Shown here: positions 1-60,000 of the stretch, piece by piece
How the letters are laid out: every line of letters begins with the position of its first letter
How positions within the stretch are numbered: the stretch's first letter is position 1
DNA from: Bolinopsis microptera
Taxonomy: Eukaryota > Ctenophora > Tentaculata > Lobata > Bolinopsidae
Direction of reading: 5' to 3'
DNA length: 60,000 nt
Assembly: GCF_026151205.1 (NCBI RefSeq)
Contig: NC_087084.1
Span: 4,955,538 to 5,015,537, forward strand
Program-made: the position numbers and the translations under genes
The notes under the pieces: generated by a model
Told to the model about the DNA's origin: nothing
The model's input: only the letters and a program-made list of their open reading frames with translations
The model's database searches: none

Positions 1-861
1 AGAATAATTACTGTAAACCTTGTGGATCATAGATTATACTCTTATGCCATAATTGAATGGAGAAATTATAGTTGAGCAGTTGGGAATTTTTAATAAGTTT
101 TTCAATTTTTCGAGCGCTGGTTTTTTGAATAATTCAAATCACAATGATATTAATTTAGTTACTAGTATGGTAAATTGAATTCCCAACTCAAGTACTCAAT
201 TAAAAATTCATGCCATGACATATGCAAAAGTAAAAACACAGAGTCAAATTGTAATGCAAAACTTTTTAAATTATATAAATTGATAAAAGTGAAATTTTAA
301 CTTTTTAACAAAATATCAACGATTAAAAACCAGTGCAAACTCGTTAAAAATACTGGCAGTATAAAAAACTAACAAAATAATTAAAAACATTTTTATCTTG
401 TTGGAACTATACCAAAAGATAATTTTTAATAAGACAGAGAATTTATGCTCGAAATTTAGTGTTTTGCTACTGTGTGGCAGTATTCTTTTATTAAAAGGTT
501 AAAAACAATTAATTATTCTGTGTAATAATTATTTAGGTAATTCAACGATACCCAGACCAAGATTCTTGGTTCTTTGTGATATCAACTAGCTTTAACATTA
601 ATAAATTATGTAAATTAATGTAAATTAGTAAAAATCAATAATTTAGGATTGGGAAAATGTGTTGCATTATTTTGATATTTCATTAATTAATAGTTAAGTA
701 ACATTTCATAGCATTGAAGCAAATGACTAGATCACATTCAGCAGTTGATTATGAAATAAAATAAAGTACTTCGTTGATCTGAATGTTAATTAATATACAT
801 TAATCAATGTACAATGTACATTAAAACAAAGTTTACTTGAAAGCCCAATTTAACAAACTGT
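1..861. other. AT-rich stretch downstream of the dioxygenase-like gene
   Basis: No coding signal, RNA gene or clear repeat is visible. The first part probably holds the 3' untranslated region of the gene that ends at 862 on the minus strand. Confidence 0.4.
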
Positions 862-3800
862 CTAATCGATTGTAATAACATCATAAGCTATAACCTTTGC
901 CTCTTGAACAAGATTACGTCTTGGAGTGCTATTCTGAGTAACTAAACTTCCTTTAGCTACCTGATTACTGGAAGTAGGATGTGTGTTCTGTCGCATCTGA
1001 TTTTCTTTACCTGCAGGGATTTGTTGACTGACAGATTGTTTTGGTCCACTTTCCTTTGGGATAACATTCTCCCTATTTGGAATAAACTTTAACAGAGTCA
1101 AATATTCTTTAACACATGTTTTGTAGAATGCCAGCGCCACCTGTTTATCAAATCCTTCAGCAGTTTTAGTGATTATAACAACAGCATTTCCTCCAGTTCC
1201 ATGTGGAGTTAATGTCAGGTAGCAACCTTTGCCTTTATCATGGTCCTTAGCCCAGCGCCTGGCATCAGAAATACCTTTAAAGGTATTTCGTCCAAAATTG
1301 ATTGACTTATTGGGTTCTTTAAGAAATTCCACAACATTAGAGTGGCGAGCAATAAGAGCTTCTGGCCGAAGCCAAGTAAACTTGGGTTCACCTTTTCTTA
1401 CAGCTTCTTCTAGGAATTTAATTCGAGGTAAAAATATTCCTCGTAAACATTCAGGGACATTTTCCTTGTTTGAATCGTACTGAACCAGGATTTCTTTCAC
1501 GAATGGTTCATTAAGCTTTTGTTGCTGGTTCTCTGGCAAAGATGATATGATATTGACAACAGTTGAAACAGATGCAGCAAGCTTTTCGTACTTTTGAGGT
1601 CCAGAAACTATAGCTTTGTAGATTTCGGCAATTGCAGTATCATCCTCGGATGTTTTATGTTTCACACGCTGCATGTTATGGGATGGATTTTGTGCTTGAG
1701 AGGCAAGTTCAACAAATCGCATAAGTATCAAATCAAGAACGTTTACATTCTGGTGATGAATGGCCAAGATCACAGCTGGAACAAGATCTTTCAAGATCGC
1801 TATTTTGGAGATCAGTTTATCTAATTCTAGAGATTCATGACATAAATTCTCAACAAACATGTACTCAAGAATGGTCGTTGTAACAGGAGATGGAGTCCGA
1901 CTATTTGAACCCCATCTGTTTCGATAATAATAATTATCGTACTGGTTGGCAGTACCAGTGTCTTTCAAAATATCATTGACGATAATTTGTAACAGCACTT
2001 TTGGCTCGATGGAAGACAACCCTTTACAGAAATTCAATAAATCAGGGATCTTGGACTGTTCAGTGCTTTTTATGATTTCTTTGATGTCATTTACAAACGA
2101 TTCATCGGGGAAAATTTTGGCTGTCTCAGTAATAACTTCTCCCGATTTGTTAGTAATGCCGAACTTTTTCAACATTTTCAACAGGGTTCTAGATTCTTCC
2201 TTACGTTTTAGTATGTGACACATTCTGAGAATTTCAAGGAGCATCTTTTCAGATGATTTCATTTTAACTATATTGGCCCAAAGATACTGGAAACCTTTCT
2301 CACCCTCCTCCATCTTTCCTCCTTCTAAAAGACTGAGAACATGAGAAACACCGTCTTCTATGCTTGACCGACACCTAATAGCGAGAGAACAGTCAGTTCG
2401 CCACAGCAACAGAACTTTTTTCTTATACCACCTTTCCCTAGTTGATCCTTCGTTTCCACTTGGGCCAGAGCAACCTTCACCCACATCATCCGTTCCCCAA
2501 AATTCTTCTTCCGAATCATTTTCTTTCCTTCTTTTGACCTTTCCAGCTAATACTTTGTAACGCTTCGGGAAATTTGTTATATCTTTTCGAGGATTGATGT
2601 CAAAGCTTAGATTTTTGCAGTCTGAATTTGTATTCAGAGAAACGAAATCGTCTATGTCGTATGACCTCTCATTTTCTTCCATATTGCAGCAATCATGATT
2701 ACCGAAGCAATTTTCTGCTGCACCCCCACCCCATCTATAATAACCGTCACCACAGTTGCCATATTAACCAATTTTCTTATTTGCAGTGGCAACACACATT
2801 TCCCACTTATCTTTTCCAGACATTCTCATATCATAGTCTAAAGCATGTTTGAGCCCAGCAACAATATTGCTGTCCTTCCCTTTAAAGAATTCTAATGAGT
2901 TTTCTTTCAAACTCGCATCAGAATACTCATACTCTAAACCCCAGCAGAGAAAGGGTATTGTAGGAGAATCCATCAGAAGATTCAGAGTATTACACAGTCT
3001 CACAGCATTAGTTGAAGCAGTGTAAGGTGAAGGTTTCATTCCATTACCTTCCCAACAGAGTGAGTAAACAAGTACAGCACGATAACCTGAGGTAACTTCT
3101 TTCAGCTCATGTGGACAACTCGCATAGTGCGCAACAAACTTACAGTGAGTGCTACTACCAGTGGAACTGTTGTCAAAGACTTTGGATGATTTCAGGTGGT
3201 TCACAACTAGGTCACCTCCAGTAAAAACTGAAGGAAGTTGCACAAGCAATGTTCCAAACATGTTATCTTCTTTTTCAGTGTCTTTATGTTCAGCAAACTT
3301 GCCTCCTTTTTCATAAATAAGGAGTTTGTAGATCTTTCCGTATATTGTCGCACCTGCTAGACCTAAAGCCGACTTTATCTTCTTCTGGATAAGAACACTG
3401 ACCTGCTTGACAAATTCATGATTTTTTATCTCAAACTGGTCCGGCTCTAACTGGAAACTATTTCTCACTGAAGTATCAACTAATGTCTCTTCACCCATTC
3501 CATAGGGGGACTGTTTGCAAAGCGGTTTCACACAATTAAATGTTGTGTCATTTAGTGGGAATGGTAAAAGCCCATAGTCTTTCACATCAATCAAAGGAAT
3601 AACAGGTAATTCCACGTCAGAAAGTAAGCCACCAGTAGCAAAGTCTCCAGAATTAGTTGCATATAGTTTCATCAAAGCTCTGAGATTTCTCTTTAGTTCT
3701 TTAATAGGTTTCACATGTGAATTAGCATCAACGGTTTTGGTAGCAACTTCTCCACGGCCACTGATAGTTTGCTCTATCTTTATGTTCATTGAATCATCAG

Positions 3801-4032
3801 GGTTTGCCCCTACAGACACAGTCATTGTCTCTGTTGATTCGGTCTTACATTGAGGTTTATCAGAATCTTGGACTGATGATTCATCTGTACCATCGATACT
3901 CTCTGAAGAGTCTTTGTCAGAGTTCGAGTCACAGTTATCAGGTACAGACTCATGATCTGAGTCACTTACTGGAGAGTCGTCTTCTGAATCTTCTTCCTCT
4001 GAGAGAGAATGTTCACGTTTACAAGAGCTCAT
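862..4032 (-). CDS. 2-oxoglutarate/Fe(II) dioxygenase (P4Hc-type) protein with one in-frame stop
   Basis: The minus strand reads as one frame from an ATG at 4032 to a stop at 862, broken only by a TAA at 2764-2766. The first ~420 residues have an acidic, Ser-rich N-terminus, then a prolyl-4-hydroxylase-like dioxygenase core: the iron-binding HKD, a GGDLVVNH strand, a distal CPHE histidine, and GYRAVLVY with the Arg expected to bind 2-oxoglutarate. The ~606 residues after the stop are mostly helical and match no domain I can name. The 27 codons between the stop and the next Met also look coding (Gly/Tyr/Cys-rich). I prefer the ATG at 4032 to one 13 codons upstream because an acceptor-like TTTCATCAG lies between them. 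Family members hydroxylate or oxidise proteins; the substrate here is unknown. It may be a pseudogene, two genes, or a gene with an unrecognised 51-nt intron over the stop. Confidence 0.7.
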
Positions 4033-4071
4033 GTCTGAGGACCTGATGAAATAATATGGATCATTATTCAT

Positions 4072-4655
4072 TATTCATTACGTAATAATATTATGATAAT
4101 ATCAAATATGATATACTAACATACTACTATACATGTCAATAAATACATGTCAATAAATACCGAAAACCCGAATACTTATTACTTCAATTCATGATGAGAT
4201 CACATACACAATAAACATTATCTTGCAACGTGATTTGTAGAGCTGTAATTATCAAAGGGTGTTTTAAAAGCTCTTATTATAGAAATTACAGAATATTTTG
4301 TATGATTGCTTACATTTTATCATGCAAATTGACTTTTATTTTTAAGTTAAATTTGTATTCACCTGTTCTCTGCAAATGTATAATTTGACACTTTTATTCG
4401 AAGGAAATACACAATTTTCATGAAAAGCAGATTAATAAACGATATACCGCAGAATAATACACATCTATTTTTTGCATAATATTATCATTCCAGATCCAAA
4501 CATATCCAATAATCCAACATACAAACATAATAATATTATGTTCTTATGTTAGCCCAAAGTGGCCGTACTTGATGAAAATTGAACATTAGCTTTACATTGC
4601 TTCGAACTGTGGTTTATATCTGTATATCTCTAGGTAGCGCATGTTTTAGATTATC
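4072..4655. other. AT-rich intergenic region between divergent ORFs
   Basis: It separates the start of the minus-strand dioxygenase-like gene from the plus-strand ORF near 4692, so it could hold promoters for both. I see no clear TATA box or repeat, apart from a short direct repeat of ACATGTCAATAAAT near 4132-4158. Confidence 0.3.
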
Positions 4656-4691
4656 TTGCTTTTTATTGATCGTTTTCAGCTAGTAGACACC

Positions 4692-4982
4692 ATGAAACAG
4701 GACATGATGGTAAAACTGCAGAAATCACTAAAGACCACTCAAATCTCTTTTCCGGCCAAACTGAACCATACTTTTCTCATAACTCAACACAAGAACACAC
4801 TTATCACACTGCTTGACAACAACATGGAACTTCGGAAATCAGTGGAGAGCAAAGTTGAGGAGTTGAAATCTGAACAGATGGACAAACAAAGACAGATGCT
4901 GAAATTTCAGCAGATGAGGATAGAGACAGTTCAAGTCTACCGGAGCCTCAAGAAAGTTATGAAGCCGACTTGCAAGACTTAA
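4692..4982 (+). CDS. Small unrecognised ORF, coiled-coil-like
   Basis: An ATG at 4692 opens 96 codons ending in TAA at 4980-4982. The protein is basic and rich in Lys, Gln, Met and Leu. Its second half (roughly residues 55-90) has the heptad-like look of a coiled coil. A good acceptor-like GTTTTCAG ends at 4679, just before the ATG, so this may be the coding exon of a gene with a 5' untranslated exon. AATAAA lies about 15 bp after the stop. I do not recognise the protein. It lies between two minus-strand genes. It could also be a chance ORF. Confidence 0.4.
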   Translation: MKQDMMVKLQKSLKTTQISFPAKLNHTFLITQHKNTLITLLDNNMELRKSVESKVEELKSEQMDKQRQMLKFQQMRIETVQVYRSLKKVMKPTCKT

Positions 4983-5258
4983 TACGGCCAGTGTTTAATA
5001 AATCGCTAGACAAGCCATTCCAACGACTGTTTATCAGATGAAGAGCTTATCAAAATAAATCTTACAAAATCAAAAATGACAGAGAGCAGTTTGTGACCCC
5101 CAATAGGACTAAATTTAATAAAATTGAGCTTATAGCTTATCAGTCATCAACCTACTGTCTGAAATGAGAAGAACCGACGGCCAGGTCTCATTTATAATCA
5201 TAATTTCATATGAAATAACAAAATTAATTGTATCTTTGTATGGAGAAGCCTCTATCAT

Positions 5259-5436
5259 AAGGGGTCGTTTATATATTATTACGTAATCAGTTTTTGAACA
5301 ATTTTTACCCCCCCCCCCCCCCCCCTCCGTAATCAGTACACATAGCTACATAGCTATTGTGTTAAAATTACACTCGCGTAATCATTTGGAAACCCCCTCC
5401 TCCCTCGGCTGCTTAGGTAATATATGAACGACCCTT
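5259..5436. mobile_element. MITE with AAGGGGTCGTT termini (family A)
   Basis: The ends are inverted repeats: AAGGGGTCGTTTATATATTA on the left and, read on the minus strand, AAGGGTCGTTCATATATTAC on the right. The interior has a run of 19 C (5308-5326) and a segment around TAGCTATTGTGTTA that recurs in reverse orientation near 57350. There is no coding capacity, so it is a non-autonomous DNA transposon. Confidence 0.65.
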
Positions 5437-5962
5437 AATGTGTAAATGTTTAGAGTGCGTGATATTTTATGATTTGAGAAACTACCGAGTAATTGAGCAA
5501 GCTATGAGATTCGGCGTTCGGGAATTGTTTCTGATATTTCACAAAAGTTTCTGACACTCAGGTTCTGTTTACATAGGCAGACTAGGACGTTTTCTGATTC
5601 CATTTTAGTTCGAGCAACACTAACAAATTTATATGATATTTTGTTAAATAAATTATCATTGTCAAATATTACCATCTCCTCGTGGTTTTGGATGAAAAAT
5701 AAAGAATATTCATTTCACAGTGCTTGATATTTTACAACGCTACATTTTCTTTACTGCTATTTATAATGCAATAATTATTCAACCTCATGTGGTTTTTGAA
5801 ATGTTCAGATATTTGTCCGATTGAAACTGAACAACCATAGTCCAACAACTAATGCTTCAATCACAGCAACTTTCAGACTTTAAACAAGTCTTCCAGACTT
5901 TAAACAAGTCTACCGTAAAAGCTCAAAACAATGATTATTAAAGATCAAACACGCTACAATTT

Positions 5963-6364
5963 TCATCTGGAGTTTTGAGACTGCTCGTACTGTTCCATGG
6001 TAGACGGCGCATTCGTCTTCAGCTCCTTCGCCAAACTATCTTTAAAAATCTGCAAAGAGTTAATCTTCTCCTTCACTTCCTCATTCTTCTGCTTTGCCTT
6101 CTCCAGACAATCCTTGGTGTACAACTGAGGATTCCTTCCTTGGTCAATGTAACTCAGTACCTCGTAAGGAACCTGAACTTGCTCGAAGTTATCCTTTAGA
6201 TCGTTTAGTTTCTTTAGACCCTTGACCATGTCGTTGATCTTGGTGTTGAGGACGTCCTGACTTTGTTCTTCAAAGTCACACGCTATGATTCCGACATGTT
6301 TCACAGTTTCCGTTAGGTCTTCTAGAGTGTCGATGAGCTCTTTGAACTGTCCACTTGTATCCAT
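5963..6364 (-). CDS. MED10: Mediator complex subunit 10
   Basis: This is a single-exon gene of 133 codons from an ATG at 6364 to a TGA. It matches MED10 over its whole length. The diagnostic core YIDQGRNPQLYTKDCLEKA is present, preceded by a helical region (residues ~1-70) and followed by the usual helical C-terminus. The length is right for the family (about 135 residues). MED10 belongs to the middle module of Mediator, which links transcription factors to RNA polymerase II in the nucleus. The frame is intact. The next recognised gene upstream is MIOS, also on the minus strand. Confidence 0.93.
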   Translation of the reverse strand: MDTSGQFKELIDTLEDLTETVKHVGIIACDFEEQSQDVLNTKINDMVKGLKKLNDLKDNFEQVQVPYEVLSYIDQGRNPQLYTKDCLEKAKQKNEEVKEKINSLQIFKDSLAKELKTNAPSTMEQYEQSQNSR

Positions 6365-7224
6365 GGTACCTTGGGGCAGAACAGATAAGGATTAGAATAT
6401 TAAATGTATAATCAATTATAGTTATTCGTTTAGAGGTTTTTCAAGTAATATAATTGTATTTTGATGTATTATTCTAAATTCTAATGATTCCAAAAATAAT
6501 GGTATTTGGATTCAAACACGAACACGTCATGGAAAAGCAAAATTTCATATTTTCATCTCAGAATAACAAAAGTAATTCGTACCTAATTTATCATAAAATA
6601 CACGGTTTTCAACTCATACAAACATCGCAACATTGAAAACCACGAAATCAATCGGAATCGAAAACTGTAAATAAAAACATCGACACACACGCACAGTCAT
6701 ATCTTCTGTAGATCCCACAAAAAGGCTTCACATCATTACAAAATTAAAGGTTAAAAATGAATAAATTAATATTAGAAAGAGAACATAAAATATCATCATT
6801 ATTATTATTAATTAATGGAGCTTCCCAATAATGAGTAAATTATAAAAAAGTCCCAACTCCCATGTTACTGCACTTTCTTTCAAGCTTACTTAGTTATCTC
6901 ATCAAGTTTTAAATCACACGGTCATCATCGGCTTCAATATTCCTTCCAACTCTGTAATCAAATAATACTGCCCGCCATAAATTCATAACTTCGATTATTA
7001 CCGACAATTCATTAAAGTAAATTACCAATTAAATCACCTAATAATAAAAAACAATGCGATCGTTAGCACCAGAAAATTCGAAAAGTCTGACATGCTAGTT
7101 CATATCTAACCGTCCACGACATCAAGTCTGTTAGGACTGGCAGTACTCAGTAAGGATCTTCTCCGCCACGTAGTAAGGACCTTCTCCAGTTTCCACTTTC
7201 CACCCTACAGTAAGCACCGCGCCC
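6365..7224. other. Spacer between MED10 and MIOS
   Basis: It is AT-rich with no supported ORF. It should hold the MED10 promoter and the 3' untranslated region of MIOS, both on the minus strand. I see no distinctive motif. Confidence 0.35.
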
Positions 7225-10200
7225 TTATCGTGCCACGCTGTCTAATGGAGGTGCCATGTCCAGTAGAGAACATGTACACTTACAACCTGGACTCGGACAG
7301 AGTTTGTGCTCCCTGAAAATTAAATGTAACAAAACTTGACAAAAACCAGTCAGAGTATTGTATTAATATTATATTTCAAGCAGAGATTGCTGCTGATCAA
7401 GAAAACTTTGCATAAACAAACCCAAAAATCGATAATATCAAGAGCTAGTTTTACCTAAATTATATCTTCATTAAAAGACCTGGCAGATTTATTTAAAGCT
7501 GTTAGGCTACAGGTCGGGATATAAAATTTCAATTCAATAAATAATTCAGTAAATACTTCAGTAAACAAACCACTAGCTAACTTACACAAACCAGTCCCGG
7601 ATGTGGTGAGAATGACCCCCATGTCCACAAGCTAAACACCACACAAACCACTCTTTTAGCGGATTGGTCAGGTTACTCTTCGTCTCTTCTGGGACAACTG
7701 ATTGTCTTCTTTCTATCGTACCTCGCTTCTCTGGATCGGAATAATTATTAGTTGAAATAATTAGACTACTGCAGTCTGTATTAAGAACATAGTAGCGAAA
7801 TACATTGTAATGCACATATTATTATTATCAAGCAAAGTTGATTAATATGGAATTAGCTGAATTACAAATTATGCATAGCTAAAGATAATTATGCTTGAAA
7901 ACATGATAAAGTTACATATTCAAATATCATATCGCACATCATAAAGATATCATTAAACCAGATGACAATTCAACAATCTTGAAATCATGCCGGTTCTATA
8001 ACTACTATTCGTTTGATCAGTAAATGTGACGAACCTACGGCCTGGTTAGGCTGGAACCGTGATGTAGTCCCCAAATGGTACATGCACAGAGCACACCGTG
8101 GTAACATTGGACTCTTGCAGTACTTTGAGGGACAGAACCTGAGTAGATAATGTTAATACATACCACGCTTCAACATTAAAAACATACCCTAAAATGATAA
8201 AATGAAGCCATCCAAGCGTCGGTCGCGGTCTAGCGATCCAGTATGGAAAAACAATATATCACGTGACCTAGAAAACAACAGATCTTATTTAGAGTTACCT
8301 TTTATCATGTGTTTCTTTAGAGGCGGGAGTACGGTCACTTACTGCACGTGACTGTTTAGCTGACGTGTTGTATACTAGAGTGGGCCGATCTGAAGAGGGT
8401 ACAGGTTAGAGGTTAGAGAGTGGAGACACTGTGTACTGTTGTTTATTTACAGGACTGAGTGAATAGATAACCTTCATACATATATATATAGCATTAGCAA
8501 GTGTAGAGATTCTGTTGTTAAGAGTAACTGAGATGCTGAAATGTGACTTACAAAGTTGTTGTTTGCATTTCAGTAATATGAAATTGCTGTGAAATGAGGC
8601 ATTGAGTAGACACATTTGCATTAGTTGGATACAGCTTTACTTCAACTTTTTGGAAGGGCTCAAAATTATAAGAGTTTTTCTTACTTATCCGAGTATTTCA
8701 CGTTTTAATACCTGATATTGATTTGTAACAGGTACATATCACATTCAAGTGCTGCTCAATCTTTGCTCTGTTCTTCAGTAGTTTCTTTCCTTCGTTCTGG
8801 AACAGCGCCCTCTCTATCCACATACACCTCATATCTGAAATGAAGTTCAATAAATATTAGAATGTACCTTAGTACCTAAGAGCTAAGGAATGTACCTCAG
8901 TACCTAAGGAATGTACCTCAGAACCTACGGAATGTACCTCAGTACCTAAGGAATGTACCTCAGTACCTAAGCTAAAGAATGTACCTATCTAATATCCTAT
9001 GGTAAGGCCCTATTTCGCTCAAACAGCGTGAAAGATCTGGCAGTTAATCTAACCCTAGACCCTTTACACCTTCAAAAACGTAAGTAACTACGTACCTAAG
9101 TGTCGAATAATATCTTATCGAAGTTACAGATCATTAAATTATCACATAAGTATTTGAACATTCTCAAGCAATATTAACTTTTACTGCCATTCCCACGGCA
9201 ACATTATCAAATTACATACCCAAACAAAATGGCAGTGAAACTACCACTTATTTCTTACACCCACCGAAATATCTCAGATAATTCTCCATCACCACATTAC
9301 TAAAATCAGTAGGATCAGTATCACTGATAGTTTCCATACTGGGCTCATAACGTTTAGCCATGGTCAGGGCTAGACACACTGTTTGCACGTCGGAGGTGTT
9401 GTCCAGGTAACTCTGCATTAGCTCTCGTAGCTGGTATTTCAATCCTGGGAAGAAGAACATTTTAAGGTCATTTTCCAACATCTAATATTATGACCAAATA
9501 GTACACTGATTTTTAACTTTTCCTAACATCTAGCTTGGCTGAATAGTATTGAATCTGGCACAACTCCAATAACTCCATACTCAACATTGATATTGACATA
9601 ATATTATGAGAATGAAAATCTAAGAAAGAGCTAGAATAACAAACTAATTAACTAATTAACTAATTAATTAACTAATTAACTAATTAATTAGCTCCACCCA
9701 CCAGTAAGCACTACAGCGCGTATATTCCCTGCAGCTACCTCCTCACTGCACTGACCGTCCACAAACTTCTTGAGACGAGAGTCCGAGAGGAACCTACATG
9801 CGAACCCTACTCTGTCTTCTAGCAGGAGTTCTCTGTCGTACAGGATCTCACTGTACGCGTCCTGGCGTCCCGGCTAGTGAGAGGGGGGGTTTGAGGGGTG
9901 ACCGACAACTGAACTCAATTGAACCTAGTTCCCACTAACCAATCAGCTTAATTGGTTAGGGTTAGGGTTAGGGTTATGAAAGTGTAGATAATGATGAGTA
10001 TGTAATTTGGAATAATTATGTGCTATGTTATAATTATGTTATGGTTGTTATGTAATATAAGGTTTTGTTAAATGTAAGTGTATAGTACCGTGCAATTTTA
10101 GCTGTATAACAATTTACCACATGAAAACTTTGGTTTATAGCACTTAATCATGTTATCATTGTTTTAATAGTTTAGGTTAGGACATTATAGTTTGCAGTTT

Positions 10201-13200
10201 CTCTTCAGTATTACCATTGAATTAAGACTCTTACTGCCATGAGCTATGGAGTTGAGATACGACAAGAAATACAACACTGGACAGATTTATTCGGAAACTT
10301 GTTGATATTGAGAATTTGGATGAAATTGTAACCAGTAAATTGTTGGACATAAGTCATTAGTTTAATTAAGATTAAGATTAAAGAGGCATGTTTGCAATAA
10401 TAATGACGTGCTAAGTTAGGAAATGTTCCAGAAGCCTGTACATTGTCAAATGTACATTATTGATTACTTTTGCAAGGCTCCAATTCGTAAAGTCGAGATT
10501 CACAGAGTACCCTTGTGGAGCGATTTGGCTCCAATATTTATCAGCGGACATAAAATTGAAATTTAATAACACCGCTTTTAAGATAAAACTTATAATCAGC
10601 AGTGTTTAAACTAGTCATCCCAGAAAATAACATGAATACTAAGTTAAGAAAAGTAAATTATGCTTGAAAATATATCGTCAATATAAAATAGATGTTGCCA
10701 ATAATATTATTATGTACTAATAAAACAAATATTTAATAAAACAAATATTTATTTTTACGGCACAATCAAACAATATCAATAATAAATAAATCAGGGGAGG
10801 TTTAAAGAGGTGTCAAGTGCCGAAGGCCATTGCTTATCTTTAGGATTTGAGAGTGACCTGTGCTTGAAACCCCCTCAACCATCCACTACGTCAATATACT
10901 TATAATACAAATATAGAAAAATATAATAATCTAAAATTGCTTATTGGTCTAGTTTGGTGACACAGGAGAGCCCAGTTGAGTTTTAGTTTAGGTTTGGGTT
11001 TTAAATCATAGTTTAAAAGGTTAGCCATGTTTCATGGCAGAGAGAGAGATATCATGTGTGCAGAGCCGTTCCGGATGTAGAATTTGAGATATAATATAGA
11101 TTAGTTACCATGTATTAGGGTCATCTCGATGTTGGAGGGATAGTGCTTTTTAAGGTTAGATTTAATAAGTAATAACACCTGACGAGGCTGATAAGTCTGA
11201 ATTCTTGGAAGAACCCGGGATTATTATCCCATCTTCATTAGCATCACATATTTCGAATACATAGGGGCTGAGGTCATTCCAAATTTTCGTAGAGGTGTAC
11301 AAAAAGTTCTGTTGGGAGATATCTAACCTCAGTAATGGGACAATCAGACGAAGTTTTTCATTTCTAGGACAGAACTTGAAAAGATCTTTAATCGACTGGG
11401 GGACATCAAATTTAAGAATTTTGAATAGTTCCATAAATGTATGGTACATGTACTAAGCTAGGTAAGGTATAGGCATTGGAGCAGGGACAAAAGGATTTCG
11501 CGATTATTTTGGCCAAAAATCGCGATACCGCGAAATTTAACAGGCTATACATTAAACTATACATAAAATTTGTCGCGGAGAATGGGAAATTTCGCGATTT
11601 CGTACATGCCGCGAAATCCTTTTGTCCCTGCACTGGAGTGAGACTGTTATTATAACACAGCTCAAAAGAAAGTAGATGTTTGGTTACTGCAATCAGTGTA
11701 CAATATACATGTGAGATCCTGCACGGTTAGCACAATTAGTACAATTAGTACAATTAAATATTGTGAGAACCACGAATAACTACCTCAGTTGATAGAAAAG
11801 TGAACATTGCCCTCTGGTAAGCATTTGAAACAGTCTTCCCTAGTGCCTTAATGTTCTGTATCCACTTCTCAGCTGAAACACAGAACAAGTCAAGCTAAAG
11901 ACAGTTCTGTAAGTTTGAAAACAAAACTATGTTAGAGTCGGGTCAGTTTTATACATTTCCAGCTATGTAAATAACTGGGAATAAATCATTGAGATATTTG
12001 ATACAGTAACAATATACTCGGATAACCGGCCCACAGATTTGTGATTAACTATGATGAAAATAATTATGAATATAATTATTTCAATGAAAATAAACTATAA
12101 ATAAACTATTGTAATTAGTAGTTAACAATTAGTACTTACCATTGAAACCAGACAGTGCTAACAGCAGAATACGCTTCTCATCATTCTCAGGGGGTAAATC
12201 CTGCAAATAACGTTAGTTGTAATGTAAGAAAACACTGATAATAATTGAGAAACTCTCATAAAGACGGAAACGGTATTAAGATAGTGTTCTAGAAATACTG
12301 AATTATGTTACATTTCAAATATAATATATATGATGGCGATTCTAGTACCTTTTTTGCAATAATTATACTTGCAATCTGATCATGAAGTATTGATTTACTC
12401 ACGTTAATGATGTTTTGCAGTTGACTAATAGCAGGATCAATACCACGGTAGAACAAGGTCATTGCCACTGCCTTGTCCAGCTGTCCTGATCATTAACTGT
12501 GTTAATTTACATTATTAATTATAATTAATTAATTAATTATTAAGTTATAATAATTATTTGAGTGAACAAATAATTAAGCTAGTTTTACATTATTAATTGA
12601 TTTAATAGAGTTATAGTCACTTTAGTGGAAACAATTACGTTGGTTTGAAAGGAGAAAATGGAAGCGAGTACGATACGAAACATGATATGCGTTTCTTAAC
12701 CAATAGAAGGAACTTAATAATTAAAGTTTGGTTAATGATAATTAATTATCATAATATTATCATATGAAAATATCCCACCTGAAGAGACAAGTTTCTTCAC
12801 AATAGCATCACACCCATCATCATACCGCCCAGGCCGGGAATTAGGCCACCTGCATATCTCCTGACACTTGCTGCGCTCAGCGCTCACGTACACGTATGGT
12901 GCCGGCCGCGCGCCCATCTGCTCTTGACGCGACTCATGAGATTCTGTGGAACAGAAGTCGATATAATGAAATTAGTAGGATCCAAGCATTTCATGCTGTT
13001 TCTTATTCAAGAATAATTGCAGTTCTTAAATTTGGCAGATTGAAATTTCAGCACTAGTCTTCCAACTACTTAAATACCCGAAACATTGATTCCCTCTACA
13101 GTCTACGTGCAATTTACTAATTACTAATTACTAACTACTAATTACTAATTTACTAATTGACTAATCAGGATCATCTAATTTACATCTAAAATAACCTTAA

Positions 13201-15498
13201 ACCTGAACCCAGTAAGGACAGGACACCGTTCTTAAACCTCAATTCACTGTCTTCTCGCGTGTCCTCCAGTTGTGTTACTCCCTCGAAGAACGACCAAAAC
13301 GCGTACAAACTACCACTGCCAACTATCTTCTTGTTCCTGCAAGGGTAACATACATTATGTTAAAGTGTTAATACCTAAATACATAATTATGTTAATTATG
13401 TTAATTATGTCATAATCAACACATCTCTAATAATTTAAACATTAAATTTTAAAATAACACAAGTTTAAATTCATACATAGTCAAAAAATGACCAGGTACA
13501 GTACCAGCATAAATATCAAGATTATCAACATTAAGTTTATCAACATTAAAACATTAATTTCATCGTTTCATCTGATATGATATACTCACAATGTAGGATC
13601 AAAACCGTATCCATCAAATATTCTCTGTTTCATAATATCTGATATATCCTGACTACCAACAGAACAGTCTGCAAGCGTGCCTGAACAACCCCAAACTAGG
13701 TTATCAGAGGGTGAGAACTTGGCGATTATTGGCTCGTACAGCGCTATGTCGTAGAGTTTATCTGGGGAGAGGTTAATAATGGTGAGGTAATCCGAAAATG
13801 TTCACTTAAAATAAATATACATCGTAAAACTGTCATTTTTTCATAGTCTACTACTTACTAATATATACCTGCTGAAATTACTATCGAACCAATGATTATT
13901 AATTATTCATACAATAATATATGCACTATGCAGCCTAAAGTTCTAAGTATCATCAAAATGCCAAGAATAAACTTACATATAGGGACACCAGCATCATCAT
14001 TGGTTTTCTTGCAGCACAAAATCCTATTAGAAACTTTAGGATGCCACGAAAAGTTGGAAATCGTCGAACTCAGCATTTCAGGGGCTCCTTTTTGTTTGTG
14101 TTGAGGTTCCTGATCATGAACCCCAGTAAACTCAGCTTGCTCACCATCTGATTTCTCCAGAGTGTTGGCTGGGAAATCTCTTATTTGAATGTGTTTTCCA
14201 CCTTTTGTTATGTAGCTCAGTCTAGTGGGGTGAGTAGGGCTCCATTCTATTTTACAGATGTCGGCTGTTGGACTTTTTACACTGTAAACCGGGCTTGCTG
14301 TCTTTAAATACCGGCTGTCCCATATCTTAACATATTCGTCAGAGTGTGAGGCTAGAATGTGCTCGTATCTAGGGGAGAAGCAAGCACCGTCTATTTCCTG
14401 TATGTCATTGTTGGTTCTTCTGCCTGAATCTTTTGATTTTCCTCTCATGTCGAATAGTTCTAGTCTCTTTTTGCTGGTTCCTGCTACTAGAATATCTGCA
14501 CTATGAGGAGACCAAGCCATTGACTGAACTCCTTCACCTTCACTACCTGCAAGTTTGCTAATGTAAAATAATTAATATAATACTTTAACACCAAGAGGCT
14601 AATTACTGATTACTAATTTCAATCTAGCACTGTGCATTGACATGCTTGAATTTTGCCATCATACTTGGATATAATTTACACTTTGAACTTATATAATGCT
14701 TACCAAACTCTTGAATAACAGTTGCTTTGTTTATATCAGTTATGAGGATACTCTTTGCTGTTCTGAATTTCTCAATAGATAATGCAATGTTCTCTATACA
14801 CTTCTTGTTCCAGTCCAAAAGATTGATTCTTTTCACGGCTTGCCTCCTGTCAGTGCTTAAGTTAAGAATATCCTTTGATTCTCCTGAAGTAAAAATTATT
14901 ATTAATAAACACCAGAAAATCATAATTTAATAAAATCATTGTGAAATTTCCTGTGTAAATTTGATTTAATTATTTCTAATTCTAATACGTAGAGCAAGAG
15001 TAGTGATTTAAGATGTGTACCTTTATCAATATCAATCTGATACAGCTTTTGCTGGCAAGAGGTTATTATCTCTCCAACTTTATAGGGATGGACGATGAAA
15101 TTCTTATATATTTTCCTGTGGTGGGTGTCACATGGGTATATCGCCTTCTGAACAAGAGTGCCATATGATTCTGAAAGTTCAACATCTTGCTTTCTAAGAC
15201 CACAATTTTGACTCTGAAAATTACCACAATTAATATCAATATAATATTATATGTAACAGTATGCAATGTTCAATTCCTAAAGTTGATGTATGTAATCGAA
15301 TACAGCAATTAATTCATCTACCAATGGTGATCCAATGGAAATTAAACTGCTAAATTGAAAAATGGATGCAACAAAACTGAAACTTACATCAGGAATAGAG
15401 TAAAGAGTGAAGGTATTGTTGTTCAAAATAACAAATAGACTCTGTTCGGAGTTTGTCCATTTGAAATTGGAATAATCAGCTATCCATTTATCACTCAT
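7225..15498 (-). CDS. MIOS: GATOR complex protein MIOS
   Basis: Exons (minus strand): 15498-15388, 15213-15021, 14883-14704, 14546-13977, 13761-13590, 13336-13203, 12943-12779, 12485-12406, 12200-12140, 11872-11784, 9861-9702, 9444-9259, 8834-8712, a tentative small exon near 8389-8365, 8138-8035, 7730-7586, 7312-7225. Phases agree at every join except around the tentative exon; with it the total is 861 residues, against about 875 in human MIOS. The N-terminal ~400 residues form the WD40-like propeller (VQSMAWSPHSADILVAG, HILASHSDEYVKIWD). The middle is the helical solenoid. The C-terminal zinc domain carries PRCALC, WFVWCLACGHGGHSHH and CPSPGCKCTC, as in MIOS. MIOS is a subunit of GATOR2, which relays amino-acid signals to mTORC1 at the lysosome by opposing GATOR1. 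The 1.9-kb intron 9862-11783 holds transposon debris. Confidence 0.92.
8861..8986. repeat. 21-bp tandem repeat in a MIOS intron
   Basis: There are about five or six copies of a unit like GTACCTCAGTACCTAAGGAA, with point changes and one 6-bp insertion. It lies just upstream of the acceptor of the MIOS exon 8834-8712. Confidence 0.8.
9637..9692. repeat. AACTAATT-type tandem repeat
   Basis: Simple repeat of TAACTAATTAA-like units in a MIOS intron. Similar runs occur near 12525, 13120, 32310-32420 and 32925-32985. Confidence 0.7.
9953..9976 (+). repeat. Short interstitial TTAGGG array
   Basis: Three exact TTAGGG units and a fourth partial one lie in a row inside the large MIOS intron. TTAGGG is the usual animal telomere unit; here it is a short internal stretch. 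Confidence 0.75.
11162..11449 (-). mobile_element. Reverse-transcriptase C-terminal remnant of a non-LTR retrotransposon
   Basis: A 95-codon open stretch in a MIOS intron resembles the last part of the LINE ORF at 52.2-54.6 kb. It has MELFKILKF where that protein has SEIFRIMKF, and NFLYTSTKIWNDL where that protein has TFLYIASKLWNSI. The polymerase core is absent. It lies in the same orientation as MIOS. Confidence 0.65.
11482..11630. mobile_element. hAT-like MITE (family B), copy 1
   Basis: A 149-bp element with perfect terminal inverted repeats of about 21 bp beginning CAGGGACAAAAGGATTTCGC. It is flanked by CATTGGAG (11474-11481) and CACTGGAG (11631-11638), an 8-bp target duplication with one mismatch. 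CAGGG ends and 8-bp duplications are typical of hAT transposons. It has no coding capacity and lies in a MIOS intron. Confidence 0.82.
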
Positions 15499-16582
15499 TT
15501 TACATACTCCATTAAACTTCCACTGTTTTATTAAGAAAGTTAGGCATTTAATGACTTTGTGTACACTTTCATACAGCTACAAATTGGTTGAAAAGAATAC
15601 TAAATGTGTGAAACTGATCATAATCGAAAGATCATAAAATAGGTTTGCTTGTAAAGCACTATGGTTTCCAGAGTAGAGCATGATACTCTTAGAAGATTCT
15701 AAATCTTTTTTGCAAGGTCCCTCCTCACATCACTCTCAATCACAGATTGACTAGGAGGACTCTACCGGATGGCAAGTCCTCAGCACAACCCCCTGTGGAT
15801 AAATGGCACAAGCAGGTCTTCTGATTAGGAGTCCTTTATAGCTGTACTATAGCTTTACAGCGTGAATATTCGGCTAGGTGGCCGGCCAAATGATTAGTAC
15901 TTCCGTCTCACAAACAAATTCCAGTGTTATATAAGGATTCTGTTGAATCTATGCAACATCAGTGGCGTAACGTTGCCTGTTGGCACCCCCGCCGAAAATG
16001 CACTCCCTCACCTTTTGGCACCCCTCCGTAAATTGGACAAATTAGGTGATTTTAGAAGATACCCCGGTAAAATCTCAAATCAAATCAAAGAATCAGATCA
16101 AATCAAATCAAAATATAATGACACAGACATCATCACACATCATCAAAAATGTATCTACTAAAGTTTAAAAATTATCTTAAATCTATTGGCCTAAACAACC
16201 AAGTAAAAATGAATCTAATTTACATACTTTCCACTACTATATAAGTTGATAAAGCGTTTTTTAGCAACATGAGGATTACACACAAGATATTCATTGTGCT
16301 TCTCTTTATTAGTAGCATAATTTAATCCCTCAATCTTTCCTAATACTTCGTCCGAAACATGCAACAATGACTATCATTTACAGATCTGTTTAAAATAGAT
16401 CCGTTCTAAAAAACTGTGTTTATAGAGCAAACCATGCAGTTTTGCAAGTACCTCAGTTAATTTTTCAAAATCGTCCCACATTCAAACGACGAAGATGGAC
16501 CTTCGTTACGCCACTGCGCAACATATCACATCTGTGTCAGAACTCCCCGGTTGACTTTCAGATACTGTAGTGAAAATCAATA
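15499..16582. other. Region upstream of MIOS
   Basis: It should contain the MIOS promoter at its left end. The rest is AT-rich, has short GATCAAAT-like repeats near 16075-16115, and runs into a 5'-truncated retrotransposon. I see no gene. Confidence 0.35.
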
Positions 16583-18230
16583 TTGAGGGTTGAACGAGGA
16601 AGGCCAAGGGCTTACCAAAAGATCCAATATCTTGTAAGGGGACTTAAGGAGGCTCTCATTCGTCCAAGTTTGAAGAAACGTGGCCTTGACGGTGAATCTC
16701 TATCTAACTATAGGCCTATTAGCAATCTCTCATTCTTGTCAAAAATCATTGAGAAGTGTGTATCTATACAGCTCACCAGTTATCTTGAGGATAACAACTT
16801 GCTTTCTAAAGTTCAGTCCGGCTATAGGAAGTTTCATAGCTGTGAAACTGCAACAACCAGAATCCATAACGACATCTTGATAACTATTGACAAGAAAACT
16901 AAAGTTGTTCTTTTACTTCTAGATTTGAGTGCTGCCTTTGATACTGTCAATCACCCAAGATTAATCAAGAAGCTAAGATCTGCTTATGGAATTACAGGCA
17001 TTGCTCTTACATGGATCAGGTCCTACTTGGCTAACCGTTCATTTTGTGTCAAAGTCAAGGATTCGTCTTCCTCAGCAACTGTTCTTGAGATAGGTGTGCC
17101 ACAAGGTTCAATCCTTGGCCCCCTGCTATTCATATTGTACACCAAAGATCTTGAGAACATTGCAAGTATGCATGGGTGCTGTATTCATTTGTATGCTGAT
17201 GACACCCAGCTGTATTTCACTCTTGATTCTGATGACCCATCACAGCTAGAGCACAATATGGAACACTGTATGTCTGATATCAAGAAATGGATGACAAACA
17301 ATTTCCTTCAACTGAATTCTTCTAAGACTGAAGTCATCGTTATATCCTCTAAATTTGACTCAACAAATATTCCAGCCTCTCTACAGATTGTTAAGGATCA
17401 AGAGCCACATGTTGTTAGTGGAACTGTGAAGAGTCTTGGGCTGTATTTGGACAGTTATCTTTCAATGAGTGATCAGATTACGTCAGTGGTTCAAGCATGT
17501 AATATTCAGATCAGAAATTTGTGGTTTATTGCATCAAAACTGTCTTTTAACCTTAAGATTCAGCTTGTTCATGCTCTAGTACTCTCTAGAATTGATTATT
17601 GCAATAGCGTATATTTTGGACTGAGCTCTTATGATTTAAGTCGTTTACAGAAGGTGCAAAATTCTGCTGTAAGATTTATTTTCGGGAGAGGAAGAAAGGC
17701 ACACACTACTCCACTACTTAAGAAAGTTCATTTTCTACCAGTTAGATTTAGAATAGATTTTAAGATTGCCCTACTTGCCTACAAGTGTTTAAATAATATA
17801 GCTCCTCCTTACTTAAAAGAGTTGATATCTCCTAGGCAGCAAAGTTTTAAAAATGTACGTCTTGATAATGATTATTTTTACCTTAGTTTTCCGCCCTCTC
17901 CTAACTATGTAAACACAGAGAAAGCTTTTAGTCACTGTGCAGTTAAAGTATTTAATTCCTTGCCATACGACATAAGATCAGCTGAGTCAGTTACATCTTT
18001 CAAGACCAAACTTAAAACATACTTCTTTTCTCTAGCATTTGATTGATTTTGCATTTACATAGGTAAAATGAACTTGTCATGTCTAATTTTCAATTAAACT
18101 AAGCTCAGTTAATGTAAGAGCCGCTTTAGAAAGCACTGGAGTTTATCTCCAGGATTAAATTATATCGAGTTATATGATTTAGCTATAAGGCGGTTTATAA
18201 ATGTTGTAATTATTATTATTATTATTATTT
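16583..18230 (+). mobile_element. 5'-truncated non-LTR retrotransposon (CR1/L2/Rex1-like)
   Basis: A 487-codon open frame (16583-18046) encodes a reverse transcriptase. In order it has NYRPISNLSFLSKIIEK, LLDLSAAFDTVNH (first catalytic Asp), GVPQGSILGPLLF, LYADDTQLY (the catalytic YADD box), and the C-terminal thumb and connection region. The endonuclease and ORF1 are missing, as expected from incomplete reverse transcription. The 3' untranslated part ends in an ATT repeat at about 18207-18230, a LINE-type tail. The ORF has no internal stop, which points to a fairly recent insertion. The exact clade is not certain. Confidence 0.88.
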
Positions 18231-18554
18231 GTTACGTCTAAATGCATTGCAGAGTACTGTACATTTATTACAATGAAATTTACTATGAACATGCATCCCT
18301 ACATGTTACAGTCAAGAAAAAAAGGGGGAAAAGAGGGGGAACCCCAACACTCGTAGCTGAGACACCCCACAGCAATTATCCCCATTGGATCATTTCGTCC
18401 TTAACATTTTAAACAATAAGTAAAACAAAATGCAAGTAAAACAAAATTTAAGTAAAACAAAATTTAAATTGTATTGCCATATTAGTATTACAATAAATAA
18501 AGTAAAATATTCAAACAATATACACATAATATAGCAATGACCCTATATAATGCC

Positions 18555-19680
18555 TATTTATAGAAGAAACTAAATCTCAAAAATATTTAGGTCTCATGAT
18601 AGACAATTTATTGAACTTTCATGACCATATTGATTATGTGAAATCAAAAATTGCTAAAAGAATAGGGGCATTATACAGGTCGAAAAATCTTCTTCCACTG
18701 AAATATAGAAAAATGTTTGTAAATGCTCTTATGCTCCCCCAATTTGACTACCTGGATATAATATGGTGCAGGGCTGCCAAAACCAAACTTAATTCTCTTG
18801 ATATATTATACAAGAAAGTAGCAAAAATTGCTCTGGATGTTCATTGGCAGGAACCATCAGTAAATGTATATCGAAATATGAAGTGGTTACCCTTACACTT
18901 AAGAAGACAACTCCATCTGTCAACGTATATGTATAAAATTCTTAATGAGGCTGCACCATCATCATTCACAGATAAATTTTCTTATGTATCCGGAGGATCA
19001 CGTGATGCTGAGAGGTGCAACCTTTATATTCACAAATCCAGAACACACAAAACCTTTACATATTTAGGTGCAAAATGTTGGAATACAATTCCAGAGAACA
19101 TAAGGACTATAGAATGTAGTGTAAAATTCTCACAATGTATGAAATCTAAATTTATGTCAGATGTAATTCAAGGAGTCTCATCCTATGAAATAAACAATAG
19201 TTTCGACTATTTCTACACTCTAGCTATGTGACAACTGAAACAAATTTTATGGGGCTGGAGTTTTTGTCGGGTGGAAAGGCCCCCTGCGTTATATGACCTA
19301 GGTATTTCCAGAAGTATAGAACTTTAAACATCTCCTTTATTCGTTCCCATTTTTTATCATTGCCAATCTATTATTGTTCTATACTTCTCTGTATATAACT
19401 GTAAATAACATTACTAACGTAATCCCAAAGTGGGCATCTATGTAATCTTAATTGTTACCTTCATGCCCACAGTTCACTGTTAAATCATATCTTATTTGAT
19501 CACTCATTATTTTATTACTCATTATGTTTACATACTATATCCTTATGTCCCTAGAAGGGTGTTCTGCTAACAGTTTTCGACTGACTTGAATGTCCTGCAC
19601 AGCAGATTGAAGCTTCTTAAATTATTTTTATTCTTATTGTATTGCTGTGTAAATTTGATTCTAATTCTAATTCTAATATA
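18555..19680 (+). mobile_element. 5'-truncated non-LTR retrotransposon, C-terminal part only
   Basis: The open frame 18596-19231, with in-frame sequence just before it reading KYLGLM, encodes the region after the catalytic core of a LINE reverse transcriptase. It includes DHIDYVKSKIAKRIGALYR and FTYLGAKCWNTIPENIR, which match the end of CR1/jockey-type proteins. About 430 bp of 3' untranslated region follows, ending in TTCTAA repeats near 19660-19680. A similar tail-like scrap (GTGTAAATTTGAT...TTCTAATTCTAAT) occurs in a MIOS intron near 14952-14987. Confidence 0.78.
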
Positions 19681-19891
19681 AAATCAACCCTTTAAGAATT
19701 CAAAAAATTCCCTTAACAATCAAAAAATTTTTTACCCAATAAAAATGATATCATAATAAACAAAATTTTAACGTGTGGTACTCGTAAAATATTTGTTCCA
19801 AGGACCGTATAAATATTTGTTCCAGGACCGCGTCGACAAGTCCAACTCGGCGCGCTCCTGGTAGGTTGTAAACCTACAAACATAATTAAAC

Positions 19892-19970
19892 TTACTGGGC
19901 CGCGCTCAGCCTGTCTTTCCGCCAAATCTCTATATGTTAATAAACATGATAGCCTGAGGTCCCCAGGTAA
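19892..19970 (+). mobile_element. Tiny TTAC...GTAA element (family C), copy 1
   Basis: A 79-bp element from TTACTGGGCCGCGCTCAG to CCCCAGGTAA. It is flanked by an exact 8-bp duplication, AATTAAAC, at 19884-19891 and 19971-19978. The ends form an imperfect inverted repeat (TTAC-TGGG against TTACCTGGGG). Confidence 0.85.
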
Positions 19971-20609
19971 AATTAAACTTGAACATTTAATAATTTGATG
20001 TCAATCCATCGAGATGTCAATCCATCGAGATCCATCGATATCGTTGCTCTGCGAAGCAAAGCAACGATCGACGTTAATTGACGATGTCAATTCATGGCAG
20101 CTCGGCGCGGCACAGTAGTTGGTAGTGCATCTCGCGTCGCCGATCTAGCCAGAGAAGCCTTATTAAGAAGCCTTATAAAGTGCGCGGCGCGGCACAGTAA
20201 CGCATCGCGCTACAACGATCGACGATGCGACGCAAGAATGCTAGTTTGCGCGGCGCGTCGAAGCGGCATAGTCCTCCAACTGATAATAAACTCATAAATA
20301 TTAGACATGCTCATAAAATATAAAATACGCTTTTAACTATATTATAGTTTGTTTGAAAATTCGTCTCGATCATACATTTTTTTCAGCGCAGTTATATTCG
20401 AAATTTAATACAAATTCTAAAGCAGAAGTGAACGTTATTCAAAAAATATTTCCTCAACTGACTTGTTTTCTAAATGTTTAAAGTTCATAAATTTAATCGA
20501 TAGTCTATCTAGTGTTTTGTTTCACGTTGTAGCCATGCCGCGCACTCGTGCGCAGCTTCGTCATTTGTGGCTTCTGCACCACAAAACCACTTTGTGCAAT
20601 GACAGCACA

Positions 20610-20969
20610 CCCATGAAACCTTACTGGCTGGAGCCTAACTTTGAAAGTAAAAGAGATCAGATAGCGTCTTCCGGTTTTTTTGCAAAATGTTCGTTTCGCA
20701 AAAATAACGTTTCCCCCCAGGGGGGAAATTGAAAACAACGTAGATTTTGAATTATCGCGAAAAGTCATATTTTAGGCCTTATAAAACTGCGTAGCTTTAA
20801 CTTTGCAGATTGTTGTTCTCTGATTGGCTGGATCGTATCACGTGGTACACGGTACAATTGCATTTTGGAATATTTAGAGCGTGCAAATGCAATGAACTAG
20901 CGAGCGCGCGCGGAGTTCAACATGCTGTGAAAAGGCGATCACCCTGTAGTAATATCGCTAGCCAGTAAG
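20610..20969 (+). repeat. ~360-bp repeat, copy 1 (empty site)
   Basis: It starts at CCCATGAAACCTTACTGGCTG and ends at GATTGCTGGG. It is nearly identical to 21443-21917, differing by point changes, small indels and the element inserted in copy 2. It contains a palindromic CCCCCCAGGGGGG patch. Confidence 0.85.
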
Positions 20970-21442
20970 GATTGCTGGGTATGAGATAGCCGAGAAGCTG
21001 CAAAGGGGGGGGGGGTTGATGGCGAGTTATGCTTTGTCAAAGTGGATGCTTTTTAAAATGAAACCGAAAGTCTTTAAACTGCGCGTTGTGTTGGTTTTAT
21101 GTATAAGTATCGATTCGCATGACTTGTGACGAAATACCCAATTAGAGTTAGTACAAGCCAAACACAAGGTTATCTCGTGAACAGATCATATGCACCTGTT
21201 GCAGCCGGTCGCAGACCTTGGTCGCTATAATTGAGCGCTAAGTGACGTTAAGTGACCGTTGAGCCACACTTCTTGACAAATTTTGTTTAGAATAACGACC
21301 CAATCATAAGGTAAAAAGTATAGGCTGTATTTTAAGGGCTAATCTCAGTCCATCTAAGTCGTAAGTTTGGAGGAATAATACGGCTAATTTTGCGATTCTT
21401 TAAAGTCTTGAACCAAAATACCCTGCTGCGCCGTCAACTGGG

Positions 21443-21917
21443 CCCATGAAACCTTACTGGCTGTTACTGGGCCGCGCTCAGCCTGTCATTCCGCCAAATC
21501 TTTATATGTTAATTCCGCCAAATCTTTATATGTTAATGAACATAATAGCCTGGGGTCCTCAGGTAAACTGGCTGGAGCCTAACTTTGAAAGTAAAAGAGA
21601 TAGCGTCTTCCGGTTTTTTGCAAAATGTTCGTTTCGCAAAAATAACGTTTCCCCCCAGGGGGAAATTGAAAACAACGTAGATTTTGAATTATCGCGAAAA
21701 GTCATATTTTAGGCCTTATAAAACTGCGTAGCTTTAACTTTGCAGATTGTTGTTCTCTGATTGGCTGAATCGTATCACGTGGTACGCGGTACAATTGCAT
21801 TCTTGGAATATTTGGAGCATGCAAATGCAATGAACTAGCGAGCGCGCGCGGAGTTCAACATGCTGTGAAAAGGCGATCACCCTGTAGTAATATCGCTAGC
21901 CAGTAAGGATTGCTGGG
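21443..21917 (+). repeat. ~360-bp repeat, copy 2 (with insertion)
   Basis: It has the same unit as 20610-20969, interrupted at 21464 by the tiny family C element. A 245-bp inverted-repeat element abuts it at 21918. Confidence 0.85.
21464..21566 (+). mobile_element. Tiny TTAC...GTAA element (family C), copy 2
   Basis: It is flanked by an exact 8-bp duplication ACTGGCTG (21456-21463 and 21567-21574). The uninterrupted site is preserved at 20623-20630 in the sister repeat, which fixes both ends of the insertion. It is 103 bp rather than 79 because a 24-bp internal segment (TTCCGCCAAATCTTTATATG plus TTAA) is duplicated in tandem. Confidence 0.9.
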
Positions 21918-22162
21918 CAGGGGGAGCTGAAACCAGGTTTTCGATCAAACGCTGCCATGTGTAGTCAAACATTGCCAAAAGTTGCTCTCGTCCAATCAAA
22001 TCGCTGCTTTATGTAAGCCAAGCTCCGCATATGAATAATTGTAATTCAATTATGCATACTAACTTGCAAAATGCAGCGATTTCATTGGACGAGAGCAACT
22101 GTTGGCGACGTTTGACTACAAATGGCAGCATTTGATCGAAAACCTGGTTTCAGACCCCCCTG
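21918..22162. mobile_element. 245-bp inverted-repeat element (CAGGGGG ends)
   Basis: The two halves are inverted copies of ~90 bp with a short middle. The left end reads CAGGGGGAGCTGAAACCAGG; the right end, read on the minus strand, CAGGGGGGTCTGAAACCAGG. A copy of GTTGCTCTCGTCCAAT is in each arm. The flanking 8-mers match poorly, so the target duplication is not clear. It has no coding capacity and could form a long hairpin. Confidence 0.8.
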
Positions 22163-22499
22163 TGATAGGGGGTTACAACGTGATACAAATAATTCCACGC
22201 GTTGGCATACAAATATTTTTGTTGTGCAATTCAATGTGCACATGTTATATGTTCTGAGACCAAAAATGAAACAGTACTGGACTAAAAAGGAAAACAAATT
22301 TTTCAGTAAAACAAATTTTTTAGTAAAACAAATATTTTAGTGAAACAAATTTGTAGGTTTACAACCTACCAGGACGCGCGCGCCGAGTTGGACTCGTCGA
22401 CGGTCCTAATATTTGGAAAAATTATTTTGAGTATCACCCGTTAAATACAAATTTGAAATTTAAAATTTTATCCTTTCTTTTATTTTATAGTAGGTTTAT

Positions 22500-22980
22500 A
22501 ACCTACCATGCACATAAGCACTGACCTTAGACCAGCGATAATTTCGGCTAGAAACAATATTTTTTCCATTGAACCAAAAGCAGCTGGTAGATATTACTCC
22601 CCTCTATCAGAAACAACTCTAAAGTCAATTTTGAGAGAATTTTGATGAAGACCCCCCCGACCTCCTTAACAAAAATCACACACTCCAGACCACGGCGGAA
22701 GAAAGGAAAGGAAGCTGCCGGGCTCAACAAATTTTGATAATTGAAATTGTAATTACTGAGTGTTTCATTATTCAGAAAATTTAAGAAGATTTGTTTGCTA
22801 CTATTCGATATGCACTACTGTGATGAGGGTGAGATCGACAAATAAAACACATGAAATTCAATGCATAATGTTTGAACACCTTATTGCACAAATTCAAACT
22901 TTAATAATTGTAAACACACAAAAATTGTTACAGAAAGTGTAAGTGTAAGTGTCCTATCATTCCAAGTCCTAGTCTCCTCT
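22500..22980. other. AT-rich spacer
   Basis: A palindromic GTAGGTTTATAACCTAC lies just before it at 22490-22506, resembling a piece of the composite element's arms. No gene is supported. Confidence 0.3.
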
Positions 22981-23013
22981 GCGGTGGTTATGCCTGTGGT
23001 GCTTAACGCCCGT

Positions 23014-23450
23014 GTCCGTGGTGAGCCCTTCGGTGTCTATGCCTGTGTCCGCGGTGAGCCCTTCGGTGTTTACGCCCGTGTCGACGGTGAGCCCTTCGGT
23101 GTTTACGCCCGTGTCGACGGTGAGCCCTTCGGTGTTTACGCCCGTGTCGGCGGTGAGCCCTTCGGTGTTTACGCCCGTGTCGGCGGTGAGCCCTTCGGTG
23201 TTTACGCCCGTGTCGGCGGTGAGCCCTTCGGTGTTTACGCCCGTGTCGGCGGTGAGCCCTTCGGTGTTTACGCCCGTGTCGGCGGTGAGCCCTTCGGTGT
23301 TTACGCCCGTGTCGGCGGTGAGCCCTTCGGTGTTTACGCCCGTGTCGGCGGTGAGCCCTTCGGTGTTTACGCCCGTGTCGGCGGTGAGCCCTTCGGTGTT
23401 TACGCCCGTGTCGGCGGTGAGCCTTTTGGTGATGACGCCCGTGTCGGTCA
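23014..23450 (+). repeat. 33-bp minisatellite, 13 units
   Basis: A GC-rich unit containing GGTGAGCCCTTCGGTGTTTA is repeated 13 times without spacers. The first units and the last differ most; the middle eight are identical. As 33 is a multiple of three, the array stays open in several frames. On the plus strand one reads GEPFGVYARVG and another SPSVFTPVSAV; on the minus strand one reads TEGLTADTGVN. A plus-strand ORF runs 22984-23463. No signal peptide or partner domain is attached and no intron signals are clear, so I treat it as a minisatellite rather than a gene. Confidence 0.9.
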
Positions 23451-23464
23451 GCTTCAGAACTAGC

Positions 23465-24412
23465 TATCGCCCCAACTTCAGTAGCTGTCGATTTTTCTTC
23501 TGAAATTAAATGTGAATTTTGAAATTATTTGTTCCATACAATGATCATTATCGAAGACAGAGTTATCATAGTATGAGCTGATACTGATCAGATTTGATTC
23601 ACAGTAATAACAAAATTTTGATAAAACAAAATTTTATTCTATCAGTTAAACAAAAATTCAGTTAAACAAAAATTCAATTTTATGCCATTTATTACAGAGT
23701 AAACAAGTTTACAATAAATCAATTTGATATTTAAAGGAATCCTAATTCAATGTGTAGTATGGTTGTCACTCTTTAAATAGATTAGATATAGGTTGACGGG
23801 GCAAAGGAGTGTTCGTGCTGTTCGCTATTGCTCACACCAAACGGCAACCTAGTAAAATTTTTGTATGGACACCGGTCTCCATCACGATACAAAATTAGGA
23901 TTGAAGAATTTATTGTATAACTTTTAGTGCAGTGGAGGAAGCGGTGTGGTGCATTAATAGAGTGACAGCCTACTGATTTAGAGTTGTTTTTACGTGAGCA
24001 TAATGGGTATATTTTTGGACCTAAAGGCTTTACTATGGCAACTTTAAAATTGGTTCTTTTAATCATTTATTAAATATCACTTAAAAAATATATAAATCTG
24101 GAATCTGTTCACACTGTGAACCAGTCCTATAAAAAAAACCTCTTAAATCAAATATTTAAAACGTCTCAATAATGGAAATAGTCATACAATTAAGAAATTT
24201 ACCAAATTCTTAATATCTACCTTAAGAGAAAAATACCTACCTAAGTCAATGTCTATACCCACAATCAATTCATATTTAGTTCAAGTATTCAAAGTCAAAA
24301 TCACCATTTCACAGAATTGGTTTTATTATAATAAAATAATTTGTGATATGTGTACAAGTGATAAATTAATAAATTAATTTACACCACAAAATGTTCAAAA
24401 AATATACAATTT
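23465..24412. other. AT-rich region between the minisatellite and the secreted-peptide ORF
   Basis: It has GTTAAACAAAAATTC-type short repeats near 23640-23680. A minus-strand open stretch at 23782-24043 carries several cysteines and could, with weak splice signals, be a second exon of the gene starting at 24535. I do not call it as a gene. Confidence 0.3.
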
Positions 24413-24535
24413 TTACTTTGCAACACTGGTTCCAATTGAATTAGAAAAATCTATGATTGGTGTTTCATTACCTTCGGCTGCAGCAGTGCAGTAGAGAACA
24501 GCTGCAATGACCAAGAAAAGCAAGAACACCTTCAT
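24413..24535 (-). CDS. Possible 40-residue secreted peptide
   Basis: An ATG at 24535 opens a 40-codon frame ending in TAA at 24415-24413. Residues 1-~20 (MKVFLLFLVIAAVLYCTAAA) have the charge, hydrophobic core and small-residue end of a signal peptide. The mature part would be only ~20 residues, acidic and without cysteines. A TATA box lies ~105 bp upstream. AAG/GTAATG just after the signal sequence is also a plausible splice donor, in which case this is only the signal exon of a longer secreted protein. I do not recognise a family. Confidence 0.5.
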   Translation of the reverse strand: MKVFLLFLVIAAVLYCTAAAEGNETPIIDFSNSIGTSVAK

Positions 24536-24639
24536 CTTCAAAGTTTCAAACGGTGGCTAAACAAGTTGAATCTCTCTTCCTGTAAAACACAAGCAGAACA
24601 ATTACAATATTATAGTGAAATTATACTGTTATGCTCACC

Positions 24640-24647
24640 CTTTTATA
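24640..24647 (-). promoter_or_regulatory. TATA box for the secreted-peptide gene
   Basis: TATAAAAG on the minus strand, followed by GGTGAG. It would place transcription start near 24615, about 80 nt before the ATG at 24535. A clean TATA box is uncommon in this window. Confidence 0.5.
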
Positions 24648-25118
24648 GTTCCCTTTAATCCCTAAACTGATGCAAGGGGAGACTTTTTCCTACCGGGTAC
24701 TGCGCAAACCTATATTTAAACTGTATTAAAGTTGTTATTTGCATAATATTACTAGCTTTAAGAATTATTTGTAAAATGTGCTAGGAAATGCCAAGCTTGG
24801 ACGATGCATTGTATATAATTTTGTTCAATATTATTAAATTTTTGAAAAAGCTCGATTTATACTGTTTAATTAAATGTATAAAATTGTAATTCATATTTTT
24901 AAACTTAAAAGCTCAATCAGTTTCATGTATTATTGAAGGGCTTAAGCATTATATTATATATTTATATATGTACAGATTGCAGTACACACTGCAGAGATCG
25001 AATGGGAATTTCGCACCTTGCCAAAATATACAAATATAGGAGACTTCCTGACACAGACTAGCATAATACATATTAATGTATTGCATATATTCCTCGTCAT
25101 TCCACCAGGGATGGAGCA

Positions 25119-25230
25119 ATATTCTACTTGGGGTGGAGCATTCCATTTGGGGTGGAACATTCCACTTGGGGTGGAGCATTCCATTTGAGGTGGAGCATTC
25201 CATTTGGGGTGGAGCATACCATTTGGGGTG
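25119..25230. repeat. 19-bp tandem repeat upstream of the kinesin gene
   Basis: About six units like CATTCCATTTGGGGTGGAG. It ends about 110 bp before the kinesin start codon. The open frames on both strands here come from the repeat. Confidence 0.85.
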
Positions 25231-25338
25231 GAGTATCCCACTTACTGATTGTAGCCATATATTTTAGATTTTCATCATCATCATCATCATTGAAATTTTT
25301 GCAACAACTGACAAAAATCATCTTAATTTCATAGCCTG

Positions 25339-28300
25339 ATGTCAGAACGTGAATGTACATCTGTCAAGGTTGCTATCAGGGTTCGACCCTTACTTGAGAG
25401 GTGAGTTCAGTGTTACCTTACAGCTGTTAGCATGTAGCCATGTACATACAGATTCCAAGAGTATAGAAACAGTTTATTCAACGATAATATGTTTTTTCAA
25501 AGGAACTTTACTGCAATAACAGACATTGCCATGAACAATGTGATGATTATTTTCCACAACCTACCCAATATCCATATCACAGGGAGAGGATAAAAAGATG
25601 TAAAGAATGTCTGATAGTACTTCCAAATAAAAGCCAGTTGGCACTAGGCAAAGACCAAAACTTCACTTTCGACCATGTGTTCGAGGAATCCATCAGTCAG
25701 GACAATTTATATTGCGAGACTGTAAAACCCCTGGTCCTGTCATGTCTGGATGGTTATAATGCCACTGTTTTTGCTTATGGACAGACAGGTATGAGGTGAC
25801 TTTGTTTAGCTCATTTTCTCTAACTTAAGATTTTCTAACCCATTTTAAAGTTTCTTTTACTTATAATACTTAATAATGTAAACGGAAAATTAGGCCTTCC
25901 TCGATGTTTTGATCATACCTTTAAAATTCAGGGAGCGGAAAGACCTACACAATAGAAGGTGTTGATTCAGATCCAGATCTACAGGGTATTATTCCTCGTG
26001 CAGCTGCAGATTTCTTCAATCTTATTGATACATCTGATAGTGATAAGGACACCTTTGTGGTAAGATAATGACAAGTGGATTCTAAAAATGAAACTGAAAC
26101 CAAAATTTTCTTCTTTCAAATGATAAACTTTTCTAGAAACTCAGTATAGCACCTGAGGTATTACTCGAATTTCCCATGTTATGTATGAAACTATAAAACG
26201 AATAGTTGAATTAAATCTCCACCTTCAGCTAAAAGTGTCATATCTTGAGATATATTTGGACGAAGTGAGGGATCTTCTGTCGAACACTGCAGAGGAGATT
26301 CACATCAGGGAGGATGATAGAGGGAACACAGTTATTCAAGGTTTTTGTTTGATCTGTTTAGTCGTCTTGATACTTTAGATGTGTCTTGTTTATTCATTGT
26401 TGTGAACGAAAGTATGATCAAAATGTTTCGCTGAAATTGAAACCTGACAAAACTTCACCAAGGTTTGAAAGAGGTGCCCGTTACAAGTAGTGACGAGTTG
26501 CAAAAGATAATGAGGTATGGAATGGCAGTTAGAACAACCGGAGCTACTCAAATGAACGAGCAGTCGTCACGTTCACATGCCATTCTTACCATTCACATCA
26601 ACAAGCAGTCTCCAAAGTCTGTGAGGAACATTGAGGTTGGTCTGATGATTTTTTAATGAAAATTTTTTAAACCTCTGGCTTGCCCTCAGATCAGATAATA
26701 GAATTTTGAAATCATATCGGTTATGATTTACCAGTTTCAGCCTCTTAGACTGTATTCCAAATTCTAAGAAACATCTATGAATTAAAGTCACTATTGTGAC
26801 GGTACATTAGAACCAGACAGAAACAAAGTGTGAAGGGCCTGAACAGAACCCCTCGGTTTCAGTTCCTTGTTTAACACTGCCGTACAGCAAGGACATTCAC
26901 CGTTGGTTCTCCAACATCCATATATAGATGTTTCTATAGATGTTTATATAGGATATATAATATCATATATATTATTATATATGAGATATATCTCATGCAT
27001 TACAAAATCCTACAGGTAACATCAGCAAAGTTTCACTTCGTTGATCTGGCTGGTTCAGAGCGGGCACACCGAACAGGAAACATTGGCGAGCGCTTCAAAG
27101 AGTCCGTTCACATCAACAGTGGACTGCTAGCACTTGGAAACGTCATAAGCGCTCTCAGTGACTCGAAACGGAAATCAGGTCACGTACCTTACAGGGCCTC
27201 TAAGATAACAAGGCTTTTGAAGGACTCTCTGGGAGGGAACAGCAGGACCCTCATGATAACATGCGTGTCACCGTCCAGTGACTCCTTCGAGGAGACGCTC
27301 AACGCACTTAAATACGCTAAACGCGCCAGAGACATTCAGAACAGACCTATTGTAAACAAGGATGTGATCGAGTTGGAAATGCAGAGAATGGAATCAGAGA
27401 TATTGCAGTTGAGACAGCAGTTAAAGACACGGGAGAATAGTTCTTCTGAGGTGTCTGGAAGTGATATTGAGAGTCTTCAGGAGGAGAAATCACATTTGGA
27501 GAGTGAGGTAGGGTGAAATTTTGAAAGTTTACTAATTGATTTGATAATTCTTCAAAGAAAATTTCTGATTTTTTCTGAATATACTTACTGATGACATAGC
27601 TATGATCTTATAATGACAGATAAAACTAATTTGGTACATGTGGCACTCAATTAACTCCAATAATCAAACTTATGGTCAGGTTATTATGATTTTGAATAAT
27701 CTTTGATATTAACATAAAGTTCAGCAACTATTTATCCAGCTCGACTCATACAAACAATTCGTGAGATCATGTCGATCAGACGTGGAACGGTGCATATCCA
27801 AGAAATCCACCGCTGGTCTAGCCAAACTTCTGGAAAAGATCAAATCACGTGATACAAAACAGGGTGGAAGTTCCAGTGATATTTCAGATGGTGTGTTTGA
27901 TGAGGATAGTGATGTGGTGTCACAGCTGCGGGGCGAACTTAAGAAGTGTAGGGAGGATTTGTTGAATGATGAGAAGATATTTGCTGATCAGCAGTTAGAC
28001 TTTGAGCAGGTCACACATATTTTATTTATACTATATTTTAAGGAAATTGTGTTTTTTATGACGGTTAATTGTTAAATCATAGGGAGGCTTTTCGAGTTAA
28101 ACTAATAATATTATGAATCAGTATTCAGTAATTGAAAGCGTTGTTTGAATCAGGTAAAATCAGAGTTAAATGAGAAGATGTCACGCTACGAGGATGAAAT
28201 ACACAGCCTAAAAATAGAGATCGACAAAATGAGAGAAGGAGTTGACGAGAATCTGAACACAACTCTCAAAAAGAAAAGCATCAAGATCACCCGGACCAAA

Positions 28301-31300
28301 CCGTGCACATTTGAAGAAATCGAAGAAATAATGAGAAAGAAAACTTTCGTAATCTTCGAGAAAAACATCAAGAATTGCTTGGAAAATACAAAACCAAGAG
28401 CTAAATCAGAGATGTTGGAGACGTTCACAGTTCCCCAACCCAGCAAATGTACGATCAAAGACCACTGTAACTTGGAAAGTAGGATGGAAGATTTGGTTAA
28501 AAAGAATGAGAGTTTGGCTAACGAAGTGAATCAGATGAAAGACACTACTGTGAATGTGCACGAAACAAAGAAGCATTTGGAGAAGAATATTTCAACGATT
28601 AGGAAGCAGAAGAGTGACTTAGAAAAACGGTAATTATTCCATCTTTTTCAAAAACTTGTATTCTAGTTGACTATTATTCTTCGTTCAAGAACTTTTTGGA
28701 TTTTAATCACTATTTGCTGTAAAAAAGCTGAGAAATTAAACTCTCAGAATATTGTGAGTTATTTTATATCAATACATCCCTTGTCTTCAGATTGAAAGAT
28801 GCAGAGAAAGACTTATCAAAGCTGCAAGCTAAAAACAAAAAAGAAAAGTTGGTATCCCTCGGCAGGGATAAAATGGGGAAGAGGATGTCGGAAACGGCTG
28901 TAAATACCTCCCAGTCTTCATTTGTTCCACCTCACAATAAGGGTTTGAATGATTTGTTACTGTATGAAAATATTTACTCAAAAACAAACTTTGATTGTTT
29001 TAATTTTCTGCTGCTTGTGTTTCATGTGTTCAATAATCTGCTAATTTAAGGAATGTTTTAAGAATTCTTATTAATATAAGAATTTTTAACTTTTTAGTCC
29101 GTTTCTAAACGGACTAAAAAGCTAAAACAATCCCACACCTATCCAGTAACATTCCCTCTTTGCAGATGATAAGGAAATCGAAGAAACACTAGAAAAGATA
29201 ATGGAAGAAAGACAACGACTCCGTGTCAGGGAGGAAGAGATTAAGCTAAGAGAACAGGCGCTGAAAGAAAAGGAGGCTATAGAGAGTGAAATCAAGAAGT
29301 TGAGGAGTAAAGAAGTTAGAGCTAGTCAGGTATGCTAAGTTTGAATTCTATTCCTGATATTCTGATAAATTCCTTTCTTTTTTCAATCTAGAATCGTCCT
29401 TATCCGCCTTATCGCAGCTTTCCAGTAACATTTGTCTTTAAAACGCCATATTACATGAACCCAGGGACAAAAGGAGATCGCAGCATGTGCGGAATCGCGA
29501 TTTTTCCCATTATTTGCGACAAATTTTATGTATAGTCTTATATTTTTATTTTATGTATAAAGTCTATGTAAAGTTTATATTCTTAACTTCATAAAGTTTA
29601 TGTACATAGTCTGTTAAAATCGCGATTTTTGGGCAAACTAATCGCGATTTTCTTTTGTCCCTGCATGAATATATATTATATATATATTATCTCATCATTA
29701 CTAAATCGTGTTAACTTCAGGTTGTTTCAAAGGATTTACTACGGATGTCAATGAAATTGGACAAGTTAGATACTGAGATAGCAAACAAATCCTTGTGTTT
29801 AAGTAGGACGCAAACACTTTCTAAATCAGTTGGATTAGAGGCAGAGATAAGGGATCTTCAGAGGAAGAGAGCTGAAATTACTGGAAAAGTTGAGTCTCTC
29901 AATAAGAAAGTTAACCTGGGTGAGTTCAGTTTTTAAATGAAAAATGTTGTTGAAATGTTGTTAAAATGTTGTTAAAATGTTGTTAAACGACATTCTCAGT
30001 TTGGTTCCGCTGATTCACCAATCATTTCATGACAGTTCCAATATTTATAAATTATAAATTAATTAATTTTGGCTTCCACCTTTCCACAGTTCTAATGTAC
30101 TTGTAGTATTTTAGCTGTCTCAGTTCCAATGTTGCTGAGATGCTATTCAAATCTTGCATTGGTTATAATATTTTCGATATTTACAATATTTCTGTCCCCA
30201 AACAGGTGAGTTATTGACGAGCGAGGAGAGCACAGAGTACCGAGATCTCAATGAAGCACTAGAGATAACGGAGGCTGCAATAGAGTACCGCTCTAATGCA
30301 GATACAGAGAATGGTGGTCCTGATACTGCCTCTCGGCTACCTTCCACACAAGTGAGATTACTTTGTGGTTTTGTTAGTATGACGTCATAGATTAATGAAA
30401 TAATGAAGTTATAAGTTAACGGAATAATGACGTTAAACTTTGACATATTTAATTCATTTTCAAGTTACTGTTTTGAACTAAATGATGCACATTATATTTT
30501 ATAATGGAAGCTGACGACGCTTTATAAATCTCCAACGCTTACGTAAATCTCCAATCCAAAACATTTGGTCTTTCGAAACATATAATTTCTGCTTTGAAAA
30601 TGAAATAAAATCGAAGAAAGTGTATTCCATTTTCAAAAGACAACCAAGTTCTGTAAAATTTAAATTAATCATTAAAAATCTTTAAATGTAACTAAAATCT
30701 CCTCAATAACAGGCAGTAACAGATACACTGTTCAACAAACTGATAATAACACGCGAGGAGAACAACACCGTGTTACAACAGAACCAACTGCTGAAGATAG
30801 AACTGGAGAACAGAACTTCAGAACTCAACTCCCTTAATAAAACTCTTCTTTCAACATCTCTCGGTACAAAAAAATTTTGTGATTTTTATGATTTTTTGAT
30901 TTAATTTGATGATTTTTAACACGCTTTCTACTTTTCTCGGTACAAAAATACAAACAAAATAAACAATGTTCCAATCCGGAAATTACATTTCTCGGTACAG
31001 TTACATGATTTTTTGTTATTATTTTTTCCGCTCTGAGAATGATTTGCCCTTCTGATTGTTAGGACTCGGGCATTTAATGCGTATCCATAGATACTAGTTC
31101 AACGTGTTACGTTTTAAAATCTAACGTTCCTGGTCGAATATTTTAATTTATGAAATGGCGAAGTTCAAACTCTGCTACACATTTCAAATTCTCAGGTTAA
31201 TGACCGTTTGAGTTTTCAGCACAACTGATTCACTAGTTAGTACCCTGATCTTAATCTTACCTTTATAAGATTTACAGTTTAAGCTCACCCTAACCTTCCA

Positions 31301-31593
31301 TCACAGTAGCAGAGACACCACAACCCCCCACCACACCCAACCCAGTCATGGCCCAAATGGAACGTGACGTGGCTTACTACAAACAGCTGGTCAAGGACCT
31401 GAAGGCCAAGTTGCGCGGCACCAGCCCACGTGACAACACCGGAGCTAGCGCGGGAACTGACACGCTGAGTGGGGGAGTTCTGACTCCCGTCAGGAAGAGT
31501 AAGAGGGAACTGAGACCGATCACGGCGGAGGAGGCGTTCCATAGGTCGGGGACTGGGTTTAACACCAGTGGGGTTAATAGTTCAGTACCTTGA
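25339..31593 (+). CDS. KIF27: Kinesin-4 family motor, KIF27/KIF7-like
   Basis: Fourteen exons: 25339-25400, 25583-25788, 25932-26059, 26229-26340, 26463-26635, 27016-27507, 27740-28009, 28154-28629, 28791-28942, 29166-29329, 29721-29919, 30206-30351, 30713-30863, 31307-31593. They sum to 3,018 nt, 1,005 residues plus TGA, with all phases matching. The motor domain spans about residues 8-345: [12 protein letters not shown] at the start, the ATP-binding GQTGSGKT near 86-93, switch [10 protein letters not shown], switch [28 protein letters not shown] and [11 protein letters not shown] long coiled coil follows to ~880, including the [13 protein letters not shown] region typical of this family, then a Ser/Thr/Pro-rich tail. 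The motor is closest to KIF27/KIF7. KIF27 acts in motile cilia and KIF7 in Hedgehog signalling; which one this stands for is unresolved. It is shorter than vertebrate members (~1,350-1,400). The exon 9 donor (GTTTGA) is weak. Confidence 0.92.
29462..29663. mobile_element. hAT-like MITE (family B), copy 2
   Basis: It lies in a kinesin intron and has the same CAGGGACAAAAG termini as 11482-11630, with subterminal TCGCGATTTT repeats. The flanks CATGAACC and CATGAATA give an 8-bp duplication with two mismatches. Confidence 0.78.
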
Positions 31594-32441
31594 ACATGGG
31601 GACTAGTGATTGGTTACATGTTTTTATCACGTCACGACATTCTATGACGTGACAGAGGCTGAAAGCCTGGTTGGTTTATCTTTTCACGTGCGCGTGCACA
31701 GATGTTGTGATTTGATTTGATGATTTTTATCACGCTATTGATTGGCGCATGAAGTTATGTCTTAGATACGGGTTGAGGATATGGGAGGGTTTTGAAACAG
31801 GGTTCTTGGTAAGGTTTTGGTAATTGTGTCGGAATTTTCATTAGTGTATGTAAAGTGTTAACTGTATGTAAAGAGCTCGGCATAATTTCATGGCGGTTTT
31901 TACTGTGATATACATAATTACGTATTATCATATTTTCAAATTTTGACTGACTCCTAAGATGTCTGCATGTTAAACTTATTGATAACTGCTACACTATACT
32001 TGAATATGAGCTTTGACTGAACCTTATGACCGAACCTGATAATATAATTCTAAAATGTATTTTGACGCTTTGAACAGAGATGCTGGATTTTTTGCATGCT
32101 TTATTTGTAAATTTAAAATTATTTGATTGTAAAAACTGTGTTGATATATTTTTGATAAAAACAGTATTATATATATTATATTGTGCGCTGGTTTTAAAGC
32201 GTTTTACTTCTTTAATTAAATGTTTAACTGAAAAATGTTGTCTATCATCTTAAAGTTACCCAAGTTAGTCTTTTGCAGGGCTCAGATTTAAGGTGATAAC
32301 CTTAAATTAATTATTCAAATAATCAATTAACTAATTACTTACTTAATTAATTAACTAATTACTTAGTTAATTAGCTAATTACTTAATTAATTAGCTAATC
32401 ACTTAATTAATTAGCTAATATAACTTAATGCCTTGTTAGGG
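31594..32441 (+). other. Spacer between the kinesin gene and ZBBX
   Basis: It should hold the kinesin 3' untranslated region and the ZBBX promoter. A TTAATTAACTAATTACTTA-type simple repeat fills 32310-32420. An acceptor-like CTTGTTAG just before the ZBBX ATG suggests a 5' untranslated exon somewhere in this stretch. Confidence 0.4.
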
Positions 32442-35400
32442 ATGTCAGGAGGAGTGACTGCAGGAGTTAACATGTCAGATAAACACAACCCAGCTCGAGC
32501 AGTCCCTGTTAGGGTCAAGAAGAAGTGAGATACTTTACATGTCTAAATATAGCAAAGCTTTCTTTGGGAATGAAACTTTCAGTACCTCAATCGTGTCTTT
32601 TGAAGTTGTGACATCCTCAGTGACCTTGCTAGATGGTCATTCAAGAAAAATTCAGTCGAAACAAACAGTGAAATTTGAGTCTTGGAAAGCTGATCTCTAT
32701 AAAAAATCAAATAATCACTTAATGCCAATGGCTTATTTAGATTTGTTTATGACTTGTTAATGACTTGTTAATGACTTGTTAATGACTTATTAACAGGACT
32801 CTTAAGAAGCTGAGTAACGCAGAGAGACTGGAAATGGAGAACGCGAAGATGGAGGAGAGACTGAGAACTCTGAGGAAAACAATAGAGAAGGAGAAGGAGG
32901 AGAGGAGGTTAGTACAAATAATCAATTAACTAATTAATTAATTGATTAACTAATCATTTAGTTAGTTAGCTAATCACTTAATGAGTTGAGGAGAGGAGGT
33001 TTGTACACAACTTGTTATCTGTATTTATTGGTGAATATTTGTCACGTGGTATAGTAACTGTGTTATATTTGGTTGATTTATGTCCCATGTTACAGACATT
33101 GTGTTCTAATTGTTTTATTTGTGTCACATGTTAGGGATACTGTGTTCTAATTGGTTGCCACCCCAGTAACTGTACTAGCCTGTGGAAATCAGGACAGACG
33201 GGAGCTATAACTAATTTCGCAAAGGAGCACAGCAGTAAGAACAAGAGTGCTGGTATTAAACTCGGTGATAAGAAGATTAAAGTTAAATTTCTTACTCCTG
33301 TGGTAGAGAAAGGTGAGAGTTTATTGACGTTAAAGTATGAGAAATAATTGTATTTTTTATAGCCTTGGACTTGCTTGGCTTAACTTAATAAAATATGAAT
33401 ACTGCTTGGGGGAATTGATCAAAATGGGAATGAAATGAAAAGGCATTGCAAATTAGTAGAACACATGCATATATTAAGATAAAAGGTGGTTGGGTTTAAC
33501 AAATCACCACAATCATGCCTTTTAAGACGGAAAATAGCCCAGTTAATATAGAGTACCCTTACATTCCAGGAGAATCCCGAGAAAAACAACGTAAAGCAGC
33601 CCCACGTGTCTCCACACCCCACAACTCTAGCACCACAGCTGGTTCCTCTTGGGCAGAACCACAAACATCCCACCAAGGTCCCGCTGAATCTCAGCGCTCT
33701 GAAGCACTGCGCCCTGAAGCGCTGCATGCAGATGCGCCGCGTGCAGATGCGCCTCACACAGAAACACACAGTTTTGAGATGCAGAGAATGCCCCGTGAGA
33801 GCATGGCGTGGAGTGAGGTGGGGGAGATGGAGGGGTTGCAGAGACAGGCTAGCATTGTGGGACCGGTGTGTGGTCAGTGTGAGCTGAACGGCGCTCAGAT
33901 GGTACGTGTTTTAGTTTCGGTGGTAACCTAGGTTAAAGTTGGTATTTATATTTAAATCTTTGATGGTACTTGATACTTCAGATGGAGATGTTCTCGATTG
34001 AATTGCAAATATTGTGTGAAGTTCGTTTTTCAGATAACTGATTTTTTTCAGAATTGCATGGAATGTGGCGAGAAATACTGCACAGAATGTTTTGCAATGT
34101 TCCACAAAAAAGGAGCCCTAAAATCACATACCTCCCGACCTCTGACCCGACAAGCCAACTTGGCTTTAAACAGTGGTCCTGCAAGACAAGTCAAAATGTA
34201 GGTTCTTTGTTAGTATGTTTTTGGGAGTCAATTTATCCTTCGGCTCAATTCATTGAAATTGGTTTGAGATTGGTTTTGAGTCCGCTTAAATGATATAGCT
34301 TCTGTGAGTTAATATCGATTAGGACGCCTAATTTTGTGCTTAAGAAAAAGTTTGCATGCCACTACTGTTCAACTGTGAAAGTGCTTGACAATTTCTGTAC
34401 GTGATTTCCATAGGCCTTCATATCAGTCACGAATCACGAATTAATATAGCCAATATTTTCAGTGAAGAGCCGATACAAGAAAATTCTCTCTGGGGAGATT
34501 ATGATGAAGATGCATCAGCTGCAGGATTCATGGACGCAGTCAAAGCATGGCGGGGCGAAGAAGTAACAACAAATAGTACTGGTAATTTGAGAATATAATC
34601 GCATTTTGACACATTTTGAAATCTGCTAACCCGCGGCCAGTAAGCAAATGGAACGCGCGGACGCCGAACGGTTATTTTGTGTTGAAACGTTTTCGCGCAA
34701 CCAGTCAGTGTAGCGAAAATGCGAATTTAATGATCGATTTGCTATGCATTACGATAGAACGATATATCACGTGCTTCAATTATTTTGTTATGTGTTTAGG
34801 CAACCAACAAACCGGTGTTGCTGGGAAGACTACGGACGGTTCACAAACAGCCAAGGGCGCTATCCCTGATATAAACTTCTCAGAAAACGAGGTATTTATT
34901 CTTTTATCAGCCAAATTTCGAAACCATTCCGTACTTACTTTTTTACTTACTTTTACTTTGGGCGATCCTCAATCGAAATCCCATTCACTGTCTGCCTCCA
35001 CACGTCTCGATCGCACATAACAGTTCGAAGGTCGTCTAACTGGAGCCCAGTGTCACGAGCTACTACGTCCAGGAAGGTGAGTGGTCTCCTTCCACGGCCC
35101 GATTGGGCAAGTCGCCAGGGGAGGATAGTGGAGATAACTTGGTCAGAAGCTCTCATGCAATGCCCAGCAAATCTGGAACGCCTCGACGCAACCACTGAGG
35201 CAATAGATGGAAGGTTGCCATAGATCTGCTTGAGCCTTGAGGGTTGGATGCTTCTTCCACGAGATGTTCTTGGCCTTCATTAAAAGACGGGTGTAGCATC
35301 CGTTGAGGCGTTTCTCAAGCTGCTTGTTTATGGTCCATGTCTCTGATCCATAGAGCAATACTGGTTCGACACAGGCTCTAAAGAACTTGACTTTCAGTTG

Positions 35401-37900
35401 TTCGGAAATGCCAGAGGACCAGACTTTTTGCAGTTTAATACAGGCTGACCAGGCCATTCCTTTCCTTGTGTTGAAATCCTTTCTACTGTCCGCAATGAAA
35501 GAGCCGAGGTATTTAAAGTCATCAACCTGTTTAATCTGGCGGCCTGAGATAGAATGTAAGTCGACAGTGTCAGGGATATTGATGGTCATGAACTCGGTCT
35601 TAGAAGCATTCATAGCAAGACCAACTTGTGCGGCTGCATTTTCAAGGTCTGTCAGCAGAAGTTGGACTTGCTCTATGGTGTCTGAAATTAAGGCCAAATC
35701 ATCAGCAAAGTCAAGGTCTGTGATTTTGACCGCAGGCACTCTTCGGCTTTTCCTAGGCACGATGGTAAGACCGAATTCGTCACCCATGCAGCTTCTGAGG
35801 ACATAGTCAAGGACGATGATGAAGAGAAAGGGTGCTAGAGTGTCCCCTTGAAGAACTCCAATAAGTGTCCTAAAAAAGTCAGTAAGGCCGTCGATGGTCT
35901 GGACACGAGAGAACGATGAGTCATAAAGAAGCCTGATAGCATCTACAAGTGGAGTAGGGATACCGTAGAGGGAGAGGATGTGGAAAAGGGCATCCCGGTT
36001 AATGCTGTCGAACGCTTTCGAAAAATCGACAAACACAATTGCGGCTGAACGATTTCCGATCTTGCATTCCTCGAGTATACGACGTAGGGCAAGGACCTGT
36101 GGGAGTGTGGATCTTCCTCTACGGAAACCATTTTGGTTTGGCCGCAAGAGGGGATCAATGAATGGGTAGATCCGGTTGAGGATGAGCTTGTTAAAAACTT
36201 TCGCTGCAACCGGTGCCAGTGAAATGCCACGGTAGTTTCCTGGATTAGTAAGATCACCCTTTTTGGGGATAGGAATGATAGAGGCCGTTTTCCAGGCTTG
36301 GGGGATCACACCATCCATGAGTGCTTTATTACAGAATCCGAGGAGGTTTTCACGTAGCTGGGGAAGCTTCCAGACTGAGGGAGGGATGCTATCTAGACCG
36401 GGTGACTTGGAGGACTTGGCGGACTTCAGAACCGTGTCGAGTTCTGACATGCTGAAGGATGAGCAGCTGATGGGCAGGGTGTCAGAGACTCGCTGGTTGA
36501 AGAAGGGGAGGGTGAGGTCCGGCGGAGGCTGTTCTGTGCCTAGAAGGGACTTGAAGTGCTCGAACCAGATGTTGAGCCGTTCTTCGGTAGTGCCTCCTGG
36601 CACTTTGCAGTATGGCACAGTGTCGGAAGATGTTAGTTGCCTGATGATGTGCCAGGAACTGCGATGCCTGTGCTCGGGGTTAGTTTTCTCCAGCAGGTCA
36701 GTCTGTTGTCGAATGTGCTGTGAAGTAGCAGCATTATAGGCTTCGTCCAGTTGCTTCTTTGCGTCTTCAAGCTTTTCCTTGGACGAAAAAGAGGGGGAAA
36801 TCCTGTGACTCAGGGACGCATCCTTTAGGATATTGCGATGGTGTGCAATATTAGGATCGTTGTAAGGATTTTCCCGTTTCCTCTTCCTCTTTTTTGGCAA
36901 CACCTTAAGTGCTGTGCTTGTAACGCTTTTAACGAGTAGGTCGTAGTCGGACTCGAGCTCTGCTCCGTAATAATTGCAATATATCTCTATGATCTATGAA
37001 GAATTGATCCATTAAAGGTGAAAGCATATAATGAGGGTATTTTGATATTAATTGTTATTTTGATAATTTCAGAACGTGTCATACTTTGAGCGGATGCTGT
37101 TGAAGAAACAGAAAGAGACAGTAGAAGATGACATTATTGACAGTGAAGCTAAAAGTGAATACAGTGCAGGAGAGATAACCGTGTCACAACTCGACTTTTG
37201 TAGAGGTAAAGATAACATGAGTCATTTTGTTACGAATTTTTATAAAAATATGAAAATCTATGCTTGAAAGTCTAAAGGAATAACGCTCCTATAACCGCCC
37301 CTCAAAAGCTCAAAGTATAATCACGGAAAGCGTAAGACGTAAGCGTTTTATTACACTGGATCCAATCAGATATGTATACGATTTTAATTTCAGATCTGTT
37401 GGCTCACAACATCGAAGAAGATCGCAAATCTAGGATGGAGGCTGAACGACCAGAGAGTGTTATTGAAATTGTGGAAGTTAATTCCAACATTGGTAAATAT
37501 TAACATTCTTTATTCTATACCACATATTATTTGATTATTCACTCTACGACATTGGTAATTGTTAACTGCATTTTACTACAGTTTTTACCACAATATTTCC
37601 AGTATAAATGTCGGTGACAATGTTTTGCCACACTTCCATATAAGTATCAATCATCGAAACACGCCTAGTTACGAATGAAAAGCTTTTACAATTTGAATTC
37701 TCGACAATTATCATGATCATGGGTTGTTTGTATAGTTTAATTTTTTAAAGTTACATTGTTTTGTTAAATTTTTTGTAATCACATTTTAAAAGTTAAATTT
37801 TGGCTATTCAACAGGGTATTTAGAAGAGATAGCAAGTTGTGTAGTTGAAGAGTCGCCAGTTTGCTCTGACGATGAGGATGATGTTAGAGGTCAAATGGAG
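32442..37900 (+). CDS. ZBBX: Zinc finger B-box domain protein ZBBX (3' end not found)
   Basis: Exons seen: 32442-32524, 32797-32907, 33167-33312, 33543-33901, 34052-34197, 34463-34581, 34800-34891, 37073-37205, 37394-37492, 37815-37900, giving 458 codons with all phases consistent. The N-terminus has a short coiled coil (NAERLEMENAKMEERLRTL), as in ZBBX. The B-box-like zinc finger is VCGQCE, then CMECGEKYCTECF and HKKGALKSH, split over two exons. The conserved blocks YDEDASAAGF...AWRGEE, SYFERMLLKKQ and IVEVN follow in the vertebrate order. The last exon ends at a strong donor (GAG/GTAAGA), so more exons should exist, but I see none before the lectin gene; without splicing there the frame stops five codons later. 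ZBBX is little studied and is expressed with motile cilia in vertebrates. An antisense LINE sits in the 2.2-kb intron 34892-37072. Confidence 0.82.
34930..36970 (-). mobile_element. RTE-like non-LTR retrotransposon, 5'-truncated, antisense in a ZBBX intron
   Basis: A 586-codon open frame (36903-35143) covers a linker region and the full reverse transcriptase: NYRGISLAPVAAKVFNKL, FVDFSKAFDSINR, LQGDTLAPFLF and FADDLAL (catalytic FADD). The C-terminus continues in another frame down to a stop at 34953 (RRSRFAGHCMRASDQ, GRRPLTFLDV), so one frameshift lies near 35200-35240. The endonuclease is missing. The 3' end carries an AGTAAGTA-type repeat near 34930-34950. Being antisense in an intron, it need not harm ZBBX. 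Confidence 0.85.
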
Positions 37901-38178
37901 GTAAGATCTGGCCTGTAAGATTCCTCCTTTTTTATGAATCATGACATCATTATGTTAGAGAAACAGGTAACTTCGAAAAGTTAAATTAGATTGATTGATA
38001 AATCTATATCTACCTGATATCACCATTGATTATCATATAATTTCATATCTTAAAAGGTAAAATACATAAAAATATCTTGATGGTAGAACAATTTTTTCAT
38101 TTTTTTTGAGACCAAGAAAATCGTATTCTCAGGGAATATATTCTGGGCGGTTTCTTTAGTCACGATTCGCGATAGCCA

Positions 38179-38391
38179 GAACTACGAATTTATCATCTAG
38201 GAATTTATCAACTACGAATTTATCACTACGAATTTATCAACCACGAATTTATCAACTACGAATTTATCAACTACGAATTTATCAACTACGAATTTATCAA
38301 CTACGAATTTATCAACTACGAATTTATCAACTACGAATTTATCAACTACGAATTTATCAACTACGAATTTATTAACTACGAATTTATCAAC
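38179..38391. repeat. 15-bp minisatellite at the 3' end of the lectin gene
   Basis: About 14 units of CTACGAATTTATCAA, mostly identical, with the variants at the left end. On the minus strand the unit includes TGATAA, and the lectin stop codon (38389-38387) falls in the first unit. Confidence 0.9.
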
Positions 38392-39451
38392 TTTTTCTTC
38401 TTCTTTCCCTTCTTCTCTTTATCTCCTTTGTCTCCCTTCCTTTTACTTGATTTTTTTTCTTCTCTTTGTGTCCTTTTTTCATCTTGTCCTTTTTGTCCTC
38501 TCCACGTTTGAGGACGTCTCCTTCTGAAGGTAAATCTGATTCTTCAATCGGACGAATAAACCGATCTTCATCATATTTCTCAATAGGTCCTCTGTCAATT
38601 GAATAGAGCTGGCAATCTGTAACGATATCCTCCTCTTTAGTTACCTTCACAGTGTACTCTTCAAACGTTGACGTACACTCAATTAGTCTCCCACTCTCAG
38701 CTATTTTCTGCATGATGGTCGTGCATTCCTTAAACATACCGTGTTTACCATCATGATCCCCACCTGGTATTTCTTCCCCAAAAACCTGGACTTCACACAG
38801 TGTCAAAATCTTCATTTCCTGAGTTATCTTCACGACATTACCCTCCAACCCTTTCTTGCAGTCGTACCTCTCTGCAACGGGAGAACCTCTCGTTGCCTGT
38901 ACGGTAGCACATTCCTTAAATACTCCATCTTTTCCTACCCAGATTAGAGCTCCAATTATCCTCTCACCACAACAGTCCATCCTGTTGAAGATCTTCACTG
39001 CATCAATTCTATAAACCTTCTCCAGTGTAACCTGCCACCAATTGCCCGTCGTGTATGATTTAGTGTGTGTGCACGTGTCGTCCTCCCAGTTTCCACTGGT
39101 CTTCCCGTCCACTGCTCGGTCGCTTTCTCCTCTCACACACGTACATCCTCCGTATGTAGAACTCTGGAGTTAATTAATTAATTAAATGAATGATTTTGAA
39201 TAAATTGATTAGATAAAGATTCATACGGCTAGATCAATCATTGAAATTTAAAATTTTAAGCCCGTTCGAACTTTCGACTTAGAATTAGCAGTGAACAAGC
39301 TTACATTAGGGAAAGAAATTTTAAAAAGGTTTCGAATATTATAAATTTCTTTCTAACTGACCTGAGAAGTTGGACGTTTCAAAGCGAGGTTTGTCTGGCA
39401 ATAAGCCAGCTGAATACCGATCAAAGCCAATAAAACTATTGTTGAGTTCAT
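38387..39451 (-). CDS. Secreted F-type (fucolectin-like) lectin
   Basis: Two exons: 39451-39362 and 39163-38387, together 288 residues. Exon 1 encodes a signal peptide (MNSTIVLLALIGIQLAYC) and the domain start NLALKRPTSQ. Exon 2 opens with SSTYGGCTC and DRAVDG, then DDTCTHTKS, NWWQVTLEKVYRI, RMDCCGERIIGA and CEVQVFG at the end of the domain (~165). The His and the RxDxxxxR residues that bind fucose in eel fucolectin are present. A Cys-containing region (~170-225) follows, then a Lys-rich tail (~235-288) not typical of the family. Such lectins are secreted and bind fucosylated glycans, often in defence or gamete recognition; the role here is not known. A signal-exon copy lies at 41.4-41.9 kb and an inverted paralogue at 40.4 kb. 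Confidence 0.88.
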
Positions 39452-39660
39452 CTTGATGCGATAAGAAATGAAGTAAGAACTGGTTACTGGACCCTCCTAA
39501 ATTTAATAAATGTTCAATATTAATTATTTCATACAATTAGTTAAATGTTTGAAACCACAGAATTTATTTATTTACTTGTGTCATGTTTACTTTTTAGTAA
39601 GCATCATATTATTTCGGGACTCGGGAAATCGAAATATTAACTTAAAAGCTTCTTTCATTA
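39131..39660 (-). repeat. Source copy of a 530-bp duplicated segment (lectin exon 1 region)
   Basis: It contains lectin exon 1, intron 1 and the first 33 nt of exon 2. It is repeated at 41361-41890 with no difference that I can see. Confidence 0.9.
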
Positions 39661-39661
39661 A

Positions 39662-40385
39662 AATTTCTGATTGTTTCTGAATAGACTCAGTGAAGAGGGT
39701 ACGATCTATATTCCAACCTTAGTTTGTCTAATAAACTTATTAAGAGGATGAAAGTTACCGTGTTTACTTATTAGAAGTTTGTAGTCTTAACTCTTTCAGT
39801 AAGACTCGACACAAAAACTCTAGAAGTGAATACAATAACATGTCCACCATTCAAAAGAGTTAATATCCATTTACGCAGATCCAATTACTGAAATTACAAG
39901 TTTAATAAATTCCGGCAGTTTCATGAACATTATAATTCCAGTCATATCCTAGGCAGTAAACGAACCAATTGTGGGTATTGTTGACTTAACAAGTTAACAC
40001 TATACAGACCCTACTCAAATTATAGTTGTCCCTATTATAGAGTTAAACATAGCATCGTTATAATTAAACAGGGAGTCACCTTTTGTATATTTATAAACAA
40101 AAGACGTATAACTAATAATAATAATAATATTAATACCAAAGTAAGTAACTATAAGTTATTTATTAATAAAAACTGGCAAACCACAAGGTGTTAACTAATG
40201 AAGTAGTGGACTGCTATTATGGTAATAAAGTAAACTTATTGTCTAATCAGACCTCCTTTCAACAACAGATGACAACAAAATATAATAGACTAACGACACA
40301 AAAATGCCGAACAATGAAATATTTCTTTCGCTCATTTAAATAAATATGAATCCCTGTTTAATTAACCAGTTTATCAAGAATTCAT
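39662..40385. other. AT-rich spacer between the two lectin copies
   Basis: No signal-peptide exon for the plus-strand lectin copy is visible. It holds an AATAAT simple repeat near 40114-40130. Nothing else is supported. Confidence 0.3.
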
Positions 40386-40407
40386 TTATCTATAATTAAT
40401 TGTATCC

Positions 40408-40907
40408 AAAGCTCCACATACGGAGGGTGTCCATGTCGACCTAACGGACAAAGCGACAGAGCAGTGGACGGGCAGACCAGTAAACAATGGCGCGACGACA
40501 CGTGCACTCACACCAAATACAACACGGGCAATTGGTGGCAGGTTACACTGGAGAAGGTTTATAGAATTGATGTAGTGAAGATCTTTAACAGGATGGACTG
40601 TTGTGGTGAAAGGATAATTGGAGCTCAAATCATGGTCGGAAAAGATGGAATATTTGAGGAATGTGCCACCATAACGGTAAAAATAACCGAGAGTGAGAGG
40701 TTCGAGTGCAAGAAAGGTTTGAAGGGTAACGTCGTGAAAATAGTTCAGGATAAGAATATCTTGACACTTTGCGACGTTCAAGTATTTGGAGGTGAACCTG
40801 GTGACAAAGATGAAGACAATAAGGAGATAAAGGACAAGAAGAAAAAATACAGAAAAGACAAAAAGAAGAAAGACAAAAAAATACAAAAAGAAGGAAAAGA
40901 ACGCTAA
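40408..40907 (+). pseudogene. F-type lectin paralogue lacking its signal exon
   Basis: From CAA AGC TCC ACA the frame encodes an F-type lectin domain like that of the minus-strand gene: SSTYGGCPC, DRAVDGQT, DDTCTHTK, NWWQVTLEKVYRI, RMDCCGERIIGAQ and CDVQVFG, then a Lys-rich tail to a TAA at 40905-40907. The reading frame is intact and the fucose-binding His and RxDxxxxR are kept. No convincing acceptor precedes it, and no exon encoding a signal peptide is seen upstream on this strand. It is probably an exon copy or a gene that lost its start. It lacks the Cys-rich middle of the other lectin. Expression through a distant first exon cannot be ruled out. Confidence 0.65.
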
Positions 40908-41167
40908 ATAATGATCGTCTGAGTTACCAATTTCCGAGTTTCGTTCTGTGGTTTTGAACATTTAAAGCAGCACGAAGAAAATTAAGACTTGTGATCAAAG
41001 TAATTAGATTAGTAATTAGACAAATAATTTTTTTCTGTCAAGCCATTACTGTTAATTGATTCCGGGCAATCCTACTCTTATATCAAGAAGTATGATTGTT
41101 TTCTACAATTTATCTATATCCAAATCACAAAAGAAGACAACTTTGATCGCCAGAATATAATAAATGC

Positions 41168-41358
41168 AGCAGTAACAATAATATTTTACCATAGATACAT
41201 AATAGCGTACATAAAAAACTACTGCGAGTAATCACAGAGTAGATTCAACTTCATTGTGTATCTCTTGAGAATTGTCTAGATCTCTTTTATCTTAAACATT
41301 AACATTTTTCCAACTCCCTCAATTGTTTCATTAGTTCTGATACTATTTCCAGATCCAA
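41168..41358. repeat. 191-bp direct repeat R, copy 1
   Basis: It is identical, as far as I can see, to 41891-42081. The two copies flank the second copy of the 530-bp lectin segment. It is non-coding and AT-rich. Confidence 0.9.
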
Positions 41359-41360
41359 GA

Positions 41361-41890
41361 TCTCACACACGTACATCCTCCGTATGTAGAACTCTGGAGT
41401 TAATTAATTAATTAAATGAATGATTTTGAATAAATTGATTAGATAAAGATTCATACGGCTAGATCAATCATTGAAATTTAAAATTTTAAGCCCGTTCGAA
41501 CTTTCGACTTAGAATTAGCAGTGAACAAGCTTACATTAGGGAAAGAAATTTTAAAAAGGTTTCGAATATTATAAATTTCTTTCTAACTGACCTGAGAAGT
41601 TGGACGTTTCAAAGCGAGGTTTGTCTGGCAATAAGCCAGCTGAATACCGATCAAAGCCAATAAAACTATTGTTGAGTTCATCTTGATGCGATAAGAAATG
41701 AAGTAAGAACTGGTTACTGGACCCTCCTAAATTTAATAAATGTTCAATATTAATTATTTCATACAATTAGTTAAATGTTTGAAACCACAGAATTTATTTA
41801 TTTACTTGTGTCATGTTTACTTTTTAGTAAGCATCATATTATTTCGGGACTCGGGAAATCGAAATATTAACTTAAAAGCTTCTTTCATTA
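41361..41890 (-). repeat. Second copy of the lectin exon-1 segment
   Basis: It carries the lectin signal-peptide exon (41681-41592 on the minus strand), its donor and the first bases of exon 2 again. No lectin domain follows in the right place, so on its own it cannot encode a lectin. Confidence 0.9.
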
Positions 41891-42081
41891 AGCAGTAACA
41901 ATAATATTTTACCATAGATACATAATAGCGTACATAAAAAACTACTGCGAGTAATCACAGAGTAGATTCAACTTCATTGTGTATCTCTTGAGAATTGTCT
42001 AGATCTCTTTTATCTTAAACATTAACATTTTTCCAACTCCCTCAATTGTTTCATTAGTTCTGATACTATTTCCAGATCCAA
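41891..42081. repeat. 191-bp direct repeat R, copy 2
   Basis: Second copy of 41168-41358. It leads directly into the receptor gene's repeat tail. Confidence 0.9.
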
Positions 42082-42119
42082 TTAACCGTCATTTCAATTC
42101 TTTTGGGGCACTGACATTT

Positions 42120-42785
42120 GACAGTCGTATTGATATATTCTACTTGGTTCTTGTTGTCACCTTCTCCAGTCAGCTCCAGGTTGATATATTCTACTTGGTT
42201 CTTGTTGTCACCTTCTCCAGTCAGCTCCAGGTTGGTATCTCCTACTTGGTTCTTGTTGTTTCCTTCTCCAGTCAACTCCAGGTTGGTATTTTTTATCTAG
42301 TTCTTTTAGTCTCCTTCTCCAGCCAGTTATAGATTGGTTTCTTCAATTTGGTTATTTTTGTCTCCTTCTTCAGCCAGCTCTAGGTTGATATATTCTACTT
42401 GGTTCTTGTTGTCACCTTCTCCAGTCAGCTCCAGGTTGGTATCTCCTACTTGGTTCTTGTTGTTTACTTCTCCAGTCAGCTCCAGGTTGGTATCTCCTAC
42501 TTGGTTCTTGTTGTTTACTTCTCCAGTCAGCTCCAGGTTGGTATCTCCTACTTGGTTCTTGTTGTTTCCTTCTCCAGTCAGCTCCAGGTTGGTATCTCCT
42601 ACTTGGTTGTTGTTGTTTCCTTCTCCAGCCAGCTCCAGGTTGATATCTCCTACTTGGTTCTTGTTGTCTCCTTCTTCAGCCAGCTCTAAATTGGTATCTC
42701 CTACCTGGTTCTTGTTGTTTCCTTCTCCAGTCAGCTCCAGGTTGGTATCTCCTACTTGGTTCTTGTTGTTTCCTTCTCCAGCTTG
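42120..42785 (-). repeat. 51-bp coding minisatellite in the receptor tail, 13 units
   Basis: On the minus strand each unit encodes 17 residues like GEGNNKNQVGDTNLELT. Nine units lie before the receptor's stop codon at 42327. The tenth is degenerate, with further stops, and three more in-frame units follow downstream. Confidence 0.9.
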
Positions 42786-45700
42786 CGCTTCTGTGACAGG
42801 CTTTTCTCCACCTTGTACCTCTACACCATCCAGATCAATAGTTCCACGTGGTATTGGTCTCCTTATTCTTTCTCTGAAGACCCTGATTGTTCTTGAGTTG
42901 GCCGTGGAGGATCTAAATCTCTGGACAGGAAGGCTGAGGAGGTGTGTCACAGTATCATCATAGATCAATGGATTGATTACAGAGTTGATTGGGAGGATGA
43001 TCATGGAGAACAAGCTGTACCAGGGTGTTGCATCAAGGACATCAAAGGAATGCAATACACAGATCACTATGAATGGAATCCAGCAAAGAAAATCTGTAGT
43101 GATGATGATTGAGATTATCATGTTCATTTTTCTATTCCGCCGTGAAATTTGTTCGTTGCCTCCTGTCTTTGTCAAGCTTTTGGATGATCTGTAAGAAATA
43201 ATGCCTATTACCAAATAGGAAATTGTAATTAAAATGAAGCAGACAAAGTTCAAAGCAAGGATTGTCCATACAAAGTTCCTCTGAGGATCTTCTGCTTTGA
43301 CAAAATACTTAAATAGGCAGACCCCGTCGTTCCCATAGAAGTCAACTTTTGAAATCTCTGTCGTATGGTCCTCATAGCCATTATCATGAGAATACATATC
43401 AGACACCATTTTGTTTATCAATGTCCAATCGAGTGTTGTGTCCTTCATTCTGCCAAAATATGCTCGAAAGATGGCAAGCAGCCTCTGTTTATTAGGTGTT
43501 CCAATCAAAACCTTCAGTTGGTCTGCGTATTTCACCCCATTGACAAATAAATCCTCAAATCTGCTAACGATTGGGATAACAGCAATGGTGATGGATGCTA
43601 GGGTCATCATAACCAAACCTGCTGCAACTTGCAGCGATTTCTTCCACGTTACTTCTCCTGGTATACTCATGGAATTGTATATTCCATAGATTCTGGTGAG
43701 GCTCAATGCACACATTGCAAACAGAGTTATCTGGGAGCCTATGGTGCTGAGGACACCAATTACTGAACAGTTGGTGCTTGTAATCCAACTGATCTGCTGA
43801 GTGCAGTAATCTTCTTTAAAGATTATTCCATCGTAGATTGAGATGCAAAATAGATATCCACCCACTAGAAGATCTCCTGAAGATATGATCATGATGAGAG
43901 ATCTATTCAACAGGGCCACTGTGGTTTTACAGTTCTTCAGAGGTCCTGCATTTTTGACAATGATGACTAAGTTTGCAAGGATAGCTAGAAACCCGATCAC
44001 CCAGGAGAGAACCTTTAATACTGTGCCCTCAAGAATCTTTGTAGAACACTGAGCATTGCATTCGTCGGACAAATCCATGCAGTCGAACGACCCATCACAT
44101 TTGCTAGTCTTTGGTATGTAAAGACCACTTTGTTTGCATTTAAAATGGTTAGAGCAGCTTTCCTCGTCAGAACCATCCCCACAATCATCAGCTAGGTTGC
44201 ATACTTTTGAGAAGTCGATGCACTTTACTTTGTTATCACAGACAAAGTATCTGTTGGTATAGATAATATCAAATGACTTAATAAAGAAGGCCAAATATTC
44301 ATTGTTGGCAATGGTGCCAATTCTGTTGCGATATTGTCCTGGACAAACTTCATATCTGGGAATATTTCTCAATGAACAAGTAGAGTCGGTACACTCACCG
44401 GTACAACTAGTGTACACATACAGCTCTCCAAACATGTGGTCACAAGTTTGAGGTTTCCTTGGAAGGATCACTGTAGTTCTGCTTTCCACACCAAAAAAGT
44501 AATGATTCGGAAAGATGAAAGAGACATCTGTTTTGCAAGTGTCATTGAAGTTTTGAGTATTCTTGATCCCCTTAATGAAGTGTGAAAGATGCTTAGTCAA
44601 GGTTCTATCGGTTGTGAGAACAGTTGTGGATACTGTTGGTGAACTACTAGACTCGGAGCAAACTTTGTTCTCATTCCCACAAGTTTCAACTCCATCACAG
44701 AGTTGACCGAACTCCACGTATCCAGGATCGCCCCATTGGCAAAGATAAACGTTTTCACATGTTTGGTCCTTGCTGGTAACAAATCTTAACGATTGTTGGA
44801 ACCCACAGGTGGGTCAAATATCTTCTTCATCTGCGCCGCCAATGCAATCCACTACTCCGTCTTTCAGCCAGGACAGGGGTATTGATAATTCCCCTGCATT
44901 TCCAATCCGTCTTTTACATTTCTGTTCTGTCTTCGAGGTGCAGTCAAGATTTGTTTCGTCGCTCTTATCGTTACAATCCTGTTTATCATCACACAGTGAG
45001 TGTTTGTGAATGGAGCAGGAGGTGGAGGTGCTAAGACACTGGTTCTCGATATTATCGTCACACGCCTTTTCTCCCCGACATATCAGAAATTTGGAAAAAG
45101 AGGACTTGTATCCGTTCATAAGACAATATCCTCCAATCTTGGTGGTGTCAGTGCAGTTTGTTTGATATGGTGCATAATTCTTGCAGTACAATAAATATCC
45201 TTGAGGTTCCTGGTTTTCCTCCAGAGATGGCCCAGAAGCAAACTCCATCTGATGACATCGTGTGATATTTAGAACAGGAACTATTCCTCCTGCCTCAGAA
45301 TGTTCACAAGTGTACTGTGTCTCGTTGGTAACAGCACAGTTCTTTTCGTCTTCTCCGCCATTGCAATCCTTAACACCATCACATATCCAGTTTTTTGGTA
45401 AGTGATAATTCTCTATACCCCAGTAGTTGCAACTGATACCTTAGTGGTATCCTCCACAATCAGCCTCGTCCTCACAGTTATAAATATCGCACATCCCATT
45501 ACAGACGTGTTTGGATGATATTCTTCTTCCACTTAGCAGGGTTGTCCATTTCATTGGATAATCAGCATCTGAACACCCTGTCTCATCTAGATCGGTATTC
45601 ACACAGTCTCGTTGGCTGTTGCAGTGAAGGCCTCTGTTTTCCATGTCAACGGTGGTAAAGATTCTCCCTGAGTCCAATTCACAGATATAGCTTCCACATA

Positions 45701-46314
45701 GAGTCTCATCATTTGTTATCCTGCCCATTGTGCTCGTTCCGCAGACTTGGTAAAAGTGGTGATCTTCGGAGCACAGCCCTGCTTCTTTGTAGATGTCTGA
45801 GTTGAGGCCGCGAAACCAATAAGTAAAGTAATATTCCTTTGAGTTGTGGCACTTGTAGAGCTGGTTTCCGGTGTCCGAGATTTCAAAATAGTCATAATAA
45901 TCATATTCAGTTAATTCACAAACATACTTCAGAAATCCTCGTTCTTCTTTCAAACTGCACCCTGTGAGATATTTGGTGTTGACGATTGATGCCGTGATTT
46001 TTATTGCGCTTATGATAGGGCCCCAGAAATCCCAATTTAAATCGCTACTTTAAATTTTAATAGTTTTTAATGGACCTCTGTAAACAAGTGCGCGGTAAAG
46101 AAAAAAAAATGTCGCATGATCCCTCGCTAAATAGAGAGTTTTATTATGTGAACGCTCCCTTATATTTATATGAATTTTGAAAATTACCTTGGAATTCAGA
46201 CCCATCAGCCGGTGGGAGTGGTGTAGAATATTCTGTTGTATCCACAACAAATTCAGTTACGCTAGAAGATTGAGAGAACTTCCAGGTCCTAAGAATCAGC
46301 AACAATAATAGCAT
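42327..46314 (-). pseudogene. LDLa-repeat seven-helix receptor (rhodopsin family), two in-frame stops
   Basis: Exon 1 (46314-46188) encodes a signal peptide (MLLLLLILRTWKFSQSS). Exon 2 (45961-42327) joins in phase and runs 3.6 kb without a frameshift, but contains TAA at 45443-45441 (codon ~216) and TGA at 44816-44814 (codon ~425). The ectodomain has several LDL-receptor class A modules (CDGVKDCNGGEDEKNC, CGDGSDEESC). Seven hydrophobic segments follow between about 43990 and 42960. The third helix ends in SLTRIY instead of the usual DRY box; the seventh has INPLIY, a good NPxxY. The cytoplasmic tail is a 17-residue repeat. Related receptors with LDLa modules include relaxin-type and snail GRL101-type receptors, but I see no leucine-rich repeats. 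The stops suggest a young pseudogene; a polymorphic null or sequence error is possible. Confidence 0.75.
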
Positions 46315-46600
46315 AAACCTGGTACTGAATTAGTTACAGTTGAGTTAAGTTAGAGAGATTGAATAGATCTATAATAAAAATAGATAGTATAAACCTATAC
46401 TTAATTGGTTGCAGTTAAACACTTGACCAAAAAATTAAACAAAATGATAACAAACACTATGTACGTAAGTTTTGGTAATGACTCTAGGACCTTAATTCTT
46501 CGTGCGATTGGTAACATCAATTAAACTGTGATTTGGAAGACATGGAATCAAGGCCACCATTCCAAGTCTCAGCAATAGCAGTACGCAACGTCAACAGTCA

Positions 46601-46684
46601 TTACTGGGCGGCGCTCAGTCTGTCATTCCGCCGAATCTCTATTGTTTAAGAACATAATAATAATAGCCTGGGATCCCCAGGTAA
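46601..46684 (+). mobile_element. Tiny TTAC...GTAA element (family C), copy 3
   Basis: It runs from TTACTGGGCGGCGCTCAGTC to CCCCAGGTAA. The 8-mer AACAGTCA occurs at 46593-46600 and again at 46686-46693, one extra A after the element end. Confidence 0.8.
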
Positions 46685-46736
46685 AAACAGTCACAGTTTG
46701 ATGGTAATTCATTTGCAGTAATGGGTTAATTTGCAG

Positions 46737-46771
46737 TTTATTAGGGCGGCAATCACAGCCGCCCTAATAAA
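46737..46771. repeat. Perfect 14-bp inverted repeat with 7-nt loop
   Basis: TTTATTAGGGCGGC and GCCGCCCTAATAAA flank AATCACA. The stem is perfect and GC-rich at the loop end. Confidence 0.85.
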
Positions 46772-46829
46772 AATTCTTAAATTGTCTTTTTATGGACTGG
46801 AGTATGAATAAGGCGACAGCGATGCTGCA

Positions 46830-47037
46830 AAGGCGGTCGAACTATTCGATTACCCAGTAGAGGAATCTACGAATCAACCTTAATTCCCAAAAATTTGGGC
46901 GACAAAAAATTTGAGCGGGCCTCTCGCCCAAATTTTTTGCAGACCAAATTAATTGCATACATCTTTTCCGTCTGCTAAATTTTTTGCTAACCAAACTTTT
47001 GGCATTTGGCCTGTGGCCCTGAAATCTATAGAAAGAT
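46830..47037. repeat. 208-bp direct repeat A, copy 1
   Basis: It contains 47 bp of left flank and the left end of the pogo-like element. It is repeated at 48300-48507 with no difference seen. Confidence 0.9.
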
Positions 47038-48142
47038 GGCTTTTTCTTCATATCCAAGTGAAATAATATTTGAAATTTTAGTTTTCTAATCTGTCATTCA
47101 TGGCTTGACCAAGTAAAAAGGCTTATATTTTAAATGAATAGAAATAACTGGAATAGCTAACAGCTACTAATAAAACAAGTGGATAGAGGTACGGATAGCT
47201 AGAGATTTAAACAAGATCTGCAAATGGATTATCATCCACCGTAAAGTCTGATCTACAAGCATCAGTTATACCCGACTTCTCAAAGCCTTTCCTTATGTCA
47301 TCTGGCCTCCCTTTTAAATATACAAAAAGTTCGTTGACCAACGAGCGTGTACTTCACGGATCACTGTCAACCGGATATCAATTTTCACATTGTCTGATGA
47401 AACTCCTCCATTGAGCTGACACACTATGTTTTTTGCGTACCAATCTTCGTACTTATTGCGCATGAATTTCTTAGCCAGTCCATTGATAGATATGTCCAGG
47501 GGCTGTAGATGATGGGTCATATTAGCTGGAACTTTCTGTAGGATGCAGTTGTTGGCTGTCATCAGATCTTTTAGTGTCTGTGTGTGTTGGGCCCGAAACA
47601 CATCTGATATCAGTAGCGCTTTCTGCTCAGGGTTGTTGATGGAGGCTCGAACTGATTCTATGTGGGGAAGAAGGATTTTCTCAAACAACTGGACACTGGT
47701 CAAACCTTTCGACCATCTGGTGAGGCGTCATAATGATAATTGTATGTGAAAGGGGTATGATAAGATATGCTGAGTGTAAATAGACTAAACTATCTGATTG
47801 AGAGACTAAATATCACTATTGTATATCTATCATTTTGTACTGTGCCATCATCACTGTAATTTTTAGTAGTTACTGGGCAGATCGTAAATTTTATAATGTG
47901 AAACAACTCTGACTACCACCTACATGCTTAAAATTGAAAGCAAAATGACTGGAATAATAAGGAATAATAATGAACTAAGGCAAATATCTAACTGAAATTT
48001 TAGTGGAAAATTGTTCATTTTTCGAAGAATTTGTGCCCAAATTTTCGGTCGCCCAAATGAGTTCAAATTTTCTGCCCAAATTTTTCGGGCTCAAATAAAT
48101 TGTGCTCAATATAATGGCATACAAATTTTTGGGAACTAAGGT
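46877..48142 (-). mobile_element. pogo/Tigger-like DNA transposon, decayed
   Basis: The ends are inverted repeats: ACCTTAATTCCCAAAAATTT on the left and, on the minus strand, ACCTTAGTTCCCAAAAATTT on the right. GCCCAAATTTTT motifs repeat just inside both ends. The minus strand between about 47703 and 47207 encodes the C-terminal part of a DDE transposase: LISDVFRAQHTQTLKDLM, VPANMTHHLQPLDISING, KYEDWYAKNI, and after a one-base frameshift near 47335 a typical DNPFADLV end. The N-terminal DNA-binding half is missing, so it cannot be autonomous. I could not find a clear TA target duplication. Confidence 0.75.
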
Positions 48143-48297
48143 ATCCAAAGTAATAATATATATATACAGGGTGGCCCAAATGTAACTACCCACACGCAAC
48201 CCTTTAATAATTCACGTTGTTCGGGTCAGAATTTCACAAAAATGTTAGAGAATATAGATACGTAATGACCAATTTACAAAAAGTTATATACAGGTAT
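48060..48297. repeat. 238-bp direct repeat B, copy 1
   Basis: It contains the right end of the pogo-like element and its flank. It is repeated at 48514-48751 with no difference seen. Confidence 0.9.
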
Positions 48298-48299
48298 CG

Positions 48300-48751
48300 A
48301 AGGCGGTCGAACTATTCGATTACCCAGTAGAGGAATCTACGAATCAACCTTAATTCCCAAAAATTTGGGCGACAAAAAATTTGAGCGGGCCTCTCGCCCA
48401 AATTTTTTGCAGACCAAATTAATTGCATACATCTTTTCCGTCTGCTAAATTTTTTGCTAACCAAACTTTTGGCATTTGGCCTGTGGCCCTGAAATCTATA
48501 GAAAGATCAATATAGTTCAAATTTTCTGCCCAAATTTTTCGGGCTCAAATAAATTGTGCTCAATATAATGGCATACAAATTTTTGGGAACTAAGGTATCC
48601 AAAGTAATAATATATATATACAGGGTGGCCCAAATGTAACTACCCACACGCAACCCTTTAATAATTCACGTTGTTCGGGTCAGAATTTCACAAAAATGTT
48701 AGAGAATATAGATACGTAATGACCAATTTACAAAAAGTTATATACAGGTAT
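48300..48751. mobile_element. Internally deleted tandem copy of the pogo-like element and its flanks
   Basis: Copy 2 of repeat A (48300-48507) is joined to copy 2 of repeat B (48514-48751) by CAATAT. It keeps both inverted ends and both flanks but lacks the ~1 kb between A and B, including the transposase. Confidence 0.85.
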
Positions 48752-48892
48752 ACATAATAATATTATATTTAAAGAACTGCATTTAAGTGTCCTGTTCAGA
48801 ATCTACAGGAATGAGGACTCTGATGGCGGAGAGAGGGAGGATCTGAGATGTGTTAGAAGTTTACACGATACATATACATATCACCGGAGACT

Positions 48893-49040
48893 CGCGGGCG
48901 GAACAAAATATTGCACGCGCACGCGCGTGCAATATTTCATATGTCCCCGAGGGCGCTAGCCCGAGGAGGACATATTTTCGTATAGCACGGAGGCCGGAAG
49001 GCCCATCGGGCCCGAGTGCTATACGATTTTTCCGCCCGCG
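48893..49040. repeat. Cloverleaf-like set of nested inverted repeats
   Basis: An outer stem (CGCGGGCGGAA at 48893-48903 with TTCCGCCCGCG at 49030-49040) encloses three hairpin arms. Arm 1 has a perfect 15-bp stem, AAATATTGCACGCGC (48906-48920) with its complement at 48923-48937. Arm 2 has ATATGTCC (48939-48946) with GGACATAT (48968-48975) and an inner GGGC/GCCC. Arm 3 has CGTATAGCAC (48979-48988) with GTGCTATACG (49016-49025). GC content is far above the surroundings. No coding sequence is evident. Confidence 0.85.
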
Positions 49041-49430
49041 GGTCGAGGTGATGTGGATTATATCCACCAGCGTGAGCTTTTTCTTACAGATATTAGTTTT
49101 TACTTTAGTTTCTTCAAGAGATCCGTTTTTAATTTAGTTTCACTTTTACTTTCAAACATTTTTCTAATACGATAGTTCCGCCCTCGAGGCGAGGAATGAT
49201 ATCGTGTATATCCATCAGCGGGCGTTTATCACGAAGCTTCAGTTTGCAACAATCACAGCAAATTAATGTACAAGATTTCAGAAAAGTTACGAAAAAATCA
49301 TGTTGCTTTTGGTTTAAGATGTAAAACAGGCCAAAATGACTGACTATAGAACGAAAAACCGGCTGCTATCAAACAATGTTTCAGCTCATTGTTTCAGGTA
49401 CATATTTTAATGTAAACGATCAAAATATAG

Positions 49431-49645
49431 GCCTCTCTCCCTCTCTCCTTCTCTCCCTCTCTCCCTCTATCCCTCTATCCCTCTCTCACTCTCTCCCTAT
49501 CTTCCTTTCTCCTTCTCCCACTCTCCTTACGTCCCTCTCTCCCTCTATCCCTCTCTCTTTATCTCCCTCTCTCCTCCTCTCCCTCTCTTTCTCTCATACT
49601 CTTCCTCTATACTTCTCTACCTCTCTCCCCTCTCCCTCCCTGGAA
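49431..49645 (+). repeat. CT-rich low-complexity tract
   Basis: About 215 bp of CTCTCCCT-like units. The Ser/Leu/Pro-rich ORF across it comes from the low complexity, not from a gene. Confidence 0.9.
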
Positions 49646-49800
49646 CAAGAACAAGCACCACCAGTCGCCACAGAGCCCTCTACTACCAAGTTAATTGCCA
49701 TTATCATGTCAGTTACCTGGGTAACGTTTGTTTGGGGACCAGCTTTTGGTACACTGGTTAATGTTTACTATAATATTGAAATATTACATTAGAATTAGAT

Positions 49801-50624
49801 AAATAAATAGAAAGATAGAACATACCACTATAATCAAAAACCAGGGTTACCCGGGTAACCAGTTACTACAGTTTCTGTAGCAGCTACTGAGTGGCTGGAC
49901 ACTTAAAAGTAGTAACCCAGAGAGCTCGAGATCACAGTCTGATCATGGACATTTAATATGAAAGTTAAAGATCAAATTCATAACATCAATTTAAATGGCA
50001 GTTTCAAAACAAAAACAGGGCAAAATATCTTTCGGGAACACAATAAAATAACACGTAAAATTTCGGCCTACATTTCAAGATTTATCGACTGAACTAGTGA
50101 AATGAAAATGGTAAACACAACTGAAATGGTAAACACAAAACAATTATCGATACTATAATAGAGATCACCGGCTTAGAATTTAGTCTGGACGTCTCCACGA
50201 ATTTGGTAACCATAGTAACAGTGTGTCAGTGTCACGTGTTAATTATGAGCCAATCATGGCAAACTGCGTGACAACTGATATAGCGTCCGATAGAGGGTGA
50301 GCGATCAGATTTTACTGTTGATACATTCTTTACATCCACTGCATATTGCCGTGGGAATTTAGAAACAGAAACTACACTAATTAGCTCACTGTACGATTAT
50401 TGCAATTGAATTCATCGTTAATGAATTAAACCGGTTTCAACTATAGTTCTAAGTAACTTGTAAGTTGTTGTCTTATGGAATTTTACATGGAGACGATACA
50501 GAAACTGAAAATATTTTAGATAACTCCGGGCTATATTGCTACTGGTCAAATTAAATGTCACTTGTTAGCGGGCTATATCATGAGCGGGCTGTAGAGATAT
50601 CGGGCCCTTTGACAGCGGGCTGGT
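49801..50624. other. Non-coding region before the long LINE
   Basis: It has a perfect 16-bp palindrome, GGTTACCCGGGTAACC, at 49845-49860, and several AGCGGGCT motifs near 50567-50622, just before the LINE's 5' end. No gene is seen. Confidence 0.35.
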
Positions 50625-50639
50625 GAGAGCTCGCAAAAA

Positions 50640-51184
50640 CATTTGGTCACAAACTGCCTGGGAAAAGAATTGAATGTTTCACAATAGATCAGTTAGACCC
50701 TGTCCTTTGTGTAGGATACAAGAACGTTGCAGTACACTGTGGTGTAAATAATATCAAGAGGGGAGGGGGTGATGTTAAACATTGGGCTAATGAGCTGACA
50801 AAGAAGCTCAAGAATATTTGTGATATGTGTCCATACTCTAAAGTTATAGTTTCACCCATCCTTCCAACTAGGTCCTCCTGGCTGAATGAGAGAGCCATGG
50901 AGTTTAATAGTTTATTATTTGGGTACTGTAATACTAATACTAGAATAGGCACTTTAGATTTTGATAGTTTTGTTGATGAGGAGGGTCTACTGGACAAGCA
51001 GTTTTGTAGATACAAGAAGCCGGATGACCCAATCCACCTGGGGTCAAGCGGTATCTTTAAACTCTCCCGGGCAATTGCCCATAAGATCCTAGGTAGCCCT
51101 GTTGATGGGAGGTTGTTCAGTGATGTTACCAAGGCCCAAAAAAGATTTTCCCCACGTTCTCGTAGATCCGTAGTTATGTCATGA
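50640..51184 (+). CDS. LINE ORF1: SGNH/GDSL esterase-like domain
   Basis: The frame is open from about 50640 to TGA at 51182-51184. The conserved blocks are AVHCGVNNIKRGGG (the Gly/Asn blocks of SGNH hydrolases), KVIVSPILPTR, FDSFVDEEGLL and DDPIHLGSSG (the Asp-His pair). Esterase domains of this type occur in ORF1 of some CR1-group elements. The N-terminal GDS block with the nucleophilic Ser is not in the open frame, so the 5' end is lost. The stop overlaps the next ATG as ATGA, which suggests coupled translation in the ancestor. Confidence 0.75.
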
Positions 51185-52185
51185 TAGCCAAACGTATTTG
51201 TGAGAACTGTGTCTGCTGCAGCAAACCTATTCGTGCTGGACGCCCATTTATAAATTGCAAAAAGTGTGATTGCATCATTCACAAGAGATGTAAAACACAG
51301 GAAAACATTGCCACTTTTAGAGAAAAAACTTACTGCTCAAATTGTATTCAAAATCATGATATAATTCGTTATAATCCATTCTATCAAGCACCTCACTTTT
51401 CAAACAACGAACTACTTGACAATGAACCTCACGACTATATAGACTCAATAGGTACAATCTCAAAAACTCTTGAGAACTGTCAATCATATTCTACTAAAAA
51501 CTTCAACAACCTCATAAAGCAGATTCCTCAAACAACATCAAATAGCATTTTCTCACACTACTTTCGAAATATTGATGGAAATGGTACTAACTTTGACAAA
51601 TTGGCTTTAGAATTAGCCTGCATAGACCACAAATTTTCTGTGATAGGTCTAGCAGAAACAAACATTGATCCCTGTAATAGTCAGCTGTACCAACTTAAAG
51701 ACTATACTTCATGTTACCAAAAACGCTTCGTTTCTAATAAGACACAACAGGTAAAAAGGAAAGGAAGTGGAGTTTCTCTCTACATTCACAACTCCTTTAA
51801 CTTTAGTGTGATTGAAAAGTTATCTGTTTGTACAGAGCACTTTGAGTCCCTATTCGTAACAATAAGTAATGCTCCAGAACCAGTAACAGTTGGAGTTGTA
51901 TACCGCTCACCAAGCAATCCACTTGCTAACTTCAATGCACAGTATAAAGAAGTTCTTACTGCACTGAAAGGACATAAAGCATACATATTAGGGGACTTCA
52001 ATGTTAACATAACCAATTTATCAGGCCCAGATGAAGATATATTTGAAGAAGTTATTTATAGTCATGGGTTCACGCCCACAATATCCATTCCCACACACCA
52101 AATGCCCCACTGCTCAAAAACGTGTATTGATAACATACACACTAATGACATTCACTCATCAACTATATCTGGAGATCTGGAGTAA
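51181..52185 (+). CDS. LINE ORF2, first part: zinc finger and APE-type endonuclease
   Basis: It is 334 codons long. Residues ~7-55 hold a PHD-like Cys/His cluster (CENCVCC, CKKCDCIIHKRC, YCSNC). The endonuclease follows from ~130: VIGLAETNIDP, GSGVSLYI, VGVVYRSP, YILGDFNVNI and CIDNIHTND, which match the catalytic blocks of the exonuclease-endonuclease-phosphatase fold. The frame ends at a TAA caused by a duplicated ATCTGGAG (52165-52180). Dropping one copy of that 8-mer would put the frame in line with SASHHQPIFC and the reverse-transcriptase ORF downstream. Confidence 0.82.
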   Translation: MIAKRICENCVCCSKPIRAGRPFINCKKCDCIIHKRCKTQENIATFREKTYCSNCIQNHDIIRYNPFYQAPHFSNNELLDNEPHDYIDSIGTISKTLENCQSYSTKNFNNLIKQIPQTTSNSIFSHYFRNIDGNGTNFDKLALELACIDHKFSVIGLAETNIDPCNSQLYQLKDYTSCYQKRFVSNKTQQVKRKGSGVSLYIHNSFNFSVIEKLSVCTEHFESLFVTISNAPEPVTVGVVYRSPSNPLANFNAQYKEVLTALKGHKAYILGDFNVNITNLSGPDEDIFEEVIYSHGFTPTISIPTHQMPHCSKTCIDNIHTNDIHSSTISGDLE

Positions 52186-52232
52186 TTCAGGATAGTGCTT
52201 CACATCACCAGCCCATTTTCTGCCTTCAAGTA

Positions 52233-54626
52233 ATGAATTCTGATGCTAGTTCGGAACAGAATAAACCACCTGAAAAAACAACCATTTATTATAACTATAG
52301 TAATGCAAACCTTGATAAGCTCTGTGAAGAAATTGAAAACGACATAGATACATTCTACCACAGATGTGACTCTTTTGAATCCTTCATGGATCTGTTTCAA
52401 GAAAAGATAGATATATCTTGCAAATTGGCTTCACCAAAAACCACCAAACGAAATAGCATAACAAATCCATGGATCACAAACGGCCTCATCAACTCTGTGG
52501 AGAAAAAAGCCAGACTTTATTTTGAATGGAAAAAAACAAAAACACTGTTAATTCCAGATGGGGATCCGGAAAGACATAATGTTTACAAGGACTACTCAAA
52601 ATATCTTAAAATTGCCATAAAAACTGCCAAAACCAGGTATTATGCTGAAAAGTTTGAGAAAAATAGCCATAACTCCAAAAAAACCTGGCAAATAATCAAC
52701 GAGCTTCGTGGCAAAAAGAAGAATCAGCTAAAAGATGACTTCATTATAGATGGAACTAGAGTAATTTGTAGGCGGACAATTGCAAACAAATTCAATAGTT
52801 ACTTTACATCTTTAGCTAGTAATTTAAATGAGAAAGTTTTGTCCGACAACCAACTGTCTATCCAACCAATGCAATCATTTGTTGAGTTTATGTCGAAATC
52901 AGTCAACAGTTCAATACATCTAGAAGAAACTCATCCTGAGGAGATTCTTGAAATAATTCAAGAATTCGTTAATGGAAAAGCCAGTGATATACCAATAGCA
53001 GTTATCAAGAAACCGGCTTATCTCTTATCCAACATATTAGCAAATTTGTATAATACATGTATTCAAAAAGGCACGTTCCCATCCATATTCAAAATAGGCA
53101 AAGTAACTCCTATCCATAAAAAAGATAATAAAGAAAATATTGAAAATTATAGACCTGTGTCAATATTGCCAATCTTTAGTAAGATATTTGAAAAAATAAT
53201 ATACAAACGGCTTTATACCTTTTTCACTGCTAATGACATTCTCAGTAATGAACAATTTGGTTTTCGAAAAGGCCACTCAACCTCACATGCACTCCACAAA
53301 TCAGTTGATTCAATCACAACATCAACATCCAGTGGTAATCATGTTCTAGGAATCTTTATTGACCTAAGCAAAGCTTTTGACACTCTTGACCATGGCATTC
53401 TCCTGAGGAAACTGGAAAATTATGGAGTTAGAGGTCTAGCTCTAGGACTTCTAAAAAGCTATTTATCCGATAGATCACAGTATGTTTCATTTCTCAACAC
53501 TACATCAGAGACTATGAATGTAAAATATGGAGTTCCCCAAGGTTCCATACTAGGCCCTCTACTTTTCTTATTATATATGAACGATATAATAAACTGTTAC
53601 AAAGGCGATGAATGCAAATTTGTGCTCTATGCTGATGACACAAATATATTTATCACTGGACCGTCCAAAGAATCAACATACTTGAAGGCCAATAAAGTTC
53701 TTGATTTCGTATGCAAATTCATGAGAAGTAATCTCTTACATATAAATATGTCTAAATGCTGCTACATACATTTTCTACCTGCATATGAATCTGATGAAAC
53801 CTGCGCCAGAGTTAGGCCGTATGCCAATGAATATGACAAATCACAAGGAATATTTATAAATGGACACAAAATTGTCAAGGTTAGCAACACCAAATTTCTT
53901 GGTGTAGTAATTGATGAAAAACTTTGCTGGGGCCCACATATAGAATATCTAAGAAAAAAAATTAGATCCACTACAGGAGCACTTAACAGGATTAAACATT
54001 CAGTTCCAGGGGAACACTACCAAAAAATATACTCTGCATTATTGGAATCACATCTTGCTTACGGAATAAGTGTTTGGGGCTCAGCCCTCAAAGACCAACC
54101 AAACGATAAGCTGTTCATAACTCAGAAACGTTGTATAAGAATCCTTTTTGGAGACCTAAATGCATACCTTGACAAACATGCCACTTGTGCACGAGCCAGA
54201 CCTTATACAAAACAGAGGTTAGGAGCTGCTTTTTTCGAAAAGGAGCACACCAAGCCCATTTTTAATCGACTAAAATTGCTTACTGTTCAAAACTTGTACA
54301 AATACCACTGTATATCTGAGATATTTCGAATTATGAAATTTCGCACTCCATACTCGTTGTATTGTACTATAGACACATCAAAACGTGATACAAGTAATGT
54401 CATAATCCTCCCAAGAAAAACCAACACGTTTCTTTATATAGCCTCCAAATTGTGGAATAGCATACATAAACGGATTCTAAATGAGAATGGGGAAATCCTC
54501 ACTACTTCTGTATCTTTGGTTAAATTACGCTGTAAAAGTATCATCCTGGGATCCCAATCCATCAACAATAATAACACCTGGACTTACCACAACTTTCACA
54601 TCGCCCCTCACTCAGTCACAGACTAA
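52233..54626 (+). CDS. LINE ORF2, second part: reverse transcriptase
   Basis: It is 797 codons long. The polymerase blocks are ENYRPVSILPIFSKIFEK, FGFRKGHSTSHAL, FIDLSKAFDTLDH (catalytic Asp), YGVPQGSILGPLLFLL and LYADDTNIF (YADD box), followed by the thumb and a long C-terminal region ending with TFLYIASKLWNSI. All catalytic residues are present. Coding upstream of its first Met continues from the endonuclease ORF. Confidence 0.93.
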   Translation: MNSDASSEQNKPPEKTTIYYNYSNANLDKLCEEIENDIDTFYHRCDSFESFMDLFQEKIDISCKLASPKTTKRNSITNPWITNGLINSVEKKARLYFEWKKTKTLLIPDGDPERHNVYKDYSKYLKIAIKTAKTRYYAEKFEKNSHNSKKTWQIINELRGKKKNQLKDDFIIDGTRVICRRTIANKFNSYFTSLASNLNEKVLSDNQLSIQPMQSFVEFMSKSVNSSIHLEETHPEEILEIIQEFVNGKASDIPIAVIKKPAYLLSNILANLYNTCIQKGTFPSIFKIGKVTPIHKKDNKENIENYRPVSILPIFSKIFEKIIYKRLYTFFTANDILSNEQFGFRKGHSTSHALHKSVDSITTSTSSGNHVLGIFIDLSKAFDTLDHGILLRKLENYGVRGLALGLLKSYLSDRSQYVSFLNTTSETMNVKYGVPQGSILGPLLFLLYMNDIINCYKGDECKFVLYADDTNIFITGPSKESTYLKANKVLDFVCKFMRSNLLHINMSKCCYIHFLPAYESDETCARVRPYANEYDKSQGIFINGHKIVKVSNTKFLGVVIDEKLCWGPHIEYLRKKIRSTTGALNRIKHSVPGEHYQKIYSALLESHLAYGISVWGSALKDQPNDKLFITQKRCIRILFGDLNAYLDKHATCARARPYTKQRLGAAFFEKEHTKPIFNRLKLLTVQNLYKYHCISEIFRIMKFRTPYSLYCTIDTSKRDTSNVIILPRKTNTFLYIASKLWNSIHKRILNENGEILTTSVSLVKLRCKSIILGSQSINNNNTWTYHNFHIAPHSVTD

Positions 54627-55403
54627 ACCAGTTCATCACTCACTCACCAAATTGCCGACCCAATATCTATTGAAGTGGCGAAAATTTCTAGACAAATGAC
54701 ATATCTATATTGCTGCAGCAGATACAAATACCAACATTATTATATTCCCAAACGTTTGAACCTTTAAATTAACTAGGAAATTCAATCCTCAACTTAACAT
54801 TTACTGTTTTAAACTGATATGATGATATTAACTTAACTTATTTTTTTTTATACATACTCCTTCTTAGTGTGGTGACTTGGGTCCATAAATATAACAATAC
54901 AAGCTGATAAACCAAAAAGAACAACTGGGGTAGGTAGGTAGCCCTGGTGGGTGCGTAAACTTTACGGTCTGCTCTCTCCAAGATCAGCCTGCTTCTCCAT
55001 TTTACCGTGAAGCCTAATTTCTAGTTTTTATAAATACAATGCAAGTGCAGGTTTACTAATCTTAATCTACTTAACAACTCAATAGCCCAAGTCACCATAC
55101 CCGTAGTATATTCCATGGTAATAGAAGAGTAGAAGAACTTTAAAGTTTTTCAAATTGTTGCTATAATTGATTTAAATAAGAAATTGTTGTTTTCTTGAAA
55201 AAAAAATTGTTGTTTTCTTGAAAGCGCACGCTGGTGGATATAAGAGTGGAATCCCCGGCTGGAAGGATCTCTCGACAATTGTAATTACAGCGGACAACGG
55301 TCGAATAGTTAAAACTCAATTTATACAATTGCTGGCTTAGGTCGGAGGGAGAAGTTGGTGTTAATTTGTTGGAAGTTAAAGACTAACGAGTTGCTGGGGA
55401 AGG

Positions 55404-55449
55404 AAGGGTCACACGATTACTTAAAGTTAATATGTGAACGACCCCTAAG
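55404..55449. mobile_element. Short remnant of MITE family A
   Basis: AAGGGTC and TGTGAACGACCCCT face each other across ~45 bp. The right side matches the terminus of 5259-5436 and 57274-57451. It is either a deleted copy or a solo end. Confidence 0.5.
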
Positions 55450-56699
55450 GTAGAAGAAGTCAAAGTATCCTCCTCGTTGGTAAGACCACTTCGGGCACCA
55501 GCCAATAAAGTGGTTCAGGTTACTTTGCTCAGATTACTTGGCTCAGATCTCGTGTATTCTAATGCTTTGTGAGGGCCTGCCATGGTTCAGATCTCGCGTC
55601 TTGGGTCGGAGATACGATGTTTTTAAATTTTTAATAAAATGGTTTCTGCCACCAGCCGCAAGCTATAAAATAACAACAACTGTTGAGCCACCAAGACCAC
55701 AAGGGCATACTATGACCATTGCTTCTCTAATCCTGCATACAGATCACTTTTCACAATGGTATTGTACTACTACAGTACTACAATACCATTAGTTGAGGTA
55801 AGCCCACTCACTTAAAAAAGTAAAAAGGGTTAGATCCCCAGTTGACTTGGTCATGTTATGAGGCTGGGTGAGTGGGGCGAATATGTTGCAGGTCTTTGCC
55901 TGGGGTCAATATTACCAAGCTGTCAAAATATTATTAGTGATTAGTGAACTACTGAACTAGTAGCTCACTACTCAAAAAGTCAAAAAGACAAGTAAACCTT
56001 GTTATTGCAGCTGTCTCAATAGACGGAGAAGACGTATATATTTTTGTTGAATATTATAACTAGAAACCAGGCAGCAGCTAAACTAGAGGCGAGCGGTATT
56101 TGTAAACCTGTTTATCTGTTAGTTATTTCTAACTGATTGATAAAGCATGGCAACGCGCCATTTACCTTTGCTAAAATAACACAATTATTCTAACGTTCAT
56201 TTTACCTCACTTCCGACGTTAATTATAGAAAATCTAAAGCCTTAATCAAAATTCTAAGAATACTATAGTATAGCCTATTCTTATCCTTTTTTACAACCCT
56301 GCTAAAATGGCGAGGTTTCAACTCCATTTGCAAGCTCAAATCGGTGACACCAGAGGGTCATTTTTAGGTAGATTTTCAATGTCTTTTATGAAATTTCCCC
56401 GTTGCCGGGGGAGTTCGTCAAGTTTAAAATATAGTATAGATAAGTAAGTATCAAGGATTTACTATGTATTTGTGTCCACAATCAATATGTACTGAATGTT
56501 GATCCTGGTTCTGCCAGTGGAGTCCTAACTATCTGACTCGCAGCTGTCAAGACTTTCGGCCTACAAATGTCTTCTTAGTAAGCCTGAGACAGAGCATTTT
56601 AACTTTTAAGTTAAAAACACTTATATTGTGAGAACGGAGATGGCAATATGGAGGTGTTACCATGTCCTTAATTCACACACAGATATTGGTAAACTAATA
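55450..56699. other. Non-coding stretch
   Basis: I see only short unsupported ORFs with no recognisable domain, and no clear repeat family. A short inverted repeat around TTGTACTACTACAGTACTACAA lies near 55760. Confidence 0.3.
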
Positions 56700-56796
56700 T
56701 GCAGCAAACCACGTACGAAGCAGCAAACCACGTACGAAGCAGCAAACCACGTACGAAGCAGCAAACCACGTACGAAGCAGCAAACCACGTACGAAG
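56700..56796. repeat. 19-bp tandem repeat, 5 units
   Basis: The unit is GCAGCAAACCACGTACGAA, with all copies identical. Confidence 0.9.
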
Positions 56797-56919
56797 ACCG
56801 CAGAGAGCACAGATTAGGTACTAAACACAGATTACTATACGTAGTTAGAGAGAGAGAGTGTCTTAGTGTCTAGATGTTTGTAATGTGCTCGAAACAGTCC
56901 ATTTATCCAGGAGCGGGTC

Positions 56920-58065
56920 ATTGTTCTACGACCTTCCATGACAATCAAAGCATAACGTTTAAGGTAATTGATAGTTCAATACCCCAACGCGACAAAACTG
57001 TTATCATGCAAATGAATTACAGGTCTCACTTGCCTCAAACGTAAATTATACAGATCTTCCATGACAATCAAAGCATAAGTCAGAGTCAACTTTTTCTTCC
57101 ACACCCAGTTCATACACGACACATCTTACAACACTTACCATCATCCTACATTACACATTCCTCCGGCATCCTCCCATAGGACTGCCATACTCCAGAGGTA
57201 GGCAAAGCATCCACATGCTATATCCTCTCGTGGCCCAGGCCCCAGCCTCTCTAAAAGAATAGTAATAATAATAAAGGTTCGCCCATTAACCCGAGGGGGG
57301 ATGGGGTTCCTAATCCTAAATTATTAGTATTACGCTAGTGTAAGTTTGACACAATAGCTATTTTTAATTGTAAAGCTGATTACGAATACGGGGAGGGGGG
57401 TTGAAAATTACCCAAAAAGTGAATACTTGATAATATGTGAACGACCCCTAAGGTGTTTGATCGTTTATGACCCCAATACGAACGACGCGACAAAACTGCT
57501 CCTTTATGTTTATCATGCAGAATAATTACAGGTCTCACTTGCCCCAAATGTAAATTATCTAATTCTTAGCACCAGCTTATCATTAATCAAACATGTTATT
57601 GGTTATATTGACAAAGGAAGACAGTTGATCGCCAAAATATAATAAATGAAGCAATTACAATAATATTTGATCATAGACACATAATGATAATAATTATAAT
57701 AATGATAATAGCATACAGCACGAACGACAAAACAGCTCCTTCAAATGGTTATCATGCAGATGAATTACAGGTCTCACTTGCCTCAAAGTTATACAGATCT
57801 TAGCACCAGCCACCAGACTAACAATAGTGAATGAACAATATTGATCCAGGAGCAGGATATGACCCATCGTTCTACGACCTTCCATGACAATCAAAGCAGA
57901 TCGTTTAAGGTAATTGATAGTTTATAGACCCCAACGCGACAAAACTGTTATCATGCAAATGAATTACAGGTCTTACTTGCCTCAAAAGCTCAAAGTTATA
58001 AAGATTTTACTTTTAGCACCAGCCACCAGACTAACAATAGTATTAATAAGTGAACATTCTAGGGT
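56920..58065. repeat. Cluster of related ~100-200 bp repeats
   Basis: GACCTTCCATGACAATCAAA and TTATCATGCA(A/G)ATGAATTACAGGT motifs recur near 56930-57040, 57465-57560, 57715-57820 and 57855-58060. Some are followed by CACCAGACTAACAATAGT. A piece at 57610-57690 resembles the region around repeat R at 41128-41210. These look like decayed tandem or dispersed copies of one unit. Confidence 0.65.
57274..57451. mobile_element. MITE family A, second full-length copy
   Basis: The left end AAGGTTCGCCCATTAA is degenerate; the right end, read on the minus strand, is TTAGGGGTCGTTCACATATT. The interior GTGTAAGTTTGACACAATAG matches 5259-5436 in reverse orientation. Confidence 0.6.
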
Positions 58066-58444
58066 TAATGGCCCATTTGACCCTAGTGGGCTTGTGGTAC
58101 ACCAAATTTCACATTCATTGTATCCGATGGTTATTGGTTATACATTGTTAAACATAACATCCTGCTTTTTGCTAGCCAAACAGCTATTCCATAAGAGCAT
58201 AAGTAAAGTACCGTGCCCCTAATACCATAGGTGTTCAAGTTACATAGTCTTTCTTAAATCCAAACTCTGAGCAATTTGTACATAGATGACCTTCTCGAAA
58301 ATTTTAAATTACCAAATTGGTGATATTGATGCAGGCTGATATAATAATTATAATGCATTCCATAATATCTTTCTTATAAGTAGAAATAACTCTGATAACA
58401 TCGGTGATTTTGGCTGTTTGATACTGAATTAGACATGCACCGAG

Positions 58445-58562
58445 CAAAGGAATCTACTTGTTCCACTAACGGTAAAAGCGACAGAGTAATGAACGGGATA
58501 ACCAGCGATCAATGATGCAACGACACGTGCGCTGAGCGCACTGCGCTCATACCAAATGCTTC
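58445..58562 (+). pseudogene. Decayed F-type lectin fragment
   Basis: AAAGCGACAGAGTAATGAAC and GCAACGACACGTGCGCT match the lectin copy at 40456-40520, which has AAAGCGACAGAGCAGTGGAC and GCGACGACACGTGCACT. The frame is broken and contains stops. Confidence 0.6.
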
Positions 58563-60000
58563 TTTTGATTGGTCGGCGTCGACTGTAAGCCTTCCTTGCG
58601 GTGGCTTTCGCAACGCGTCCCCATTCTCCAACTCCTGCTGCTGGAGAGAGAGACTCCCAAATTATATACCATAAATATATTATACATAGATATCGACAAC
58701 AGACTCCGAGAGTCTTGAAGTTCTGTTACCACTGCCCCTGGTGCAACCCCTTACGGGTTAACGATGGGGAGACAGGGACTTCCAGGGACGGTCAATGCCT
58801 AGTAAACTGCAAGATGTCCTATTTGTATTAGTGGTTAATGGGATCCTCGAAAAGATCCTCCTTTAATAGTGTATGTACTAAGAGCATCAACTTGCGGGTG
58901 AACATTTTATGCCTCAAAACCCAACATATTATACATCATTGGAAAGGTCTCATTGAGTAGAGTCGTTTGGTACCAAGTTTTGGGCAAATGGCTGTTCCTA
59001 GCGAAAGTTATAGCCCGTCAAAGTTCCAAAAATGACCATTTAAAAAATGGGGCGGGGCATCGTGTTCTTAAAGTTTTTGACGAATTTTTTTTACAGCATA
59101 TTGTTTATCACATTTTTTTACACAAGATTTGCTGTATGCCGTAATTTTATTTTTTGATATTTTAATCAAAAATAATTTTTATTTGGATTTAAAAGTACGC
59201 GCTACGCCGCGCAGTTAGAAATCGCAATAAGGAGATTTAACCAAATTTTTTGTTGCGCAATTTTTTTTTCTCATATCAAATTTACATGCTCATGTCGCAT
59301 TTTCGGTTGCATCAAATTCAGCTGACGTCCACAACATGAAGTTTAAATGATCACACTGTGAAATTGGTTTGAAAGTATAATGCAAATATTCTTAGTTCTG
59401 GATAGTAATAGTATGTATACACTTAAAGGAAGAATCCAGGGTTTTCCCTATACTATCCAGTATTGTCGACTGTTCCACAAATTTGAAGATATGGTTGAAT
59501 TTACTGTTGTTAATGTTTATTGCTCTAGTCTGATGTATGCAATGGAATCACGATGATTGGTATCTATCTAAAAACATATATAATGTGTAATGCAATTCAT
59601 TATAGAATAAATGCAATTAGAAGTATCAATACCAGTTCTTATCTTACTAGAAACATGAACTGAAAGCTATAATACTAAGAAAAGCTAAGCACAGTTACAA
59701 AGTGTAACACTCTACTCACCACAGTAGAGTTCAGGGTGACTTTGCTAAAGGGGAAAGATTGGTTAGAACAGTTAAGATCCTCCGTAGTCCTTAGTGGTTT
59801 TCCAATTATCCTCATTCTGAGTGTCATGATATGGATGCCCTTGCAGAGGAGGTGCTGGGATGTTTCTGCTTCTCCTGAAAGTGTCCACAATCTTGTGTCT
59901 CGAAGTTGACGTTGTTAAACTACTGGGCTGTGATCTATCCTGACAGTGGCCATGTCAGCCATCTGATGTGAGTTCCAGAAAAATTAAAATACCTGTATTT
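58563..60000. other. Non-coding right end of the window
   Basis: No supported gene, RNA or repeat family. Small ORFs at 58601-58831, 58953-59144 and 59675-59890 have no recognisable features. Confidence 0.3.

Follow-up and report, generated by a model that had tools for sequence, protein, structure and literature searches.

The window, by which we mean the whole 60,000-nt stretch of Bolinopsis microptera DNA analysed here, contains three copies of a tiny element with TTAC...GTAA ends, each flanked by a short duplication of its target (Table 1). The preliminary description had located the three copies and their ends correctly, and its claim of a tiny mobile element is supported both by the target duplications and by an uninterrupted insertion site. 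It had further assigned an 8-bp duplication to every copy; this is exactly so for copies 1 and 2, and does not hold in this form for copy 3, where an additional A separates GTAA from AACAGTCA, so that the duplication can be taken as 9 bp long with a single mismatch or as 8 bp and a filler base. Copy 2 breaks up a host repeat that has an intact sister nearby. When the flanks of this copy are joined minus one repeat of the duplication, they equal the sister sequence at every position compared, which bears out the empty site claimed for the sister repeat. The internal 24-bp tandem duplication claimed for one copy is likewise exact and lies in copy 2.

Table 1 Copies of the tiny element, their target duplications and uninterrupted sites in the window.
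Feature	Position	Strand	Remarks
Copy 1, left target duplication AATTAAAC	19884..19891	+	exact 8 bp, abuts TTAC
Copy 1, 79 bp, A/C type right end	19892..19970	+	TTAC...GTAA ends
Copy 1, right target duplication AATTAAAC	19971..19978	+	exact 8 bp, abuts GTAA
Sister host repeat, uninterrupted ACTGGCTG site at 20623-20630	20610..20969	+	48/48 match, 20610-20657 vs joined flanks of copy 2
Copy 2, left target duplication ACTGGCTG	21456..21463	+	exact 8 bp
Copy 2, 103 bp, G/T type right end, exact 24-bp tandem unit at 21488-21511 and 21512-21535	21464..21566	+	
Copy 2, right target duplication ACTGGCTG	21567..21574	+	exact 8 bp
Copy 3, left target duplication CAACAGTCA (9 bp with one mismatch, or last 8 bp)	46592..46600	+	
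Copy 3, 84 bp, TTAC...GTAA ends	46601..46684	+	
Copy 3, right target duplication AAACAGTCA	46685..46693	+	
Paralogue without insertion, 67 bp, 98.5%, of the site of genome copy L040	54896..54962	-	
Paralogue without insertion, 61 bp, 98.4%, of the site of a genome copy in L088	22062..22122	+	

The preliminary description had proposed a search of the whole genome, and judging from exact end counts the family is large, with thousands of copies. Our pattern searches covered the assembly, which comprises 232 contigs and 264.65 Mb. The exact right end ATAGCCTGAGGTCCCCAGGTAA (A/C form) gave 1,052 matches, 519 on the forward and 533 on the reverse strand; opening both variable positions of the right end raised this to 2,516 exact matches, and a 24-nt left end matched exactly at 2,024 places. 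The reversed-pattern control gave 0 matches for each of the three patterns. The right ends are evenly distributed over both orientations (1250/1266, n = 2,516). Within the first 8.47 Mb of contig C1 we counted 68 exact left ends, 98 exact right ends and 51 elements with both. Capture-recapture estimates of 3,355, 3,889 and ~4,080 copies, i.e. about 3,400-4,100 genome-wide, presuppose independent mutation of the two ends and a representative 8.47-Mb stretch of C1. A description of this family was not found in the open-licence papers searched, which does not show its absence from print.

The sample of copies was assembled in three parts: the 20 matches after the window's own copy, among 40 scored; the first 62 places on the list of 1,052 right-end matches, one of which was already represented by locus L004, giving 60 new loci; and 20 regions around chosen left ends, to which 13 further left ends were added later. 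The window and the first 100 loci together yielded 108 parsed copies, of which 105 remained after removal of same-copy repeats and of copies with short flanks. As these copies were chosen by sequence match, well-preserved ones are over-represented among the 105.

The elements measure 65-104 bp, with additional parses of 119 and 142 bp, and have a median length of 80 bp (n = 105). They have no coding capacity, as an element of this size offers no room for a gene. Both ends are well conserved, as judged from two counts in which the mismatch limits of the parser favour good ends: in 54 copies selected solely for an exact right end, agreement over the left 32 nt averages 95.5% and ranges from 87 to 100% at single positions, and among 25 loci picked by an exact left end alone, the right end is present in 22 and exact in 18, the three loci without it being L093, L100 and L158. 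Among the 60 loci that follow the order of the list, our first parser recognised no left end for the listed right end in 7 (L027, L028, L038, L046, L048, L064 and L076); in L038 another, complete copy stands next to the orphan right end, and L027 and L028 have common flanks. The middle region of 13-67 nt is unconserved, with 90 distinct sequences among the 105 elements. Its free variation next to conserved ends presumably reflects that nothing beyond the ends is needed. An excess of internal tandem duplications (unit of at least 9 nt) is unconvincing, with 5 of 105 elements against 4 of 240 control windows.

When reversed, the right end reads as an imperfect, gapped inverted repeat of the left end, comprising ~27 nt on each side with TTAC and GTAA outermost. 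The alignment score of the inverted ends is 30 for one form, which none of 2000 shuffles reached (9.7 ± 4.3), and 23 for the other form, reached by 5 of 2000 shuffles (9.0 ± 4.2). The right end itself is a near-palindrome, of which several forms exist. Genome-wide, 1,052 of the 2,516 right ends have the mispaired A/C form; in the parsed sample it is 74 of 105, next to 16 copies with the G/T form, 6 with G/C and 9 unparsed; since the sample was mostly picked by the A/C form, the genome-wide figure is the fair one. Short palindromes in the left, the middle and the right part also led us to consider a folded, cloverleaf-like single strand. The folds obtained are weak (z = -1.07, -1.52, -2.70, -0.67 and -1.20), and together with the frequency of the mispaired form in the genome this leaves a single-strand fold unsupported. 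The right-end palindrome might still play a weak role, as the forms other than A/C do pair. The conserved left end includes CCGCGC; an excerpt of PMC12221973 describes the chromatin-loop motif of ctenophores as GC-rich with two CpG.

Comparison of the flanking 8-mers, another proposal of the preliminary description, revealed consistent duplications: 82 of the 105 copies carry an 8- or 9-bp duplication with at most one mismatch, and 23 carry neither. Exact duplications abutting the element are 8 bp long in 50 copies and 9 bp long in 15, and those with one mismatch in 11 and 6 copies, respectively. The duplication is thus not strictly 8 bp, as had been claimed, but 8 or 9 bp, with 8 bp the commoner length. 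Random re-pairing of the flanks yields 0.56 exact duplications of 8 bp and 0.2 of 9 bp per 105 copies (about 1 in 105); a second run gave 0.475 and 0.175 exact duplications and 0.23 and 0.07 with one mismatch (8 and 9 bp). The genome-wide signal of duplications and ends is therefore far beyond chance. The 54 copies picked by their exact right end alone include 39 with a duplication of at most one mismatch (24 and 8 exact, 4 and 3 with one mismatch, for 8 and 9 bp, respectively) and 15 without. Mismatches within the duplications amount to 17 per 677 bp, a figure that understates the divergence, as copies with more than one mismatch are uncounted. The preference for particular 8-mers is weak (T at position 3 in 22 of 50). 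Some of the 23 copies without a simple duplication can be accounted for: in L051 the last 12 bp are duplicated and the duplication CTTAACTG follows, and a parse in L063 is part of a nested pair. In L019, L022 and L037, additional bases stand between the end of the element and the duplication.

The search for empty sites compared the joined flanks of the 82 duplication-bearing copies with the fetched loci and the window. Fifteen sites found a match, of which two were self-matches of L059 and were dropped, leaving an uninterrupted paralogue for 13 of the 82 sites. These include the sites of window copy 2, of L040 and L088, whose paralogues lie in the window, and of L007, which is matched at 53 of 53 positions in L173. 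L052, also among the 13, sits in another copy of the tiny family. The sites of L081, with gaps beside the site, and of L050, which lies in a GGTTAGGG-type repeat, are weaker; 11 of the 13 are free of such doubts. The copies in L052, L063, L081 and L088 are inserted into other copies of the family. The preliminary description had named copies always embedded in one longer repeat as evidence against a mobile element. This is not what we observed, as the flanks differ between copies; only some pairs, such as L002/L003 and L090/L091, resemble copies of one larger stretch.

Based on these data, the family very probably consists of very short non-autonomous DNA transposons of the MITE type, moved by cut-and-paste. 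Like MITEs, its members are short and without coding capacity, have inverted ends and target duplications, here of 8 or 9 bp, and reach a high copy number, in the thousands. The family lies at the lower edge of the size range of 80-500 bp that an excerpt of PMC2874221 gives for MITEs; its inverted ends are imperfect and gapped, and no autonomous partner was found among the places followed. The family is ordinary in kind and unusual in size and end sequence. BogoMITE from Blepharisma is similar in that its short copies also occur in thousands, but PMC9942856 describes for it a Pogo-family partner and a TTA/TAA duplication, neither of which was seen in the tiny family. Movement would rely on a DDE/D-type transposase supplied in trans: after binding to both conserved ends, the enzyme would cut out the element and link the element's 3' ends to target strands with a spacing of 8 or 9 bp; filling of the gaps at the target would then create the duplication. 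Conserved ends of ~50 nt in total and a spacer thus suffice for mobile DNA to reach thousands of places. If confirmed, the family represents a near-minimal transposase substrate in a ctenophore, and ctenophores are an important lineage for questions of early animal evolution.

The preliminary description had hinted at hAT through the 8-bp duplications, and a deletion derivative of a hAT transposon would agree with the 8 bp of most duplication-bearing copies (50 of 105 exact), a length shared with hAT elements and hAT MITEs; hAT transposases are also abundant in the genome, with 150 matches scored of 366 candidates. However, 9-bp duplications form a clear minority in the tiny family (15 of 105 exact). 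The ends of hAT elements follow the CAG/YARNG rule, whereas the tiny-element ends are TTACTGGG / TTACCTGGGG, and the elements start with TTACT or TTACC; here the preliminary description was right in setting the TTAC ends apart from the usual CAG type. Within this genome, the sole readable end of the near-identical hAT pair L130/L131 is CAGTGGCG (...GCCACTG), and no TTACTGGGCCGC- or TTACCTGGGGACC-like word occurs in 20 hAT regions, which represent 19 places, 17 of them covered only 1.5 kb downstream. With the 9-bp minority and the non-CAG ends, the hinted link is unsupported, and we consider a hAT origin improbable. MULE duplications are 8-9 bp or slightly longer, so that a derivative of a MULE, or of a Merlin element, would account for the mixed 8/9-bp duplications, and both transposase families are present in the genome (58 Merlin and 88 MULE matches). 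The ends that could be read again disagree. For Merlin, an excerpt of PMC8101967 records 8- or 9-bp duplications, as in the tiny family, but a terminal 5'-GG instead of TTAC, and the Merlin family starts readable from two copies in this genome are GGTAACTCGG, GGCAACTTG and GGCAGT, none of them TTAC. Candidate pairs of ends and duplications at 5 of 15 MULE loci (one in simple repeats) begin with GG, AGG or CGG; words resembling the tiny ends occur in 7 of the 15 loci, and the one followed, in L116, lies outside the family homology. By end sequence, the tiny family matches neither hAT nor Merlin, and derivation from a Merlin or MULE element appears possible but doubtful.

The TTAC ends and the mixed 8/9-bp duplications might instead mark a DNA transposon lineage with a transposase outside the described superfamilies; this lineage would survive in the genome mainly or only as ~80-bp derivatives, and its enzyme gene would perhaps no longer lie between such ends; we put this forward as a tentative and rather unlikely proposal. 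Two other classes of element fare worse. An introner, i.e. an intron-making DNA transposon, is suggested by the CAG/GTAA right end, which resembles a splice junction (the element end reads CCCCAGGTAA), and PMC9860276 describes introner families of which some carry inverted ends and duplications of 3-9 bp. Yet several copies of the tiny family are located in repeats, including each other, and GTAA would stay in the message if splicing took place after CAG, so that this origin is very improbable. The small size and high copy number would also suit a SINE-like or other RNA-copied element. This reading we regard as hardly credible, since both ends are sharp, an A-rich tail is absent and the duplications are 8-9 bp; moreover, L046, L048, L064 and L076, in which the left end is missing, show no duplication by eye, and the window has no Rfam match at gathering thresholds. 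A MITE-type DNA transposon family thus remains our preferred reading.

A longer, transposase-bearing relative, which the preliminary description had suggested to look for, was sought by end-continuation patterns and at sampled transposase loci, and this partial search found none. Transposase domains of MULE (PF10551, 88 matches), Merlin (PF12762, 58) and hAT (PF05699, 150 scored of 366 candidates) were detected, and P-type (PF21787) and KDZ (PF18758) domains gave 0 matches, as did the control genomes. Among the 14 of 58 Merlin, 15 of 88 MULE and 19 of 150 scored hAT matches inspected, no transposase with matching ends was seen; the inspection reached only 1.5 kb downstream of the domain at 17 of the 19 hAT places, and ends were read at part of these loci, which leaves out e.g. 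Merlin L106-L109 and L112, ten MULE loci and the far ends of the 17 hAT places. The left end is followed by another continuation at 16 places and the right end at 72, most of which read as mutated tiny copies. No longer relative was present among the continuations fetched (1 of 16 left and 8 of 72 right) and three left-end loci without a right end. L150 and L170-L172 have a common upstream flank, so their recurring continuation lies inside a longer repeat. L173-L181 contain no credible long element, and L177 and L180 are short copies. In L105, TTACCTTCGGACCAAGGATCTATCATT adjoins a Merlin insertion, and the second end was not found in the sequence piece examined. A further candidate for a relative with such ends was the host repeat at 20610-20969, which contains TTACTGGCT at both sides; we rejected it, because CCCATG, where the conserved repeat begins, lies outside of these words and no duplication flanking the repeat was seen by eye.

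The Merlin-type element at ~578-2139 of L105 (C5:5797360-5800307) has GGCAGTCTACAAG ends along with the 8-bp duplication CAATGTAG. A Merlin element in L103 (C1:17443371-17446375) has as its neighbour, on the minus strand at offset ~2458, a left end of the tiny family that has diverged (TTACTGGGTGGCACTCAGCCTGTCATT), which suggests older layers of this tiny family. L130 and L131 (C12:6590700 and C12:7054500) are hAT copies that are 99.97% identical over 3.8 kb and have a CAGTGGCG-type end. Their transposase matches lie in 513-aa frames, and five further places score nearly alike; near-identity and near-equal scores together suggest recent hAT activity.

The copies of the family could serve as insertion markers and also as a record of repair scars, as exemplified by L180 (C10:718119-720119). 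At positions 51-196 of this locus lies a 146-bp element with the 9-bp duplication GAGGAAGGA at both sides, in which an inverted copy of the element's own left flank, exact over 49 nt, follows the palindromic end. At this one locus, the scar is best read as a product of repair at insertion, with snap-back synthesis starting from the folded end, a reading that requires at least one further template switch.

The window holds further repeats. At 19831-19880 and 22350-22402, two inverted pairs stand side by side, each of 25 nt and complementary at 96 and 100%, respectively; they bracket ~2.5 kb with copies 1 and 2 and possibly delimit a larger transposon-like repeat. Sequences at 21918-22017 and 22063-22162 form a 100-nt inverted pair, 89% complementary, around a 45-nt spacer, and a tandem array at 22984-23503 has two readable frames on the same strand (e.g. 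GEPFGVYARV repeats). Long frames at 16583-18046, 35143-36903 and 52233-54626 resemble reverse transcriptases of non-LTR retrotransposons; they contain YADD/FADD, which we take to be the reverse transcriptase motifs of such elements.
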